Assembly: GCF_017813355.1 (NCBI RefSeq)
Contig: NZ_JAGIYZ010000021.1
Coordinates: 1-64,000 of the forward strand
Direction of reading: 5' to 3'
Length of the DNA: 64,000 nucleotides
From: Roseomonas nitratireducens
Lineage (GTDB): Bacteria > Pseudomonadota > Alphaproteobacteria > Acetobacterales > Acetobacteraceae
Shown: positions 1 to 64,000 of the stretch, one piece after another
How the letters are laid out: each line of letters starts with the position of its first letter
Numbering within the stretch: the stretch's first letter is position 1
Translations under genes and position numbers: made by a program
Notes under the pieces: generated by a model
Told to the model about the DNA's origin: nothing
Databases searched by the model: none
Seen by the model: only the letters and a program-made list of their open reading frames with translations

Positions 1-115
1 CGGACCATCCGCGACGGACGCGGTTGATCACTGTGGCGGCGTTCAGCCCGTGGGCGCGGGCGGCTGCGGCCAGGGAGGCGTATTCGAGATCCTTGAAGGT
101 GACCGGGGCGGGCAT
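1..115 (-). CDS. small HTH-like protein, C-terminal part off the left edge
   Basis: The visible 38 codons begin MPAPVTFKDLEYASLAAAAR and continue through a segment that reads like a short helix-turn-helix (AARAHGLNAATVINRVRRGWS), as found in NUMOD1-type and phage DNA-binding proteins. The stop codon is not in the window. No clear ribosome binding site precedes the ATG, and the frame is open further upstream without another ATG, so the start is uncertain. It would be the last visible gene of the minus-strand operon. Confidence 0.4.
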   Translation of the reverse strand, partial: MPAPVTFKDLEYASLAAAARAHGLNAATVINRVRRGWS

Positions 116-146
116 GGCGCCGGCCAGTGTAGCGAGGCGCCTGGGA

Positions 147-494
147 TCATGCGCGCCCCGCCGGCGGCAGGGTGGTCCAGTCGGGCGGCTGCGGCGGCTG
201 CGGGTCAGAGGCGGCGGCGATGCGCGCGACGGCGGCGCCGATGTCTGGCGCGATGCCGGTGGCCTCCCGGAGCCATGCGGCGGCGAGGGTGGCGATGCGC
301 GCGGCGTCGGCACCGGGCGCGGCGACGGCGATGGCGTTCGCCGCAGCGTCCATGGCGGCATCAACAGCGGCCCGCGCGGCGGCGGCACGCTCCGTTGCCT
401 GGATGACAAGGATCGCGGCCTCGGTCGGCGCCGTGCCGCCGGACTGCTGTTCGAGGATCTGCAGAAGTGCGCGGCGGGCTTCGTCGGTGGTCAT
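147..494 (-). CDS. alanine-rich small protein of unknown function
   Basis: This is a 115-residue acidic, alanine-rich, mostly helical protein beginning MTTDEARRALLQILEQQSGG and ending in a proline-rich tail. The ATG overlaps the stop of the upstream gene as ATGA (491-494), which is why this start is chosen over a longer in-frame one. I do not recognise the family. The alanine-rich helical character and position suggest a small phage accessory protein. Confidence 0.6.
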   Translation of the reverse strand: MTTDEARRALLQILEQQSGGTAPTEAAILVIQATERAAAARAAVDAAMDAAANAIAVAAPGADAARIATLAAAWLREATGIAPDIGAAVARIAAASDPQPPQPPDWTTLPPAGRA

Positions 495-1588
495 GCGGAT
501 GGTTCCTGCTGCGCCTTCCTGGCTGCGCGGCGTTCGGCAGCCTTGCGCTTGCGCTCGGCCTCCTGGGCGGCGCGCATCGCTGCGGCGCGTCGCATCCACT
601 CGCGCTGTTCGGCCTCCCGCTTCACCGCAGCGATCTTCGCCGCTTCTTCCTCAGGGGTCATGGCAAGCGCGGCCCGATGGTCCGTCAGGTATTGGAAGGC
701 CTCGGTGGCGCGCGCCTCCTTCGCCGATCCGTGCCAGCGGTCGGGATGCACGGCTTCCAGCAGCAGGCGGAACATGTTGTGCGGAAAGCGACCGCGGAGC
801 GCCGCGACGGTCGCCTCGGCTTGCGTAGCGCGTTTCTCGAGTGCGGCGATCCGGATGCCGACGGTGCGCTCGGCCTCCTGGCGCCATTCCTCCAATCGAC
901 GCGTCACCTCGGCATGGATGCGGCCCTCGAGTTCGCGGTCCAGCCGACGCTTGTGCGCTTCGATCGCCTGTTCCAGCCGCGCGCGCGCCGTGCCGCTGAA
1001 CGAGGCGGGGTCCGGCGCATCGGTCGACAGTGGTGACGGCGGCGAAGGCGGTGGTGCCGCTGCCGGGGCCGGGGCCTGGGGCGGCGGCGCTGGCGTGGGC
1101 CGCCGAGGGTTCAGGATCCTTTGCCGCGACGCCGGCCGATCCTGGGCGGTGGCCTCCGCGACCTCGCGTTCGATGGCGGCCGGGCCTGCGCGGTGCATCT
1201 GCTTCGCCTGGGCCGCAGCCTTTCTGCTGCCCAGGACGTCCGCGATCTTCGGAGTGGCATTTGCACCATCGGGAACTTTGCCTCCCGTGTGCTGGTTTCC
1301 CCGGTCGCCGCCGGGCCGCTGCAATTCGCCGCGCGCCTGGGCGGCTTCCAGTTCGGCGCCGACGCGCGCCTCAGCCAGGAAGATGACGCGAGCGATGCCG
1401 TTCTGCGCCGCGCGCGCGGCCTTGATCCGGACCGCATAGACACGAAGCGCCTCGGCCGTGGCCTGTATCTTCAGCACCTCGGGCAACGTGCGCGCTTCCT
1501 TCAGCGCGGCGATGGCGAGATCGCATTGCGCCTCGATGCTGACGAGGGCGCCGTCCTGGCGCTCCCGTTCGGATGCCGCGTCGCTCAT
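491..1588 (-). CDS. long coiled-coil protein with a DnaJ-like HPD motif
   Basis: This 365-residue protein has three visible parts. The N-terminal third resembles phage proteins carrying a segment like GGDRGNQHTGGK. The middle (about residues 165-200) is rich in proline and alanine. The C-terminal half is a charged coiled coil interrupted by LLEAVHPDRWHGSAKEARA, with HPD at about residue 281, followed by a helix like the end of a J domain. A J-domain role (recruiting DnaK) is suggested only by that motif and the helix after it. It could also be a ParB/KorB-like or other phage DNA-associated protein. The start is coupled by ATGA to the small ORF upstream. Confidence 0.65.
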   Translation of the reverse strand: MSDAASERERQDGALVSIEAQCDLAIAALKEARTLPEVLKIQATAEALRVYAVRIKAARAAQNGIARVIFLAEARVGAELEAAQARGELQRPGGDRGNQHTGGKVPDGANATPKIADVLGSRKAAAQAKQMHRAGPAAIEREVAEATAQDRPASRQRILNPRRPTPAPPPQAPAPAAAPPPSPPSPLSTDAPDPASFSGTARARLEQAIEAHKRRLDRELEGRIHAEVTRRLEEWRQEAERTVGIRIAALEKRATQAEATVAALRGRFPHNMFRLLLEAVHPDRWHGSAKEARATEAFQYLTDHRAALAMTPEEEAAKIAAVKREAEQREWMRRAAAMRAAQEAERKRKAAERRAARKAQQEPSA

Positions 1589-1683
1589 GACGCACGCTGC
1601 GTGTAGATGAGGCGGCGAGCCGGCGGCGGTGGTTCGGGCGCTGGCGCGATCTGCGCGCGCGCAGGTATGACGGCGGTAGTCAC
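1585..1683 (-). CDS. 32-residue proline-rich peptide
   Basis: This GTG-initiated ORF has a good ribosome binding site (AGGAGA, about 8 bases before the GTG). Its stop overlaps the ATG of the next gene as ATGA (1585-1588). The peptide contains APEPPPPARR. It may be a real micro-protein or a leader that couples translation to the 365-residue gene downstream. No family is recognised. Confidence 0.45.
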   Translation of the reverse strand: MTTAVIPARAQIAPAPEPPPPARRLIYTQRAS

Positions 1684-1759
1684 GGCGATGCTCTCCTGAA
1701 GCAGCGTTGTTGATGAGTGCGGTCGGCGGGGTGGTGCCCGCCGGCCGTGCGCCCGCGTT

Positions 1760-1894
1760 TCACAGGGACCGGGCGCCCGTTCCACACCAATCGAGAGAGC
1801 GATCGGCAGGACTGCACGTTTGCTCTGCATCGCGCGTGGAGTGCGCCGCGCTGCGTGATCTGGATGCCTGTGTGATCTGCGCCGGCATCGTCAT
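1760..1894 (-). CDS. 44-residue small protein
   Basis: The ORF begins MTMPAQITQASRSRSAAH and contains a tryptophan-cysteine motif (DWCGTGARS) near its end. The start overlaps the upstream stop as ATGA (1891-1894), like the other junctions in this operon. That coupling is the main reason to believe it. The family is unknown. Confidence 0.4.
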   Translation of the reverse strand: MTMPAQITQASRSRSAAHSTRDAEQTCSPADRSLDWCGTGARSL

Positions 1895-2106
1895 CGCCGC
1901 CCCAGGGCTGCGCCGGCGATCGCACTCAGAAGCCCCTCCGGTGGCGGCCATTCCCGACCGCCTGCCACCCAGCGGTCGAACGCGATCCTGCGCAGCGAGG
2001 CGTGCTCGTAGCGCGCAGCCGGATCGTGGGTCGTCAGCAGGTCGTCCTGAACCACCTGGCTGTCGCGATCCGCGGCGACGGCGTCGAAGATGCCCGGCGC
2101 GGTCAT
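1891..2106 (-). CDS. 71-residue protein of unknown function
   Basis: This small mixed-composition protein begins MTAPGIFDAVAADRDSQVVQ and contains RRIAFDRWVAGGREWPPPEG. It starts at an ATGA overlap with the initiator gene (2103-2106) and ends in an ATGA overlap with the next small ORF. Its immediate coupling to the replication initiator suggests a role in the element's early functions, but no domain is recognised. Confidence 0.6.
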   Translation of the reverse strand: MTAPGIFDAVAADRDSQVVQDDLLTTHDPAARYEHASLRRIAFDRWVAGGREWPPPEGLLSAIAGAALGRR

Positions 2107-3251
2107 GCCTGCCTCCCGCCCTGGGCGCGCAGCGCGACGACATTGTCGGGCGCCGCCGCCTCATCGCGCATGGAGCGCGCCACCTTGGCGAAGTAGCGGT
2201 AGAAGCGACGCCCGACCGCATCCAAGTCAGCGCCGGTGGCGCGAGCCTCCTCGTCCAGCAATTCGCGGCCGCCCTTCATCCGCGCAGCCGATGCGGAGGC
2301 CGCGCGCAGCGCATCGCGTGACAGGCCCTCTGCCGACAGGTCGGCGACCGCCTGCAAGACCCACCCGCCGAAGGCGCCGTCCTGGCCGGCCAGCGCCAGC
2401 CCGTGCAGCACATCCTCGGCGGTGTCCTGCTGATCGGCCGTCAGCGCCGCCCAGGTGGTCGGCGCCGATGGCATCAGGGCGGGGCGGTGCCCGTTGATCG
2501 GCAGACCGGGCTGACGAGGCGTGTGCGGCTTCCCGCCCTCGGTTCGGAACCGCACCGCGTTCTGCACCCAGGTCCGCCACGAAGCCGACCAGTCTGCACT
2601 CGGCTTGCCCCTGGCGAGGTGGTGGTCCCGGAAGCGCGGCGCCTCGGCATCGGGGTCGACATCCCGATCCCGGGCGAAGGCTGCATCGGCTGGTGATGGC
2701 GACCACCCAGGGGGTAGGTGCGACCGCCTTGCCGCCACCACTCGCCCCCCCTGCCCCCCATAGGGTTGGGTTCCTTCCTGGTTCCTTCCTGGTTCGGGTC
2801 GCATGGTGCGACGGGTCCCGTCGCATGGTGCGACGGGTGTAGTCGCATGGTGCGACGGGTCAGGGGGGTAACCCGTCGCATGGTGCGACGGGTCGGCAGG
2901 CGGCAACCCGTCGCATGGTGCGACGGGTCGGGCCGGTTCCTGGGGGGGGTCAACCTCGGTGCCGGGCGGGTCGCGATGCTCGTCATTCGGCATCCCAGGC
3001 CCGAGCAGCGTGTAGCGGTTGCCCTTCCCCTTCTGCTTCCTGACACGCAGGAGCCCGTTCCGGACCGCCTCGTCTATGCAGCGAAGGATGGTGTCCTTCG
3101 ACATGTCGCTTTCCTCGACGAGTAGCGGAAGCGACGGGTTGCATTGCCCGCTCCCCTCGTTGTGGTGGTCGCCCAGCCGCAACAGGAAGTGCCGGCAGGC
3201 CCCCGAGACTCCGCGGACGGCGAAAGCCCAATCGCGAGCATTGCGGCTCAT
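2103..3251 (-). CDS. winged-helix replication initiator-like protein with embedded iterons
   Basis: This 382-residue protein has an N-terminal winged-helix domain (about residues 20-90; SMSKDTILRCIDEAVRNGLL-like recognition region, then the wing KGKGNRYTLLG) like HTH_36 replication proteins. A low-complexity linker (about residues 108-152) is encoded over five palindromic DNA repeats. The C-terminal region carries WRTWVQNAVRF, typical of these phage proteins, and a helical tail. The layout matches lambda O: DNA-binding N-terminus, origin repeats in the middle of the gene, C-terminal partner-binding part. Its gene overlaps the helicase gene by ATGA (3248-3251). The initiator role is inferred from domain type, position and repeats. 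Confidence 0.75.
   Translation of the reverse strand: MSRNARDWAFAVRGVSGACRHFLLRLGDHHNEGSGQCNPSLPLLVEESDMSKDTILRCIDEAVRNGLLRVRKQKGKGNRYTLLGPGMPNDEHRDPPGTEVDPPQEPARPVAPCDGLPPADPSHHATGYPPDPSHHATTPVAPCDGTRRTMRPEPGRNQEGTQPYGGQGGRVVAARRSHLPPGWSPSPADAAFARDRDVDPDAEAPRFRDHHLARGKPSADWSASWRTWVQNAVRFRTEGGKPHTPRQPGLPINGHRPALMPSAPTTWAALTADQQDTAEDVLHGLALAGQDGAFGGWVLQAVADLSAEGLSRDALRAASASAARMKGGRELLDEEARATGADLDAVGRRFYRYFAKVARSMRDEAAAPDNVVALRAQGGRQA
2769..2795. repeat. tandem 11-bp direct repeat beside the iterons
   Basis: GGTTCCTTCCT occurs twice in tandem (2769-2779, 2780-2790), followed by a partial third copy GGTTC (2791-2795). It ends two bases before the first iteron. It may be part of the same origin, for instance an unwinding or accessory-protein region, though it is not AT-rich. 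Confidence 0.65.
2798..2928. repeat. five iteron-like palindromic repeats, probable origin inside the initiator gene
   Basis: Five copies of GTCGCATGGTGCGACGGGT start at 2798, 2820, 2842, 2875 and 2910, identical over all 19 bases. Each is an inverted repeat around TGG (arms GTCGCA/TGCGAC), and the last two copies extend to 10-bp arms. Start-to-start spacing is 22, 22, 33 and 35 bp, close to whole helical turns. Because 22 and 35 are not multiples of three, the copies are translated in three different frames (PVAPCDG, PSHHAT, RTMR). This shows that the DNA, not the peptide, is conserved. Confidence 0.85.
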
Positions 3252-4702
3252 GCGACGATCTCCCGCAGCACGTCCCCGATGCGGGAGAGTTCGTCCTCCA
3301 CCGCGACGCGCACATGCCCGCGACGGCCCTGGCGATGCTTTTCCACGAACAGGTCCATCCGGCCCCGCTCGCGGTCCAGTTCATCGTGGAACCGCGCCGC
3401 TCGGTCCGCGAATTTCTCCTCGCTCTCCCTGTCGCCTCGGACTGGGCGCCGCTTCTCAAGGTGCCGCTCGGCCCGATGCAGCAAGATCACCACATCGGCA
3501 TCCTGCTCGATGGAACCCGACCACCGCAGATCGGCCAGCGTGGGCCGTGGATCCTCCCGGTTCTCAATGTCCCGGTTCAACTGCGCCGCCACCACGACAG
3601 GCACGTCCAGCGCCTGCGCCGCGCGCTTCATCGCCTTGCTGTTCTGCTCGGTGACGGCGACCAGCCCCTCGCGACCCATGCCGGCAGGCGCCTTCAGCAG
3701 CCCCAGGTAGTCCACCACCAGCAGCCCGACCTTGTGGCGCCGGACCATCGCCTGCGCGCGCATCAGCACATCGGCCGCCGTCATGTCCTGGCCGGCAACG
3801 ATGTGGATGCGGTCCAGCGCGGCATCGCCGCGCGCCTGCCGAAGCGCGTCCCATTCGGCCTCGGACAGCGACCGCGCCACCTCGGGCCGCAGGCGGTCGC
3901 CAGGAATTCCGGCGAGGTTCGCCAGCAGCCGCACGCGCCAATCCTGGCGGGTCATTTCCAGCGACACGATGCAGGAACCGACCCCGCGCCGCGCGGCACT
4001 CAGGGCGATCTGCCCCGCCAGCATGGACTTCCCGATGCTGGGCCTCGCGCCGATGACGACCATCTGGCCGGGGTGCACGCCGCCCAACAGCAGGCGGTCC
4101 AAGTCGCGCAGGCCCGTCGCCACCGCCCGCGAGGGCGTGGGCGTGCTGACGGCGCGCTCCATGTCGGACAGCAATTCGTCCACGGCATCGCGGGCGCATT
4201 GTTCGCCCTCGCCGGAACCCACCGCCGCCACACCGGCCAGCGCGGCCGATGCGTCCGAGAGGATTTCGGCGCCGGCTTCGTCCTCGAGGCGTTCGATCAC
4301 CGCGCGCTTGAGAGCGTCTGCAATCTCATCGGCGCGCCGGCGACGCCATCGGTCGACCACCTGTCGCGCCAGGAACCGTAGTTCCGACGCTGGCCAGAGA
4401 TTCCCCAGCAACCCGGCGAGGTAGGCCGGCCCACCCACCTCGGCCAGCAGGCCCGCCGCCTCATACGAGGCCCGCAGCGTGACCACATCGGCCACCCCGC
4501 CCTTGCCGACGATGCGCACAATGTCGGCGTAGATGCGCGCGCACAGGGGGTCGCTGAAGTGCTCTGGCCGCAGTATGTCGCCCACGAGGTCTAGGCGCGC
4601 ATTGTTCGCGAGCAGCGTGCCGACGATGCCCTGCTCATGCTCGGCGGTGGAGAGCAGGACCGCGCTTGCCGGCGGCGCGCCGAATACATGGACCCCGCTC
4701 AT
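3248..4702 (-). CDS. DnaB-type replicative helicase
   Basis: This 484-residue protein has an N-terminal DnaB helical domain (about 20-115) and a RecA-like hexameric helicase domain. Walker A is GARPSIGKS (about 218-226) and Walker B is LLVVDYLGLL (Asp about 331). A downstream DnaB motif with AAQLNRDIENR and LRWSGSIEQDADVVILLHR supplies the H3/H4 and arginine-finger regions. It would unwind the element's DNA at the fork. The length is normal for the family. Genes on both sides are joined by ATGA overlaps, placing it in one replication operon with the initiator. Confidence 0.93.
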   Translation of the reverse strand: MSGVHVFGAPPASAVLLSTAEHEQGIVGTLLANNARLDLVGDILRPEHFSDPLCARIYADIVRIVGKGGVADVVTLRASYEAAGLLAEVGGPAYLAGLLGNLWPASELRFLARQVVDRWRRRRADEIADALKRAVIERLEDEAGAEILSDASAALAGVAAVGSGEGEQCARDAVDELLSDMERAVSTPTPSRAVATGLRDLDRLLLGGVHPGQMVVIGARPSIGKSMLAGQIALSAARRGVGSCIVSLEMTRQDWRVRLLANLAGIPGDRLRPEVARSLSEAEWDALRQARGDAALDRIHIVAGQDMTAADVLMRAQAMVRRHKVGLLVVDYLGLLKAPAGMGREGLVAVTEQNSKAMKRAAQALDVPVVVAAQLNRDIENREDPRPTLADLRWSGSIEQDADVVILLHRAERHLEKRRPVRGDRESEEKFADRAARFHDELDRERGRMDLFVEKHRQGRRGHVRVAVEDELSRIGDVLREIVA

Positions 4703-5112
4703 TCCCCGCCCTCCATGCCGCGCGCGATGCGCGCCAGGACGCGGTCAACAACGAAGCCAAGCGGCTGGAACCCAGGCATGCGGAATTGTTCGCCCCTATC
4801 AGGCGTTCGGCTTGCCGCGCGGGCTGTTGAGGGAGGTTCGCCGGGCCGACCCGGCGCGGATGGCTCGGGGTCGGCGCTTGCCTTGCCGACTCGGCTCGCC
4901 GCCGCCCGCTGCCGGCGCGGCGCGCGGCCGCTAATCGCCGGACGGATCACAGGCATGGGGTTGTCGATCTGGCTGGCGATCCGAAGCAGCGAGCGCCGCC
5001 GCTGGATTTCGCGGCGCGAGTCCTCTGGCGTCATGGCGTCGGCGTGCGCCTGGACCTCGGCTATGCGCCGCCGGACCAGCGCAAGGTTGGTGACCTGATG
5101 CGGGTCTTGCAC
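4699..5112 (-). CDS. unknown basic protein opening the replication operon
   Basis: This 137-residue protein starts at GTG (5112), preceded by GGAG about 8 bases upstream, and ends in an ATGA overlap with the helicase gene. The N-terminal third is helical and charged (RRRIAEVQAHADAMTPEDSRR). The rest is basic and proline-rich. Its position directly before a DnaB-type helicase suggests a helicase loader or replication accessory role, but no loader motif (for example AAA+) is visible, so this is speculation. Confidence 0.6.
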   Translation of the reverse strand: MQDPHQVTNLALVRRRIAEVQAHADAMTPEDSRREIQRRRSLLRIASQIDNPMPVIRPAISGRAPRRQRAAASRVGKASADPEPSAPGRPGEPPSTARAASRTPDRGEQFRMPGFQPLGFVVDRVLARIARGMEGGE

Positions 5113-5117
5113 GTGAA

Positions 5118-5134
5118 GGCTCCTGTCTGGAGCC
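5118..5134 (-). promoter_or_regulatory. hairpin that encloses the ribosome binding site of the replication operon
   Basis: In the minus-strand transcript GGCTCC-AGACA-GGAGCC forms a perfect 6-bp hairpin. Its 3' arm contains the GGAG that serves the GTG start at 5112. Translation of the first gene, and of the coupled genes after it, could therefore depend on opening this hairpin. Confidence 0.5.
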
Positions 5135-5242
5135 GCCGCTTCACCCTTCCAACGTCGCCGCCGCGATGATATTTACTCCGGCGGTTCTCCTGATCGTGGC
5201 GGCGTCTTGGTAGGGCGAAGTGACGACAGGTGGTTGTGAGGC

Positions 5243-5264
5243 GCCCGGCTTTCGCGAGCCGGGC
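5243..5264 (-). terminator. terminator-like hairpin between the two minus-strand blocks
   Basis: GCCCGGCT and AGCCGGGC pair perfectly over 8 bp around a 6-base loop. It lies between the end of the 74-residue gene (5353) and the start of the replication operon (5112). There is no clear U-run on the minus side, so factor-independent termination is uncertain. Confidence 0.45.
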
Positions 5265-5352
5265 GTTTCGCGTTCTAGGTGGGCGGTTCGCTATCCCGCC
5301 GGGGGCCTCCTTGCCTGGGCTGAATCGGCCCGTTGCGTGCCTGCCCCCACCC

Positions 5353-5577
5353 TCACGCCCGGCGGCGCGCCGGGTCAACCGCCACGCGGGGCGTGCCAGG
5401 GCGCGGCAGGCCATTCACGAGATCGGGCGTCTGCACGACCCACAGCCCGCCTTCGCATGGCACCGCCATCGCCTTCACCACGTAGCCGCGCTCCAGCCAG
5501 AAGGCCTCGATCTGCGCGGCGATGCGCGCGGAGCCCTCGCGGCTCGTGGCGCTCTTGCCCGCCAGCGTGTCGCTCAT
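5353..5577 (-). CDS. 74-residue protein of unknown function
   Basis: The protein begins MSDTLAGKSATSREGSARIA and carries QIEAFWLERGYVV, a pattern I associate with small alphaproteobacterial phage proteins (helix followed by Y/FW..RGY). The start is set by the ATGA overlap with the upstream stop (5574-5577) rather than by the longer in-frame extension. No function is recognised. Confidence 0.6.
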   Translation of the reverse strand: MSDTLAGKSATSREGSARIAAQIEAFWLERGYVVKAMAVPCEGGLWVVQTPDLVNGLPRPGTPRVAVDPARRRA

Positions 5578-6080
5578 GCCAACCTCCCCGCAGCGGCCAG
5601 CAGCGTGTCGTCCAGCCCGGCGCCGGCCGCGACCATCCGATCCGCCAGCGCCAGCCACGCCTTCGCGTGATCCCGGTTGGCCGGGTCGGCCTGCGCGATC
5701 CGGGCCGCGACGCGAAGGTCGGCCACGGTGGCGTGCTGCGGGAACACCGCCTTGCCGTTGTCGACGGTCAGCATTCGGGGCAGGCGCACGCCGTCGCATT
5801 CGACGTGATCCAGGCCGTCGCCCACCTGATCGGTGCGCGGCAGCGCGTCCTTCGCCATGAACTCCGCGACCATGTTGGTGAGGCCCTGCATGAACAGCGC
5901 CTCGCGCTTGGTAGGATCAAGCATGTCGGCCAGCAGGCCGATGATCATGCCAGGATTGACCGCGTAGCCCTGGCGCATCAGCGCGACGAACTCCGCGTCG
6001 GCCATGCCGCCGGTGGCCTCGTTGATCCGTTCCAGCAGCGCGTCCAGGCGAGCCGGGCTGGTGTCCTCGGCGCCGCTCAC
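5574..6080 (-). CDS. 168-residue protein of unknown function
   Basis: This acidic, mostly helical protein begins MSGAEDTSPARLDALLERIN. The C-terminal third has alternating helical stretches (DLRVAARIAQADPANRDHAK). It overlaps both neighbours by ATGA (6077-6080 and 5574-5577), so it is co-translated with the HTH protein and the 74-residue protein. The family is not recognised. Confidence 0.65.
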   Translation of the reverse strand: MSGAEDTSPARLDALLERINEATGGMADAEFVALMRQGYAVNPGMIIGLLADMLDPTKREALFMQGLTNMVAEFMAKDALPRTDQVGDGLDHVECDGVRLPRMLTVDNGKAVFPQHATVADLRVAARIAQADPANRDHAKAWLALADRMVAAGAGLDDTLLAAAGRLA

Positions 6081-6346
6081 TGCGTCTGCTCGCCGCCGAA
6101 TGCGCGCTCAGCGGTCCATGTCGGATCGCCCGAGGCCTCGCGACCCAGGCGCTCGAACTCCGCGCGCGGAACCAGCCGCCGCGAGCCTCCGATGTTCACC
6201 GACCGGATCACGCCCTGGCGGATCATCCCATAGACGCCGCTCTGGCTGATCCCGAGCAACGAAGCGGTCTCGGCCGTGGTGAAGGTCAGGCGCTCGGGCA
6301 CGAGGCGGGGCTTCGTGGCGCGCCGGCGGACTACGGGCTGTGACAT
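6077..6346 (-). CDS. excisionase-like helix-turn-helix protein
   Basis: This 89-residue protein has a MerR/excisionase-type HTH (TTAETASLLGISQSGVYGMI, then VNIGGSRRLVPRAEFERL), the usual form of phage Xis and AlpA-like proteins. It would bind DNA near the attachment site or control early transcription. The start at MSQPVV is chosen over an upstream ATG because AGGAG lies about 7-8 bases before it. It is divergent from the integrase side, with a long dyad in the intergenic region. Confidence 0.75.
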   Translation of the reverse strand: MSQPVVRRRATKPRLVPERLTFTTAETASLLGISQSGVYGMIRQGVIRSVNIGGSRRLVPRAEFERLGREASGDPTWTAERAFGGEQTQ

Positions 6347-6356
6347 GGGGCTCTCC

Positions 6357-6397
6357 TGCCAATTTGCGCAACACTGCGCGCTGTGTGAGCATTGGCA
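6357..6397. promoter_or_regulatory. 41-bp dyad operator candidate in the divergent control region
   Basis: Outer arms TGCCAAT (6357-6363) and ATTGGCA (6391-6397) are perfect inverted repeats centred on 6377. Inside them, ACAC-T-GCGCGC-T-GTGT is a near-perfect dyad with the same centre. It lies between the excisionase-like gene (starts 6346) and the plus-strand gene at 6473, and touches the excisionase ribosome binding site. It is a likely operator or recombination-protein site. Confidence 0.5.
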
Positions 6398-6472
6398 CCG
6401 CACCGCAGAGGGCGGCCCTTGTCAATGCTGTGGCCGCCATCTGCGTTGCGAGAATTGCAGGAGAACCACCCG

Positions 6473-6991
6473 ATGCAGCGTATTCCCCTGGACTGGATGC
6501 CCGGCGACCAGCGCCGCCGCAGCCAGCCCCCCGAACCCGAGCCGCGCGGCTGGACCGCGCCCACCTCCGACAGCGCCATGGACAACCTCGAAACCGGCAT
6601 CGCCCGTCTGCTCGCCGCCCTATGGGACGAGCCCGACGAGCGCGGCCGCTACCCCTGGCGCGACGCCGCGCAGCCCGGTCAGCCCGACTTGGTCTGGATG
6701 GGGCGCGAACTGGACGATGCCGCCGCCCGGCATGAGGTGCAGGTCAAGTTCAGCAACCTGTTCTCCACCGCGAAGCCCGAAGCCCTCGCCGCCGAGTTCA
6801 TCGGCACCAGCCCGCGCGCCGCGACCCTGCTGGTCTGGCGCGCCGCCGTCCGACAGGGCCGCGACCTGGGCACCTGCGAATGGTGCGGCGGCCTGTTCGC
6901 CCATGGCTCCCGACCCGGCCCGCTGTTCTGCCGCCAGGACCATGCCCTCGCCGCCGCCGCCCATCGGCGCCAGACCAGCGGGGGGCGCTGA
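6473..6991 (+). CDS. zinc-finger-like protein preceding the integrase
   Basis: This 172-residue protein is preceded by AGGAGA at 8-9 bases. Its C-terminal part contains CEWCGG followed about 14 residues later by FCRQDH, a likely C-C-C-H zinc-binding site. The central part is helical and unassigned. Its stop overlaps the integrase ATG (TGATG at 6989-6993), so the two are translationally coupled. A role in integration or in host DNA interaction is inferred from position only. Confidence 0.6.
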   Translation: MQRIPLDWMPGDQRRRSQPPEPEPRGWTAPTSDSAMDNLETGIARLLAALWDEPDERGRYPWRDAAQPGQPDLVWMGRELDDAAARHEVQVKFSNLFSTAKPEALAAEFIGTSPRAATLLVWRAAVRQGRDLGTCEWCGGLFAHGSRPGPLFCRQDHALAAAAHRRQTSGGR

Positions 6992-8163
6992 TGGCCTCGG
7001 TTGAACGCCGCATCACCGTCGCCAAGGGCGGCGGCAAGATCACCCGCTGGCTATGCCGCTGGTCCGAAACCCAGGACGGCGAGCGCCGGCAGCGCGTGCA
7101 GACCTTCGGCACCAAGCAGGAGGCCATGGACTGCGCCGCCCGCATGACCGGCCTGGAAGCGCGCGGCATCCCCGCCACCGCCCGCATGACCTTCCGGCAG
7201 CATGTGGACCTGTGGCTCGCCGCCTGCGCCGCCACCCGCAAGCCCGCGACCGTGGAGCATTACCGCCAGAAGATCGGCATGGTGCTTCCCCACCTCGGCC
7301 ACCTCGAACTCCGCAAGATCGGGGTGGAGCATGTGGAAGAAGCCGTGCGGAAGGCTGCCATCGGACAGGGCGGCAGACCCCTCGCCCCGCGCACAGTCCA
7401 CCATGTCCATGCCGTGCTGCGGAACTGCCTGGGCGATGCGAAGCGGCTGCGCAGGATCAACGACAATCCGGCCCGCGATGCCCGCGCCCCGTCAGTGCCC
7501 AGGAAGCGCATGACCGCGCCGACCCTGGACGAGATCGCCGCCATGGCCGACGCCGCCCGCGATGCGCCCACCCGAACCCTGATCCTGCTCGCAGGCCTGA
7601 CCGGCATGCGCCGGGGCGAACTGGCGGCGCTGCGCTGGAGCGCGGTGGACTTCGCCGAGCGGTGGATCTCGGTCCATGCCGTGATCGAGCAGGCCGGCCG
7701 CGCCGATACTGCCCGCCTTCGCGAGGGCGCCAAGACCGAGGGGAGCGTCAGGCGAATCGCCATGTCGGCCGCTGTTGAGGGGCTGCTGCGCGCCCACCGC
7801 GCACACGAGGCCGAACTCGCCCTCGCCTGCGGCGTGCGTTTGCCCAGCGATGCCTACCTGTTCCACCAGCCCAGCGGGTTCTCGGACCATTGGACCCCGA
7901 GCGCCCTGACGGCGAAGGCTGCGCGAGCCCGCGATGCCGCTGCCGTGCGCCGGGAGGTCCAGCCCCTCCATGGGGCGCGGCACCGCTATGCGACCTCGTT
8001 GATGGGCGTGGTCCCCGACTCGCTGCTTGCCGCCGCCCTTGGTCATAGCGATCCGCGGACCACGCGGGCGATTTACCAGCGCGCCGAAGAAGCGGGCGAG
8101 CGAGCGACCGCCGATGCGGCGGATGCGGCCCTGGGCGGGCTACTCCGGCGCCCTGGGCGCTGA
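6991..8163 (+). CDS. tyrosine-family site-specific integrase
   Basis: This 390-residue phage-type tyrosine recombinase has an N-terminal arm-binding region (about 1-60), a core-binding SAM-like domain (about 65-150) and a catalytic domain with all expected residues: Arg207 (TGMRRGEL), Lys248, His327-x-x-Arg330 (HGARHRYAT), His352 (LGHSD) and the nucleophile Tyr362. It catalyses integration and excision at the tRNA attachment site. The start at 6991 is fixed by the TGATG overlap with the preceding stop. The tRNA-Cys 3' fragment lies about 130 bp downstream. Confidence 0.95.
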   Translation: MASVERRITVAKGGGKITRWLCRWSETQDGERRQRVQTFGTKQEAMDCAARMTGLEARGIPATARMTFRQHVDLWLAACAATRKPATVEHYRQKIGMVLPHLGHLELRKIGVEHVEEAVRKAAIGQGGRPLAPRTVHHVHAVLRNCLGDAKRLRRINDNPARDARAPSVPRKRMTAPTLDEIAAMADAARDAPTRTLILLAGLTGMRRGELAALRWSAVDFAERWISVHAVIEQAGRADTARLREGAKTEGSVRRIAMSAAVEGLLRAHRAHEAELALACGVRLPSDAYLFHQPSGFSDHWTPSALTAKAARARDAAAVRREVQPLHGARHRYATSLMGVVPDSLLAAALGHSDPRTTRAIYQRAEEAGERATADAADAALGGLLRRPGR

Positions 8164-8292
8164 CACAACCGTGGCACACAATGCGCGCGAACTGCCCGCG
8201 AAGGGCGCATGCCCTGCGACCCGTGCGAGGTTTGCTGCGGTTTCCGAGCAATGCTGCCGGCCGTTGCAGCGTAGCGATGCGGGGACGAGGGC

Positions 8293-8332
8293 TGCAAAAC
8301 CCTCTACAGCGGTTCGATTCCGCTCCGGACCT
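8293..8332 (+). repeat. 3' fragment of a tRNA-Cys gene, probable attachment site
   Basis: The sequence supplies the anticodon loop (TGCAAA, anticodon GCA), the 3' anticodon arm ACCCT, a perfect T arm (AGCGG-TTCGATT-CCGCT) and the 3' acceptor strand CCGGACC with T as discriminator. The upstream half does not fold: no GGTCCGG partner exists upstream, position 31 mispairs with 39, and the D-arm to anticodon distance is too long. This is the classic remnant left when an element inserts into a tRNA 3' end. Confidence 0.7.
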
Positions 8333-8347
8333 TGCCGCGCGGGTGGG

Positions 8348-8376
8348 TTTACACCGGTGGCGCCCCGGACTATACG
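8348..8376 (+). promoter_or_regulatory. sigma-70 promoter for tRNA-Asn
   Basis: TTTACA (8348-8353) and TATACG (8371-8376) are separated by exactly 17 bp. The predicted transcription start is about 10 bases before the tRNA. Confidence 0.65.
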
Positions 8377-8392
8377 CGGCGCCCGGCTCCGT

Positions 8393-8468
8393 TCCCCGAT
8401 AGCTCAGCTGGTAGAGCGCGGGACTGTTAATCCCTAGGTCGTTGGTTCGAGTCCAACTCGGGGAGCCA
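8393..8468 (+). tRNA. tRNA-Asn (GTT)
   Basis: This is a complete cloverleaf. The acceptor TCCCCGA pairs with TCGGGGA, the anticodon GTT is at 8426-8428 in CTGTTAA, the T loop is TTCGAGT, the discriminator is G, and CCA is encoded. A C-T mismatch closes the anticodon stem, as in several tRNA-Asn. Confidence 0.96.
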
Positions 8469-8478
8469 CCTTTCTCGG

Positions 8479-9617
8479 TCATCCCACGCGTGACACTGCC
8501 CCTGGCGCAAGCCAGGCGAGTTCGCCGCCCGCGAAGACCGCGACCGGCGCCGGCCGCGCCGGATCCACCACCACCACATCCCCGCGCATCCCAGGCGCCA
8601 GCCGTCCGCGATCGGCAAGCCCGCAGGCTTCGGCCGGGTTCGCCGAGACCAGCGCCCAGGCCCGCGGCAGGTCCATCGCGCCGCGGCGGACCATTGCGAA
8701 GGCCGCTTCCAGCATCGCCGGCCAGACGTAGTCGGAGGCAAGCACCGTCACGATCCCGCGCTCGGCCAGCGGCGCGGCGGACGCCCAGCCAAGATGGCTG
8801 CCGCCCCGCACCACGTTGGGCGCGCCCATCACCACATGCTCGCCCGCCCCGCGCGCCGCGATCGCGACCTCCTCGGCCATGGGGAATTCGCAGATCGTCG
8901 CGCCATGCGCGCGGTAATGCGCGCGGTCATCCAGGGTCGCGTCGTCGTGGCTCAGCACGGGGATGCCGGCGCGCCGCGCGGCCTCGGCCAGACGGCCCCG
9001 CGCCGCGGGGATCTCGCCGCGCCGGGCGATGACCGATTCGGCCAGCGCGCGGAACGCATCCGCCTTCATCCCGGCACGCCCGGCATACTTCGCCATGTGG
9101 GTCGAATCATCGAGGCCCGCGCGATCGCCGGCGTGTGGTCGTTGAATCCGAGCAGGTGCACCGACCCATCCGCGATGCCGTCGAGCGCGTCGTCTAGCGC
9201 GTCGAGATTGTCCGCCTCGAAGCGGAGATGCACGCGAAGGTCGGTCGCCGATGCCGCGCGCGCCGCCGGCAGCGCCGCCTTGAGCGCGCGCCACGAAGCC
9301 AGCGACCGCAAGCCAGGCTCCCAGGACAGGGTCACGCCGAGATAGGCGGTGGTGATGCCGCAGGCCACGAGCTGCGCCGCCGAATCGCGCAACGCGAGGC
9401 CGATCGGCAGGTCGACACCCGGCCGCGGCTGCATCTGCCGCTCATGCGCATCGCCATGGATGTCGACCAGGCCCGGCAGCACCAGCAGCCCCGAGGCGTC
9501 GAAGCCCCGCGCGCCGGCCGCCGGCCTTTCCGTCACCACGCCGTCCGCCAGGGCCAGTGCGCCATCCACCATCGTCCCGTCCCGCAGGACGGTGCCGCCG
9601 TTCAAGTTCCAGGTCAT
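8479..9617 (-). pseudogene. PhnM-family phosphonate hydrolase, broken by a single frameshift
   Basis: Two overlapping reading frames together give a full-length PhnM-like amidohydrolase (alpha-D-ribose 1-methylphosphonate 5-triphosphate diphosphatase family). The first part has the metal motif HGDAHERQMQPRPG and runs to FNDHTPAIAR. The second resumes at DDSTHMAKYAGRAGM and ends with VVMGAPNVVRGGSH and LASDYVWPA. Frame is lost near 9111-9122. One extra C in the GGGCC run would restore AIARALDDSTHMAKY. The start (9617) lies 4 bases after the phnF stop. A true pseudogene, an assembly error or recoding cannot be separated here. An intact paralogue is at 14859-16001. Confidence 0.8.
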
Positions 9618-9621
9618 CGGA

Positions 9622-10368
9622 TCAGGGTTCCACGACAAGTTGCACGCGGCCGGCCGCGTAGACCGCGAGGGTGAAGTCCACGGGCTCGCCGTCCGGGTCG
9701 ACATTCAGCGATTCCGCGACGAGCACGGGACGGGAGCGCGATTGCTGCAGGAGGTCCGCTTCCTCCGGCGTCGGCAGGCGCGCGGTGATGCGGGAGGACC
9801 GGCGCCGGTAGTCCGCGACGCCGCAGGCCGCCAGCGCCGCCGTGATCGAGCCGTCCAGACCGAGCGCCTCGGCCGCCGCAGCACAGCGCGGCAGCGGAAA
9901 ATGATGCTGGCCGAGCACGACGGGCCGTCCGTTCGAGAGCCCCAGGCGATCGACCCGCAGCACGAGCCGCCCGCGACGCAGCCCGAGCGCCTCCGCCACC
10001 TGCGTTTCCGCCGCGACCTCCGCGATCCGCAGGACGCGCCCGGCGGGTTCCCGGTTCAGCCGGCGGATCACCTCCGAAAAGCGCGTGCGCGGGCCGAGAC
10101 GGTAGTCGACCACATCCTCCGCCACGAAGGCGCCGCGCCCCTGCTCGACGCGGATCAGCCCGCGCGCCTCCAGATCCTCGAGCGCGCGGCGCACGGTGTG
10201 ACGGTTCACGGCGAAGCGTGCGGTCAGCATCGCCTCGGTCGGCAAACGTTCGCCTGCGCCCTTGCCGCCGCCGGCGATCTCGCTTTCCAGCGCCGCCGCG
10301 ATCTGTCGCCACAGCGCCACGCCCTGGCCACGGGCGAGCGGCGTTCCTGTCATCGAAACTTCAACCAT
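9622..10368 (-). CDS. phnF: GntR/HutC-family regulator of phosphonate use
   Basis: This 248-residue protein has an N-terminal winged-helix GntR domain (LPTEAMLTARFAVNRHTVRRAL, about 40-65) and a C-terminal UTRA effector domain. It matches PhnF in length and in its location divergent from phnG. PhnF proteins repress phn genes. A TTGTCTAGATAA dyad in the phnF-phnG gap is a candidate operator. A second in-frame ATG (10353) is possible; neither start has a strong ribosome binding site. Confidence 0.9.
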   Translation of the reverse strand: MVEVSMTGTPLARGQGVALWRQIAAALESEIAGGGKGAGERLPTEAMLTARFAVNRHTVRRALEDLEARGLIRVEQGRGAFVAEDVVDYRLGPRTRFSEVIRRLNREPAGRVLRIAEVAAETQVAEALGLRRGRLVLRVDRLGLSNGRPVVLGQHHFPLPRCAAAAEALGLDGSITAALAACGVADYRRRSSRITARLPTPEEADLLQQSRSRPVLVAESLNVDPDGEPVDFTLAVYAAGRVQLVVEP

Positions 10369-10423
10369 GAGCGGTCAGGTCCGTGGGATATCCGTGTGGA
10401 CTTTGTGCCGGGCGGATGTCTAT

Positions 10424-10435
10424 TTGTCTAGATAA
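10424..10435. promoter_or_regulatory. candidate PhnF operator
   Basis: TTGTCTAGATAA is a 10-of-12 palindrome, with TGTCTA repeated just upstream (10418-10423). It sits in the phnF-phnG intergenic region, 6 bases before the phnG ATG, where repressor binding would block initiation. Confidence 0.5.
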
Positions 10436-10440
10436 GCCCG

Positions 10441-10896
10441 ATGAGCATCATGGACACCGCCCAGACCGAACAGCGCCGCCATTGGATGGCCGTGCTTGCC
10501 CGCGCCTCCGGCGAGGAGATCGCCGGACTTCTCGCCACCCTTCCGCCCCTGCCGCCGCACGCGACCCTGCGCCCGGCCGAGACCGGCCTCGTCATGGTGC
10601 GCGGCCGCGCGGGCGGCGATGGCGCGCCCTTCAACCTCGGCGAGATGACCGTCACGCGCTGCGCCGTGCGCCTCGGCGAGCAGGTCGGCCACGCCTACGT
10701 CGCCGGGCGCGACAAGCGACAGGCGGAACTCGCCGCGCTGCTCGACGCCGCGCTGCAGGACCCCGCCCGGCGCGACGCGCTGATGGGCGGCGTCGTCGTG
10801 CCGCTCGCCGCCGGGCAGGCGGCGCGGCGGGATTCGGAAGCGCGCCGCGCGGCGGCGACGAAGGTGGAATTCCTCGCCATGCAGACGACGCGATGA
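10441..10896 (+). CDS. phnG: C-P lyase subunit PhnG
   Basis: This 151-residue protein matches PhnG, which forms the (PhnGHIJ)2 carbon-phosphorus lyase core and helps PhnI transfer the phosphonate onto ATP ribose. It has the family stretch NLGEMTVTRCAVRL and GHAYVAGRDKRQAELAALLDA. The ATG at 10450 is an alternative start. The leader is very short, so the mRNA may be nearly leaderless. The stop overlaps phnH as ATGA. Confidence 0.95.
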   Translation: MSIMDTAQTEQRRHWMAVLARASGEEIAGLLATLPPLPPHATLRPAETGLVMVRGRAGGDGAPFNLGEMTVTRCAVRLGEQVGHAYVAGRDKRQAELAALLDAALQDPARRDALMGGVVVPLAAGQAARRDSEARRAAATKVEFLAMQTTR

Positions 10897-11468
10897 GCAT
10901 GCTGACCCCAGGCTTCGCCGATCCGGTGCTCGACGCGCAGGCCGCCTTCCGCGCGGTGCTGGACGCGATGAGCCGCCCGGGCCGCCTGCAGAATGCGGGC
11001 CGTGGCCTCACGCCCCCTGCCCCGCTGGCACCGGCCGCCGCAGCCGTGCTGCTCAGCCTGGCCGACGCGGCGACGCCGCTCTGGCACGATGCCGGTGCGG
11101 AGGCCGATGGCTGGCTGCGCTTCCACGCCGGCGCGCCGGTCGCGTCGGCGCCGCAAGATGCAGCCTTCCTGCTTGCGACAGGCGCGCCGCCGGCGATCGC
11201 GATGCTGGATGCCGGCATCGAGGAAGAACCCGAACGCGGCGCGACCCTGCTGATCCAGGTCGAGGCGCTGGAGGAAGGCAACGGGCTGCGCCTCACCGGC
11301 CCGGGGATCGAGCACGAGCACCGCCTGCTGGTGCGCGGCCTGCCCGAAGGGTTCGTCGCCGCCTGGGCCGCGAACCGCGCGCTGTTCCCGCGCGGCGTCG
11401 ATGTCATCCTCTGCGCGGGGGACCGGCTCGCCGCCCTGCCGCGCACCGTCGCGATCGCGGAGGGCTGA
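10893..11468 (+). CDS. phnH: C-P lyase subunit PhnH
   Basis: This 191-residue protein is a PhnH homologue, the PLP-transferase-fold subunit without PLP that scaffolds the C-P lyase complex. It begins MSMLTPGFADPVLDAQAAFR, the usual PhnH opening. It is joined to phnG by ATGA overlap (10893-10896) and followed by phnI after 4 bases. The length is normal. Confidence 0.95.
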   Translation: MSMLTPGFADPVLDAQAAFRAVLDAMSRPGRLQNAGRGLTPPAPLAPAAAAVLLSLADAATPLWHDAGAEADGWLRFHAGAPVASAPQDAAFLLATGAPPAIAMLDAGIEEEPERGATLLIQVEALEEGNGLRLTGPGIEHEHRLLVRGLPEGFVAAWAANRALFPRGVDVILCAGDRLAALPRTVAIAEG

Positions 11469-11472
11469 ACCC

Positions 11473-12561
11473 ATGTATGTCGCGGTGAAGGGCGGGGAAC
11501 GGGCAATCTCCGCCGCCCATGCCTGGCTGGACGAGACCCGGCGCGGCGATCCGGCGGTGCCGGAACTGACCGTCGCGCAGATCGAGCAGCAGATGGGCCT
11601 CGCGGTCGACCGCGTGATGGCGGAAGGGTCGTGCCACGACCGCTTCCTCGCCGCGCTGGCGATCAAGCAGGCGAAGGGCGACCTGATCGAGGCTGCCTTC
11701 CTGTTGCGCGCCTATCGCACCACCCTGCCGCGCTTCGGCGCCTCCGAGCCACTGGACACCGGCGCGATGCGGCTGCGCCGGCGGATCAGCGCCACCTACA
11801 AGGACCTGCCGGGCGGCCAGGTGCTGGGGCCGACCTTCGACTACACGCACCGGCTGCTCGATTTCGCGCTGGCCGCGGAAGGCGCGCCGCCCGCCGCGGC
11901 GCCGGAGGCCGAGACGCCCGTCGCTTCGACGCCGCGCGTGACGGAGTTGCTGGCGCGCGAAGGGCTGATGCAGCGCGAACCGGCGGACCCCGGCGAGCCG
12001 GGCGACCTGACGCGCCAGCCCCTCGCCTTCCCCGCGCCGCGCGACGTGCGGCTGCAGAACCTGGCACGCGGCGACGAGGGCTTCGTCCTCGCGCTCGGCT
12101 ATTCCACGCAGCGCGGCTATGGCGGCAACCATCCCTTCGTCGGCGAGATCCGCGTCGGGCATGTGGCGGTGGAATTCACCCCGCCCGAGTTGGGCTTCCC
12201 GATCGATATCGGGGAGATCGGCATCACCGAATGCCAGATGGTCAACCAGTTCAAGGGCAGCCGGACGGAGCCGCCGCAATTCACCCGCGGCTACGGGCTG
12301 GTGTTCGGGCATGGGGAACGGCGCGCCATGTCGATGGCGCTGGTCGACCGCGCGCTGCGGTCCGCCGAACTCGGGGAAGACGTCACCGCGCCGGCGCAGG
12401 ACCAGGAATTCGTGCTGTACCACTCGGACAACATCGAGGCGAGCGGCTTCGTCGAGCACCTGAAGCTGCCGCACTACGTGGACTTCCAGTCGGAGCTCGA
12501 GAACCTGCGGACGATCCGCGCCGCACTCGTCCGCGAAGCCATGCCGGAGGCCGCGGAATGA
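11473..12561 (+). CDS. phnI: C-P lyase subunit PhnI
   Basis: This 362-residue protein is PhnI, the nucleosidase that, with PhnG, PhnH and PhnL, displaces adenine of ATP by the phosphonate to give 5'-triphosphoribosyl-1'-phosphonate. The conserved opening MYVAVKGGERAI and the segment ALGYSTQRGYGGNHPF are present. The start follows the phnH stop by 4 bases and excludes an upstream non-homologous extension. It is coupled to phnJ by ATGA. Confidence 0.96.
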   Translation: MYVAVKGGERAISAAHAWLDETRRGDPAVPELTVAQIEQQMGLAVDRVMAEGSCHDRFLAALAIKQAKGDLIEAAFLLRAYRTTLPRFGASEPLDTGAMRLRRRISATYKDLPGGQVLGPTFDYTHRLLDFALAAEGAPPAAAPEAETPVASTPRVTELLAREGLMQREPADPGEPGDLTRQPLAFPAPRDVRLQNLARGDEGFVLALGYSTQRGYGGNHPFVGEIRVGHVAVEFTPPELGFPIDIGEIGITECQMVNQFKGSRTEPPQFTRGYGLVFGHGERRAMSMALVDRALRSAELGEDVTAPAQDQEFVLYHSDNIEASGFVEHLKLPHYVDFQSELENLRTIRAALVREAMPEAAE

Positions 12562-13412
12562 ACGCCCCGATGGAAGGCTACAACTTTGCCTATCTGGACG
12601 AGGCGACGAAGCGCATGCTCCGCCGCACCATCCTCAAGGCCGTCGCCGTGCCCGGCCACCAGATTCCCTTCGGCGCGCGCGAGATGCCGCTGCCCTATGG
12701 CTGGGGCACGGGGGGCATCCAGGTGACGGCGGCGATCCTCGGCCCCGCCGACACGCTGAAGGTCATCGACCAGGGCGCGGACGACACGACCAACGCCATT
12801 TCCATCCGCCGCTTCTTCACCCGCGTGGCGGGCGTGGCGACGACGGAGCGGACGGAAGACGCGACGATCATCCAGACCCGCCACCGCATCCCGGAGGCGC
12901 CGCTGCGCGAGGACCAGGTGCTGGTCTACCAGGTGCCGCAGCCGGAGCCGCTCTCGAAGCTCGAGCCACGGCGCGCCGAGACCAAGCGCCTGCATGCGCT
13001 GGCCGATTACGGGCTGATGCATGTGCGGCTGTACGAGGACATCGCGCGGCTGGGCCACATCGCCAAGGCCTACGACTATCCGGTGATGGTGAACGGGCGC
13101 TACCTCATGTCCCCCTCCCCCATCCCCGCCTTCGACAATCCGAAGATGCATCGCATGGCCGCGCTGCAATTGTTCGGCGCGGGGCGCGAGAAGCGCATCT
13201 ACGCCATCCCGCCCTATACGGAGGTCCGGAGCCTCGACTTCGAGGACCATCCCTTCCGCCCGATCCGCGCGCCGCAGGCCTGCGCGCTGTGTGGATCGCG
13301 CGAGAGCTACCTGGACGAGGTCATCACGGACGACCGCGGCGGGCGCGTCTTCGTCTGTTCCGACACGGATTACTGCGGTACGCGCGTCGCGGCGCGGAAG
13401 GGGGCGGCATGA
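12558..13412 (+). CDS. phnJ: C-P lyase catalytic subunit PhnJ
   Basis: This 284-residue radical SAM enzyme cleaves the carbon-phosphorus bond. Four cysteines sit at residues 242, 245, 267 and 273 (CALC, VCSDTDYC), one residue off the E. coli set 241/244/266/272 that supplies the 4Fe-4S ligands and the catalytic thiol. The gene is therefore intact. ATGA overlaps join it to phnI and phnK. Confidence 0.97.
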   Translation: MNAPMEGYNFAYLDEATKRMLRRTILKAVAVPGHQIPFGAREMPLPYGWGTGGIQVTAAILGPADTLKVIDQGADDTTNAISIRRFFTRVAGVATTERTEDATIIQTRHRIPEAPLREDQVLVYQVPQPEPLSKLEPRRAETKRLHALADYGLMHVRLYEDIARLGHIAKAYDYPVMVNGRYLMSPSPIPAFDNPKMHRMAALQLFGAGREKRIYAIPPYTEVRSLDFEDHPFRPIRAPQACALCGSRESYLDEVITDDRGGRVFVCSDTDYCGTRVAARKGAA

Positions 13413-14167
13413 CCGGCGCGCTGCTGACGGCCGAAGGGCTCGACCTGCATTTCGGCGCCATCCCCGCCCTGGTCGATGTCGCGATCGATGTGGCGGAGGG
13501 CGAGGTCGTCGCCATCGTGGGCGAGAGCGGATCAGGCAAGACCACGCTGCTCCGCGTGCTCTCGGGCCAGATGGCGCCGGATGCCGGCACGGTGCGCTGG
13601 CTTGGCCAGGATGTGCACGGAATGGGGGAGGCCGCGCGCCGCCGCCTGATGCGGACCGACTGGGGCTTCGTCCACCAGAACCCGCGCGACGGGCTCAGGC
13701 TCAACGTCTCGGCCGGCGGCAATGTGGGCGAGCGGCTGATGGCGGTCGGCGCGCGCCACTACGGCAACATCCGTGCCCAGGCGCTGGAATGGCTCGCGAA
13801 GGTCGAGGTGGACGCGACGCGCATCGACGATCTGCCGCGCACCTTCTCGGGCGGGATGCAGCAGCGGCTGCAGATCGCGCGCACCCTGGTGACGCGACCG
13901 CGGCTCGTGTTCATGGACGAACCCACGGGCGGGCTCGACGTGTCGGTGCAGGCGCGCCTGCTCGACCTGATCCGCGGCCTGTCGCGCGAACTGGGGCTGT
14001 CGGTGCTGATCGTCACGCACGACATCGCGGCGGCGCGGCTGCTCGCCGACCGCATACTCGTGATGCGACGCGGGCGGGTGGTGGAACAGGGGCTGACGGA
14101 CCGCGTGCTCGACGATCCGCAGCATCCCTACACGCAGCTCCTCGTCTCCTCGGTGCTGGCGGCATGA
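13409..14167 (+). CDS. phnK: C-P lyase complex ATP-binding protein PhnK
   Basis: This 252-residue ABC-type ATPase has Walker A (GESGSGKTT), signature FSGGMQQRLQIART and Walker B (LVFMDEPTGGLD). PhnK binds the C-P lyase core through PhnJ and is not a membrane transporter component. It overlaps phnJ and phnL by ATGA. Confidence 0.94.
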   Translation: MTGALLTAEGLDLHFGAIPALVDVAIDVAEGEVVAIVGESGSGKTTLLRVLSGQMAPDAGTVRWLGQDVHGMGEAARRRLMRTDWGFVHQNPRDGLRLNVSAGGNVGERLMAVGARHYGNIRAQALEWLAKVEVDATRIDDLPRTFSGGMQQRLQIARTLVTRPRLVFMDEPTGGLDVSVQARLLDLIRGLSRELGLSVLIVTHDIAAARLLADRILVMRRGRVVEQGLTDRVLDDPQHPYTQLLVSSVLAA

Positions 14168-14862
14168 GCGCGCTTCTTCGAACCGAGGGGCTGTCCAAGG
14201 CCTTCACGCTGCACCTGCAGGGGGGCACGCGCATCCCGGTCCTGGGCGGCGTCGACCTCGCCGTCCATCCGGGCGAATGCATCGCGCTCTGGGGGCCTTC
14301 AGGTGCGGGAAAATCCACGCTCATGCGCTGCCTCTACGGCAATTACGGCGCGGGGGCGGGGCGTATCCTGCTGCGCCACGGCGGGGCGGAGATCGACCTC
14401 GCCACCGCCGATCCGCGCAGCATCATCGCCGCGCGGCGGGAGACGATCGGCTATGTCTCGCAGTTCCTGCGCGTTATCCCGCGCGTCGCGACGCGCGACA
14501 TCGTCGCCGAACCGATGATCGCGCGCGGCGTGCCGAAGGCCGAAGCGATAGCCCGCGCCACGGCGCTGCTGCACCGACTGAACCTGCCCGAACGCCTGCA
14601 CGGCCTGCCGCCCGCCACCTTCTCGGGCGGGGAGCAGCAGCGGGTGAACCTGGCGCGCGGCTTCGCTCCGGGCTATCCCGTGCTCCTGCTCGACGAGCCC
14701 ACCGCCAGCCTCGATGCCGCCAACCGCGCCATCGTCATCGCCATGATCAACGAGGCCAAGCACGCCGGCGCCGCCATCGTCGGCATCTTCCACGATGCCG
14801 AGGTGCGCGAGGCGGTCGCCGACCGCCTCTTCGACGTGCTTCCCCAGCAGGACGCCGCATGA
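14164..14862 (+). CDS. phnL: ABC-type ATPase PhnL of the C-P lyase pathway
   Basis: This 232-residue ATPase has Walker A (GPSGAGKST), signature FSGGEQQRVNLARGF and Walker B (VLLLDEPTASLD). It resembles LolD-type ATPases, as PhnL does. It is required with PhnGHI for ribosyl phosphonate formation and binds PhnK. Coupled by ATGA on both sides. Confidence 0.94.
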   Translation: MSALLRTEGLSKAFTLHLQGGTRIPVLGGVDLAVHPGECIALWGPSGAGKSTLMRCLYGNYGAGAGRILLRHGGAEIDLATADPRSIIAARRETIGYVSQFLRVIPRVATRDIVAEPMIARGVPKAEAIARATALLHRLNLPERLHGLPPATFSGGEQQRVNLARGFAPGYPVLLLDEPTASLDAANRAIVIAMINEAKHAGAAIVGIFHDAEVREAVADRLFDVLPQQDAA

Positions 14863-16001
14863 CCGCCGAGACCATCCTGACCAACGCCCTCCTCGTTCTG
14901 CCTGGCGAGGTCCTGCATGGAACCCTGGTGATCCGCGACGGGCGCATCGCGGAGGTGCAGCCTGGGCGCAGCCACGCCGCCGCCGCGCGCGACATGGAAG
15001 GCGACCACCTGATCCCCGGCGTCGTGGACGTGCACACGGACAATCTCGAGCGCCAGGTGCAACCACGGCAGAACGCCCGCTGGCCGTCACGCTCGGCGAT
15101 GATCGCGCATGACGCGCAATGCGCGGCGGCGGGCGTGACCACGGTGCTGGATGCGCTCTGCCTCGGCGACCTCGGCTTCGACCAGGGGCGCGGCCAGACC
15201 TTTCTCGATGGTGTGGCGGACCTCGATGCGCTGGCCGATACGGGCCTGCTGCGCAGCGAGCATTTCCTCCATCTGCGCTGCGAACTCCCGGCGCCGGACA
15301 TGAAGCCGGCCATGGAACCGGTTGCCGACCATCCGCGCGTGCGCATGGTCAGCCTCATGGATCATTCGCCGGGTGTCGGCCAGTACCGCGACATTCCCCG
15401 CTACGTCGCGATGCGCCGCAAGCAGACGCAGATGACGGTCGAGGAAGTGGAGGCGCGCATCGCCTTCCTGCTCGACCAGCGCGCGCGGCTGCGCGAACCC
15501 CAACGCGCCTGGCTGCTCGACCGCATCCGTCATCGCGACCTGCCCATCGCGTCGCATGACGACGAGACAGCGGAGGAAGTGCGGCGCAACCTGGCCGATG
15601 GCATCCGCATCAGCGAATTTCCCGTCACCATGGTGGCGGCCGAGGCGGCGCGCGATGCGGGTGTCGAGGTCATCGCCGGCGCGCCGAACATCGTCCGCGG
15701 CGGCAGCCATTCGGGCAATGTCTCCGCGGCCGAGCTGGTGCGCGCCGGGGCGGCGGATGCCTTCGCCTCCGACTACGTGCCGGCCTCCATGATCGAGGCC
15801 GCCTGGCGCACGGCGGCTGAGACCGGCATCTCCCTGCCCGCCGCCGTCGCCATGATCACCGAACGGCCCGCGCGGATGTGCGGGCTCGAGGATCGCGGCC
15901 GGCTTTCCCCGGGCCTCCGGGCGGACCTGGCCCAGGTCGGCGCGGCACACGGCATCCCCGTGGTGCGCCGCGTGTGGCGCGAGGGCCGGCGCGTCGCATG
16001 A
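14859..16001 (+). CDS. phnM: alpha-D-ribose 1-methylphosphonate 5-triphosphate diphosphatase
   Basis: This 380-residue amidohydrolase-superfamily enzyme removes pyrophosphate from the triphosphoribosyl phosphonate. The metal site motif is VVDVHTDNLERQVQPR, followed by SLMDHSPGVGQYRD, IASHDDET and APNIVRGGSHSGN. It is full length and intact, unlike its frameshifted paralogue at 8479-9617. It overlaps phnL by ATGA and the DUF1045 gene by ATGA. Confidence 0.96.
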   Translation: MTAETILTNALLVLPGEVLHGTLVIRDGRIAEVQPGRSHAAAARDMEGDHLIPGVVDVHTDNLERQVQPRQNARWPSRSAMIAHDAQCAAAGVTTVLDALCLGDLGFDQGRGQTFLDGVADLDALADTGLLRSEHFLHLRCELPAPDMKPAMEPVADHPRVRMVSLMDHSPGVGQYRDIPRYVAMRRKQTQMTVEEVEARIAFLLDQRARLREPQRAWLLDRIRHRDLPIASHDDETAEEVRRNLADGIRISEFPVTMVAAEAARDAGVEVIAGAPNIVRGGSHSGNVSAAELVRAGAADAFASDYVPASMIEAAWRTAAETGISLPAAVAMITERPARMCGLEDRGRLSPGLRADLAQVGAAHGIPVVRRVWREGRRVA

Positions 16002-16678
16002 CGCCCTGGCGCGTCGCGCTGTACTGGGCGCCGGAGGAAGACGACCCGCTGCACGCGCTGGGCAGCGCCTGGCTCGGGCGCGACGCGGCAAGCGGCGCGG
16101 CGCTGGCGCAACCCGAGCTGCCGGGCCTCGACATCGCGGAACTCACCGGCGATCCGCGCGGCTACGGGCTGCACGCGACGCTGAAGCCGCCCTTCCGGCT
16201 GGCCGCGGGCTATGCCGCCGCGCGCGACGCGACGGCGGCGCTGGCCGCGCGCCTCGCGCCCTTCGACCTGCCGCCGCTCGCCGTCTTCGACCTCGATGGC
16301 TTCCTGGCGCTGCGGGAGACGGCGCCCTGCCCTGCCCTGCACGCCTTCGCCGATGCCTGCGTCGAGGCACTGGACGCCCATCGCGCGCCCCCCACGGAAG
16401 CCGAGATCGCCCGCCGCCGTCCCGAACGCCTGTCGGAGACGCAGCGCGCCCATCTGGCGCGCTGGGGCTATCCCTATGTGTTCGAGGAATGGCGCTTCCA
16501 CGTCACGCTCTCCCGCCGGCTGAGCGCGGCGGAGAAGGCGGTGGTGATGCCCGCGGTCACCGATGCGCTGGGCGACGCGCCGGCCCTGCCCCGCCGCGTC
16601 GCGGCAATCAGCCTTTTCGTCCAGCCCGCCCCGGGCGCGCCCTTCACGATCGCCGAGCGTCTTCCGCTGCGCGGCTGA
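15998..16678 (+). CDS. DUF1045 phosphonate-operon protein, 2H phosphoesterase-like
   Basis: This 226-residue protein belongs to the DUF1045 family that recurs in C-P lyase operons. It has two H-x-T motifs, HATLKP (His59) and HVTLSR (His169), the hallmark of 2H phosphodiesterases. With no phnP in the window, it may open the 5-phosphoribosyl 1,2-cyclic phosphate made by PhnJ; this is inference. It overlaps phnM by ATGA and its last 35 bases overlap the convergent phnN. Confidence 0.88.
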   Translation: MTPWRVALYWAPEEDDPLHALGSAWLGRDAASGAALAQPELPGLDIAELTGDPRGYGLHATLKPPFRLAAGYAAARDATAALAARLAPFDLPPLAVFDLDGFLALRETAPCPALHAFADACVEALDAHRAPPTEAEIARRRPERLSETQRAHLARWGYPYVFEEWRFHVTLSRRLSAAEKAVVMPAVTDALGDAPALPRRVAAISLFVQPAPGAPFTIAERLPLRG

Positions 16679-17195
16679 GTGCCGCCAGGACGCGCGCGGC
16701 GCCGTCCTCCGGCGTCGAATCGTTCATCACCGTCGCGACGTCCAGCCCCGGCGCCAGCGTCATCTCCCGCGCGAGGCGGGCGGCGATGTCCTCCGCGCTC
16801 TCCCGGCCCCGCGCGGCGAGGCGTGCGGCGAGCACCGGCACGGGCGCGGTGATCGCCAGCACGCGCATCCTGTAGCGCGACGCGGCTTCGGCCAACACGC
16901 CGCGGGAGAGGTTCGCCACCACCACGCGGCGTGCCGCGACATCCGCCTCGATGTCGCGCGGGATGCCATAGAGCAGGCCATGCGCGTTCCACCAGAGGGC
17001 GAAGGCGCCTGCCTCCCGCGCCGCCTCGAATTCCGGCAGGCTCAGCGCGCGATGCGCCTCACCACCCGCCTCGGCCGGGCGGGTGATGGCGCGCTGGACG
17101 AAGCGGAAGCGGAGATCGCCTTCCAGGCGCGCGCGCGCCAGGGCCATCAGCGTGTCCTTGCCCGCGCCGGAAGGCCCGACCACCGCGACCAGCAT
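16644..17195 (-). CDS. phnN: ribose 1,5-bisphosphate phosphokinase PhnN
   Basis: This 183-residue guanylate-kinase-fold enzyme makes PRPP from ribose 1,5-bisphosphate, the last step of the C-P lyase pathway. P-loop GPSGAGKDTL lies near the N-terminus, and RAITRPAEAGGE and NLSRGVL are conserved. Unusually for a phn cluster, it is on the opposite strand and converges with the main operon, so it needs its own promoter. Confidence 0.93.
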   Translation of the reverse strand: MLVAVVGPSGAGKDTLMALARARLEGDLRFRFVQRAITRPAEAGGEAHRALSLPEFEAAREAGAFALWWNAHGLLYGIPRDIEADVAARRVVVANLSRGVLAEAASRYRMRVLAITAPVPVLAARLAARGRESAEDIAARLAREMTLAPGLDVATVMNDSTPEDGAARVLAALSRAAEDARRS

Positions 17196-17272
17196 GCCCT
17201 TCGCTCCCGCAGGATTGACGGCCCCCCAATGCTGCGCGACGAACGTCGGCGCAAGACCGAGGAAGTGCCGGG

Positions 17273-19111
17273 ATGTCCGCTGTCTCGCCGGAAATGATCG
17301 GCTTTCCCGCCAAGGAACCGCCCAGCATGTTCACCACCCGCCCCGAGATCATCGGCACCTTCGGCGCCGTCGCCTCCACCCACTGGCTCGCGAGCCAGGT
17401 CGGCATGGCGGTGCTGGAACGCGGCGGCAACGCCTTCGACGCGGCGGCCGCGGCCGGCTTCGCGCTGCAGATCGTCGAGCCGCACCTGAACGGACCGGGC
17501 GGCGACTGCCCGATCATCCTGCACAGCGCCCGGACCGGAACGCAGCAGGTGATCTGCGGCCAGGGCCCTGCGCCGGCGGGGCTGACGGTCGAGCACATGC
17601 GCGCCCATGGCCATGAGATCATGCCGGGCACCGGGCTGCTCGCCACACCCGTGCCCGGCGCCTTCGACGCCTGGATGCTGATGCTGCGCGACCATGGGAC
17701 CTGGTCGGTGCGGGATGTCCTGGCCTACGCGATCGGCTATGCGCGCCACGGCGCGCCGATGGTCCCGCGCATCCGCGCGACGATTGAGAGCGTCCGCCCG
17801 CTGTTCGAGAGCGAATGGCCGACATCGGCCGCGCTCTGGCTGCGCAATGGCGGGCCGGAGCCGAACGGGCTCTATGCCAACCCGACGCTGGCCGACACCT
17901 ATGAACGCGTGGTGCGCGAAGCCGAGGCCGCCGGCGGCAACCGGGAACGGCAGGTCGATGCCGCGCGCGACGCCTGGTATCGCGGTTTCGTCGCCGAGGC
18001 GATCGGCCGCTTCGCCGCGGCGACCGAGGCGATGGACACCTCCGGCCGGCGCCATCGCGGCGTCATCACGGCCGACGACATGGCGCGCTGGTCGGCGCCG
18101 GTGGAAGCGCCGCTGGCCTTCGACTATCGCGGCCACACGGTGCTGAAGTGCGGGGCCTGGAGCCAGGGGCCGGCGATGCTCCAGACCCTGGCGCTGCTCG
18201 CCGGCTTCGACATCGGCGCGATGGACCCGGTCGGCGCGGACTTCATCCACCATGTGGTGGAGGCGCAGAAGCTCGCCTTCGCGGACCGGGAGGCCTTCTA
18301 CGGCGATCCGGACTTCGTGGACGTGCCGATGGCGACGCTGCTGTCGCCTGCCTACACCGAGGCCCGCCGCACCCTGATCGGCGAGCGCGGCTCGATGGAG
18401 TTCCGCCCCGGATCGCCGGATGGCCGCGCGCCGCGCACCGACTATGCCGCCGCGATCCGCCGCGCGCAGGAACTGGCGGCGGCCGCAGGGTCGGGCGAGC
18501 CGACGGTCTCGCGCCTCGGCGCCTCGGGCGGTGATACCTGCCATGTCGACGTCATCGACCGCCATGGCAACATGGTCAGCGCGACGCCGTCCGCGGGCTG
18601 GCTGCAATCCTCCCCCGCCATCCCGGAACTCGGCTTCTGCCTCGGCAGCCGCTGCCAGATGTTCTGGCTGGACGAGACGCTGCCGAACGGGCTCGCGCCG
18701 GGCAAGCGGCCGCGCACGACGCTCTCGCCCTCGATGGTGCTGCGCGAGGGCAAGCCGTGGCTGAGCTTCGGCACGCCGGGCGGGGAGCAGCAGGACCAGT
18801 GGCAGCCCATCATGCTGCTGCGCATGATCCATCATGGAATGAACATCCAGCAGGCGATCGACCTGCCGTCCTTCCATTCCGAGCACTGGATCAGCAGCTT
18901 CTGGCCGCGCGGCGCCAAGCCCGGGAAGGTGGTGATCGAGGGCCGCTACGCGCCCGAGGTGCTGGAGGCACTCATCGCGCGCGGCCACGTGGCGGAGATG
19001 GGCGGGGAATGGTCCGAAGGGCGCCTGACCGGCGCGCGGATCGAGCCTGACGGCACCATCCGCGCCGGGGCGAACCCGCGCGGCATGCAGGGCTACGCGG
19101 TGGGGCGCTGA
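17273..19111 (+). CDS. gamma-glutamyltransferase homologue
   Basis: This 612-residue Ntn-hydrolase of the gamma-glutamyltransferase family has the processing and catalytic Thr expected in GGDTCHVDVIDRHGN (about residue 421). No signal peptide is visible, so it is probably cytoplasmic; it may act on gamma-glutamyl or other amides. GAGGAAG lies about 9-10 bases before the ATG. The sequence differs clearly from the copies at 32708 and 56057, so it is a distinct subfamily. Its stop overlaps the next ATG (19111). Confidence 0.88.
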   Translation: MSAVSPEMIGFPAKEPPSMFTTRPEIIGTFGAVASTHWLASQVGMAVLERGGNAFDAAAAAGFALQIVEPHLNGPGGDCPIILHSARTGTQQVICGQGPAPAGLTVEHMRAHGHEIMPGTGLLATPVPGAFDAWMLMLRDHGTWSVRDVLAYAIGYARHGAPMVPRIRATIESVRPLFESEWPTSAALWLRNGGPEPNGLYANPTLADTYERVVREAEAAGGNRERQVDAARDAWYRGFVAEAIGRFAAATEAMDTSGRRHRGVITADDMARWSAPVEAPLAFDYRGHTVLKCGAWSQGPAMLQTLALLAGFDIGAMDPVGADFIHHVVEAQKLAFADREAFYGDPDFVDVPMATLLSPAYTEARRTLIGERGSMEFRPGSPDGRAPRTDYAAAIRRAQELAAAAGSGEPTVSRLGASGGDTCHVDVIDRHGNMVSATPSAGWLQSSPAIPELGFCLGSRCQMFWLDETLPNGLAPGKRPRTTLSPSMVLREGKPWLSFGTPGGEQQDQWQPIMLLRMIHHGMNIQQAIDLPSFHSEHWISSFWPRGAKPGKVVIEGRYAPEVLEALIARGHVAEMGGEWSEGRLTGARIEPDGTIRAGANPRGMQGYAVGR

Positions 19112-19953
19112 TGCGCGTCCTGCTCGCCATCGTCCATTTCTTTCGGGCGGAGGACGGGTCGACCCATTCCTCCACCGATGCGCATCGCCGCGACCAGCGG
19201 GCTTCCGTGCTGCGCCAGGTGATCGATTCCTGGCGCGGCACCTTCGGCGCGACGACGACGATCAACATCGAGCACAAGCGCTTCGAAAGGCTGCGCGGCA
19301 ATGTCGACGGGCTCGACATCTGCGTTCTGACCAACGGCACGGACCAGTTGCTCGACGAGGACCATGCCAAGGCGCGCGGCGTGCGGCATGTGCGCGTGCA
19401 GGTCGACAACCCACGGATGCTGGGCTTCGCGACGCGGCGGCTGTTCGCCGAGGCGCGCAACGCCTACGACCTGTTCTGCTTTTCAGAAGACGATCTGCGC
19501 GTCGCCGATCCCGGCTTCGTCGGCAAGATCTTGGGGTTCCAGGACGCCTTCGGCCCGCGCCGCCTGCTGATGCCGAACCGCTTCGAGTGGAACCCGTCGG
19601 GCCCGACGCTGAAGACCTGGATCGACGGGGATCTCCGGCCCGGCGTGACCGAGCGCTGGCGCGATGCGCTGCCGGACGAGCCCTTCCTGCGCCTGGGCCG
19701 CACGGAGTTTCGCCGCGCGCTGAACCCGCACAGCGGCTTCCATGCGCTGACGGCGCTGCAACTTGCCCATTGGATGCGCCAGCCGCATTTCGCCGATGCG
19801 GATTGCAGCTTCATCGGGCCGCTCGAAAGCGCGGCGACGCTGGGGCCGATGAAGACCTTCCCGATCTACAAGGCGTTCGGGACCGACATGGGTTTCCTCG
19901 AGATCGAGCATCTCGACACGCGCTTTTCCTCCATGCGTCTTCCGGGAGCCTGA
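19111..19953 (+). CDS. uncharacterised 280-residue protein with an EDD motif
   Basis: I do not recognise a named family. The protein has a Rossmann-like opening (MRVLLAIVHFF), LFCFSEDDLRV in the middle and a C-terminal acidic segment. The SEDD motif and the later HSGFHALTALQL are reminiscent of GT-A glycosyltransferases, but the match is weak. It overlaps the gamma-glutamyltransferase stop and is followed by an amidohydrolase two bases later, so it belongs to a three-gene unit. Confidence 0.7.
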   Translation: MRVLLAIVHFFRAEDGSTHSSTDAHRRDQRASVLRQVIDSWRGTFGATTTINIEHKRFERLRGNVDGLDICVLTNGTDQLLDEDHAKARGVRHVRVQVDNPRMLGFATRRLFAEARNAYDLFCFSEDDLRVADPGFVGKILGFQDAFGPRRLLMPNRFEWNPSGPTLKTWIDGDLRPGVTERWRDALPDEPFLRLGRTEFRRALNPHSGFHALTALQLAHWMRQPHFADADCSFIGPLESAATLGPMKTFPIYKAFGTDMGFLEIEHLDTRFSSMRLPGA

Positions 19954-19955
19954 CC

Positions 19956-20777
19956 ATGCGGATCATCGACGCGCAGGTGCATATCTGGGGCAGTGGGACG
20001 CCGAGTGGCGACCATCGGCAGGTTTCAGTCTTCACGGCGGAGGAACTGCTGGTGGAGATGGACGCGGCCGGCGTGGACGCCGCCGTGCTGCACCCGCCGG
20101 TCTCCTGGGACCCGGACGCGAATGCGATCTCGGAGGCGGCGGCGGCGCGCTACCCGAAGCGCTTCGCCGTGCTCGGCCAGGTGCCGCTCGACCAGCCCGA
20201 GGCCAGCCGCGCCGCGCTGCGCGGCTGGCGGTCCCGGCCCGGCCAGTGCGGGCTGCGCTACCCGCTGGTGCGCGCCGACCAGCAACGCTGGCCCTTCGAC
20301 GGCACGATGGATTGGCTCTGGCCCGTGGCGGAGGAGGAAGGCCTGCCCATCGCCACCATGGCCTGGCGCTTCCTGCCGGAATTCGCGCGCATCGCCGAAC
20401 GGCATCCGCGCCTGCGGCTGGTCATCGACCATTGCGGGCTGATCCGCCACGCGAAGGGCGCGGCGGCCTTCGAGAACCTCGCCGAGGTCTGCGCGCTGGC
20501 CCGCTTTCCGAATGTCGCGCTGAAGGCGACGGGCGCGCCGGGCTACTCGCTCGATCCCTATCCCTTCCGCGACATCCATGACGGGCTGCACCGCCTGTAT
20601 GACGCCTTCGGCCCGGATCGCTGCTTCTGGGGCACGGACATCACGCGCATGCCGTGCAACTGGCGCCAGTGCATCACCCTTTTCACCGAGGAACTGCCCT
20701 GGCTTCGCGGCCCGCAGATGGACCGCGTGATGGGTGGGGCGGTCTGCGACTGGATCGGCTGGACGCCGCCCGCCTAG
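19956..20777 (+). CDS. amidohydrolase family 2 (TIM barrel) protein
   Basis: This 273-residue protein is a predicted metal-dependent hydrolase of the amidohydrolase-2 family. It starts MRIIDAQVHIW and contains LVIDHCGL and FWGTDITRM, which match metal-site strands. The first metal-binding His of the usual HxH is Gln (DAQVH), which occurs in a subgroup of this family. The substrate is unknown. It ends in a 4-bp overlap with the convergent flavodoxin gene. Confidence 0.8.
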   Translation: MRIIDAQVHIWGSGTPSGDHRQVSVFTAEELLVEMDAAGVDAAVLHPPVSWDPDANAISEAAAARYPKRFAVLGQVPLDQPEASRAALRGWRSRPGQCGLRYPLVRADQQRWPFDGTMDWLWPVAEEEGLPIATMAWRFLPEFARIAERHPRLRLVIDHCGLIRHAKGAAAFENLAEVCALARFPNVALKATGAPGYSLDPYPFRDIHDGLHRLYDAFGPDRCFWGTDITRMPCNWRQCITLFTEELPWLRGPQMDRVMGGAVCDWIGWTPPA

Positions 20778-21265
20778 AAGATTCCCATCGCAAGGCCGGC
20801 GCCGAGCGCCGCGCCCAATTCCTCGCAGCGGGCAAGGTCCTCGGGCGGGATCGTCTTGGGCGCGAGGATCGCCTCCGGCGTCTGGGCATGGGTGCAGACG
20901 ATGAGCGGTTCCGCCACGTGCCGCAGGCGCCAACCCGTCGCGATGCGCGCCATCTGGCGCACCGCGTTCGTCCCGTCGCTGCCGGCGCAGACCATCAACG
21001 CGCAGGGGCGCCCCTCGATCCGACCGAGCGCCGCATAGTAGGTCCGGTCGAAGAAATCCTTCATCAGGCCCGAGATGGCCGCGAGGTTCTCCGGCGTCGC
21101 GAAGACGTAGCCGTCCGCGGCCAGCACGTCCTCCGCCTTCGCATCCGCCGCGCGCAGCAGCCGCACCGCGGCGCCCTGCCCCGCCGCCGCGGCCGCCACG
21201 GCATCGGCCATCTGCCGCGTGCCGCCGGTCATGGAATGGAAGACGATCAGCAGCGTCTTCGTCAT
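20774..21265 (-). CDS. flavodoxin-like FMN-binding protein
   Basis: This 163-residue flavodoxin-fold protein has the FMN phosphate loop HSMTGGTRQMADAV near the N-terminus and the isoalloxazine-site loop FATPENLAAISGLMKDF. It probably carries electrons or acts as an NAD(P)H-FMN reductase partner; no partner is adjacent. The start at MTKTLL is chosen because upstream in-frame codons do not look like flavodoxin. Confidence 0.78.
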   Translation of the reverse strand: MTKTLLIVFHSMTGGTRQMADAVAAAAAGQGAAVRLLRAADAKAEDVLAADGYVFATPENLAAISGLMKDFFDRTYYAALGRIEGRPCALMVCAGSDGTNAVRQMARIATGWRLRHVAEPLIVCTHAQTPEAILAPKTIPPEDLARCEELGAALGAGLAMGIF

Positions 21266-21315
21266 CGCCGTCCCCGCGCCTACACTCGCCAGGCAAGCAT
21301 AGGGGAGCGAACCGC

Positions 21316-21711
21316 ATGACGGACAAAACCGCCCACGAGGCACTGCGCGACACCGGTCGGCAAGCGATGCGGGAGGTGCTGGGCGAAGGCTACATGGCCC
21401 GCCGCGACGCCACCACCACGCCGCTCAACCAGGCGCTGCGGCACCTGTCGGAGGAATTCCCCTACGCCAGCCTCTGGACCCGCGGCACGCTGACGCGCCG
21501 CGAGCGCAGCATGATCACCATCGGCATGCTGGTCGCGATGAGCCAGCATCACGAACTTCGCGGCCATCTCGTCGGCGCGCTGAATAATGGCTGCACGCCG
21601 GAGGAGATCGCCGAGGTCATCACGCACTCCTGCGCCTATGCGGGCTTCCCCGCCGCCATCGCCGCGATGCGGACGGCGGAGGACGTCCTGAAGGAGCAGG
21701 GGCGCGCCTGA
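21316..21711 (+). CDS. carboxymuconolactone decarboxylase family protein
   Basis: This 131-residue all-helical protein has the CMD core (SMITIGMLVAMSQHHELRGHL, ALNNGCTPEEIAEVI, GFPAAIAAM). The family includes 4-carboxymuconolactone decarboxylase and AhpD-like thiol peroxidase partners. No pca genes are nearby, so the PcaC function is not supported. GGGGAG precedes the ATG. Confidence 0.82.
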   Translation: MTDKTAHEALRDTGRQAMREVLGEGYMARRDATTTPLNQALRHLSEEFPYASLWTRGTLTRRERSMITIGMLVAMSQHHELRGHLVGALNNGCTPEEIAEVITHSCAYAGFPAAIAAMRTAEDVLKEQGRA

Positions 21712-21720
21712 TCAGCGCGC
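21702..21720. terminator. bidirectional hairpin overlapping two stop codons
   Basis: GCGCGC-CTGATCA-GCGCGC forms a 6-bp stem exactly across the adjacent stops of the CMD gene and the TPP gene, so it could terminate both transcripts. No U-run follows. Confidence 0.4.
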
Positions 21721-23475
21721 GCGCGGCCCGGTGCGGCGCGGGGCGGGCGTGCGGCTCGCCTTCGCCGTCTCGGGCGTGGGCGTCCCGCCGGCCGCCTTCG
21801 CCGCCTGCGCGCGCAGGTCGGCGATAGTGGCGCGATTGGTCACCTGCTCGGGGTTGGTGCGCACCTCGACCAGCGCCGGCTTGCCGGAGGCGAGCGCGCG
21901 CTTGACCGCCGGCACCAGTTCCTCGGTGCGCTCGACGATTTCGCCATGGCCTCCGAAGGCCTCGATGAATTTGGCGAAATCGGGGTTGGTTAGCGCGGTG
22001 CCCGAAACGCGGTGCGGATAGGTCCGTTCCTGGTACATCCGGATGGTGCCGTACATCTGGTTGTTGAAAACCAGGATCACGGGATTGACCGAATGGTGGA
22101 AGGCGGTGGCGATCTCCTGCCCCGTCATCAGGAAGCCGCCATCGCCGACGAAGCCGATCACCGCGCGCTCGGGATGCGTGATCTTGGCGCCGATCGCGGC
22201 AGGCACCGCGTAGCCCATGGCGCCGTTGGTCGGCCCGAGGAAATCCTGCTTCTCGCCGAAATGCATGAAGCGGTTCGGCCAGGTCGCGAAGTTGCCCGCA
22301 TCCGTCGTGAAGATCGTGTCCTTCGGCAGTTCCTTCTCCAGCGCCTGCAGCGCGGAGGCGAGGTTCAGCGGGCCCTCGTACTCCGGCGGCACGGCCTGCG
22401 CGACGCGCAGCGCACGCAGCTCCTTCGTCCAGGCGCTCCAGCCCGGCTTCTTCACCGCGCCCGCGGCCTTGGCGGCGGCGGCGAAGGCGTTGACCTCCGA
22501 GACGATGCCGAGCGCGGGGCGATAGACGCGCCCGATCTCCGCCTGGTCGGGATAGACGTGGACGATCGGCGTCGCGCCGGCCATGTCGAGCAGGGTGTAG
22601 CCCTGGCTCACCGGCTCCCCGATCCGGGTGCCGATGGCGATGATCAGGTCGCTTTCCTTCGCCTTGCCGACGAGGCCCGCATCGGCGCCGACGCCGAGGT
22701 CGCCGACATAGTTGGGCGAGGTCCCGTCGAACAGCCCCATGCGCCGGAAGGCGACCGAGACCGGCAGGTCGTTGGCGAGCAGCCAGTCGCGGATGTCGGC
22801 CTTGCCCTGCGCGGTCCAGCGCGATCCGCCGAGCACGGCGAGCGGCCGCTGCGCGCCGGCGAGCATCTGCATCAGCCGCGGCAGCGCCTCAGGCGCCGGG
22901 TTCGGCGGCAGCACCTCGGCCGGGCCGATGTCGGGCACGGCGGCGAGGCGCTTCTGCATCTCCTCGCTGATCGCGACCACCACGGGGCCTGGCCGGCCGG
23001 AGGTCGCGACGTCGAAGGCATGCGCCATCAATTCGGGGATGCGCTTCTCGTCGTCGATCTGCGTCACCCACTTGGCGAGCGGACCGAACATCTGGCGGTA
23101 GTCGACTTCCTGGAAGGATTCGCGATCGGTCTCCTCGACCGGAATCTGGCCGACCAGCAGCACGAGCGGGGTCGAATCCTGGAAGGCCACATGCACGCCG
23201 ATCGCGGCGTGGCAGGCGCCCGGGCCGCGCGTGACGATGGCGACACCCGGCTTGCCGGTGAGCTTGCCATAGGCTTCCGCCATGTGGACGGCGCCGGCCT
23301 CGAAGCGGCAGGTCACCAACTGGAGCCGATTTCGCACCGAATAGAGGCCATCGAGCAGGTCGAGATAGGACTCGCCCGGCACGCAGAAGGCATGCGTCAC
23401 ACCCTGGGCCACCAGCGCATCCGCCAGCAGCTTTCCTCCCGTGCGCCCCTGAGGGGCGCGCCGCGCCTCAACCAT
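21712..23475 (-). CDS. thiamine pyrophosphate enzyme (acetolactate synthase-like)
   Basis: This 587-residue TPP enzyme has the three-domain acetolactate synthase/benzoylformate decarboxylase architecture. The catalytic Glu lies in CRFEAGAVHMAEAYG, the central Rossmann domain spans about residues 200-330, and the TPP-binding motif GDGGFLMTGQEIATA plus NNQMYGTIRM is C-terminal. The C-terminal tail is basic and proline-rich, beyond the usual family end. The substrate is unknown; no small regulatory subunit is adjacent, which argues against a role as main acetolactate synthase. Confidence 0.85.
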   Translation of the reverse strand: MVEARRAPQGRTGGKLLADALVAQGVTHAFCVPGESYLDLLDGLYSVRNRLQLVTCRFEAGAVHMAEAYGKLTGKPGVAIVTRGPGACHAAIGVHVAFQDSTPLVLLVGQIPVEETDRESFQEVDYRQMFGPLAKWVTQIDDEKRIPELMAHAFDVATSGRPGPVVVAISEEMQKRLAAVPDIGPAEVLPPNPAPEALPRLMQMLAGAQRPLAVLGGSRWTAQGKADIRDWLLANDLPVSVAFRRMGLFDGTSPNYVGDLGVGADAGLVGKAKESDLIIAIGTRIGEPVSQGYTLLDMAGATPIVHVYPDQAEIGRVYRPALGIVSEVNAFAAAAKAAGAVKKPGWSAWTKELRALRVAQAVPPEYEGPLNLASALQALEKELPKDTIFTTDAGNFATWPNRFMHFGEKQDFLGPTNGAMGYAVPAAIGAKITHPERAVIGFVGDGGFLMTGQEIATAFHHSVNPVILVFNNQMYGTIRMYQERTYPHRVSGTALTNPDFAKFIEAFGGHGEIVERTEELVPAVKRALASGKPALVEVRTNPEQVTNRATIADLRAQAAKAAGGTPTPETAKASRTPAPRRTGPRAR

Positions 23476-23506
23476 TCGGCCGTCCTTCCCGAATCACGAT
23501 CATCGT

Positions 23507-23533
23507 GGGGCGGAGGCTAACGCCTCCCGCCCC
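23507..23533 (-). terminator. terminator hairpin after the RND operon
   Basis: GGGGCGGAGG and CCTCCCGCCCC pair with one bulged C around a 6-base loop. It lies directly after the stop of the RND pump gene (23539) and before the TPP gene start (23475). Confidence 0.55.
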
Positions 23534-23538
23534 GCGCG

Positions 23539-26500
23539 TCACTCCGCCGGCTGGGGGCCGTGCCCGGCGCGCGGCTGGCTCTCGAGCGCGGCGAGCCTCG
23601 CCGCGATGGCACCGATCGGCTTGGTGTAGGGCGCGAGCAGAAGGTACAGCGCCGGCACGGCATAGAGCGTGACGAAGGTCGAGAAGCTGATGCCCCAGAC
23701 GATGACGACGCCGAGCGCCTGGCGGCTTTCCGCCCCCGCGCCCGTGGCCATGGCGAGCGGGACCGCGCCGAGCACCGTCGCGATCGAGGTCATCAGGATC
23801 GGTCGCAGCCGGACGACCGAGGCTTCCAGGACCGCATCTCGGACCGTCATTCCCCTGTCGCGCAGCTGGTTCGCGAACTCCACCACCAGGATGCCGTTCT
23901 TCGCCATGAGCCCGATCAACAGGATCATGCCGATCTGGCTGAAGACGTTGAGCGACTGCCCCGTCCACCAGAGGCCGAACAGGCCGCCCGTGATGGCGAG
24001 CGGGGTCGAGAGCAGGATCACGAGCGGGTGGATGAAGCTCTCGAACTGCGCGGCGAGCACCAGGAACACCACAAGCAGGGCCATGGCGAAGGTGACGTAG
24101 AGCGCGCCCGAGGATTCCCGGAATTCCAGCGACTGGCCGCGATAGGAGATCCGCGCCTCGCTCGGCAGCACTTCCCGCGCCACGCCATCGAGGAAGGCCA
24201 GCGCGTCGCCCAGCGAGTAACCGGGCGCGAGCGAGGCGGTGATGGTGATGGCGCGCACCCGGTCCTCGCGCGCCAGGGTCTGCGCCCGCGCGCGTTCGGA
24301 CAGCGTGACGACGTTCGACAGCGGCACGAGCCCGCCCGAGGAGGTGCGCACGAACACGTTCTGCAGGTCGTAGGGTGACAGGCGAAGCTCGTCAGGCGCC
24401 TGCAGCAGCACCTTGTATTCCTGCCCGCCGACGACGTAGGTCGTCACCTCGCGCGAGCCCATCATCGTCTCGATGGTACGACCCACGGCGGCGATGGAGA
24501 TGCCGAGGTCGGCGGCCTTGCGGCGGTCGATCTCGACCCGCACCTCGGGCTTCGTCTCCTTGAAGTTGTGGTCGAGGTTGAGCAGGCGCGTATTCGTCCG
24601 CGCGCGTTCGAGGAAGGCGTCGCGCCACTGCACGAGCGTGTCGTAGTCGGGCCCGCCGATGACGAACTGCACGGGCGGCTGGAAGCCGCGCTGGCCGAGC
24701 GAGGGCGGGTTCAGCGCGAAGCCGCGCACGCCCGGGATCTGCGCGATGCGCGGGAAGACCTCGGCGGCGATCTCCTGCTGCTTGCGCGACCGTTCGGCCC
24801 AAGGCGACAGCCGGATGAAGATGTTCGCGACATTCCCAACCGCCGGCCGCTGGAAGCCGCCGACGGTGGCGAAGACGGCCACCGCCTCGCCGTTCTCGAC
24901 GTAGCGCTGCAGCAGGCGCTCGATCTGCGTCACATGCTCCATCGTATAGCCGAAGGAGGCGCCCTCGGGCCCCGTCGTCGGGATGATGACGACGCCGCGA
25001 TCCTCAGTCGGCGCGAATTCCTTGGGCAGCACGTTGTAGAGCACGACCGAGAAGGCGCAGATGACGGCCGATGCACCCATCACGAGGATCGGTGCACGCA
25101 GCGCCCGGTCAAGAGTCCAGCGCAGGGCACCATTCATGCCGAGGAAGAAGGGCTCAGTGACGCGCACAAGCCAGGTCTCGCCCTCATGCGCCTTCAGCAG
25201 CTTCGAGCACATCATTGGCGTCAGCGTCAGCGCGATGAGGCCGGAGAACAGCACCGAGGCCGCGAGCGCGAGCCCGAACTCGGTGAAGAGCCGCCCGGTG
25301 TTCCCCCCCATGAAGGACAGCGGCACGAACACCGCGACAAGGACGAGCGTCGTCGCGATGACCGCGAAGGCGATCTCCCGCGCGCCGAGCAGGGAGGCGA
25401 GCAGCGGGTCCTCCCCTTCCTCGATCCGGCGATGGATGTTCTCCAGCACCACGATCGCGTCGTCCACGACGAGGCCGATCGCCAGCACGAGGCCGAGCAG
25501 CGTCAGCACGTTCACCGAGAAGCCGAGCGCGGCCATGGCGATGAAGGACGCGATGATCGACACCGGGATCGCGACCGAGGGGATGATCGTCGCGCGCACG
25601 CTGCGCAGGAACAGGAAGATGACGCCGATGACGAGCAGCAGCGCGATCATCAGCGCGTGCTCGACCTCGTAGATCGACTGGCTGATGAAAAGGCTTTCGT
25701 CGTAGCCGACGATCGTGTCCACGCCCTCGGGCAGCGAGGGGCGGATCAGGTCCATCTCCGCCTTCACGCCATTGGCGACGGACAGGGTGTTGGCCGTGGA
25801 CTGGCGGAGGATGCCCAGGCCGATCGCGGGACGCCCGTTGATCCGATAGGCGCCGCGCGTATCTTCGGCGCCGACCTCGATCCGCGCGACCTCGCCGAGC
25901 AGCACCTGAGCGCCGCCGGCGCCGCGGGTGACGACGATCTCGCGGAACTGCTCGGGGCGGCTCATGCGGCTGTCGGTGCGGACCGTCAGCTCGCGCTGCT
26001 GGCTCTCGATCCGCCCGCCCGGCAGTTCGATGTTCTCGCGCCGGATCGCGTCCTCGATGTCCTGGACCGTGAGGTTGCGCGCCGCGAGGGCCTGGCGGTC
26101 GAGCCACACGCGCATCGAGAAGCGCCGCTCCCCCTGGATCAGCACCTGCGCCACGCCCTCGACGATCGCGAGCCGGTCGACGATGCGCCGTCGCGCGAGG
26201 TCGGTCAGGTCGAGCGGTGTCAGCCGGTCCGAGGCCAGCGCGATCCACAGGATCGGGCGGCTGTCGCCGTCCACCTTCGCAACCACGGGCGTGTCAGCCT
26301 GCTCGGGCAGGCGCGCCAGCGCGCGCGCCACGCGGTCGCGCACGTCATTCGCCGCGCTGTCGACATTCCGCGTGAGGCGGAATTCGAGCGTGATCTGGCT
26401 GCGCTCGTCGCGCGACTGGGAGGAGATCGTCTTGATCCCCTCGATCCCCGCGACGGCGCCTTCGAGAATCTCGGTGATCTGGCTGTCGACGACGGGGGCG

Positions 26501-26664
26501 GAGGCGCCGCGATAGGTGGTGGTGATCTGGATGATCGGCGGGTCGATGGCCGGGTATTCGCGGATCGGCATGCGCAGCAGCGCGAAGATGCCGAGCACGG
26601 TGAGCATCAGCGAGATGACCGTCGCGAAGACCGGCCGCTTGATCGAGACGTCCGATAGGACCAT
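23539..26664 (-). CDS. RND multidrug efflux permease (HAE1 family)
   Basis: This 1041-residue inner-membrane proton/drug antiporter has 12 predicted membrane segments in two halves, each with a large periplasmic loop. The proton-relay Asp pair is in GLVLAIGLVVDDAIVVLEN (TM4). The length and the opening MVLSDVSIKRPVFATVISLM match AcrB/MexB-type pumps. It is followed in the same operon by no outer-membrane factor, so it probably uses an unlinked TolC. The adaptor gene is directly upstream, 18 bases away. Confidence 0.95.
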   Translation of the reverse strand: MVLSDVSIKRPVFATVISLMLTVLGIFALLRMPIREYPAIDPPIIQITTTYRGASAPVVDSQITEILEGAVAGIEGIKTISSQSRDERSQITLEFRLTRNVDSAANDVRDRVARALARLPEQADTPVVAKVDGDSRPILWIALASDRLTPLDLTDLARRRIVDRLAIVEGVAQVLIQGERRFSMRVWLDRQALAARNLTVQDIEDAIRRENIELPGGRIESQQRELTVRTDSRMSRPEQFREIVVTRGAGGAQVLLGEVARIEVGAEDTRGAYRINGRPAIGLGILRQSTANTLSVANGVKAEMDLIRPSLPEGVDTIVGYDESLFISQSIYEVEHALMIALLLVIGVIFLFLRSVRATIIPSVAIPVSIIASFIAMAALGFSVNVLTLLGLVLAIGLVVDDAIVVLENIHRRIEEGEDPLLASLLGAREIAFAVIATTLVLVAVFVPLSFMGGNTGRLFTEFGLALAASVLFSGLIALTLTPMMCSKLLKAHEGETWLVRVTEPFFLGMNGALRWTLDRALRAPILVMGASAVICAFSVVLYNVLPKEFAPTEDRGVVIIPTTGPEGASFGYTMEHVTQIERLLQRYVENGEAVAVFATVGGFQRPAVGNVANIFIRLSPWAERSRKQQEIAAEVFPRIAQIPGVRGFALNPPSLGQRGFQPPVQFVIGGPDYDTLVQWRDAFLERARTNTRLLNLDHNFKETKPEVRVEIDRRKAADLGISIAAVGRTIETMMGSREVTTYVVGGQEYKVLLQAPDELRLSPYDLQNVFVRTSSGGLVPLSNVVTLSERARAQTLAREDRVRAITITASLAPGYSLGDALAFLDGVAREVLPSEARISYRGQSLEFRESSGALYVTFAMALLVVFLVLAAQFESFIHPLVILLSTPLAITGGLFGLWWTGQSLNVFSQIGMILLIGLMAKNGILVVEFANQLRDRGMTVRDAVLEASVVRLRPILMTSIATVLGAVPLAMATGAGAESRQALGVVIVWGISFSTFVTLYAVPALYLLLAPYTKPIGAIAARLAALESQPRAGHGPQPAE

Positions 26665-26682
26665 CGCCTGCCGCCCTTCCTG

Positions 26683-27795
26683 TCAGCTCGTCGGTCGCGT
26701 CAGCGTCTCGACGACGCGCACGGGCAGGTCGTTGCGCAGCCTCTGGATGCCGCGCACGACCACGGGCTCGCCGGCGTTCAAGCCTTCGCGGACCTCGACT
26801 TCGCCCGGCAGGCGCAGGCCGAGCCGAACTTCCTGCCGCCGCGCGCGCCCATCGCGCACCACGAAGACGAAGGCGCGGTCGCCCACCGGGTCGATCGCCT
26901 CCTCAGCGATGAGAAGGGCGCGCTCGCGTTCCTCCAGCACCAACTCGACGGTGAGGAAGAGGCCGGGGCGCAGCGCCTCGTCCGAATTGTCGAACTCGCT
27001 GATGACGCGCACGGAGCGCGTGGCGGGGTCGATGCGCGTGTCGATCACCGCCACCGTGCCTTGGAAACGGCGGCTGCCATAGGCGTTGCTGCGCGCCGTC
27101 ACGCCGCTGCCGACGCGGATGCGCGCCAGGTGCACCTCCGGCACCGCGAATTCCACCCGCACGCGCGCCGTGTCGTCGAGCGTCGTGATCGCCGTGCCCG
27201 GCTGGATCAGCGCGCCGGGACTGACCGCGCGCAGCCCGACGCGACCGGCGAAGGGGGCGATGACGCGAAGCTCCTCGAGCCGCGCATCGGCCTGGCGGAC
27301 GCGCCCTTCGGCCTGGCGCGCCAGCGCTTCCAGCGTTTCCAGCCGCTGCGCCGCGATGGTCTGGCCCGCCTGCAGCTGTCGCGCGCGAACCAACTGGTTT
27401 CGCGCATCGTCGAGCAACGCGCGCGCCTGGTCGAGTTCGGCGCGCAGCGCCGCGGCGTCGAGTTGCACGAGCGTCTCGCCCGCGGGAACCAGCTGGCCTT
27501 CGGTGAAGCGGATGGTCTCGACGATGCCGGCGACCTTGCTGGTGATGGTCACGGCTTCGCGGGCGCGCACGGTGCCGACGCTCTCCACCCGCTCGACGAC
27601 GGGTGCCACGCGCACCGGCTGGACGATCACGCCGACCGGCCCGCCCGGCCCGCCACCCCTGGCCGCCTGCTGCGCCGGCTGCAGGCCGAGCAACTGCGCG
27701 GGCGGCGGCACGCCAAGCTTGTCGGCGTAGAAGTGCCAACCCGCGCCGGCGCTGCCGAGCACGACCAGTATCGCGACCTGGGTGATCGTTCGCAT
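26683..27795 (-). CDS. RND periplasmic adaptor (membrane fusion protein)
   Basis: This 370-residue adaptor has an N-terminal membrane anchor (about 7-22), a split biotinyl-lipoyl region, an alpha-hairpin (ALRAELDQARALLDDARNQL) and beta-barrel and membrane-proximal domains. It would link the RND permease to an outer-membrane channel. It is the first gene of the operon and precedes the pump by 18 bases. Confidence 0.93.
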   Translation of the reverse strand: MRTITQVAILVVLGSAGAGWHFYADKLGVPPPAQLLGLQPAQQAARGGGPGGPVGVIVQPVRVAPVVERVESVGTVRAREAVTITSKVAGIVETIRFTEGQLVPAGETLVQLDAAALRAELDQARALLDDARNQLVRARQLQAGQTIAAQRLETLEALARQAEGRVRQADARLEELRVIAPFAGRVGLRAVSPGALIQPGTAITTLDDTARVRVEFAVPEVHLARIRVGSGVTARSNAYGSRRFQGTVAVIDTRIDPATRSVRVISEFDNSDEALRPGLFLTVELVLEERERALLIAEEAIDPVGDRAFVFVVRDGRARRQEVRLGLRLPGEVEVREGLNAGEPVVVRGIQRLRNDLPVRVVETLTRPTS

Positions 27796-27871
27796 CGTCA
27801 GCCCGCCCAGTTACCGAATCTATCTGATACCTATGGAGGAATTCGGCAAGCCTGCGGGCCGCGGGGGGGGG

Positions 27872-28864
27872 TCACGGCATGGCGGCTCGGATGCAGCGGG
27901 CCATCCGCCCGGGCCCCATCGGACGTGCCTCCGGCACCCCCTGCTGGCAGGCCGGCTCGGCGATCGGGCAGCGCGGCGCGAAGGAACAGGCTTCGGGCAG
28001 CTTCTCGAGGCTCGGCGGCGCGCCGGGGATGGTCGTCAGGCGCTTGCCGCGCATCCCGCCATGCACCGTCGCGCCCAGCAGACCTTGCGGATAGGGATGC
28101 AGCGGGCCCGCCATGAAGGGCCCGACCGGCCCTTCCTCGACCACCCGTCCGGCATACATCACCGCCACGCGGTCGGCGATTTCGCCCGCCACGCCGAGGT
28201 CATGCGTCACGAAGATGACGCCCATGCCGAGCCGCGCCTGCAACTCGCGCAGCAGCAGCAAGACCTGGATCTGCACCGTGGCGTCGAGCGCGGTGGTCGG
28301 CTCGTCGGCGAGCAGGAGCTTCGGCTTGCAGGCGAGCGCCACCGCAATCATCGCGCGCTGGCGCAGCCCGCCGGACAACTCATGCGGGTAGGCCGCGAGC
28401 CGCCGCTTCGCCGAGGGGATCTGGACCAGCTCGAGCAGTTCGAGCGCCCGCGCCTCCGCCGCGCTGCGCGAGGCCCCTTCATGCCGCTGCACGGCCTCGG
28501 CGATCTGCCTTCCGATGGTGAAGACCGGATCGAGCGCGGTCATCGGCTCCTGGAAGATCATGGCGACGTCGCCGCCGCGGAAATCGGCCAATTGGCGCTC
28601 GTTCATCGCCTGCACGTCGCGGCCGGCGACCTCGATGCTGCCGCCGACCTTGGCCTGCTTCGGCAGCAGCTTCATCAGCGCGCGCAGCGTGACCGACTTG
28701 CCGGAGCCGGATTCACCGAGCAGGCACAGCACCTCCCCCTGCGCGAGGTCGAGGTCGACGCCATTCACCGCATGGACCGTCGTGTCGCGGTTGACGAAGC
28801 GCACGCTCAGGTCACGGGCACGGACCAGCGGAGCGCCGGGCTCCAGCTTCAGGGCGGCGCTCAT
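27872..28864 (-). CDS. oligopeptide ABC ATP-binding protein (DppD/OppD type)
   Basis: This 330-residue ATPase has Walker A (GESGSGKS), Q-loop [10 protein letters not shown], signature LSGGLRQRAMIA, Walker B ([11 protein letters not shown]), and the oligopeptide-ATPase C-terminal domain with clustered cysteines (ACSFAPRCPIAEPAC). It pairs with the next gene, joined by ATGA at 28861-28864. No permease or binding protein lies nearby, so this ATPase pair is an orphan. Confidence 0.9.
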   Translation of the reverse strand: MSAALKLEPGAPLVRARDLSVRFVNRDTTVHAVNGVDLDLAQGEVLCLLGESGSGKSVTLRALMKLLPKQAKVGGSIEVAGRDVQAMNERQLADFRGGDVAMIFQEPMTALDPVFTIGRQIAEAVQRHEGASRSAAEARALELLELVQIPSAKRRLAAYPHELSGGLRQRAMIAVALACKPKLLLADEPTTALDATVQIQVLLLLRELQARLGMGVIFVTHDLGVAGEIADRVAVMYAGRVVEEGPVGPFMAGPLHPYPQGLLGATVHGGMRGKRLTTIPGAPPSLEKLPEACSFAPRCPIAEPACQQGVPEARPMGPGRMARCIRAAMP

Positions 28865-29934
28865 GCGGCGATCCTCGGGGCGGCGCCATGGCCGCTTCCT
28901 GGCGTGACGGCGTGGCAGGCAGCCTCATGGCCGGCGGTCAGGCCCGCGGAGGGCGGCTCGCGCTCGGCGCAGACAGCCTCGGCCATCGGGCAGCGCGTGC
29001 GGAAGCGGCAACCGGAGGGCGGGTTGACGGGGTTCGGCGGGTCGCCGGTCAGCGGCGGCTCGGTCCGTCGACGCGACGGATCCATGGAGGGGCGGGAGGC
29101 GAGCAGCGCGCGCGTATAGGGATGCGCCGGGCGCTCGTAGATCTCCTCGACCGGCCCGGTCTCGGCCACCTTGCCGAGATACATCACCAGCACCCGGTCG
29201 CTGATGTACTGCACCACGTTCAGGTCGTGGCTGATGAAGGCGTAGGTCAGGCCGAACTTCTCCTTGAGGTCCATGAGCAGGTTCAGGACCTGCGCCTCGA
29301 CCGACTTGTCCAGCGCCGAGACCGGCTCGTCGAGGATGACAAGGCGCGGCTGCAGCGCGAGCGCGCGGGCGATGTTGATGCGCTGCCGCTGGCCGCCCGA
29401 CAATTCGTGCGGATAGCGGCGGGCGAACTGCGCGGGGGCGAGGCCGACGGCGGCGAGCAGGTCGTGCGAGCGTTCCCGGGCCTCGGCCGCCGAGACGCCG
29501 TGCACCTTCGGCGCGAAGGCGATGGTCTCCTCGATCGTCAACCGCGGATTGAGCGAGGCGTAGGAATCCTGGAACACCATCTGCACCTGGCGGCGATAGT
29601 CGCGCAGCGCGATGCCGCCGGCCTGGTCGTTGCCGCCCACGGATTCGCCATCGAACACCATCTCGCCCGCATCCGGGTCGAGCAGGCGCATGAGCAGCCG
29701 CGCGGTGGTCGACTTGCCGCAGCCGGACTCCCCGACGATGCCGAGGGTCTCCCCCTTGCGGATCGACAGGTCCACCCCGTCCACCGCCCGCACCACCGCG
29801 ACCTGGCGGCCGAACAGCCCGCCGCGGATGGGGAAATGCTTCACGAGGCCGCGGACTTCGAGCAGCGGCTGGGCGGGGCCGCCGCGATCGGGCGCCTGGG
29901 TGAGCTGTGTCATGTCTTCAGGACTAGCAACCAT
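28861..29934 (-). CDS. oligopeptide ABC ATP-binding protein (DppF/OppF type)
   Basis: This 357-residue ATPase has Walker A (GESGCGKST), signature [15 protein letters not shown], Walker B ([12 protein letters not shown]) and the C-terminal [14 protein letters not shown] cluster. The start at MVASPED is favoured because GGGAGG lies about 10 bases upstream; MTQLTQ at 29913 is the alternative. It is the upstream partner of the DppD-type gene. Confidence 0.9.
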
Positions 29935-30077
29935 CGTGCCGCGACCTCCCGCCCCGGCGACTCCGTGGCCGCCGGCATGCCTGCCCAAGCCTCGGGCGTT
30001 TCGCCCATTCCAGCGGCAGCATGCCGCGTCGCCGCCGTCCGTGCTAGGAGGGCCCCGGACGGGTTGGAGGCAGGCCG

Positions 30078-30332
30078 ATGCGGGCGATCTTCGTCATGAT
30101 CAAGTGCGACATGGGCCAGGCCTATCGCGTCGCCCGGGACATGGCCGACGGCATCGAGGAACTGTCGGAGATGCATTCCATCTCCGGCCAGTACGACCTG
30201 CTCGGGAAGTTCTACCTGGAGGCCGACCGCGACATCGGGCTGTTCGTGGTGGAGAAGATCCAGACCGTGCCCGGCGTGAAGGACACCTACACGCTGCAGA
30301 CCTTCAACGCCTTCTCGGGCCCCCGCGGCTGA
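30078..30332 (+). CDS. stand-alone Lrp/AsnC effector-binding (RAM) domain protein
   Basis: This 84-residue protein consists only of the RAM domain of Lrp/AsnC regulators ([36 protein letters not shown]). It has no HTH. Such proteins bind amino acids or form oligomers with full-length Lrp members. GGAGG precedes the ATG by about 8 bases. A strong hairpin follows the stop. Confidence 0.82.
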
Positions 30333-30339
30333 TTGTGGC

Positions 30340-30360
30340 GCGGCGCCACGAAGGCGCCGC
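30340..30360 (+). terminator. hairpin after the RAM-domain gene
   Basis: GCGGCGCC-ACGAA-GGCGCCGC is a perfect 8-bp stem 7 bases after the stop codon. No U-run follows, so termination strength is uncertain. Confidence 0.45.
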
Positions 30361-30433
30361 CGCTTCGCCAGGGCAAGGCCCCGCGCCCGACATGGCGCGG
30401 CGGAATGATGCAGGCCTCGGGAGGTTCCCTGCC

Positions 30434-30697
30434 ATGCGTCTCATCCCCGCCCTCGCTCTCTCCGCCAGCCTCGCGCTCGGCGCCTGCACCCATCCGGACG
30501 GTTCGACCGATTGGGGCAGCACCCTGGCCCTCGGTGGCGGCGTCGCCGCGCTGACCGGCGTCGCGCTGCTCGCCGCCAACAACAGCGACGACCGGCGCTA
30601 CCGCCGCGACTACCGGCGCCATGGCGGCTACTATCAGCAGCAACCGCGGCACGCCGGCTACTACCGGGACCGCGGCTACCAGCGCTCCTACTGGTAA
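30434..30697 (+). CDS. small lipoprotein with a Tyr/Arg-rich tail
   Basis: This 87-residue protein has a lipoprotein signal ([11 protein letters not shown], acylated Cys18), a short hydrophobic stretch ([14 protein letters not shown]) and a C-terminal tail rich in Arg, Tyr and Gly. It is probably a small envelope lipoprotein. The tail resembles other low-complexity envelope proteins of alphaproteobacteria. The function is unknown. Confidence 0.7.
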
Positions 30698-30700
30698 GGC

Positions 30701-32197
30701 TCAGTCCCAGCCGACCGCGCCGGGCATCTCCTTGATGGCCGGCGCGGCGCGCAGCGCGGCGAGGTCCGGCGCGGGCCGGCGCAGCACCGGGTCATGCGCG
30801 AAGGCCTCCTCGATCGCCGCCGCGACGCGCAGCACCAGCGCATCGCCCCCACGCGGCCCCACGATCTGCAAACCGAAGGGCATCCCCAGCCGGTCGAGCC
30901 CCATGGGCAGCGAGATCGCCGGATGGCCGCACAGCGTCGGGTAGTAGGCGCAGGCGAGCCAGTGGAAGTAGGTCCGCGTCGGATTGCCGTCGATCTCGGC
31001 CGGGTAGAGTTCCTTCCACGGCCGGGGGGAGATCGTGATCGCCGGCGTGATCAGCACGTCGTGCCGGGCGAAGAAATGCTGCCAGGCGCGGTACATGCGC
31101 GTCTGGGCCTGGGTCGCGTTCGCCGCATCCTCGAGCGTGTAGCGCAGCCCTTCCTCGACATTGGCGCGGACATTCGGGCCGACATCCTGCGGGCGCTCCC
31201 GCACCTTCTGCGCATGGGCGGACAGGAAGCCCATGGCGCGCAGCACCTCGAAGGCCTCGTCGCCGCCGCGGCAATCCGGGTCCGCTTCCTCCGCCGCGCC
31301 GAACAGCTTCGCCACGGCCTGGGCGCGGCCGGCGAAGACCTCGCGGATGTGCTTCTCGACCGGCGCCTGACCGAAATCGGCGCTGACGGCGAGCCGCAGC
31401 GACGAAAGGTCGATCGGCCTGAGCGGGTGATAGCGGTCCGGCACGCCGCGCACGGGCTCACCCGGCAGGGTGTAGGCGAGCGGGTCCATCGCGTCGTCCG
31501 ACGCCATGGCCGAGAACAGCAGCGCGGTGTCGGGCACGGAGCGCGCCATCGGCCCGAGGACCGGCAGGCCCGACCAGCCATGCCCGCGCTTTTCCGACGG
31601 CACCACGCCGGGCGAGGGCCGGTAGCCGACGATGCCGTTGAAGGCCGCCGGGTTGCGCAGCGAACCGCCGGTGTCCGAGCCCGAGCAGATCGGCGCCATG
31701 CCCGTCGCGAGCGCCACGCCCGACCCGCCGGAGGACCCAGCCGCGGACTTCGTCGGATCGAAGGGATTGCCCGTGACGCCATAGACGGCGTTGCGCGTGT
31801 TCGCCCCGGCGCCGAATTCGGGCGTGTTGGTCTTGCCGATCACGATCGCGCCGGCGCGGCGCAGGTTCGCGACCATGCCGCAATCGGCCTCCGGCACGAA
31901 ATCCTTGTAGATCGGGCTGCCATAGGTGGTGACGAGGCCCTTCGTCTCCTCCAGGTCCTTGATGCCGACGGGCAGGCCGTGAAGGGCGCCGATCACCTCG
32001 CCCCGCATCACCGCCGCCTCGGCCGCCTTCGCTCCGGCGCGCGCCGCGGCTTCGTCCATCGCGACCATCGCGTTCACGGCGTGGTTCACCTCGCCGATCC
32101 GCTTCAGGCAGGAGTCGAGCAGTTCCACCGGCGAGAGGGCACGGCGCCCGATCAGGCGGCGGGCCTCGACGGCCGAGAGGTCGCAGGGTTCGGTCAT
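30701..32197 (-). CDS. amidase (amidase signature family)
   Basis: This 498-residue amidase has the Ser-cisSer-Lys triad: Lys in VGIKDLEETKG, Ser in AAGSSGGSG, and the nucleophile Ser in SDTGGSLRN. The substrate cannot be read from sequence. The start at MTEPCD is fixed by ATGA overlap (32194-32197) with the macro-domain gene upstream, so the two are coupled. Confidence 0.9.
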   Translation of the reverse strand: MTEPCDLSAVEARRLIGRRALSPVELLDSCLKRIGEVNHAVNAMVAMDEAAARAGAKAAEAAVMRGEVIGALHGLPVGIKDLEETKGLVTTYGSPIYKDFVPEADCGMVANLRRAGAIVIGKTNTPEFGAGANTRNAVYGVTGNPFDPTKSAAGSSGGSGVALATGMAPICSGSDTGGSLRNPAAFNGIVGYRPSPGVVPSEKRGHGWSGLPVLGPMARSVPDTALLFSAMASDDAMDPLAYTLPGEPVRGVPDRYHPLRPIDLSSLRLAVSADFGQAPVEKHIREVFAGRAQAVAKLFGAAEEADPDCRGGDEAFEVLRAMGFLSAHAQKVRERPQDVGPNVRANVEEGLRYTLEDAANATQAQTRMYRAWQHFFARHDVLITPAITISPRPWKELYPAEIDGNPTRTYFHWLACAYYPTLCGHPAISLPMGLDRLGMPFGLQIVGPRGGDALVLRVAAAIEEAFAHDPVLRRPAPDLAALRAAPAIKEMPGAVGWD

Positions 32198-32697
32198 GCG
32201 CCGAGTTCCTTTTCGTAAGCGTCGCGCGTGTGCTGGTCGAAACAGGCGAAGGTGACGTCGATGTCGCCGTCGCGGGCAGTCTCCCCCCGCACCGTGGCGA
32301 CGGCAATCCGGGTCGCGTCCCGCAGCGGGTATCCGAAGATGCCGGTGGAGATGGCCGGGAAGGCGATGGACCGTCCGCCCGCGGCGCGGAGCAACGCCAG
32401 GCTGTTCCGGTAGCAGCCGGCGAGCAGCGCCGGCTCCCCTGCCCCGCCGCCCTGCCAAACGGGCCCGACGGCGTGGATGACGTGCCGCGCCTTCAGCGCG
32501 AAGCCCGGAGTGATGCGCGCCTGCCCCGTCGGGCAGGGCGCGAGCGGCCGGCAGGCCTCGACCAGCCGCTCCGCCCCCGCCGCGCGGAAGATCGCGCCGC
32601 AGACGCCGCCGCCCATCGCCAGGCGCTCATTCGCCGCGTTCACGATCGCATCGACATCGAGCGTCGTGATGTCGGCGACGATCGCGCGCAGCGGCAT
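32194..32697 (-). CDS. macro-domain protein (ADP-ribose hydrolase-like)
   Basis: This 167-residue macro domain has the adenine/ribose loop VNAANERLAMGGGVCGAI and the phosphate loop STGIFGYPL. The family removes ADP-ribose or O-acetyl-ADP-ribose groups. The start is MPLRAIVADI. Upstream is the gamma-glutamyltransferase gene, and downstream it is coupled to an amidase by ATGA. Confidence 0.9.
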   Translation of the reverse strand: MPLRAIVADITTLDVDAIVNAANERLAMGGGVCGAIFRAAGAERLVEACRPLAPCPTGQARITPGFALKARHVIHAVGPVWQGGGAGEPALLAGCYRNSLALLRAAGGRSIAFPAISTGIFGYPLRDATRIAVATVRGETARDGDIDVTFACFDQHTRDAYEKELGA

Positions 32698-32707
32698 GCG
32701 CGCCCCC

Positions 32708-34312
32708 TCAGTAGCCCAGCGCGCAGCCATCCTTGCGCGGGTCGGACCCGCCGACGAGGCAGCCCTTCTCCCGGTCGATGTAGATCGCCTGGCCGCCGCC
32801 ATGCGGCTTGTCGATCAGCTCGCAGGTATGGCCGAGCCGGTTCAGGCGATCGACGACGCTGCCCGGGATGCCGCGTTCCACCTGCACCTTGCCGTCCTGC
32901 GGCATCAGGCGCGGATGGTCGATCGCCTGCTGCACGTCGAGGCCGAACTCGAAGTGGTTGGTCAGGAACAGCGTCTGACCGGTCGGCTGGAAGCGTCCGC
33001 CCATCACGCCATAGGGCATGATCGCCTGCCCGTCCTTCATCACCATGCCGGGGATGATGGTGTGCAGCGGCCGCTTGTTCGGCGCGATGCAGTTCGGGTG
33101 GCCTTCCTGCAGGCGGAAGCCGAAGCCGCGGTTCTGCAGCATGACGCCGGCCTTCTCAGCCAGGATGCCGGACCCGAAGCCCTCGAACAGCGAGTTGATG
33201 AAGGAACAGGCGTTGCCGTCCTTGTCGACGACGCAGAGGTAGACGGTGTCCTTGTGCCGGGCGAAGTCGCTCTCGCCGGCCGGCGGCAGTTCGGCCATCG
33301 CGGCCTCGTCGCGGATGATGCCCGCGAGACGTCCGAGATACTCGTCCGACAGCAGCTTCGCGACCGGCACGTCGACCATGGACGGGTCGGCGAGGAAGGC
33401 GTCGCGGTCGCGGTAGACCAGGCGCGCGGCCTCGATGTGGCGGTGGTAGCGCTCGGCGCTCCAGGGCCCCTGCTCCGGCGTCGGCTTCTTGCCGAGGATG
33501 CCGAGGATCTGCAGCACATGCATGCCGACGCCGTTCGGCGGGCACTGGAACACCTTCATGCCGCGCCAGTCGATCGAGATCGGCTCGACGAACTCCGCCA
33601 CATCGGCGCCGCGGGCGAAGTCTTCCTCCGTGTGGGTGCCGCCGGCGGCGCGCAGCGTGGCGACGATGTCGGCCGCCACCTCGCCCTCGTAGAAGGCCTT
33701 CTTGCCGCGCGCGGCGATGGCCCGCAGCGTGCGGGCGAGTTCCGGCTGGATGAAGCGGCTGCCGAGCGCGGGCGCCTCCCCATCCTTCAGGAAGCGCCGG
33801 GCGGAGGCCCCGTGCTTCATCAGCTTGCCGACCGAGCCCTGCCAGTCATTGGCGACGCGCGGGGAGACGGCAAAGCCTTCCTCGGCATAGCGGATCGCGG
33901 GCTGGAGGATGGCGTCGAGGCCGAGCCGCCCATGGGCACGGTTCAGAGCCTCCCAGGCGCTGATCGCGCCAGGCACGGTCACCGAATGGGCGGAAGTGTT
34001 GACCATGGTGGTCAGGCCCGCGGCGCGCAGCGCCTCCGGCGTCGCGCCGGCCGGCGCGCGGCCCGAGCCGTTCATCGCGATGACCTTGGAAGACCCGGCC
34101 GGGACGTAGAGGCAGAAGCAATCGCCCCCGATGCCCGTGCTCTGCGGCTCGATCACGCATTGCACGGCGCAGGCGGCGATGGCGGCGTCGAGCGCATTGC
34201 CCCCGGCCCGCAGGATGTCGAGCGCGGCGAGCGTCGCCTGGGGCATGGAGGTGGCGGCCATGCCGTTGGTCCCATAGGCGGGGCTGCGGCCGGGCAGGTG
34301 GAAATCACGCAT
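32708..34312 (-). CDS. gamma-glutamyltransferase homologue
   Basis: This 534-residue Ntn hydrolase has a processing Thr in HKDTVYLCVVDKDGN (about residue 356) and GIGGDCFCLYVPAGS. No signal peptide is visible. The start chosen is MRDFHLPGRS, which opens the conserved part; an in-frame ATG at 34378 would add residues encoded by a 15-bp tandem repeat and is less likely. It ends 10 bases before the macro-domain gene. Confidence 0.85.
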   Translation of the reverse strand: MRDFHLPGRSPAYGTNGMAATSMPQATLAALDILRAGGNALDAAIAACAVQCVIEPQSTGIGGDCFCLYVPAGSSKVIAMNGSGRAPAGATPEALRAAGLTTMVNTSAHSVTVPGAISAWEALNRAHGRLGLDAILQPAIRYAEEGFAVSPRVANDWQGSVGKLMKHGASARRFLKDGEAPALGSRFIQPELARTLRAIAARGKKAFYEGEVAADIVATLRAAGGTHTEEDFARGADVAEFVEPISIDWRGMKVFQCPPNGVGMHVLQILGILGKKPTPEQGPWSAERYHRHIEAARLVYRDRDAFLADPSMVDVPVAKLLSDEYLGRLAGIIRDEAAMAELPPAGESDFARHKDTVYLCVVDKDGNACSFINSLFEGFGSGILAEKAGVMLQNRGFGFRLQEGHPNCIAPNKRPLHTIIPGMVMKDGQAIMPYGVMGGRFQPTGQTLFLTNHFEFGLDVQQAIDHPRLMPQDGKVQVERGIPGSVVDRLNRLGHTCELIDKPHGGGQAIYIDREKGCLVGGSDPRKDGCALGY

Positions 34313-34330
34313 CGCGGAATGGTCCGTTTC

Positions 34331-34360
34331 CTGGAAGTGCCTCGGCTGGAAGTGCCTTGG
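34331..34360. repeat. 15-bp tandem repeat upstream of the GGT gene
   Basis: CTGGAAGTGCCTCGG (34331-34345) and CTGGAAGTGCCTTGG (34346-34360) differ at one base. They lie in the divergent region between the GGT gene and the csaA-like gene and might be part of its promoter region. Confidence 0.6.
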
Positions 34361-34456
34361 ATTGCCTCCCTCATGCATCGGGACGCCCGGCAGGGAAAGC
34401 CCCGCCGGCGCGGGTCGGCCCTTCGCACCGGAAGCGACCCGGTCTAAGGGGGCGCC

Positions 34457-34798
34457 ATGAGCGAGATCGCGACCTTCGACGAGTTCGACCGCCTCGACAT
34501 CCGCGTCGGCACCATCGTCGATGCCCAGCCCTTTCCGGAGGCGCGAAAGCCGTCGATCCGCCTCTGGGTCGATTTCGGCGGCAGCCTGGGGGTGAAGCGT
34601 TCCTCGGCGCAGATCACGGTGCACTACGCGCCGGACCGGCTGATCGGCCGGCAGGTGATGGCGGTGGTGAATTTTGCGCCCCGCCGGATCGCGGGCTTCG
34701 AGAGCGAGGTCCTGGTGCTCGGCGTGCCGGACGAGAACGGGGCGGTGGTGCTCCTGAAGCCCGATCTCAGGGTGCCCGACGGGGGGAAGATGTTCTGA
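34457..34798 (+). CDS. CsaA-like tRNA-binding domain protein
   Basis: This 113-residue protein is a stand-alone OB-fold EMAP/tRNA-binding domain (DIRVGTIVDAQPFP, SIRLWVDFG, VLVLGVPDENG). It is the family of CsaA and YgjH, thought to bind tRNA or act as a chaperone. Its TGA overlaps the ATG of the phosphoribosyltransferase gene (34796-34800). Confidence 0.88.
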   Translation: MSEIATFDEFDRLDIRVGTIVDAQPFPEARKPSIRLWVDFGGSLGVKRSSAQITVHYAPDRLIGRQVMAVVNFAPRRIAGFESEVLVLGVPDENGAVVLLKPDLRVPDGGKMF

Positions 34799-35274
34799 TG
34801 GCGCAGAAATACTACACGGTCACCTGGGACCAGCTGCACCGGGACAGCAAGGCGCTGGCCTGGCGGCTGCTGGAACGCGGGCCCTATCGCGGCATCGTCG
34901 CCATCACGCGCGGCGGCCTCATCCCGGCCGCGATCATCGCGCGGGAACTCGACTGCCGGCTGATCGAGAGTGTCTCCATCGTCACCTATGACGAGGAGAA
35001 GCGCGGCGAGCCGCGCGTCGCCAAGCCCCCGGTCGCGGCGGGCGACGGCGAAGGCTGGCTGATCCTGGATGATCTCGTGGACACGGGCACGACGGCGCGC
35101 GTCATCCGCGCCCTGCTGCCCAAGGCGCATTTCGCGACGGTCTATGCGAAGCCCGCCGGCAAGCCGACGGTCGACACCTTCATCACGGAAGTGTCCCAGG
35201 ACACCTGGATCCTGTTTCCCTGGGACACGGAGCCTCAGTTCATCGCGCCGATCGCGAAGTCGGTCGCGCAATAG
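34798..35274 (+). CDS. gpt: xanthine phosphoribosyltransferase
   Basis: This 158-residue PRTase has the PRPP motif WLILDDLVDTGTTAR and the opening ITRGGLIPA. The size and ending FPWDTEPQF match Gpt (xanthine-guanine phosphoribosyltransferase). It salvages xanthine or guanine. The start overlaps the CsaA-like stop. Confidence 0.9.
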   Translation: MAQKYYTVTWDQLHRDSKALAWRLLERGPYRGIVAITRGGLIPAAIIARELDCRLIESVSIVTYDEEKRGEPRVAKPPVAAGDGEGWLILDDLVDTGTTARVIRALLPKAHFATVYAKPAGKPTVDTFITEVSQDTWILFPWDTEPQFIAPIAKSVAQ

Positions 35275-35292
35275 GGCCCGAATTCACGGGCC
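35275..35292. terminator. bidirectional terminator hairpin between gpt and the Stv-like gene
   Basis: GGCCCG-AATTCA-CGGGCC lies between two convergent genes; the loop contains the stop of the minus-strand gene. Confidence 0.5.
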
Positions 35293-35790
35293 GCCGAGCC
35301 TTTTGAGCGCACCGGAATAGTCCGGCTTGTCCCAGCTGAAGACGTCGGTGCCGCTCTCGACCGAACGGCACGCGCTCCAATGGATTGTCGCGCTGGGGGT
35401 CTTGGTCTGGACCCAGCGAACGATGTCGGACAGATGGCGGCCTGAATCCTTGTCCTTCTCGGTGATGTACTGCGGATTGGCGCTGCTCGACATGGCGAGG
35501 TTGAGGTAGCCTCCCGCCTTGCTGGAGAAGAGCCGGTAGTCCCAGCACATGCCGCCGGATGCGATGGTCTCGACCGCCGCGGGGCCCGCCCCTCCGGTCA
35601 CGACCTGGTCCACTCGCTGCCCGATGGTGTTCGGCAGGCTCTCGGTATCGTTGACGTAGAAGTGGATGGTAATGCCCAGCGGCACCTTGAACTTCGCGTC
35701 GGACGGCCAGCGCGCGCCGTGGCCGCCGCACACATAGTCCAGCCGCCGAAAGAGCGAGGCCTTCAGGGCACTGACACTTGTTCCCGACAT
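35284..35790 (-). CDS. unknown protein, Stv-domain-like with a caspase-like His/Cys pattern
   Basis: This 168-residue protein has CGGHGARW near the N-terminus (His24) and IHWSACRS near the C-terminus (Cys141). GG-H-G and SAC-R resemble the His and Cys motifs of clan CD peptidases (caspase/CHAT), though the spacing is longer than usual. The overall sequence also resembles proteins annotated as putative Stv adhesins. GGAGG precedes the start by 8 bases. Its base composition looks less GC-rich than its neighbours, suggesting recent transfer. No partner gene is adjacent. Confidence 0.7.
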   Translation of the reverse strand: MSGTSVSALKASLFRRLDYVCGGHGARWPSDAKFKVPLGITIHFYVNDTESLPNTIGQRVDQVVTGGAGPAAVETIASGGMCWDYRLFSSKAGGYLNLAMSSSANPQYITEKDKDSGRHLSDIVRWVQTKTPSATIHWSACRSVESGTDVFSWDKPDYSGALKRLGGP

Positions 35791-35884
35791 GATGCACGCC
35801 TCCGTTTCGCCAATGTGGCGAAGGGGACGTTATCCGCTTTTGCGCGATCGTCGGCAGACAAAATTCAACCGATGGTCGGACGGA

Positions 35885-37183
35885 TCAGGCCGCCGTCTCC
35901 TCCCGGCTCGCCATCACCTTGTCCACGCGGCGCCCGTCCATGTCGACGATCTCGAACCGCCAGCCGGCCCAGACGATGCGGTCCCCTTCCCTGGGCACGC
36001 GCTGCAACAGCGCCAGCATCAACCCCGCGACCGTGTGGTAGGTGCCCGCACCGGGCAGCTCCGGCAGCTCGAGCCGCGCGCGCAGCTCGTCCGAAGGCAT
36101 GGAGCCGTCGAGCAGCAGCGATCCGTCGTGCCGCTCGACCGCGACGCCCGCCTCCATGTGCTCGGTCACGCCAAGCTCGCCGACGATCGCCTCGAGCAGG
36201 TCGGAGGCGGTGACGACGCCCTCGAAGGAGCCGTACTCGTCCATCACCAGCGCCATGCCGAGCCTGTCGCCGCGCAACCGCTCGAGCGCGTCGAGCGCCG
36301 AGAGCGTGTCGGGCAGCACGAGCGGCTGGCGCATCGCGCTGCCGAGCGACATGGGCTGGCCGCCGAGCATCTGGTCGAGCAGGTCCTTGGCCACGACCAC
36401 GCCGACCACGTTGTCGACGCGGCCATCGGCGACGACGAAGCGCGTCACGTCGCTCCCGCGCAGCCGTGCCGCGATCTCCTCCGCCGGGTCCGAGCGGTCG
36501 AGCCAGGCGAGGTCGTTGCGCGGCGTCATCAGGGCGCGCACCGGCTTGTCGGCAAGCCGCAGCACGCGCTCGATCATGTGCCGCTCCTCGGTCACCAGCG
36601 CGCCGGCCTGGGCGCCTTCGGCGACGACGGCCTTCACCTCCTCTTCCGTCACGGACTGCTCGGGCGGCGGCGGCGGGCCGAAAAGGCCAAGCACGAGCGC
36701 CGAGGATTTGCCCAGCACCCAGACGACCGGGGCGGAATAGCGCGCGAGCGCAGCGAGCGGGCGCGAGACGAGGATGGCGACCCGCTCCGGGTTGCGCAGC
36801 GCGACCTGCTTCGGAACCAGTTCGCCCAGGATCAGGCTGAGATAGGTGATCAGCACGACCACCAGCGCGAAGGCGATCTCGTCGCCATAGGGGGCGACGC
36901 CGGGAATCGCCTCGAACGCCGCGCCGAGCGTCGTGGCGAGCGTCGCGCCGCCATAGGCGCCGGCGAAGATGCCGACCATGGTGATGCCCACCTGCACGGT
37001 CGGCAGGAAGCGCTGCGGGTCCTCGGCGAGCGCGATGGCGGCCTCCGCCCCCAGGCTGCCCCTGCGCTGCAGCGCCAGCAGGCGGGACCGCCGCGCGGAG
37101 ACGATCGCCAGTTCGCTCATGGCGAAGACGCCGTTCAGCAGGACGAGCAGGACGATGATGCCGATCTCGAGGGCGATGCCCAT
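35885..37183 (-). CDS. CNNM/CorC-type membrane protein with CBS domains
   Basis: This 432-residue protein has an N-terminal DUF21/CNNM membrane domain (about 1-190, several helices, starting IALEIGIIVLLVLLNGVFAM), a CBS pair (about 200-330; PRNDLAWLDRSDPAEEI, MDEYGSFEGVVTASDLL) and a C-terminal CorC_HlyC transporter-associated domain. The family transports or senses Mg and other cations and is often annotated as hemolysin. GGAGG lies about 12 bases upstream of the ATG at 37183. Confidence 0.9.
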   Translation of the reverse strand: MGIALEIGIIVLLVLLNGVFAMSELAIVSARRSRLLALQRRGSLGAEAAIALAEDPQRFLPTVQVGITMVGIFAGAYGGATLATTLGAAFEAIPGVAPYGDEIAFALVVVLITYLSLILGELVPKQVALRNPERVAILVSRPLAALARYSAPVVWVLGKSSALVLGLFGPPPPPEQSVTEEEVKAVVAEGAQAGALVTEERHMIERVLRLADKPVRALMTPRNDLAWLDRSDPAEEIAARLRGSDVTRFVVADGRVDNVVGVVVAKDLLDQMLGGQPMSLGSAMRQPLVLPDTLSALDALERLRGDRLGMALVMDEYGSFEGVVTASDLLEAIVGELGVTEHMEAGVAVERHDGSLLLDGSMPSDELRARLELPELPGAGTYHTVAGLMLALLQRVPREGDRIVWAGWRFEIVDMDGRRVDKVMASREETAA

Positions 37184-37403
37184 GATGCGTGGAACCTCCG
37201 GCGCGGCTTGTAGACGAGGCGGGGGCGCAAACGAAGCCGCGGCGCGGCTTGCTTCGCGGGCAGGATGGGCGCGATGCTTGGATTGCGCCTGTCGCGTCGG
37301 TCCGCGGGGCCTCCCGCAACCCACCGGAGGGCCAATTCGCGGAATTTCGCGACAATCTACGGATTAAGAGACAATTTCCACTCGCCTCGGTCGCGGAAGT
37401 GGG

Positions 37404-37419
37404 TTAATGGACCATTAAC
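37404..37419 (+). promoter_or_regulatory. CtrA-type binding site
   Basis: TTAATGGACCATTAAC is TTAA-N7-TTAAC, the full consensus of the cell-cycle regulator CtrA. It is also a 17-bp palindrome (GTTAATGG-A-CCATTAAC). It lies about 18 bases before the small gene at 37437, where it would overlap the promoter. A weaker half match (TTAA-N7-TTTC) lies about 40 bp upstream. Confidence 0.7.
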
Positions 37420-37436
37420 GCCCTGAGCGAGGTCCC

Positions 37437-37736
37437 ATGTCCGCCACCGACACCGCCCTTCCCTCCACGCCCCAGGCGGCGATCTCCATGTTCCCGCAGC
37501 GCCCGGAGGACCGCCTCCGCCTCGCCCTGCGCCGCCTGGACGAGGCGATCGGCGAGCAGTCCCAGGCCACCGCCGGCCTGCGCAGCGCCATCGGCGACCT
37601 GTCCCGCACCATGGCGAAGCTCGGCCAGAGCGTGAACGGCTACCGCAGCGCGCTCGACAGCACCGCCGTCGAGATCGAGAAGGCCCTCGCCTCCGCCCGC
37701 CGCCTGCAGGCGACGGCCGACCGGATGGTCGTGTAA
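37437..37736 (+). CDS. small coiled-coil protein under a CtrA site
   Basis: This 99-residue helical protein begins MSATDTALPSTPQAA and has a heptad-like charged helix (RPEDRLRLALRRLDEAI, RSALDSTAVEIEKAL). No domain is recognised. It stands alone, with a strong CtrA-type site just upstream and a GC-rich hairpin downstream, suggesting cell-cycle or polar-development regulation. GAGG precedes the ATG. Confidence 0.72.
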   Translation: MSATDTALPSTPQAAISMFPQRPEDRLRLALRRLDEAIGEQSQATAGLRSAIGDLSRTMAKLGQSVNGYRSALDSTAVEIEKALASARRLQATADRMVV

Positions 37737-37795
37737 CGCAGCTTCCGACCAGCGGGACACCGCTGATCCGGTGACGCCGTAGCACCTTCCCGCTT

Positions 37796-37814
37796 GCCGG
37801 CGGCCCCCGCCGGC
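37796..37814 (+). terminator. hairpin between the small CtrA-site gene and eda
   Basis: GCCGGCGG-CCC-CCGCCGGC is a perfect 8-bp stem. It probably ends the small gene's transcript before eda. Confidence 0.45.
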
Positions 37815-37844
37815 CGAAACATGGCGCGCCCCCGAGGACGCGCC

Positions 37845-38471
37845 ATGCATGACCTGATCCCCCGCCTGCGCCAGGCCCGCATCATTCCCGTGGTGCGCGC
37901 CAGCACCGCCGCCCGCGCCGCGACCGCGGTCGCCTGGCTGCAGGAGGCCGGGCTGCGCATCTTCGAGATCACCATGACCGTGCCCGAGGCGCCGGCGCTG
38001 ATCCGGGCCCTGGCCGCCGACCCCGACCTGCTGGTCGGCGCCGGCACGGTGCCGGATGCGCGCACCGCCGAGGCCTGCCTCGAGGCCGGCGCCCGCTTCA
38101 TCGTCGCCCCCTGGGTCGATGCCTCGCTCTCCGAACCCTGCCGCGACGCCGGCGCCTGCCTGATGCTCGGCGCGCTGACGCCGACCGAGGTGCGCGCCGC
38201 GCTCGCCGCCGGGGCGGATGTGGTGAAGGTCTTCCCGGCGGGATCGGCGGGGGGGCCCGCGCACATCAAGGCGCTGCGCGCCGTCTTCCCCGATGTCGCC
38301 TTCTGCCCCACCGGCGGCGTCGACGCGCGCAACGCGCCGGACTACCTGGCCGCCGGCGCCGCCTTCGTGGGCATCGGCGGGAAACTTGTGGACGAATCCC
38401 TAGTCGCGGCCGGCGACCGCGCCGCCATCACCCGCGCGGCCGAGGACGCGCTCGGCATCATGCGCGCCTGA
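37845..38471 (+). CDS. eda: KDPG/KHG aldolase
   Basis: This 208-residue class I aldolase cleaves 2-keto-3-deoxy-6-phosphogluconate to pyruvate and glyceraldehyde 3-phosphate (Entner-Doudoroff). Catalytic Glu41 is in FEITMTVPEA and Schiff-base Lys128 in VVKVFPAG. The start at MHDLIPRL is chosen because GAGGA lies about 7 bases upstream. It is followed at once by the KDG kinase gene, forming the expected pair. Confidence 0.92.
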   Translation: MHDLIPRLRQARIIPVVRASTAARAATAVAWLQEAGLRIFEITMTVPEAPALIRALAADPDLLVGAGTVPDARTAEACLEAGARFIVAPWVDASLSEPCRDAGACLMLGALTPTEVRAALAAGADVVKVFPAGSAGGPAHIKALRAVFPDVAFCPTGGVDARNAPDYLAAGAAFVGIGGKLVDESLVAAGDRAAITRAAEDALGIMRA

Positions 38472-38472
38472 G

Positions 38473-39393
38473 ATGCCGGACCTGCTCTGCATGGGCGAGC
38501 CGATGCTGGAGTTCAACCAGCAGGCGCCCGGCGCCGATGGCCGCGTGCTGTACCTGGAAGGCCATGGGGGCGACACCTCCAACGCCGCCATCGCCGCGGC
38601 GCGCTCCGGCGCCTCGGTCGGCTATGTCACCGCAATCGGCCAGGACGGGCCGGGCGATTCCTTCATGGCGCTCTGGGCGCGGGAAGGCGTCGATACCGCG
38701 ACCGTGATCCGCCGCGCCGATGCACCGACCGGCATCTACTTCGTCACGCATGATGCGCGCGGGCACAACTTCACCTTCTACCGGACCGGCAGCGCCGCCG
38801 CGCGCTACCGCCCCGAGGAGGTGCCGGAGGCCGCGATCCGCGCCGCGCGCATGCTGCACGTCTCCGGCATCAGCCAGGCGATCTCGGACAGCGCCTGCGA
38901 CGCCGTGTTCCGGGCGATCGCCATCGCGCGGGAGGCGGGCGTCCGCGTCTCCTACGACACCAATCTTCGGCTCCGGCTCTGGCCCGCCGCCAGGGCGGCC
39001 GCCGTGATCCACGCCGCGATCGGCCTGGCGGACATCGCGCTGCCCTCGCTCGACGACGCGACGGCGCTGACCGGACTCTCCGACCCCGACGCGGTGGCGG
39101 ATTTCTACCTGCGCCTGTGCCCGCTGGTGCTGCTGAAATGCGGCGCGGCGGGCTGCCTTGTCGCGACGCGGGAGGAGCGCAGGCGGATCGCGCCGCATCC
39201 GGTGGACGCGGTGGACGCGACCGGTGCGGGGGACACCTTCGCCGGCGCCTTCCTCGCCCGCACGCTTGCCGGGGACGACCCCGTCGCGGCGGCGCGCTAC
39301 GCCAATGCGGCCGCCGCGCTGTCCACCACGGGCTATGGCGCCGTCGCGCCCATCCCACGCCCCGCAGAGATCCAAGCCATGCTGGCGCCATGA
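38473..39393 (+). CDS. kdgK: 2-keto-3-deoxygluconate kinase (PfkB family)
   Basis: This 306-residue PfkB-family kinase has the N-terminal GGDTSNAAIAAARSG signature and the C-terminal anion hole/ATP motif DATGAGDTFAGAFL. Next to the aldolase it most likely phosphorylates 2-keto-3-deoxygluconate to the Eda substrate. It starts 1 base after the eda stop and overlaps the next gene by ATGA (39390-39393). Confidence 0.9.
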   Translation: MPDLLCMGEPMLEFNQQAPGADGRVLYLEGHGGDTSNAAIAAARSGASVGYVTAIGQDGPGDSFMALWAREGVDTATVIRRADAPTGIYFVTHDARGHNFTFYRTGSAAARYRPEEVPEAAIRAARMLHVSGISQAISDSACDAVFRAIAIAREAGVRVSYDTNLRLRLWPAARAAAVIHAAIGLADIALPSLDDATALTGLSDPDAVADFYLRLCPLVLLKCGAAGCLVATREERRRIAPHPVDAVDATGAGDTFAGAFLARTLAGDDPVAAARYANAAAALSTTGYGAVAPIPRPAEIQAMLAP

Positions 39394-39785
39394 GGCCCGC
39401 CGCGCTCGCCTTGGCGGCACTCCTGCTCGCCGCGGCGGGCGAGGCGCCGCCAGGGGGCATCCTGTCCTGGTGCGGCGGCGGCGTGACCGGGGGCGGCGGC
39501 GGCCTGCGCATCGCCCCGGACGGCAGCGTGACGCAGTTGCGCCGTGACCGCGCCGGGGCGCCGCTGGTCGAGACGCCGGCACCGGAGCGGCGCGCGGACT
39601 ATGCGCGCCTCGCCGCGATGCTCGACGCCGCCGGCTTCACGCGCCTTCCCCGCGGCACGCCCTCGAACATGACCTGCTCCCTGGCCTGGCGCGACGGCCC
39701 GCGGAACCACGAGGTCCTGTGGCCCATCGGGCAGCCGCCGGCAGCACTTGGGCCGATCCTGCGGGACATCGAGGCGCTGCGCTGA
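39390..39785 (+). CDS. small predicted secreted protein
   Basis: This 131-residue protein has a signal peptide (MRPAALALAALLLAAAGEA) and a glycine-rich motif (SWCGGGVTGGGGG). The remainder is mixed with Trp-rich segments (SLAWRDGPRNHEVLW). It is coupled to the sugar kinase by ATGA. No family is recognised. Confidence 0.6.
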   Translation: MRPAALALAALLLAAAGEAPPGGILSWCGGGVTGGGGGLRIAPDGSVTQLRRDRAGAPLVETPAPERRADYARLAAMLDAAGFTRLPRGTPSNMTCSLAWRDGPRNHEVLWPIGQPPAALGPILRDIEALR

Positions 39786-39809
39786 CAACCGCCAGCCCCG
39801 GCGCGAGTC

Positions 39810-40613
39810 TCATCGGGCGGCGAGGAACCCCGTCACCGCCGCGATCGCCGCCTCCCGCGCCGCGGGATCGGCGCCGAAAGTCACGGTCTGGCCGTTCGGC
39901 AGGCTGCGCGTGCGCGGCGCCTGCGTCGGGTGGTCGAACATGTGGTGCGCGCCGGCGAAGAGCCGCAGTTCGACCCGCGCGGGCGCGCGTTCGGCCAGCG
40001 CCACGCAACGGCGCGCGGGCGTCCAGTCGTCCGCGCCGCCGAGCAGCATCAGCAACGGCACCGGCGCCGCCCAGTCGGGGCTGCCGGTGAGCGTCGCGCC
40101 GCAGCCGGGATAGAAGGCGATCGCCCCTCGCAACATCCCTTCGCGCGGCGCGCCGCCGAGTGTGGCGAGCACCGTGCTGCCGCCATGCGACCAGCCGATC
40201 AGGAAGGCGCCGCCCGGCGCTTCGCCGGGCTGGCCCGCAACCCAGGCGAGCGCGGCGCGCGCATCGCCCGCGCGCCGCGCCTCGGACCGCATCGGGTGGT
40301 CGGCACGCCCACAGGCCTCCCCCAGGCCACGGCTGCCGAAACTGTCCGGGAACAGCATGGGGTGGCCCAGGGCCGTGAGGCGCGCCGCCCAGTCGGCCTC
40401 CCGCGCCGGCAGGCGCAGCGGCTGGTCGGGCCGCGCCAGGCCGCCGCAGCCATGCAGCGCGACGACGGTCGGCCGGCGCGGCACGCCCGATGCCGCCGGG
40501 ACGTGGAAGGCGCGCAGCGTCGCGCCATCCTCGGCGGGGAAGGAGATCTCCTCCGCGCCCGCCGCGATCGGCAGGGCCAGCAGCGCGGCCACGGCAAGGG
40601 CCGCCCGGATCAC
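39810..40613 (-). CDS. alpha/beta hydrolase (dienelactone hydrolase-like), secreted
   Basis: This 267-residue protein has a signal peptide (IRAALAVAALLALPIAAGA) and an alpha/beta hydrolase fold: oxyanion region VALHGCGGLA, nucleophile elbow GWSHGGST and a C-terminal His in GAHHMFDHP. It is a dienelactone-hydrolase-like protein, probably periplasmic. It starts at GTG, overlapping the upstream stop as GTGA (40610-40613), so it is coupled to the M81 peptidase gene. Confidence 0.82.
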   Translation of the reverse strand: MIRAALAVAALLALPIAAGAEEISFPAEDGATLRAFHVPAASGVPRRPTVVALHGCGGLARPDQPLRLPAREADWAARLTALGHPMLFPDSFGSRGLGEACGRADHPMRSEARRAGDARAALAWVAGQPGEAPGGAFLIGWSHGGSTVLATLGGAPREGMLRGAIAFYPGCGATLTGSPDWAAPVPLLMLLGGADDWTPARRCVALAERAPARVELRLFAGAHHMFDHPTQAPRTRSLPNGQTVTFGADPAAREAAIAAVTGFLAAR

Positions 40614-42100
40614 CGGTTCGCGCCGGGCCTGAGCCGAAGCCCCGCGCGGACATTGGTGAAGGGCAGCACCGCCGGGTCGGCGACCACGGGGCCGGGTGCG
40701 GCGACGACGATCACCTCCCGCGCGATGGGCTGGAAGTCGGCGCGGAAATGCACGCTCGACTTCACCGCGACGATGCGCTGCTCCGCGGGCTCGACGCCGA
40801 GGAAACGGAACAGCGCCTGGTCGTGCCCCTGCATCTTCCGCGTGACGACGATCACGCGCACGCCGGGTGCCACGCGGATCAGCGCGGAAGGGCCGAGATC
40901 GGCGGGATTGCCCTTGCCCATCGGGCCGGTCAGGGTGAAGCGGCCATCGGAAAGCCGCTCGATGGTGGCGGTGACGCGCAGCGGCGCGCCGTCGCTCTTG
41001 CCGCCGAGGTCGAGCGTGATCGTCGCCCCCTCCCCCGCCGCATGGCAGGCGGCGGCGGCCTCCGCGTCGTTCATCGGCGCGAGCACCGCGCCCTGCGCGC
41101 CCTGGCGGATCAGTTCCGCGAGCAGCCCGGTGGTGTCGCCATGCCCGCCGCCGCCGGGATTGTCCTGCGTGTCGGCGAGCACGACGGGGCCGCCGCCCGC
41201 ACCTTCCATGGCGCGCCGCACGCCTTCGGCTGCTTCCACGACGCCGAGGGCGAATTCCGGTTCCTTCGCCGCGATGAAGCGCGCGAGCGCGTCGGCGGCC
41301 TGCGCCGCCTGCTCCTCGGTATCCGCGAAGGACGCGATCGCCATGCCGCAGCCGGGAAAGTCGGCGTAGGGAAAGCCGAAGCAGAAGCCGAGTTCCCAGA
41401 CGCCCGGCGCCGCGGCCAGTCGCGCGCGTTCGGCCATCACCTCGGCCATCGGCGCGACCATGGTGCATTGGCCGGGCAGCGGGGTCCAGAAATCGAGCTC
41501 CTGGAACGCCTTCGCCGGGCGCCGCTTCTCCTGGATCATGCGCAGCAGCAGGCGCGTGGCCTGCGCGCCGGCGGGCTTCATGTCGATGTGCGGATAGGTG
41601 CGGAAGGGCACCAGCACATCCGCGTACTGCACCATGGCCGCGGTCTTGTTGGCGTGAGGGTCGAGGCTCGCGGCGATCGGCACGTCGGGTCCCACCACGG
41701 CGCGCACGCGGCGCAGCACCTCCCCTTCCGCATCGTCGAAGCCCACCGCGACCATGGCACCATGCAGGTCGAGATAGACGCCGTCGAGCGGGCCTTCCTC
41801 CAGCGCGTCGGACAGGGCAGCGACGAGAAGCGCGGCGATGCGCTCGAAGGCCTCGGCGGTCACGGGGCCAGCGGGATTGGCGAAGCCCCAGGCGAGCGGG
41901 GCGATGGCGATGCCTTCCTCCTCCGCCACCATGATGGCGCCGGCGGCGGGGCAGGAGGTCGGGCGCAGCGCGTCCAGCAGCGTCGTCGCCTTCTGCAGGG
42001 GCGGGAAGCCGCCGGGCCTGACGAATTCGGCCCAGCCCGTGGGCAGCGGCGCGAAGGAATGGCTTTCGTGCAGGAAGCCGCCGATGGCGATGCGGGTCAT
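40610..42100 (-). CDS. M81-family metallopeptidase (microcystinase C-like)
   Basis: This 496-residue protein belongs to the M81/MlrC family: IAIGGFLHESHSFAP, DGVYLDLHGAMV, SLDPHANKT and ADTQDNPGGGGHGDTT supply conserved His and Asp residues. Members hydrolyse peptides or small amides. It ends in a GTGA overlap with the dienelactone-hydrolase-like gene and lies beside the carbamoylases, within the peptide-use cluster. Confidence 0.88.
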   Translation of the reverse strand: MTRIAIGGFLHESHSFAPLPTGWAEFVRPGGFPPLQKATTLLDALRPTSCPAAGAIMVAEEEGIAIAPLAWGFANPAGPVTAEAFERIAALLVAALSDALEEGPLDGVYLDLHGAMVAVGFDDAEGEVLRRVRAVVGPDVPIAASLDPHANKTAAMVQYADVLVPFRTYPHIDMKPAGAQATRLLLRMIQEKRRPAKAFQELDFWTPLPGQCTMVAPMAEVMAERARLAAAPGVWELGFCFGFPYADFPGCGMAIASFADTEEQAAQAADALARFIAAKEPEFALGVVEAAEGVRRAMEGAGGGPVVLADTQDNPGGGGHGDTTGLLAELIRQGAQGAVLAPMNDAEAAAACHAAGEGATITLDLGGKSDGAPLRVTATIERLSDGRFTLTGPMGKGNPADLGPSALIRVAPGVRVIVVTRKMQGHDQALFRFLGVEPAEQRIVAVKSSVHFRADFQPIAREVIVVAAPGPVVADPAVLPFTNVRAGLRLRPGANR

Positions 42101-42104
42101 TGCG

Positions 42105-43355
42105 TTAGCCTTTCACGATCCCGGCCGTGGCAAGCACCGCATCCGCCAGCACGCGCAGCCCGGCTTCCGCCCATTCGGGCGTGATGCTCTCGGCCTCGTT
42201 GTGGCTGATGCCGCCATGGCAGGGGCAGAAGATCATGGTCGCCGGTACGCGGCGCGCGACATAGACGGCGTCGTGTCCGATGCCGGTCGGCATGTCCATG
42301 TGCGGGATGCCGAGGCGCTTGGCCGCATCGCGCACGCGCCCGACCAGCGTCGCGTCGAAGGGCGTCAGCGGCGCGTGCCAGAATTCCTCGACGGCGATGC
42401 GCACGCCACGCGCGGCCGCGATGGTCGCGGCGCGGGCGCGGATCTCCTCCCCCATCCGCGCGAGCATGGCGGGATCGCCATGCCGCGTGTCGATGCTGAA
42501 CCAGATGCGGGAGGGGCAGATGTTGCGGCTGTCGGGATAGACGGTCAGGCGCCCGACGGTCGCACGGCCGGGTTCGCCCGCGGCGCTGACTGCGGCGAGC
42601 GCGATCTCCTCGACGGCCGCGATCAGGGGTGCGGCGGCCATCATCGCATCGCGTCGCCCGGCCATGGGGGAGCCGCCATGCGCTTCCTCCCCCTCGACCG
42701 TCACCTCGTACCAGGTCTGGCCGAGTGCATGCGTGACGACCCCGATGTCGAGGCCGGCGCGTTCCAGCAGCGCGCCCTGTTCGATATGCAGTTCGAAATA
42801 GGCCTCGATGTCCCGCAGCAAGGCCGGGTCGGCATCGCCGCGCCAGCCGATGCGGGCGAGCTCAGCGCCGAATTCCTTGCCCTCCGGGTCCTGCTTGGCC
42901 AGCACCTCGGCCTCGGTGAAGAGGCCCATGGCTGCGCCGCTGCCCATCATGGGCGGCGAGAAGCGCGCGCCTTCCTCATTCGTCCAGTTGACGAGCATGA
43001 GCGGTGCGGCGGTCTCGATCCCGGCTTCATGCACGGCGCGAAGCAGTTCGAGACCCGCCAGCACGCCGAGCACGCCGTCGAACTTGCCGCCTGTCGGCTG
43101 GGTATCCAGGTGGCTGCCGAAGGCGACGGGCTTGCGCGCGGGATCGCGGCCGGGCCGCGTCAGCATCATGTTGCCGAGCCGGTCGACGCGCATCGTGCAC
43201 CCCGCCGCTTCCGCCCAGCGTTGCAGCAGATGCCGACCTTCGGAATCGAGGTCGGTCAGCGTCTGGCGGTTGCACCCGCCCTTCGGCGTGCCGCCGATCC
43301 GCGCCATCTCCATCAGGCTGTCCCACAGCCTCGGTCCGGACAGGGGGATATTCAT
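42105..43355 (-). CDS. Zn-dependent hydrolase, carbamoylase/allantoate hydrolase type (M20)
   Basis: This 416-residue M20-type metalloenzyme has HLDTQPTGGKFDGVLGVLAG and NEEGARF metal motifs, and the HGG and HNEAE motifs near the C-terminus. The family includes N-carbamoyl-L-amino acid hydrolases and ureidoglycolate/allantoate amidohydrolases. It is clearly a paralogue of the next gene upstream, which shares its opening (LWDSLMxMARIG) and its ending. They are tandem and ATGA-overlapping. Confidence 0.9.
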   Translation of the reverse strand: MNIPLSGPRLWDSLMEMARIGGTPKGGCNRQTLTDLDSEGRHLLQRWAEAAGCTMRVDRLGNMMLTRPGRDPARKPVAFGSHLDTQPTGGKFDGVLGVLAGLELLRAVHEAGIETAAPLMLVNWTNEEGARFSPPMMGSGAAMGLFTEAEVLAKQDPEGKEFGAELARIGWRGDADPALLRDIEAYFELHIEQGALLERAGLDIGVVTHALGQTWYEVTVEGEEAHGGSPMAGRRDAMMAAAPLIAAVEEIALAAVSAAGEPGRATVGRLTVYPDSRNICPSRIWFSIDTRHGDPAMLARMGEEIRARAATIAAARGVRIAVEEFWHAPLTPFDATLVGRVRDAAKRLGIPHMDMPTGIGHDAVYVARRVPATMIFCPCHGGISHNEAESITPEWAEAGLRVLADAVLATAGIVKG

Positions 43356-44590
43356 GCGAGGCCTCCCGCGGTTTCGATCACCGCCGGCGCAAGCGCGGCG
43401 AGCCCCGCTGCCGACCATTCCGGCGTGATGCTTTCGGCCGGATTGTGACTCAGCCCGCCATGGCAGGGAATGAAGAGCATCGCCGAAGGCACGACGCGCC
43501 CGACATGCAGCGCATCGTGCCCGATCGGCGTCGGCAGGTCGCGATGCGCGAGGCCCGCCGCGGCGGCCGCATCGCGCAGCCGCTGCAACAGCATCGGATC
43601 GAAGCGGACGGAGGGATAGCCGGAGACGTATTCGATCGTGATCGGCTGCTCGCGGCGCCGGGCGATCTCCTCGCAGGCGGCGGCGAGTGTCGCGCGCATC
43701 CCGTCCAGACCGTCCTGCTCGATGTTGCGCAGGCTCGCCACCAGCCGCACCTCGGAGGGGATGTTGCCGCGCGCGTCGGGCGAGAGGGCGAGGCGCGTCG
43801 CGGAGGCGAGCCCGCGGCCCGCGGTGCCGAGCGCAATGCTCTCGAGCGTCAGGATCACCTCCGCCGCGCCGAGCAGTGCGTCCCGCCGGTCGGCCATCGC
43901 CCCGCCGATATGCCCGTCGCGTCCCGTGACGGTGATGGTGCAATAGGCGACGCCATAGCCATGCGTGACGATGCCGAGGGGGATACCCTCCCGCTCCAGC
44001 ACCGGCCCCTGCTCGATATGCGCCTCGAAATAGGCGCCGAAACGGCGCGCGGCTGCAGGGTCTTCCGCGCCCTGCCATCCGCACTCGGCAAGCGCCGCCG
44101 CGAAGGTGGTCTCGCCGAAGCGATCGGGGGTCGCGAGAAGCCGGTCCTCGGGCGCGAAGCCCATCGCGACCTCGCTCGCCGCCATCGGGGGCGCGAAGCG
44201 GGCGCCTTCCTCGTTCGTCCAGTTGACGATGGCGATCGGTGCCTTGGCGCGCGCACCTGCCGCGTGCAGGGCGCGGACGATCTCGAGCCCCGCCAGCACG
44301 CCATAGGCGCCGTCGTACTTCCCGCCCGTCGGCACGCTGTCGAGGTGGCTGCCGACCGCGACCGCGGGCAGCGACGGATCGGCACCCGCATAGGTCAGCA
44401 CCATGGAGCCGAGCCGATCGACAGAGAGCGTGCAGCCGGCGGCGATCGCCCAATCGCGCAACAGGGCGCGCGCCGCGCCGTCCTCGGGCGTCAGCGCCAG
44501 GCGGTTCACCCCGCCATCGGGCCGCGCGCCGATGCGCGCCATCTGCATCAGGCTGTCCCACAGCCGGGACGGGTCGAAGCGCGGGGTCAT
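43352..44590 (-). CDS. Zn-dependent hydrolase, carbamoylase type (M20), tandem paralogue
   Basis: This 412-residue protein has the same architecture as its downstream neighbour: SHLDSVPTGGKYDGAYGVLAG, NEEGARFAPP, CHGGLSHNPAESITPEW. Both copies keep the metal ligands, so both are probably active. It overlaps both neighbours by ATGA (43352-43355, 44587-44590). Confidence 0.9.
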   Translation of the reverse strand: MTPRFDPSRLWDSLMQMARIGARPDGGVNRLALTPEDGAARALLRDWAIAAGCTLSVDRLGSMVLTYAGADPSLPAVAVGSHLDSVPTGGKYDGAYGVLAGLEIVRALHAAGARAKAPIAIVNWTNEEGARFAPPMAASEVAMGFAPEDRLLATPDRFGETTFAAALAECGWQGAEDPAAARRFGAYFEAHIEQGPVLEREGIPLGIVTHGYGVAYCTITVTGRDGHIGGAMADRRDALLGAAEVILTLESIALGTAGRGLASATRLALSPDARGNIPSEVRLVASLRNIEQDGLDGMRATLAAACEEIARRREQPITIEYVSGYPSVRFDPMLLQRLRDAAAAAGLAHRDLPTPIGHDALHVGRVVPSAMLFIPCHGGLSHNPAESITPEWSAAGLAALAPAVIETAGGLA

Positions 44591-45882
44591 GCCGCCTTCT
44601 CCAGCCCGCACCATTCGGCCATGGTCAGCGCGATGGTGCGCGTGATGTCGTGCATGGAGTCCAGCCCCACGCTCTCGTCGATGCCATGGATCTCCTGCGC
44701 ATCCGGCCCGAAGCAGGCGACCGGCGTGTCCTGATACAGGGTGAAGAAGCGCCCATCCGTCAGCCCCGTGGCCGGGTAGTCGCGCAGGAACCCGCCGGAG
44801 ACCTCGGCGAAGTTGCGCTTCGCCATGGTCACGATCGGCGCGTTCATGTCGAAGACGCAGGGGTCGGCCATGAAGCCCTTGAAGTCGAGCTTCACCGTCG
44901 CGCCCTTCAGCGCCGGGTCGGCGGCGGCCTCGGCGACCAGGCGCTCGATGTCGGCCTTCGTCTGCGCCGCAGTGTATCCCATCATCACGCCCACGCGCAT
45001 GCCGATGCGCGCGCGGGTGGGCACGGAGGAATTCCACTCCCCGCCCTCGATCGTGCCGAAATTGACGTTCACCGGATGGTTCACGCCGCGGAAGGACGGG
45101 TGGATGCGCTCGGCGCGGTTCATCTCGCGCTGGTAGTCCTCGAAGCGCGCGGCGATGGCGTTGGCGGCCTTGATGGCGTTGAGGCCGGCCTGCATGTCGC
45201 GCACATGGGCCGGGCGACCGGAGACAGTCACCCAGGCCCAGACCACGCCGACTTCGGCCGAATACATGGCGGGGAGGCCGGGGCCGGGTTCCGGGATGAT
45301 GACCGCATCGGTGCGCGGCAGGGCCAGCATGGCGGCGAGCGCGCCGTTGCCGGTGCATTCCTCCTCGATCACCGACTGCATCTGCACCTCGGCGGCGGGC
45401 TGCAGGCCAGCGAGGCGCAGCGCGCGGAAGGCCGTGACGTAGGAGACGATGCCCGCCTTCATGTCCCCCGCGCCGCGCCCGTACATCCGCCCGCCGCGGA
45501 TCGCGGGCGCGAAGGGCGGCGTCTCCCACATGTCGGCGGCACCTTCCGGCACCACGTCGACATGGCCCTGCAGCGCGAGGCTCCGCCCCTTGCGTTCCCG
45601 CGGCGTATGCACCGCGACGACGTTGTCGCGGCCGTCATAGGAGATGAGCGGCGGCGAGAAGCCCGGATGCGCGGCGAGCGCCGCCGGGTCCGTGGGCACG
45701 CGGCGCGGCACGAGGCCGAGATCGTGGTAGATGCGCGCCATCTCGTTCAGCGCGGATTGCTCGTTGCCGAGGGTGGAGGGGCAGCGCACCAGGCGTTCCA
45801 GCATCCGCACCGCATCGTCGCGCAACGCCTCCACGGCCTCGAGAATGGCGCGGCGGGCGCCCTGGTCGATCGCTTCGGTCAT
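44587..45882 (-). CDS. M20 ArgE/DapE-like deacylase
   Basis: This 431-residue M20 peptidase/deacylase has LQGHVDVVP (metal His-Asp), GRGAGDMKAGIVSYV, EEECTGNGAL (catalytic Glu) and the dimerisation domain. It probably deacylates N-acyl amino acids or dipeptides. It is the first of the hydrolase genes after the ABC transporter operon, 9 bases from the ATPase gene stop. Confidence 0.88.
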   Translation of the reverse strand: MTEAIDQGARRAILEAVEALRDDAVRMLERLVRCPSTLGNEQSALNEMARIYHDLGLVPRRVPTDPAALAAHPGFSPPLISYDGRDNVVAVHTPRERKGRSLALQGHVDVVPEGAADMWETPPFAPAIRGGRMYGRGAGDMKAGIVSYVTAFRALRLAGLQPAAEVQMQSVIEEECTGNGALAAMLALPRTDAVIIPEPGPGLPAMYSAEVGVVWAWVTVSGRPAHVRDMQAGLNAIKAANAIAARFEDYQREMNRAERIHPSFRGVNHPVNVNFGTIEGGEWNSSVPTRARIGMRVGVMMGYTAAQTKADIERLVAEAAADPALKGATVKLDFKGFMADPCVFDMNAPIVTMAKRNFAEVSGGFLRDYPATGLTDGRFFTLYQDTPVACFGPDAQEIHGIDESVGLDSMHDITRTIALTMAEWCGLEKAA

Positions 45883-45891
45883 GGCGTGTCC

Positions 45892-47502
45892 TCAGGCGGC
45901 GATCACCGGCGGCGTCCAGTGCCGCCCCGGGATGCTGTCCAGCAATTGCTGCGTGTAGGGATGCCGCGGATTGCCGAAGACCTCGGCGGTCGGCCCCTGC
46001 TCGACGATCGCGCCGCGCTGCATCACCGCGATGCGGTCGCAGACCTGCGCCGCGACGCGAAGGTCGTGGGTGATGAACAGCATCGTCAGGCCGAGCCGCG
46101 CGCGGATATCGGCCAGCAGCGCCAGCACCTGCGCCTGCACGCTGACGTCGAGCGCGCTGACGGGCTCGTCCGCGATCAGCAGTTCAGGCTCCATCGCCAG
46201 CGCGCGGGCGATGCCGATGCGCTGGCGCTGCCCGCCGGAGAACTCATGCGGGTAGCGGTCCATCGCCCCGGGGTCGAGCTGCACCAGCCTGAGCAGGTCG
46301 CGCGCGCGGGCAAGCGCGGCGCCGCGCTCCATGCCATGCGTGATCGGCCCTTCGGCGATGATCTCGCCCACCCGCCGGCGAGGATTCAGCGAGGCGAAGG
46401 GGTCCTGGAAGACCATCTGGATCTTCTTGCGATAGGGCTTCCACGCCCCGCGCGAGAGCGGGCGGAGGTCGGCGCCTTCGAAGATGATCTCGCCCTTCTC
46501 GGGTTCCACCAGGCGCACGACGCAGCGCGCGAGCGTGGATTTGCCGGAGCCTGATTCGCCGACCAGGCCGAGCGTTTCCCCCTTGCGCAGGGTGAAGTCG
46601 GCATCGTGTACGGCGCGCACCACCGGCCTCGGGCCGAACCAGCCGCCGGACCGGCGATAGGTCTTCTCGAGCCCCCGCGCCTCGAGGACCACCGGCGCCG
46701 TGCTGGGCGGCGCCACCGAGGAGGTGGCGCCATGGGGCACGGCGGCGATCAGCGCGCGGGTATAGGGGTGCTGCGGCTTGTTCAGGATGTCGGCGGCCGC
46801 GCCCTGCTCGACGATGCGGCCATGCTGCATGACGGCGACACGGTCCGCGATTTCCGCCACCACGCCGAAATCATGGGTGATGAACATCACGCCCGTGCCG
46901 CGGCGCGACTGGATCTCACGGATCAGGCGCAGGATCTGCATCTGCGTCGTCACGTCGAGCGCCGTCGTCGGCTCGTCCGCGATCAGCAGCGAGGGCTCGA
47001 GCGCGAGCGCCATGGCGATCATCACGCGCTGCCGCTGCCCGCCGGACAGGCGGAAGGGGTAGGCGCGGGCCGTCGCCTCGGGGTCGGGAAGGTTCACGGC
47101 GGCCAGCAGTTCCGGCACGCGCCGCGCGGCATCCGCCCCGGCGCCATGCACGCGCATCGCCTCCGCGATCTGCTCGCCGACGCGCATGACGGGGTTCAGC
47201 GCCGTCATCGGTTCCTGGAAGATCATGGCGAGGCGCTGGCCGCGCAGGCGGCGCATCGCCTCGGTCCCCAGGGCAAGCAGGTCCTTGCCTTCGAAGCCGA
47301 TGCGACCGGCCTTCACGGGCAGGCTATTCGGCAGCAGGCCCATCACGGCATTCGCGGTGATGGATTTGCCGGAGCCGGACTCACCCACGACGCAGACGAT
47401 CTCGCCCGGATTGACCGAGAGGGTGATCTCCTCAACCGCATGCGGCCGGTCGCCGCCGGGCGGCAGCGCGACGGTCAGGCCCTCGACGGACAGCAGGCTC
47501 AT
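45892..47502 (-). CDS. fused double ABC ATPase of a dipeptide-type importer
   Basis: This 536-residue protein contains two complete ATPase domains (DppD-like about 1-255, DppF-like about 275-536), each with Walker A (GESGSGKS), signature ([16 protein letters not shown]) and Walker B. The two halves normally sit in separate genes. It joins the permeases by ATGA overlap (47499-47502). The substrate is likely a peptide or modified amino acid, from the hydrolases around it. Confidence 0.93.
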
Positions 47503-48344
47503 GCCGCGCCCCCGCGCTGGCGGGCAAGGCGCGGGTTCAGCGCGTCCGACAACCCCTCCCCCACCAGGTTCAGCGCCAGCACCGTGAGGAAGATGGCGAT
47601 GCCCGGGAACACCGACATCCACCAGGCGAGCCGGATCACGCTGCGCCCCGCGCCGATCAGGAAGCCCCAGGTCATCAGGTTCGGATCGCCGAGGCCCAGG
47701 AAGGACAGCGCGCTTTCCAGCAGGATCGCCGAAGCGACCATCAGCGAGGAGAGGACGACGATGGGCGACAGCGCGTTCGGCAGAATGTCCGTCAGCACGA
47801 TGGAGAGGCGCGACTTGCCCAGCACCTCCGCCGCCTGGACGAATTCCCGGTTCCGCAGCGACAGGAATTCGGCCCGCACCACGCGTGCGACCGGCGGCCA
47901 GGACACGACGGCGATGGCGAAGACGACCGAGGAGATGGTCGGCGTGAAGATCGCCACCAGCAGGATGGCGAAGACGAAGGACGGGATGGTCTGGAAGAAC
48001 TCGGTGAAGCGCATCACCGCATCGTCCGCCACCCCGCCGAGATAGCCGGCGAAGGCGCCGAGCGTGACGCCGATCGACAGCGCCGCGACGGTCGACACGG
48101 CGCCGACCATGAGCGAGATGCGCGCCCCATGCGCGATGCCCGCCGCCACGTCGCGCCCGAGGCTGTCCGAGCCGAGCAGCATCCCTTCCTCCCCAGGCGG
48201 GACGAAGGGCGCGGTCGCCATGTCCCAGGGGCTGCCCGGGAACAGGAAGGGCGCAAGCCCCGCCAGGGCGAAGACCAGCGCCAGGATGACGAGCCCCACC
48301 ACGGCGCCGCGGTTGCGACGGTAGCGCCGCCAGAAATCGCTCAT
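47499..48344 (-). CDS. dipeptide-type ABC permease (DppC-like)
   Basis: This 281-residue permease has an N-terminal membrane helix (GAVVGLVILALVFALAGLAPFL) and the binding-protein-dependent transport core (EAA-type loop RAEFLSLRNREFVQAAEVLG). It is a typical DppC partner. Coupled by ATGA to the DppB-type permease and to the ATPase. Confidence 0.93.
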   Translation of the reverse strand: MSDFWRRYRRNRGAVVGLVILALVFALAGLAPFLFPGSPWDMATAPFVPPGEEGMLLGSDSLGRDVAAGIAHGARISLMVGAVSTVAALSIGVTLGAFAGYLGGVADDAVMRFTEFFQTIPSFVFAILLVAIFTPTISSVVFAIAVVSWPPVARVVRAEFLSLRNREFVQAAEVLGKSRLSIVLTDILPNALSPIVVLSSLMVASAILLESALSFLGLGDPNLMTWGFLIGAGRSVIRLAWWMSVFPGIAIFLTVLALNLVGEGLSDALNPRLARQRGGAA

Positions 48345-49327
48345 CCCTCGACCTCCACCCGCGGGTCCACCACGGCGTAGAGGAGGTCCGTCACGAGGTT
48401 GAACAGCACCACCATGACCGAGGTGCAGAAGAAGACGCCGAGCAGCACCGCGTAGTCGCGGGCAAGCAGCGCATCGAAGGCGAGCCGCCCGATGCCCGGC
48501 CAGGCGAAGACCGTCTCGACCAGGATCGACCCGCCGATGAGCTGCCCCGCCTGGATGCCGGCGAAGGTGATGACCGGCAGCAGCGCGTTGCGCAGCACAT
48601 GCCGGCGCACCACCTGCCCCTCCGGCACGCCCTTGGCGCGCGCCGTCTTGACGAAATCCTGGTCGGCCACCTCGAGCATCGTCGCCCGCGTCAGCCGCGC
48701 ATAGACCGCGAGATAGAACAGCCCGAGCGTCGCCGCCGGCAGGATCAGGTGCTTGCCCACGTCGAGCACCGCCTCGATCCCGCTCAGTTCCACGCCGACC
48801 GACGCCATGCCGAAACTCGGCAACCATTCGAGCCACACCGAAAAGAACAACACCAGCATCAGCCCGACCCAGAAGAGCGGCGTCGCGTAGAAGGTCAGCG
48901 CGAGGATGGTGATGAGGCTGTCCGCCCAGCGCCCCACGCGCCGCGCCGCCAGCGTGCCGAGCGTGATGCCCGCCGTGACCGCGAAGGCGAAGGCCGCGCC
49001 GGTTAGCAGCAGCGTCGCCGGAAGGCGTTCGGAAATCAGCTTCCACACCGGCTGCTGCTGCCGGTGCGAGAAGCCGAGGTCGAGCGTGAGCACGCCCTTG
49101 AGGTAGATCCACAGCTGGACGTGGAACGGCTTGTCGAGCCCGAACTGCTCACGCAACTGCGCGAGGAAGCGCTCATCGGCCGCCCCGGACTGCCCGGCGA
49201 TGACGCTCGCCGGGTCGCCGGGGGCCGCGTGGATCAGCAGGAAGTTGCACACGACGATGGCCAGCACCACGGCCACCGCCTTCACGCCGCGCCTCAGCAG
49301 GAAGCCCGGCAGACGCGAAAGCTCCAT
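48341..49327 (-). CDS. dipeptide-type ABC permease (DppB-like)
   Basis: This 328-residue permease has the N-terminal helix and the DppB pattern (PGDPASVIAGQ, LGFSHRQQQPVWKLI, EAA loop TRATMLEVADQDFVKTARAKG). It forms the channel with the DppC-type protein. It starts 9 bases after the binding-protein stop. Confidence 0.93.
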   Translation of the reverse strand: MELSRLPGFLLRRGVKAVAVVLAIVVCNFLLIHAAPGDPASVIAGQSGAADERFLAQLREQFGLDKPFHVQLWIYLKGVLTLDLGFSHRQQQPVWKLISERLPATLLLTGAAFAFAVTAGITLGTLAARRVGRWADSLITILALTFYATPLFWVGLMLVLFFSVWLEWLPSFGMASVGVELSGIEAVLDVGKHLILPAATLGLFYLAVYARLTRATMLEVADQDFVKTARAKGVPEGQVVRRHVLRNALLPVITFAGIQAGQLIGGSILVETVFAWPGIGRLAFDALLARDYAVLLGVFFCTSVMVVLFNLVTDLLYAVVDPRVEVEG

Positions 49328-49336
49328 CCCCGGCGC

Positions 49337-50926
49337 TCAGCCGGCGATGAAGACGTCGTCGAAGGAGGTGTGCACGCCGAGGCCCGTGGTGATCACGTTA
49401 CGCACGCGCCGGTCGTGGATGGTGGGGAAGGACAGCTCCATCAGCCAGATCTGCGGCACTTCCTCGACCAGCAGCTTCTGCACCTCGCTGAAGGCCGCCT
49501 GGCGCTCGGCCGCCGCGGCGGCGGCGCGGGCACGCTGGAACAGCGCATCCACCTGCGGGTTGGCGTAGCCGCCCGTATTGGTGAAGGTCACGCGCTGGAT
49601 GTTGGTGGACACGTAGGTGCGCTCGACGCCCAGGGTCGGGTCGCCGAACTGGTAGACGAAGTTGATCGTCGTCTCGTATTCCCAGTTGCCGACGCGCCGC
49701 GCCCAGGACCCGGCATCGGTGCTCTCCATGTCGAGCGCGACGCCGATGTTGCGCATCGCCTGGCGGAGATATTCCGAGAGCCGCGTCCAGATCTCGCCAT
49801 AGGGCAGCGCCATGTGCTTGAGCGTGAAGCGCACGCCCTGCGCGTTCCGCGGAAAGCCCGCCTGGTCGAGGATGCGGTTCGCCTCGGCCACGTTGAAGGC
49901 GGCCAGCCGCGCCGAGGAATCGTGGAAGCGCGTGGTGCTGGCGACCGGGTTGGTCGCCGGCTTGCCGACGCCGAACCAAAGCCGGTTGACGATGAAGTTG
50001 CGGTCGATCGCCATCGACATGGCGCGGCGGACGCGCGCGTCATCGAGAGGCTTCACCCGATGGTTCAGTTCGATCCACGACAGCGGCGAGAAGTACTCCC
50101 AGCCATTCGTGTTGACCTCGAGGTTCTGCCGCTGGCGCAGCGCCGGGATGTCGAAGGGCTCGATGTCCGACGCCTGGCTCAGCAGCACCTGGCCGGATTC
50201 AAGCGCGAGGCGCCGGCTCTGGCTGTCGGGGATGATGCGGTAGATGATCGTGTCGAGGTAGGGCTGGCCCGGCTTCCAGTAATCCTCGTTGCGGTCGAGC
50301 CGGATGAAGTTGCCGCGCTGCCATTCCGTGAACTTGAACGGCCCGGTGCCGACCGGGCGCTGCACTGCGGGCGCGGTCCGGTAGTCCCGCCCGTCGAACA
50401 GGTGCTTGGGCACCATCGCCGCGGCCGTCCCGTCGAACATCAGCAGGAAAGGCTGGAAGGGCTGCTTCAGGACGATGCGCACGGTGTGCGGGTCGCGCGC
50501 CTCGCAGGTCTCGATCAGCTGGAAGATCGCGCGCGCGCGCGGCGCGAGATCCATGTGGAACTTCATGATCGAGAAGATCACGTCCTCCGCGGTGAAGGGC
50601 TGGCCGTCATGCCACTTCACGCCCTGCTGGAGGTTGAAGACGTATTCCTTGCCGTCCGGGCTGATCGTCCAGGACCGGGCGAGCAGCGGCATTGGCTCGA
50701 GCGTCGAGGAGAAGGTCAGCAGCCCCTGGAACATCTTCGGCGCGGCCGCGAGCGTCGGCCCCTGCTGGTTCACGCCGATCTGCAGCACCGGCGGCTCGGG
50801 CGTGAGCATCATCTGCAAGGTTCCGCCGCGGCGCGGCGCGACACCCTGGGCGAGCGCATCCGAGGCGCGCATCAGGATGGGGGCGGAGCCGGCGGTGGCC
50901 ATGAAGCCACGACGCGAGACAGCCAT
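49337..50926 (-). CDS. extracellular solute-binding protein, family 5 (Tat-type)
   Basis: This 529-residue binding protein has a twin-arginine signal (SRRGFMATAG) and the SBP family 5 fold. It should capture peptides or related compounds in the periplasm for the DppBC-type permease and the fused ATPase. GGGAGAAAG precedes the ATG. The gene heads the operon, which is divergent from the HDAC-family gene at 51018. Confidence 0.93.
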   Translation of the reverse strand: MAVSRRGFMATAGSAPILMRASDALAQGVAPRRGGTLQMMLTPEPPVLQIGVNQQGPTLAAAPKMFQGLLTFSSTLEPMPLLARSWTISPDGKEYVFNLQQGVKWHDGQPFTAEDVIFSIMKFHMDLAPRARAIFQLIETCEARDPHTVRIVLKQPFQPFLLMFDGTAAAMVPKHLFDGRDYRTAPAVQRPVGTGPFKFTEWQRGNFIRLDRNEDYWKPGQPYLDTIIYRIIPDSQSRRLALESGQVLLSQASDIEPFDIPALRQRQNLEVNTNGWEYFSPLSWIELNHRVKPLDDARVRRAMSMAIDRNFIVNRLWFGVGKPATNPVASTTRFHDSSARLAAFNVAEANRILDQAGFPRNAQGVRFTLKHMALPYGEIWTRLSEYLRQAMRNIGVALDMESTDAGSWARRVGNWEYETTINFVYQFGDPTLGVERTYVSTNIQRVTFTNTGGYANPQVDALFQRARAAAAAAERQAAFSEVQKLLVEEVPQIWLMELSFPTIHDRRVRNVITTGLGVHTSFDDVFIAG

Positions 50927-51017
50927 GTTCTTTCTCCCTGGGCGTGAAGCGGATGGAGGCTATCCCCCGATCGCCCGCGTGGACAAGGCACGAAGCGCTG
51001 CCTAGCCTTGCGCCACG

Positions 51018-52052
51018 ATGAAGACCTTCGCGCACGAATCCCAGGCAGGGCACTCGCCCGCATTCTTCCTCCAGCGCGGCCAGGTGCGCCGCAACTTCGA
51101 GGTTCCGGCGCGCGCCGCGGCCCTGGAAGCAGCGCTGCGCCGGCTCGGCCTGGCGCCCGAGGCGCCGCCGCCGCTCGCCCCGCGCGCGCTGGAGGCGGTG
51201 CATCGCGCCGACTACCTGGACTATCTCGCCACCGCCGCGACCGAATGGGCGAAGCTGCCGGATCCCGGGCCGGAGGCGGTCGCGAACATCCACCCGGTGC
51301 CGGAGATGGTCGCCCAGGGCGGCCGAACGGGTGCGAACATCATCGCCCGCACCGGCTGGTACACCGCGGACACCGCCTGCCCGATCGGGCCCGGCACATG
51401 GGACGCCGCGCAGGGTGCCGCGTCATGCGCCCTCGCCGCGGCGGCCGAGGCCGCGAAGGGCGGCACGGCCTATGCGCTCTGCCGCCCGCCCGGGCACCAC
51501 GCCTATGCCGGGCGCGCGGGTGGTCATTGCTACATCAACAACGCGGCACTCGCCGCGCAGGCGCTGCGCGACGCGGGCGCGGCGCGGGTCGCCGTGCTGG
51601 ACATCGACAGCCACCACGGCAACGGCACCCAGGGCATCTTCTGGGAGCGCGGCGACGTGCTGACCATCTCGATCCACGGCGACCCGGACAACTACTATCC
51701 CTGGTTCGTCGGCCGCACCGCGGAACGCGGCGCCGGCGCGGGGGACGGGCGCAACATGAACATGCCCCTGCCCTTCGGCACGCCCGACGAAGGCTGGCTC
51801 GATGCGCTGCGCTACGCGCTTGCCCCGATCCGCGACTTCAAGGCGGAAGCGCTGGTCGTCGCCCTCGGCTTCGATGCCTCGAAGGACGAACCGCTCGGCG
51901 CGCTCGCCGTCACCGAGGAAGGCTTCTCCCGCGCCGGCCAGATGATCGGCGCGCTGAAGCTGCCGACCGCCATCACGCAGGAAGGCGGCTACAACGTCGA
52001 TCTCATCGGGACGCTGCTCGAACGCTTCCTGACCGGCTGGAGCCAAGCATGA
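51018..52052 (+). CDS. histone deacetylase-family amidohydrolase (acetylpolyamine type)
   Basis: This 344-residue zinc enzyme of the HDAC superfamily has CRPPGHHAYAG (about 155-162), the metal-binding LDIDSHHGNGT and YCG-like GHCYINN. Bacterial members deacetylate acetylpolyamines or acetyl-amino compounds; this gene begins a plus-strand operon with the M19 dipeptidase (ATGA overlap 52049-52052), divergent from the ABC importer. Confidence 0.9.
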   Translation: MKTFAHESQAGHSPAFFLQRGQVRRNFEVPARAAALEAALRRLGLAPEAPPPLAPRALEAVHRADYLDYLATAATEWAKLPDPGPEAVANIHPVPEMVAQGGRTGANIIARTGWYTADTACPIGPGTWDAAQGAASCALAAAAEAAKGGTAYALCRPPGHHAYAGRAGGHCYINNAALAAQALRDAGAARVAVLDIDSHHGNGTQGIFWERGDVLTISIHGDPDNYYPWFVGRTAERGAGAGDGRNMNMPLPFGTPDEGWLDALRYALAPIRDFKAEALVVALGFDASKDEPLGALAVTEEGFSRAGQMIGALKLPTAITQEGGYNVDLIGTLLERFLTGWSQA

Positions 52053-53062
52053 CCGAAGCGGCCGCCATCCACGAAGCGACGCTCACGCTCGACACCCATA
52101 TCGACATCCGCTGGCCCGACCCGCCGGACGCGACGACGGAAACCGACCGGCGCGTCGATTTCCCAAAGATGCGCCGCGGCGGGCTGAAGGCCGCGGTCTT
52201 CATCGCCTACACGCCGCAGGGCAAGCGCGATGCCGAAGGCCTCGCCGCCGCCGCCGCGCGCGCGGACGCGATGCTGCGCCACATCCGCACCCGCGCGGAC
52301 GGCGCCACGCGCCGCTTCTGCGCGACGGCGGACGAGTTGGAAGCGGCGCACGCGGCCGGCGCGCTCGCGGTGCTCTCGGCGGTCGAGAACGGGAACGCGC
52401 TGGCCCGCGACCTCTCGCGCCTCGCCGAATGGCGCAAGCTCGGCGCCATCTACCTGACCCTGACCCATGACGGGCACAACGACCTTGCCGATGCGGCACG
52501 GCCGAAGCCCGACCTCGGCGACGCGGTCGAGGAACATGGCGGCGTGTCAGCCCTCGGCCGTGCCGCGATCGTCGAGATGAACCGTGTTGGGCTGCTCGTC
52601 GACGTCTCGCATTCCGCCAAGACCACGATGATGCAGGCGGCGGAACTCTCCCGCGTGCCGATCGTCGCGACCCATTCCTGCTGCCGCGCGCTTTGCGACC
52701 ATCCGCGCAACCTGGATGACGAGCAGCTCGACATGCTGCGCGCGACCGGCGGCCTCATCCAGATCACCGCGCTCGACGCCTTCCTCCGCCCTGCCCCGCC
52801 CGGCGGCAAATCCCCCGCCACGGTGCGGGACATGGCGGACCATGTGGACCACGCGGTGCGGCGGATCGGCATCGACCATGTGGGCCTTTCCTCGGATTTC
52901 GACGGCGGCGGCGGCATCCCGGGCTGGAAGGACGCCTCCGACACGGCGAACCTGACCGCGGAACTCGTCGCGCGCGGCTACGGGGCGCGGGAGATCGACC
53001 TGCTCTGGTCGGGCAATTTCCGTCGCCTGATGCGCCTGGCCCGCCACGGCGCCCAGGGCTGA
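52049..53062 (+). CDS. M19 membrane-type dipeptidase
   Basis: This 337-residue M19 dipeptidase has DTHIDI (metal His/Asp), SAVENGNALARD (bridging Glu), THSCCRALC (His) and GLSSDFDGGGG. No signal peptide or lipobox is visible, so it is predicted to be cytoplasmic. It follows the HDAC-family gene in the same operon and completes the set of peptide-degrading enzymes here. Confidence 0.9.
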   Translation: MTEAAAIHEATLTLDTHIDIRWPDPPDATTETDRRVDFPKMRRGGLKAAVFIAYTPQGKRDAEGLAAAAARADAMLRHIRTRADGATRRFCATADELEAAHAAGALAVLSAVENGNALARDLSRLAEWRKLGAIYLTLTHDGHNDLADAARPKPDLGDAVEEHGGVSALGRAAIVEMNRVGLLVDVSHSAKTTMMQAAELSRVPIVATHSCCRALCDHPRNLDDEQLDMLRATGGLIQITALDAFLRPAPPGGKSPATVRDMADHVDHAVRRIGIDHVGLSSDFDGGGGIPGWKDASDTANLTAELVARGYGAREIDLLWSGNFRRLMRLARHGAQG

Positions 53063-53095
53063 GCACGCTCGTTCCGTTCCACCAGAGGACGCCTC

Positions 53096-54085
53096 ATGCA
53101 TCATCTGCTCGTCGCTGCGGCGATCCTGCTGTTCGCCTTGCCGGTCGGCGCGCAGCAGCGCCAGGCACCGCCGCCCGCCGACATGGCCGGCGCTGCCGAC
53201 CATCCCCTGGTCGGCCGCTACGATGGCAGCGTGCAGCGCTTGCGCGAGCAGGTTGCCTTCGGCGAGATGCGGATCGTCACCGCGCCGGTCCTGCCTGGCG
53301 GCCGGCCGCCAGGGTCTCCCCGCGCGACCGAGGCCAACAGCACCGCCGTTGCCGGTCGCATCACGCGCATGCGTTACGAGGGGCCCGATGGCCGCTCACC
53401 GATCGAACTTGTGCGCAACTGGCAACAGCGGCTGCAACAGGGCGGCTTCAGCACCGTCTTCGCATGCGAGGCACGCAGTTGCGGCGGCGGCGGCGCGGAT
53501 CTGTGGTTTGCGGTGAACGAGGCGCGACCGGGCAATGCGGGCATCGCTTCGAATTGGAGCAGCCAGGCCTACGCCGTGATGCGCCTCGAACGTCCGGCGG
53601 GCGATGTGTGGGTCTCCCTGCTCTCCGTCACCGGCCCGCGCGAGCGGCCTCAGACGCTGATCGACGTGGTCGAGGTGCGACCGATGGAGACGGACCGCAT
53701 TGTCTTCGTCGATGCAGCGCAGATGGACCGCAGCATCGCCGCGACCGGCCGCGTCGCGCTCTATGGCATCGCCTTCGACACCGATCGCGCGGAACCGCGC
53801 GCGGAATCCCGCCCGACGATCGAGGAGATCGCGAAATATCTCCGCGCCAATCCGTCGGTCGCCGTTATCGTCACCGGGCACACCGACAGCCAGGGCGGCT
53901 TCGAGCATAATGTGGACCTCTCGCGCCGTCGCGCGGCCGCCGTCATCGCAGCCTTGACGCGCGACCACGGAATCGCAGCCGCTCGCCTGACGCCCTTCGG
54001 CGCCGGCATGGCCGCGCCGGTCGCGGCGAATGACAGCGAACGGGGTCGCGCCCAGAACCGCCGGGTGGAAATCGTTCGGCGCTGA
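53096..54085 (+). CDS. OmpA-family outer-membrane protein
   Basis: This 329-residue protein has a signal peptide (HHLLVAAAILLFALPVGA), an N-terminal region of unknown fold (about 30-210) and a C-terminal OmpA peptidoglycan-binding domain (FDTDRAEPRAESRPTIEE, GHTDSQGGFEHNVDLSRRRA, NRRVEIVRR). It should tether the envelope. AGAGGA precedes the ATG. It is not coupled to the following comM gene. Confidence 0.88.
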   Translation: MHHLLVAAAILLFALPVGAQQRQAPPPADMAGAADHPLVGRYDGSVQRLREQVAFGEMRIVTAPVLPGGRPPGSPRATEANSTAVAGRITRMRYEGPDGRSPIELVRNWQQRLQQGGFSTVFACEARSCGGGGADLWFAVNEARPGNAGIASNWSSQAYAVMRLERPAGDVWVSLLSVTGPRERPQTLIDVVEVRPMETDRIVFVDAAQMDRSIAATGRVALYGIAFDTDRAEPRAESRPTIEEIAKYLRANPSVAVIVTGHTDSQGGFEHNVDLSRRRAAAVIAALTRDHGIAAARLTPFGAGMAAPVAANDSERGRAQNRRVEIVRR

Positions 54086-54138
54086 ATTCCCTTAAGGGTT
54101 GAGTTTCACCTCTCATTGCGTCACCGTTCCGGTGCGCC

Positions 54139-55650
54139 ATGAGCATCGCCCGCATCGCCACCTTCGCCTTCGCCGGCATCGACCCCGTGCCGGTAGAGGT
54201 GCAGGTCCAGGTCGCGCCCGGCCTGCCCGCCTTCATCCTCGTGGGCTTGCCCGACAAGGCGGTGGCCGAAAGCCGGGAACGGGTGCGCGCCGCGCTGACG
54301 GGCCTCGGCCTGTCGCTGCCGCCCAAGCGCGTGCTGGTGAACCTCGCGCCCGCTGACATCCTCAAGGAAGGATCGCATTTCGACCTGCCGATCGCGCTCG
54401 CGCTGCTGGCGGCGATGGACATCGTCCCGCGGGAGGAAGCGGCGGGCTATGCGGCGCTCGGCGAACTTTCGCTCGATGGCGCCATCATGCCGGTCGCCGG
54501 CGTGCTGCCGGCCGCGCTCGGCGCGAGCGCGCGCGGCCTCGGCCTCGTCTGCCCCGCGGCACAGGGAGGGGAAGCAGCCTGGGCGGGACGGATCGAGGTG
54601 CTCGCGGCACCCGATATCGGCGCGCTGCTCAATCACTTTCGTGGCGTGCAGCTGCTCGCGCCGCCGCAGCCGCCGCCGCTCGCCACGGGGCCACGCAGCG
54701 GTCCCTGCCTGTCGGACGTGAAGGGCCAGGAAAGCGCCAAGCGCGCGATCGAGGTCGCCGCGGCCGGCGGGCACAACCTGCTGATGATCGGCCCGCCGGG
54801 CGCGGGCAAGTCGATGCTCGCCGCAAGGCTGCCCGCGCTGCTGCCGGACCTGACGCCGGCCGAGGCGCTCGAGGTTTCCCTGGTGCATTCCGTCGCGGGG
54901 ATGCTGGAAGGCGGCCGGCTCGTCACCCGCCCGCCCTTCCGCGACCCGCATCATTCGGCCTCCATGCCCGCGCTCGTCGGCGGCGGCGCGCGGGCGCGGC
55001 CCGGGGAGATCAGCCTGGCGCATCGCGGCGTGCTGTTCCTCGACGAATGGCCGGAGTTTCCGCGCCCGGCGCTCGAAGCCCTGCGCCAGCCGATGGAAAC
55101 GGGGCGCACCGTGATCAGCCGCGTCCACGCGCATGTCGCCTACCCTGCACGCTTCCAGTGCATCGCGGCGATGAACCCCTGCCGCTGCGGCTACCTGGGC
55201 GAGGCCGGGCGCGAATGCGGCCGCGCCCCGCGCTGCGGGGAGGACTACCGCAACCGCCTCTCGGGCCCGCTGCTCGACCGCATGGACCTGACAATCGAGG
55301 TGCGGCCCATCCCCCCCGCCGAACTGACCCGCGCGCCCGCCGGCGAGACGAGCGCCACCGTCGCCCTCCGCGTGCAGGCCGCGCGGGACGCGCAGCGCGC
55401 CCGCTGGGGCGAGGCGGGACCGGCGAGCAACGCCGAAGCCCCGATCCAGGACTTGCAGAAGCTGCTGGAACCCGAGGCGGAGCAGCTGATGGAGACAGCG
55501 GCGACGCGGCTCGCGCTTTCCTCCCGCGCGCATGTGCGCACGCTGCGGGTGGCGCGCACCATCGCCGATCTCGCCGGCAGCGGCGCGATCCGCCGGATGC
55601 ATGTGGCCGAGGCGCTGGCCTTCCGGCAGCGGGTGCGCGCGCCCGCCTAG
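54139..55650 (+). CDS. comM: YifB/ComM-type Mg-chelatase-like AAA ATPase
   Basis: This 503-residue AAA+ protein has an N-terminal domain ([19 protein letters not shown], the ComM opening), a Walker A (GPPGAGKSM, about 217-225) and a C-terminal Mg-chelatase domain. ComM is a branch-migration helicase that helps natural-transformation recombination. It ends in a 4-bp overlap with the convergent yraN gene. Confidence 0.92.
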
Positions 55651-56039
55651 TCCCCCAGCCGGAACGCGTCCGCGATCCGCCGCGCCGTCCCGTCCGCGGC
55701 CACGATCACCACGTCGAACCGCATCCCGGCCGCGCCATGGCCGGGATGCGCCGCCAGCCAGCATTCCGCCGCCGCCAGCAACCGCGCCCGCTGCCGCGCG
55801 CCGAGCGCCAGCGCCGCCTCGCTCAAGGACGGCCGCGCCTTCACCTCGACGAAGGCGAGCAGCCCGTCGCGTTCCGCGACCATGTCGATCTCGCCCGCCG
55901 GCGTCCGGGCGCGGCGGGCGAGCACGGCCCATCCCTCCCGCGCCAGCGCGGCCGCCGCGATCGCTTCCGCGTCCAGCCCCGCGGCCTGGGCGCGGCGCCC
56001 GCGGATCAGCCGACGTGTCCTGTCGCCGAAATCATGCAT
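55647..56039 (-). CDS. yraN: YraN-family protein
   Basis: This 130-residue protein is the YraN/UPF0102 family, a nuclease-fold protein of unclear role ([27 protein letters not shown]... and [17 protein letters not shown], holding the family E-V-K-x-R). The length is normal. The start [10 protein letters not shown] avoids a long, non-homologous N-terminal extension. Confidence 0.88.
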
Positions 56040-56056
56040 GGCGCTATGCTCGCCGG

Positions 56057-57742
56057 ATGATCCATCGCGCCGCCAGCCTTCTCCTGCTGCTTCTCGCAAG
56101 CGTGACGGCCGCGGCGGCCGAGCCGGCCAGGCGGCACATGGTCGCGGCCGGGCATCCGCTGGCCGCCGAGGCGGGGCTTGCCGTGCTGCGCGAAGGCGGG
56201 TCCGCCGTCGACGCCGCCGTCGCGGTGCAGATGGTCCTCACGCTGGTCGAACCGCAATCCTCCGGCATCGGCGGCGGTGCCTTCCTGCTGCACTTCCATG
56301 CCGGCACCGGCCGCATCGCGGCGTGGGACGGGCGGGAGACGGCGCCCGCGGCCGCGGGCCCGGACCTTTTCCTGCGCGGGGGAAGGCCGATGCCCTTCCT
56401 CCAGGCGGTGGTAGGCGGCCGCGCGGTCGGCGTGCCGGGCACGGTCGCGATGCTGGAAGCCGCCCATCGCGAGCATGGCCGCCTGCCCTGGGCGCGGCTG
56501 ATCGAACCCGCGATACGCTTGGCGGAGCAGGGCTTCCCCATCAGCGCGCGCCTTGCCCGCGACATCGCGGGCGACATGCTGCTGTTGCGCCGCGACCCCG
56601 GCGCGGCCGCCTATTTCTTCGACGCGCAGGGGCTGCCGCTGCCCGCCGGGCATATGCTGCGCAACCCCGCCCTTGCCGCGACGCTGCGCGCGATCGCCGA
56701 ACAGGGCCCGCAGGCGATGGCGCGCGGACCGATCGCGGAGGACATCGTCGCGGCGATCACGCGCCATCCCTCCAACCCGGGCGTGATGGCCGCGACCGAC
56801 CTGGCCACCTATGCGCCACGACGGCGAGACGCGGTCTGCACCACCTATCGGCGCTACCGCGTCTGCGGCTTCCCGCCGCCGTCGTCCGGCGGCGTCGCCG
56901 TCGCGCAGATCCTCGGCCTGCTCGGCCATTTCGACCTGCCGAGGCTCGACCCGCGCGGGGCGGAGGCGGCGCACCTCATCGCGGAGGCCGGCCGCCTCGC
57001 CTTCGCCGACCGCAACGCCTACCTGGCCGATCCGGACTTCGTCTCCGTCCCGGTGCGCGGGCTCACGGACACGGGCTACGTCACGGCGCGCGCCCAGTTC
57101 ATCGACCGGGATCGCGCCATCGTGGCGCCACGGCCCGGCAACCCGCCCTGGCGAGAGACGCGCTACGCCCCGCAGGCGCAGGACTTCGAAGCCGGCACGA
57201 GCCACCTGTCCATCGTCGACGCCGAGGGCAATGCGGTCGCCATGACCACGACGATCGAGGCGCTGTTCGGCGCGCGCGTGATGGTGCGCGGCTTCCTGCT
57301 GAACAACGAGCTGACCGACTTCTCCTTCGCGCCGGAACAGGACGGGCGCCCGGTCGCGAACAGGGTCGAGGGCGGCAAGCGGCCGCGCTCCTCGATGTCG
57401 CCCAGCATCGTGCTCGACGACGAGGGGCGCCTGCACGCCGTCGCGGGTTCGCCCGGCGGGGCGCGGATCATCGGCTACGTCGCGCAGGCGCTCGTCGCGC
57501 TGCTGGACTGGGGCATGACGCCGCAGGAGGCCGCCGCCCTTCCCCATGTCGGGACGATCGGCGGCGCCGTCGAGCTCGAGGCCGAGACGCCGGCCGCCGC
57601 GCTGGCGCCCGCCCTTCGCGCGCGCGGGCATGACGTGCAGATCCGCGACATGCCGTCGGGGCTGCAGGTCATCCGCGTCACGCGGGACGGGCTGCTCGGC
57701 GGTGCCGATCCACGGCGGGAGGGTGTGGCCATCGGTGACTGA
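56057..57742 (+). CDS. ggt: secreted gamma-glutamyltransferase
   Basis: This 561-residue protein has a signal peptide ([20 protein letters not shown]) and the classical gamma-glutamyltransferase architecture: [29 protein letters not shown] with nucleophile Thr about 380, and the lid [10 protein letters not shown]. It should be autoprocessed in the periplasm to cleave gamma-glutamyl compounds such as glutathione. This is the most canonical of the three homologues here. The start is fixed because an upstream ATG at 56046 stops after three codons. Confidence 0.93.
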
Positions 57743-58463
57743 CGCGAGCGCCTACACGGTCGAGAGCGACGCCGCGACAGCGGAGGAGATCGCACGCATC
57801 GAGGCGATTGCCGACGCGCAGGCAGGCGCCGCGCGCAATGCCGTGACCGGCGGGCTGGCCGGCCTCGCCCTCGTGCTGGCGATCGTCTTCGGCGTCATCT
57901 TCGTACTCGACCTCGCCTTCGGGATCATCGAGCGCGGCCACTGGATCGTGCTGGTGATGGGCTCGACGATCATGGTCGTGCCCATGCTGCTGATCCACCT
58001 GCGCAGCGCGCGGGAAGGCCAGGCCGATCGCAACGCCTTCGCCAGGTCCCTTCGACTCCAGGCCGCCACGGGCAAGGTGCTGCGCCATCGCCTGCGCCGC
58101 GACGCCGCGCACCTGTTCGTCGAGCACGAGCACGGCGTGATGCATCTCTCCCCGGCGGATGGGGGGCGGACGCTGTTCCTCGATTTTTCGAGCGTCGGCG
58201 ACGATCCGCGCTGGGAGGAATGGTACGCCAAGGGCCGGATCGACCGGGCCGAATGGCGCTGGACGACGACGCCGGATGGCGAAGCCCTCCTCGACTTCAC
58301 GGCCGACGGCGCGGCGCTGACGCCGAGGCGGCTGCTGGATGCGCAGGGCCGCAGCGATGACGCGGCCGCGGCGGATGCCTTCGAAAGCCTCGGCTCGCCG
58401 CGGGACGGGGCGCTGCTGCGCCGGCCCTTCGCGGATATCGAGGCGTCGCTGGGCGCGCGCTGA
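57735..58463 (+). CDS. membrane protein of unknown function
   Basis: This 242-residue protein starts at GTG, preceded by GGGAGGG, and overlaps the ggt stop by 8 bases. It has two hydrophobic segments (about 35-60 and 68-86; [38 protein letters not shown]), then a soluble C-terminal region rich in acidic and aromatic residues. No family is recognised. Coupling to ggt suggests co-expression. Confidence 0.65.
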
Positions 58464-58527
58464 ACGACGGCCCGGAACTGCCATCGCGCCGATCAAGCGT
58501 GATCGGATGGCGGCGTCGCGCGCGCCC

Positions 58528-59559
58528 CTACGCCGCGTCGCGCGCGATCGCCGGCATCGGCATCGCGTCGTCCCGCCCTTCCTCGACCGCGTGGCAGGCG
58601 ACCATGGCGCCCCCGGCCGACTTCATCTCCGGCCTTTCGCGCTTGCAGCGATCCTGCGCGAGCGGGCAGCGCGGATGGAAGGCGCAGCCCGAGGGCGGGG
58701 TGATCGGCGACGGCACCTCGCCACCCACCGGGATGCGGTCCCGCCCCGTCATCTCGAGGTCAGGGATCGCTTCCATCAGCGCCCGCGTATAGGGGTGGCG
58801 CGGGCGCCGGAAGAGGCTCTCCGCCGGCGCGAGTTCCGCCAGCCGGCCGAGATACATCACCCCGATCCGGTCGCTCACCTGCCGCACCACGGCCAGGTTG
58901 TGGCTGATGAACAGGAAGGTCAGCCCGAGCCGCTGCTGCAGTTCCTTCATCAGGTTCAGGATCTGCGCCTGGACGGACACGTCGAGCGCGCTGGTCGGCT
59001 CGTCGCAGACCAGGAACTCGGGGTTCGAGGACAGCGCCCGCGCGATCGAGATGCGCTGGCGCTGCCCGCCCGAGAATTCATGCGGGAACTTGTCGCCATC
59101 GAGCGGCGAGAGGCCGACCTGGGTCAGCAGCTCGGCGACGCGCATCTCCTCCTCGGCCTTCGTCGTCACCAGGCCAAAGGCACGGATCGGCTCGGCCACG
59201 ATGTTCTTCACGCGCCAGCGCGGGTTCAGCGAGGCATAGGGATCCTGGAAGATCATCTGCATGCGCCGGCGCTGGTCCGCCGAGGCGCGCGCGGCGCCGA
59301 GGTCCCGCCCGTCGAAGCGCACCGACCCCGCCGTCGGCGTGTACAGCCCGACCGCCAGCCGCGCGACGGTCGACTTGCCGCAGCCGGATTCGCCCACGAG
59401 CGAGAGCGTCCGGCCCTTTGGGATGTCGAAGGAGATGCCGTCGACCGCCTTCAGCGTCCGCCGTCCTTCCCGCGCGACCATGCGCTGGAGCAGCGGGCGG
59501 GACACGTCGAAATGGCGCGCCAGGTCGCGCGCCTCGAACATCGGCGGGGCGTCAGCCAT
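58528..59559 (-). CDS. dipeptide-type ABC ATP-binding protein (DppF-like)
   Basis: This 343-residue ATPase has Walker A (GESGCGKST), signature [15 protein letters not shown], Walker B (FLVCDEPTSALD) and the C-terminal CAFHPRCPLAQDRC cluster. It pairs with the upstream DppD-type gene, with which it overlaps by 8 bp. The operon belongs to the importer at 58528-64000. Confidence 0.92.
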   Translation of the reverse strand: MADAPPMFEARDLARHFDVSRPLLQRMVAREGRRTLKAVDGISFDIPKGRTLSLVGESGCGKSTVARLAVGLYTPTAGSVRFDGRDLGAARASADQRRRMQMIFQDPYASLNPRWRVKNIVAEPIRAFGLVTTKAEEEMRVAELLTQVGLSPLDGDKFPHEFSGGQRQRISIARALSSNPEFLVCDEPTSALDVSVQAQILNLMKELQQRLGLTFLFISHNLAVVRQVSDRIGVMYLGRLAELAPAESLFRRPRHPYTRALMEAIPDLEMTGRDRIPVGGEVPSPITPPSGCAFHPRCPLAQDRCKRERPEMKSAGGAMVACHAVEEGRDDAMPMPAIARDAA

Positions 59560-60538
59560 GGGGCGCCTCCAGCGCATAGAGCCAGCAGGCGGCGCGCGTC
59601 GTGCCGGCGTCCAGCAGGTCCGGCCGTTCGTCGGCGCAGCGCGAGAACACCTTGGGGCAGCGCGGGTTGTAGGCGCAGCCGCGCGGGATGGCCGACAGCC
59701 GCGGCATGGCGCCGTCGATCTGCGCGAGCCGTTCGACCCGCCGGTCGAGCGGCGGGATCGATGCCATGAGGCCCGCCGAATACGGGTGGTTGGCGTGCTT
59801 CACCACCTCCCGCACCGGGCCGATCTCGGCGACGCGGCCGGCATACATCACCGCGACGCGATCGGCGGTCTCCGCGATCACGCCCATGTCGTGCGTGACG
59901 AGCATCATCGCCGTCCCCTTCTCCCGCGCCAAGCGCTTCAGCAGCGCGATGACCTGCGCCTGGATCGAGACGTCGAGCGCGGTGGTGGGCTCGTCCGCCA
60001 CGATCAACCGCGGTTCGGCGCAGAGGGCGAGCGCGATGACGACGCGCTGGCGCATCCCCCCCGAGAATTCATGCGGGTAGCTGTCGATGCGCTGCGCCGC
60101 GGCCGGGATGCCGACCATCTCGAGCCATTCGATGGCGCGCCTGCGCGCTTCCGCCGGGCCGATCGGCAGATGCGTCGTCATCGTCTCGGTCAGCTGGCGG
60201 CCGACCGTGTAGAGCGGGTTCAGCGTGGTCAGCGGGTCCTGGAAGATCGCGCCGATCTCCTTGCCGCGGATGCGGCGCATCTGCTCGTAGCGGAGATTGT
60301 CGATCCGCCTGCCGTCGAGCAGGATCTGCCCCTTCGCGATCCGCCCGGGCGGCTCCAGCAGGCCGATGATGGCCGCGCCGGTCATGGACTTGCCGGCGCC
60401 GGATTCACCGACCACGCCCAGCACCTCGCCAGGGCTGATGGAAAACGACACGTCGTCGAGGGCGACCAGCGTTCCCCGGCGCGTGGGGAATTCCACGCGC
60501 AGGTTGCGCACTTCCAGCAGGGGGGCAGCGTTCGACAT
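59552..60538 (-). CDS. dipeptide-type ABC ATP-binding protein (DppD-like)
   Basis: This 328-residue ATPase has Walker A (GESGAGKS), signature FSGGMRQRVVIALAL, Walker B ([12 protein letters not shown]) and a C-terminal CAYNPRCPKVFSRC cluster. Its ATG overlaps the stop of the upstream permease (TGATG, 60536-60540). Confidence 0.92.
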   Translation of the reverse strand: MSNAAPLLEVRNLRVEFPTRRGTLVALDDVSFSISPGEVLGVVGESGAGKSMTGAAIIGLLEPPGRIAKGQILLDGRRIDNLRYEQMRRIRGKEIGAIFQDPLTTLNPLYTVGRQLTETMTTHLPIGPAEARRRAIEWLEMVGIPAAAQRIDSYPHEFSGGMRQRVVIALALCAEPRLIVADEPTTALDVSIQAQVIALLKRLAREKGTAMMLVTHDMGVIAETADRVAVMYAGRVAEIGPVREVVKHANHPYSAGLMASIPPLDRRVERLAQIDGAMPRLSAIPRGCAYNPRCPKVFSRCADERPDLLDAGTTRAACWLYALEAPHG

Positions 60539-61452
60539 CAGCGCAGCTTCGGATTGAGGGCGTCGCGCAGCCAGTCGCCCAGCAGGTTGACGGACAGCAC
60601 CATCGCGATCAGCGCGACGCCGGGGAAGATCGTGATCCACCACTCGCCCGAGAACAGGAAGTCGTTGCCGATCCTGATCAGCGTCCCGAGCGATGGCTGG
60701 GTCGGCGGCACGCCGACGCCGAGGAAGGAGAGCGTCGCCTCCGACAGGATGGCGAGGCCGAGGTTGAGCGTCGCCACCACCAGCACCGGCCCGATCACGT
60801 TGGGCAGGACGTGGCTGACCATGATGCGCGCCTTGGGCACGCCGATGACGCGCGCCGCCTGGACGTATTCCTTGTTGCGCTCGACCAGCGTCGAGCCGCG
60901 CACGGTGCGGGCGAATTTCGGCCATTCGCTGATGCCGATGGCGAAGATCACGACGAACAGCGCAATGTCGGCATGCACCTCCCGCGGCAGGGCGGCGCGC
61001 ACCACGCCATCGACCAGCAGCGCCACCAGGATGGAGGGGAAGGTCAGCTGGATGTCGCAGATGCGCATCAGCAGGCTGTCGATCGCCCCGCCCAGATAGC
61101 CCGCCAGCAGGCCGAGCGAGACGCCGAGCAGCGTCGCGAAGACGGTCGCCGAGATGCCGACCAGCAGCGAGACGCGCGCGCCGTACATGATGGCCGACAG
61201 AACGTCCCGGCCCTGGTCGTCGGTGCCGAGGACGTATTCGCGCGCGCCTTCTTCCGTCCAGGCCGGCGGCTTGAAGGCATCGATCAGGTTGAGGCTGGCG
61301 AGGTCGAAGGGGTTATGCGGCGCGATCCAGGGCGCGAAGACCGCGCCTAGGATGCAGATCGCCGCGACGATCGCCGATACGATGGTGACCGGCGAACGAG
61401 TGAAGGAGAACCAGAGATCGCTGTCGAAGAAGCGGCGGATGGCCTGGTCCAT
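60538..61452 (-). CDS. dipeptide-type ABC permease (DppC-like)
   Basis: This 304-residue permease has an N-terminal helix (TIVSAIVAAICILGAVFAPW), LGTDDQGRDVLSAIMYGARVSL and the loop GSTLVERNKEYVQAARVIG. It partners with the DppB-type gene 3 bases upstream. Confidence 0.93.
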   Translation of the reverse strand: MDQAIRRFFDSDLWFSFTRSPVTIVSAIVAAICILGAVFAPWIAPHNPFDLASLNLIDAFKPPAWTEEGAREYVLGTDDQGRDVLSAIMYGARVSLLVGISATVFATLLGVSLGLLAGYLGGAIDSLLMRICDIQLTFPSILVALLVDGVVRAALPREVHADIALFVVIFAIGISEWPKFARTVRGSTLVERNKEYVQAARVIGVPKARIMVSHVLPNVIGPVLVVATLNLGLAILSEATLSFLGVGVPPTQPSLGTLIRIGNDFLFSGEWWITIFPGVALIAMVLSVNLLGDWLRDALNPKLR

Positions 61453-61455
61453 GGC

Positions 61456-62439
61456 TCAGTGCCCCCCCTTGCCGCGCCCGATCCGCAGCCGCGGATCGAC
61501 GGCGTAGTAGAGCAGGTCGACGATCAGGTTGATGGTCACGAAGACAAGCGAGATCAGCAGCAGGTAGGCGCTCATCACCGGGATGTCGGCCGCGCCCACG
61601 GACTGGATGAACAGCAGCCCCATGCCCGGCCACTGGAACACCGTCTCGGTGACGATGGCGAAGGCGATGATGGCGCCCAGCTGCAGCCCCACGATGGTGA
61701 TCACCGGCACCAGCGTGTTCTTCAGCGCATGGCCGAAATGCACCGCCCGGTTCGGCAGGCCGCGCGCGCGGGCAAACTTGATGTAGTCCGTGCGCAGCAC
61801 CTCCAGCATCTCGGCGCGCACCAGGCGCATGATCAGCGTCAGCTGGAACAGGCCGAGCGTGATCGCCGGCAGCACCAGCGCCTTGAGCCCGGTCAGCGTC
61901 AGGAACCCCGTGGTCCAGCCGCCGAGCGCGACCGTGTCCCCACGCCCGAAGGAGGGCAGCCAGCCGAGCCAGACGGCGAAGACGAGAATGAGCAGGATGC
62001 CGATCAGGAAGGTGGGCAGGGACACGCCGATCAGGCTGAAGGTCAGGAAGAAGCGCGACGGCCAGGAATTGCGGTAGAGCCCGGTATAGACCCCCATCGG
62101 GACGCCGACGATCAGCGCCAGCGCGGCCGCGGTGAAGGCGAGTTCGAGCGTCGCCGGGGCGCGTTCCGCGATCAGGTCGGCGACGGGCCGCGACAGCCGG
62201 TAGGACAGGCCGAATTCGCCCTGCGCCGCGTTGCCGATGAAGGTCGCGAACTGCACCCAGAAGGGGCGGTCGAGGCCGAGTTCGGCCACCAGCGCGTCAC
62301 GCTGCGCCTGGGTGTAGTCCTGCCCCAGCATGATCGCGACCGGGTCGCCGACATAGGCGAACATGGCGAAGGAGATCAGCGCGACCGCGAGCAAGACGGG
62401 CAGCGCCTGGAAGATGCGGCTGACGATGAAGGCGAACAT
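61456..62439 (-). CDS. dipeptide-type ABC permease (DppB-like)
   Basis: This 327-residue permease has the N-terminal helix (FQALPVLLAVALISFAMF), VGDPVAIMLGQDYTQAQRD, and the loop VRAEMLEVLRTDYIKFARARG. It is the second gene of the operon after the binding protein. Confidence 0.93.
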   Translation of the reverse strand: MFAFIVSRIFQALPVLLAVALISFAMFAYVGDPVAIMLGQDYTQAQRDALVAELGLDRPFWVQFATFIGNAAQGEFGLSYRLSRPVADLIAERAPATLELAFTAAALALIVGVPMGVYTGLYRNSWPSRFFLTFSLIGVSLPTFLIGILLILVFAVWLGWLPSFGRGDTVALGGWTTGFLTLTGLKALVLPAITLGLFQLTLIMRLVRAEMLEVLRTDYIKFARARGLPNRAVHFGHALKNTLVPVITIVGLQLGAIIAFAIVTETVFQWPGMGLLFIQSVGAADIPVMSAYLLLISLVFVTINLIVDLLYYAVDPRLRIGRGKGGH

Positions 62440-62493
62440 CTTTGTGCTCCGATCCGGGCGCGGCCATGCAAGCGCCGCGCCCGGTACGCTGCT

Positions 62494-64000
62494 TCAGTTC
62501 ATTCGTGCCCAGCGGAAATAGGGCTGGTTGTTCGCCATGTGCGGGATCTGGAAGTTGGCCCGCATCGCCCAGGGGATCATCTGGTGGTGCAGCGGGATGT
62601 GCGGCACGTCCTCGCGGTAGATGCGCAGCGCCTCGCGGATCGCGTTGGTCCGCGCCTCGCCCGACTGGTTCACCATGATGTCGATCAGCTGGTCCATCCG
62701 GGTATTGGAATAGCGCCCATAGTTCCAGATGCCGTTGCCCTGGCCGCCGTCGCGCGAGCGCAGCAGCGACTGGAAGGAATACAGCGCATCAAGCGTCGGC
62801 ACGCCCCAGCCGAGCAGGTAGATCGAGGTGTCGTCGCGCTGGATCTTCGGGAAGAACAGGTTCAGCGGCATGGCGTTGAGCTGCGCCCGGACGCCGACGC
62901 GCGCCCACATCGCGACGATCGCCTGGCAGATCTGCTCGTCGTTGATGTAGCGGTTGTTCGGGCAGTCGAGCGTGATGCCGAAGCCGTTCGGGAAGCCGGC
63001 TTCCGCCAGCAGCGCCCGCGCGCGCGCCTGGTCGTAGGGCAGGCGCACATCCTCCTCCCGCACATAGCCGTTGACCTGCGGTGGGAAGAAGGTGCCGGTC
63101 ACGACGGACTGGCCGCGCATCGTGGTGCGGTGGATCGCCTGGATGTCGATCGCATGGTACAGCGCCTGGCGCACGCGCAGGTCGCGCAGCGGGTTGCGCC
63201 CGCGCACGTCGCTGTAGAGCAGTTCCTCACGGTGCACGTCCATCGCGAGGAAGATGGTGCGCACCTCCGGCCCCTCGAGCACGCGGATGCCCTGCGCGGC
63301 GCGCAGCCGGTTCAGGTCCTGCAGCGGCGGGTCGAGCACGAAGTCGATCTCGCCCGAGAGAAGCGCCGCGATGCGCGTCGCGTCCGAGGAGATCGGGCGA
63401 TAGATGATCTCGGTGATGTTGCCCTCGCGGCTCGCGGGTTCCTGCCAGCCCCACCAGTCGTTGTTGCGGGCAAGGATCGTCCGCACGTCGGGCTCGCGCG
63501 TCTGCAGGCGGAAGGCGCCGGTGCCGTTGGTGGCGCGGGTCGTGTGCATCTCCTCACGCGCGCGGGTGTTCTGCGGCCGGGTCGCGTTGTGCTGTTCCGA
63601 CCAGGCGCGGGACATGATGAAAACCGAGGCGATCTTGTTCGGCAGGATCGGGTCGGGCACGCGCGTGACGATGTCGACCACGAAGGGCTCGGCCTGCACG
63701 GCGCGGTCGATCGTGTCGACGAAGATGCCGTAGTTGGAGGTCGGCGCCTGCGCGCGGGTGATGCTGAACACCACGTCCTCGGCCGTGAAATCCTGGCCCT
63801 CGTGGAACTTCACGCCCTGGCGCAGCCAGAAGCGCCAGCGGTTCGGTTCCACCTGCTCCCACCGCGTGGCGAGGCCGGGGGCGAGGCCGAGATCCTGGGT
63901 GCGCTGGATCAGCGGGTCGTAGATCTGCTGCAGCACCATGGTGACGGTGCCGAGGTTCTGGCTGTGCGGGTCCATCGTGTTCGGATCGCCCGAGGCGGAC
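62494..64000 (-). CDS. extracellular solute-binding protein, family 5, N-terminus off the right edge
   Basis: About 502 codons of a family 5 binding protein are present. The open frame continues to the window edge with SASGDPNTMDPHSQN, the normal start of the mature SBP family 5, so the signal peptide and start codon lie beyond 64000. It should deliver substrate to the adjacent permeases and ATPases. The next gene begins about 54 bases after its stop. Confidence 0.92.
   Translation of the reverse strand, partial: SASGDPNTMDPHSQNLGTVTMVLQQIYDPLIQRTQDLGLAPGLATRWEQVEPNRWRFWLRQGVKFHEGQDFTAEDVVFSITRAQAPTSNYGIFVDTIDRAVQAEPFVVDIVTRVPDPILPNKIASVFIMSRAWSEQHNATRPQNTRAREEMHTTRATNGTGAFRLQTREPDVRTILARNNDWWGWQEPASREGNITEIIYRPISSDATRIAALLSGEIDFVLDPPLQDLNRLRAAQGIRVLEGPEVRTIFLAMDVHREELLYSDVRGRNPLRDLRVRQALYHAIDIQAIHRTTMRGQSVVTGTFFPPQVNGYVREEDVRLPYDQARARALLAEAGFPNGFGITLDCPNNRYINDEQICQAIVAMWARVGVRAQLNAMPLNLFFPKIQRDDTSIYLLGWGVPTLDALYSFQSLLRSRDGGQGNGIWNYGRYSNTRMDQLIDIMVNQSGEARTNAIREALRIYREDVPHIPLHHQMIPWAMRANFQIPHMANNQPYFRWARMN

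Follow-up and report, generated by a model that had tools for sequence, protein, structure and literature searches.

In the window analyzed here, the first 64,000 nucleotides (64 kb) of a 77,945-bp contig of Roseomonas nitratireducens, a prophage replication gene carries within its own coding sequence an array of five identical repeats followed by a strip with three evenly spaced GAACC units. Judged from sequence comparison, array and strip very probably constitute a prophage replication origin embedded in the gene of its own initiator. Phage lambda has its origin inside its O-type gene, and the lambda-like reading of the array offered in the preliminary description of this DNA now appears well supported: the same layout, with other repeat sequences, occurs in 49 of 71 members of the initiator family, and the iterons annotated in lambda O, starting at gene offsets 348, 368, 392 and 415, likewise fall by simple arithmetic into three frames.

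The initiator gene (2103..3251, minus strand) encodes a winged-helix phage replication initiation protein of 382 amino acids, with a Pfam HTH_36 match (E 7.6e-7; aa 22-68, encoded by 3048..3188, minus strand) and a match over aa 1-235 to the PHROG profile phrog_1032, 'replication initiation protein' (E 6.8e-15); Phage_rep_O (PF04492 / TIGR01610) was not recovered from Pfam or NCBIfam even at E values as high as 1. Directly upstream lies a gene for a DnaB-type helicase (3248..4702, minus strand; DnaB_C E 3e-57, phrog_19 E 4.2e-84), which overlaps the initiator start codon by 4 bp (3248-3251), confirming the coupling first described. An excisionase-like gene (6077..6403, minus strand; HTH_17, TIGR01764 E 1.3e-9), a phage integrase recognized by profile matches (6880..8163, plus strand) and a tRNA-Asn gene that may represent the attachment site (8393..8468, plus strand) follow, and we interpret the region as a prophage truncated where the contig ends.

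The array comprises five exact copies of GTCGCATGGTGCGACGGGT (plus strand), starting at positions 2798, 2820, 2842, 2875 and 2910, and spans 2798-2928 within the minus-strand initiator gene. In gene order, these are iteron 1 (2910..2928, read as VAPCDG), iteron 2 (2875..2893, SHHAT), iteron 3 (2842..2860, SHHAT), iteron 4 (2820..2838, VAPCDG) and iteron 5 (2798..2816, RTMR), all minus strand, and their frames are 2, 1, 1, 2, 0, as expected from the earlier statement that the array is read in three frames. The repeats had been called five identical 19-bp palindromes; the identity of the five 19-mers stands, but the 19-mer is not a perfect palindrome, and the symmetric core common to all five is 15 bp long, with 6-bp arms GTCGCA/TGCGAC around TGG. 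Arms of 10 bp occur in two iterons only, namely iteron 1 (over 2906-2928) and iteron 2 (over 2871-2893). Start-to-start spacings are 22, 22, 33 and 35; the description of these as near multiples of a helical turn holds for 22 and 33, which fit two and three turns, but not for 35. A genome-wide scan of the 4.98-Mb genome found GTCGCANNNTGCGAC sites at these five places only.

When the initiator gene was shuffled 2,000 times among synonymous codons with the protein kept, 19-mers were present at most twice and a 15-mer rose to three in a single shuffle; the actual gene has five copies. The repeats are not due to chance, and their copy number exceeds what the peptide dictates, in agreement with the earlier claim that the DNA rather than the peptide has been kept. 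That claim came with the expectation that in relatives the palindrome would stay constant while the peptide drifted, a pattern now seen in one distant relative (L573), whose product shares 30% identity over 144 residues with the initiator of the window, its C-terminus remaining unaligned.

An AlphaFold2 model of the initiator, built from 30 sequences (mean pLDDT 72.4), is confident for the winged helix (aa 1-90) and for a helical domain (aa 181-230), and of low confidence for aa 91-170 (block means 41-59). The residues encoded by iterons and GAACC units, approximately aa 108-161, fall within this low-confidence stretch and are predicted to form a disordered linker, so that the array follows the winged helix and precedes the next domain modeled with confidence, the counterpart of its proposed position between DNA-binding and C-terminal regions. 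Because the encoded part would be a linker tolerating any frame, one DNA stretch could serve as both code and origin. The second folded domain (encoded by 2538..2723, minus strand) may be distantly DnaT-like by profile comparisons: hhalign gave an E value of 8e-4 but a probability of only 24, Pfam reported no match of the window initiator to the DnaT DNA-binding domain (PF17948), and a DnaT profile built here matched 1 of 71 initiators, that of the window not among them. PF17948 was found in the relatives L192 (1.4e-15), L128 (1.1e-5), L145 (7e-4), L179 (0.004), P0001 (0.03) and L126 (0.06). In L128, ORF 832-2187 encodes a replication-type protein that has a DnaA N-terminal domain (DnaA_N 8.2e-6) behind its DnaT-type domain.

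To survey the family, initiators were gathered by protein profile with repeats disregarded, yielding 71 genes including that of the window. An array was scored when a 14-mer, with no more than 2 mismatches allowed and both strands considered, was present at least three times and above the synonymous-shuffle expectation at p ≤0.05, using 1300 nt and 60 shuffles, whereas the 51 control ORFs were run at 1200 nt and 40 shuffles. Excluded were L133 and L134 (the G017 and G003 genes, C-terminal match only), L137 (two stops), nine further C-terminal-only matches (six of which served as the DnaT control, with L247 among the other three), L128 and the named phages. Arrays were detected in 49 of the 71 initiators, occupying more than one frame in 44 and a single frame in 5; the remaining 22 had no array by the 14-mer test, whose sensitivity is incomplete (lambda was detected, P22 gene 18 has only two copies, and PMG1 was negative). 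The test was positive in 3 of 51 other ORFs and in none of six host DnaT-type genes. Without the window, the comparison is 48/70 initiators versus 3/51 control ORFs (Fisher 5e-13), and as some of the surveyed genes are close kin, the count after clustering is given separately: 34 of 50. An earlier round that included lambda had found 17 of 27 genes positive.

In positive genes, array centers lie at a median of aa 111. Iteron spacings are 21-24 nt in 91 of 160 cases, and in 43 of the 49 genes the units show greater self-complementarity than units drawn at random from that gene. Repeat sequences vary widely among the initiator genes, with close kin having theirs in common. An O-like gene in L189 holds nine iterons (nt 342-523) at steps of 22-24 nt, with two sequence variants alternating. 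When each positive gene was searched for its lowest-GC 40-mer, the start of this segment lay no more than 90 nt 3' of the final iteron in 28 of 48, compared with 5.6 expected and 9 for a matched 5' interval. These comparisons suggest that the in-gene origin layout may be common across a far wider set of phage initiators than lambda, in which case many prophages could have their origins recognized from sequence.

Immediately 3' of the array (2769-2795), the window contains a feature that the preliminary description does not mention, three GAACC units spaced 11 nt apart in three frames, all on the minus strand: unit 1 at 2791..2795 (gene position 456, frame 0), unit 2 at 2780..2784 (gene position 467, frame 2) and unit 3 at 2769..2773 (gene position 478, frame 1). 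Three GAACC at this strip arose in 5 of 2,000 synonymous shuffles. Further GAACC occurrences in the gene lie at 2935-2939, before the array, and at 2541-2545. The surrounding 40-mer (2760..2799, minus strand), which we propose as the opening element, is modestly AT-richer than the gene (GC 0.55 vs 0.71), the GC minimum of the gene being in the winged-helix part. Defining a GAACC-type phage origin as at least two GAACC, 11-12 nt apart, 3' of the iterons on the coding strand, we classify the window as having one.

The same word is concentrated in the 3' flanks of the arrays in the 48 positive genes, with 65 occurrences per 4705 nt versus 37 per 28919 nt elsewhere in these genes. All 65 are on the coding strand, distributed over 28 of the 48 genes, versus 2 on the opposite strand; 20 genes have none in the 100-nt flank. 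The 36 positive genes fetched after GAACC had emerged as a lead gave 56 occurrences in 3505 nt of flank versus 28 in 21909 nt elsewhere, with flank GAACC in 24 of the 36 genes, and the observed 56 compare with a synonymous-shuffle mean of 27.7 and a maximum of 39 in 500 shuffles. With the window included, spacings of 11 or 12 nt account for 30 of 40, and the frames are divided 44, 15 and 10. Self-repetition of the flank at lag 11 is pronounced across the 48 flanks (z 8.4) and is also present in the 26 flanks with fewer than two GAACC (z 5.5). Flanks lacking GAACC (L221, L225, L226; L191, L244, L245) display other short repeats at this place, of GATCC and AACCATCC type.

Viral sequences were scanned for four GAACC separated by 6- or 7-nt gaps, with the reversed motif at the same gaps as control. 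An O-like domain on the same strand, with GAACC 84-243 nt 3' of it, was present in 50 of the 120 stretches listed, and such placement was present in 0 of 120 listed for the control; both scans returned at least 120 stretches, so these counts compare content, not abundance. In 47 of 47 distinct viral contexts, the 200 nt preceding the first GAACC contain a 14-mer at least three times, a raw count made without shuffle control. By eye, the rest of the listed GAACC stretches are mostly other tandem repeats, along with a few initiator genes truncated at a contig end. The literature search, with most subscription journals outside its coverage, found no paper on a GAACC motif in phage origins; the strip is apparently an undescribed element, with priority uncertain.

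We propose the GAACC strip as a putative strand-opening element and envisage the following course of initiation. The winged-helix domain would attach as dimers to the five palindromic iterons, as in lambda, and the resulting strain would open the neighboring strip that contains the three GAACC 11-mers. A protein might then hold a single strand of these units, in the manner of TrfA on the RK2 13-mers, and the DnaB-type helicase from the overlapping upstream gene would be loaded, the iteron-encoded peptide acting merely as a flexible linker. A broader proposal, possible although we lean slightly away from it, is that phage initiators of the HTH_36 type have in common an origin-opening code in which tandem 11-12-nt units, starting with GAACC on the coding strand and placed directly 3' of the phage-specific iterons, are recognized in single-stranded form by the initiator or a conserved host factor and set helicase entry, so that iterons vary by phage while GAACC stays constant. 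A DnaT-like domain as the GAACC reader was considered and dropped, since L573 has GAACC though its C-terminus does not align. More generally, GAACC occurs in phage MD8 with a P-like loader, in the window with a helicase and in L573 with an unaligned C-terminus, and thus seems to track no single helicase partner or C-terminal domain. The strip offers a concrete strand-opening candidate, a short word common to phages with unlike iterons, and its binding partner and strand preference are open to direct testing.

Other explanations of the array have to be weighed. Selection could act on the linker protein, with the DNA repeats merely following; SHHAT and VAPCDG do each recur, 5 of the 49 arrays are single-frame, and spacings divisible by 3 are over-represented (76/160, more than one third; p 2e-4), an excess which implies that the peptide is not wholly free. 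Yet the window copies lie in three frames, 44 of 49 positive genes are multi-frame, protein-preserving shuffles never reach five copies and the segment is predicted to be disordered, which together make a peptide origin of the repeats extremely improbable. Palindromes with arms of 6 to 10 bp would also suit a dimeric regulator, either the initiator or another protein, controlling transcription of the replication genes. We consider such operators very unlikely, as all five sites lie within the gene, downstream of its start, with none elsewhere in the genome, and as the arrangement recurs beside a GAACC strip, although autoregulation through the iterons may exist besides the origin role.

The array could finally have arisen by neutral tandem duplication or through insertion of a mobile palindromic repeat. 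Paired GTCGCANNNTGCGAC is indeed found in many genomes, and L578 has two exact copies of the window 15-mer at a distance of 26 nt, neither of them in an O-like gene; however, the 19-mers of the window are invariant while the spacers between them differ, no additional copy exists in the genome, and different repeats occupy the same place in 48 of 70 other initiators, leaving this account with hardly any probability. The embedded origin is the reading we retain. Scanning of genome contigs showed paired GTCGCANNNTGCGAC in at least 118 stretches; among the 118 listed, from many other genomes, centers are mostly AAA or AAT, a crude pattern assigns an ORF6N-like signature to 23 loci and one, L573, has an O-like initiator, and the mobile-repeat reading of paired GTCGCANNNTGCGAC was rejected for the window. 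L573 contains seven sites of the form GTCGCA-N3-(T or A)GCGAC, spread over the three frames and encoding peptides unlike those of the window; its GAACC units follow at 432, 443 and 454 of the gene, with the frame order 0, 2, 1 seen in the window. L243 contains two copies of the half-site pair with a 4-nt center. Within L492-L609 (e.g. L497, L503 and L505), palindromes of the form GGTCGCAAATTGCGACC occur in pairs or triples before and inside ORF6N-like genes of several phyla, where they are perhaps an operator kept within its own gene.

Comparison with known systems places the window near lambda. Accounts of lambda describe an origin in the middle of gene O, whose iterons, 19-bp inverted repeats of almost perfect symmetry to which O binds as a dimer, adjoin a 40-bp A+T-rich region (PMC5043065, PMC7466680). 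The window resembles it in that five inverted repeats of about 19 bp, with arms of 6 to 10 bp, lie inside the initiator gene and separate the sequence for the DNA-binding domain from that for the C-terminal part. The two differ in that lambda O matches Phage_rep_O (PF04492) and TIGR01610, whereas the window initiator matches neither; lambda has the loader P, whereas the window encodes a DnaB-type helicase; and the lambda flank has ACAAAAGA-type repeats without tandem GAACC. PMC8022706 reports that in lambda, P22 and L the coding sequence of O or gene 18 carries repeats that differ from phage to phage, and describes P22 gene 12 as a DnaB-type helicase. P22 resembles the window in that its origin is annotated inside gene 18, but in P22 and L the repeats are others and the initiator gene precedes the helicase gene, whereas in the window the helicase comes first, and P22 gene 18 has no GAACC. 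As an origin within an O-type gene is already known from lambda, P22 and L, the probable in-gene origin of the window is not new in kind. Both P22 (L491) and lambda (L147) have ACAAAAGA-type repeats 3' of the iterons, where the other class has GAACC, which suggests that these repeats could be a second kind of opening element.

Pseudomonas phage MD8 is described as having repeats within its O-like gene gp56 (PMC8508860). This gene has GAACC at 382, 393, 405 and 417, after its repeats, and thus resembles the window; its iterons differ, and the phage has a P-like helicase loader and no helicase. In the account of the plasmid RK2 oriV (PMC4081077), initiator iterons stand beside short 13-mers, one strand of which TrfA binds specifically. 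TrfA on the 13-mers is our model for the proposed role of GAACC, with the differences that RK2 has a plasmid origin and that the GAACC units are 11-12 nt apart and inside the initiator gene.

Protein searches of viral contigs, phage records and other genomes revealed no close relatives of the window initiator. The initiator gave one partial match and its first 110 residues none; there was no relative in viral contigs, eight matches in phage records were all below 27% identity, and partial matches appeared in 4 of 98 other genomes. Two relatives used as queries yielded nothing further. A BLAST search of the array against phages gave no match, and the exact iteron pair was found in 0 viral stretches and, among 249 family genomes, in G000 only. 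By itself, the 15-bp palindrome says little in viral contigs, with at least 120 stretches and one match per locus in 120 of 120. The window helicase had no relative in viral contigs; 189 of 200 family genomes gave a match to it, the listed ones besides that of the window having approximately 32-40% identity, and these are taken to be mostly host DnaB.

On the other side of the tRNA-Asn gene, the prophage region is adjoined by a phosphonate-use cluster (8479-12561) that includes a GntR/UTRA regulator (9622-10368, minus strand), PhnG (10441-10896, plus strand) and PhnI (11473-12561, plus strand). Within it, an amidohydrolase-like frame, which we take to be PhnM, is seemingly split across two overlapping ORFs (8479-9294 and 9066-9704).
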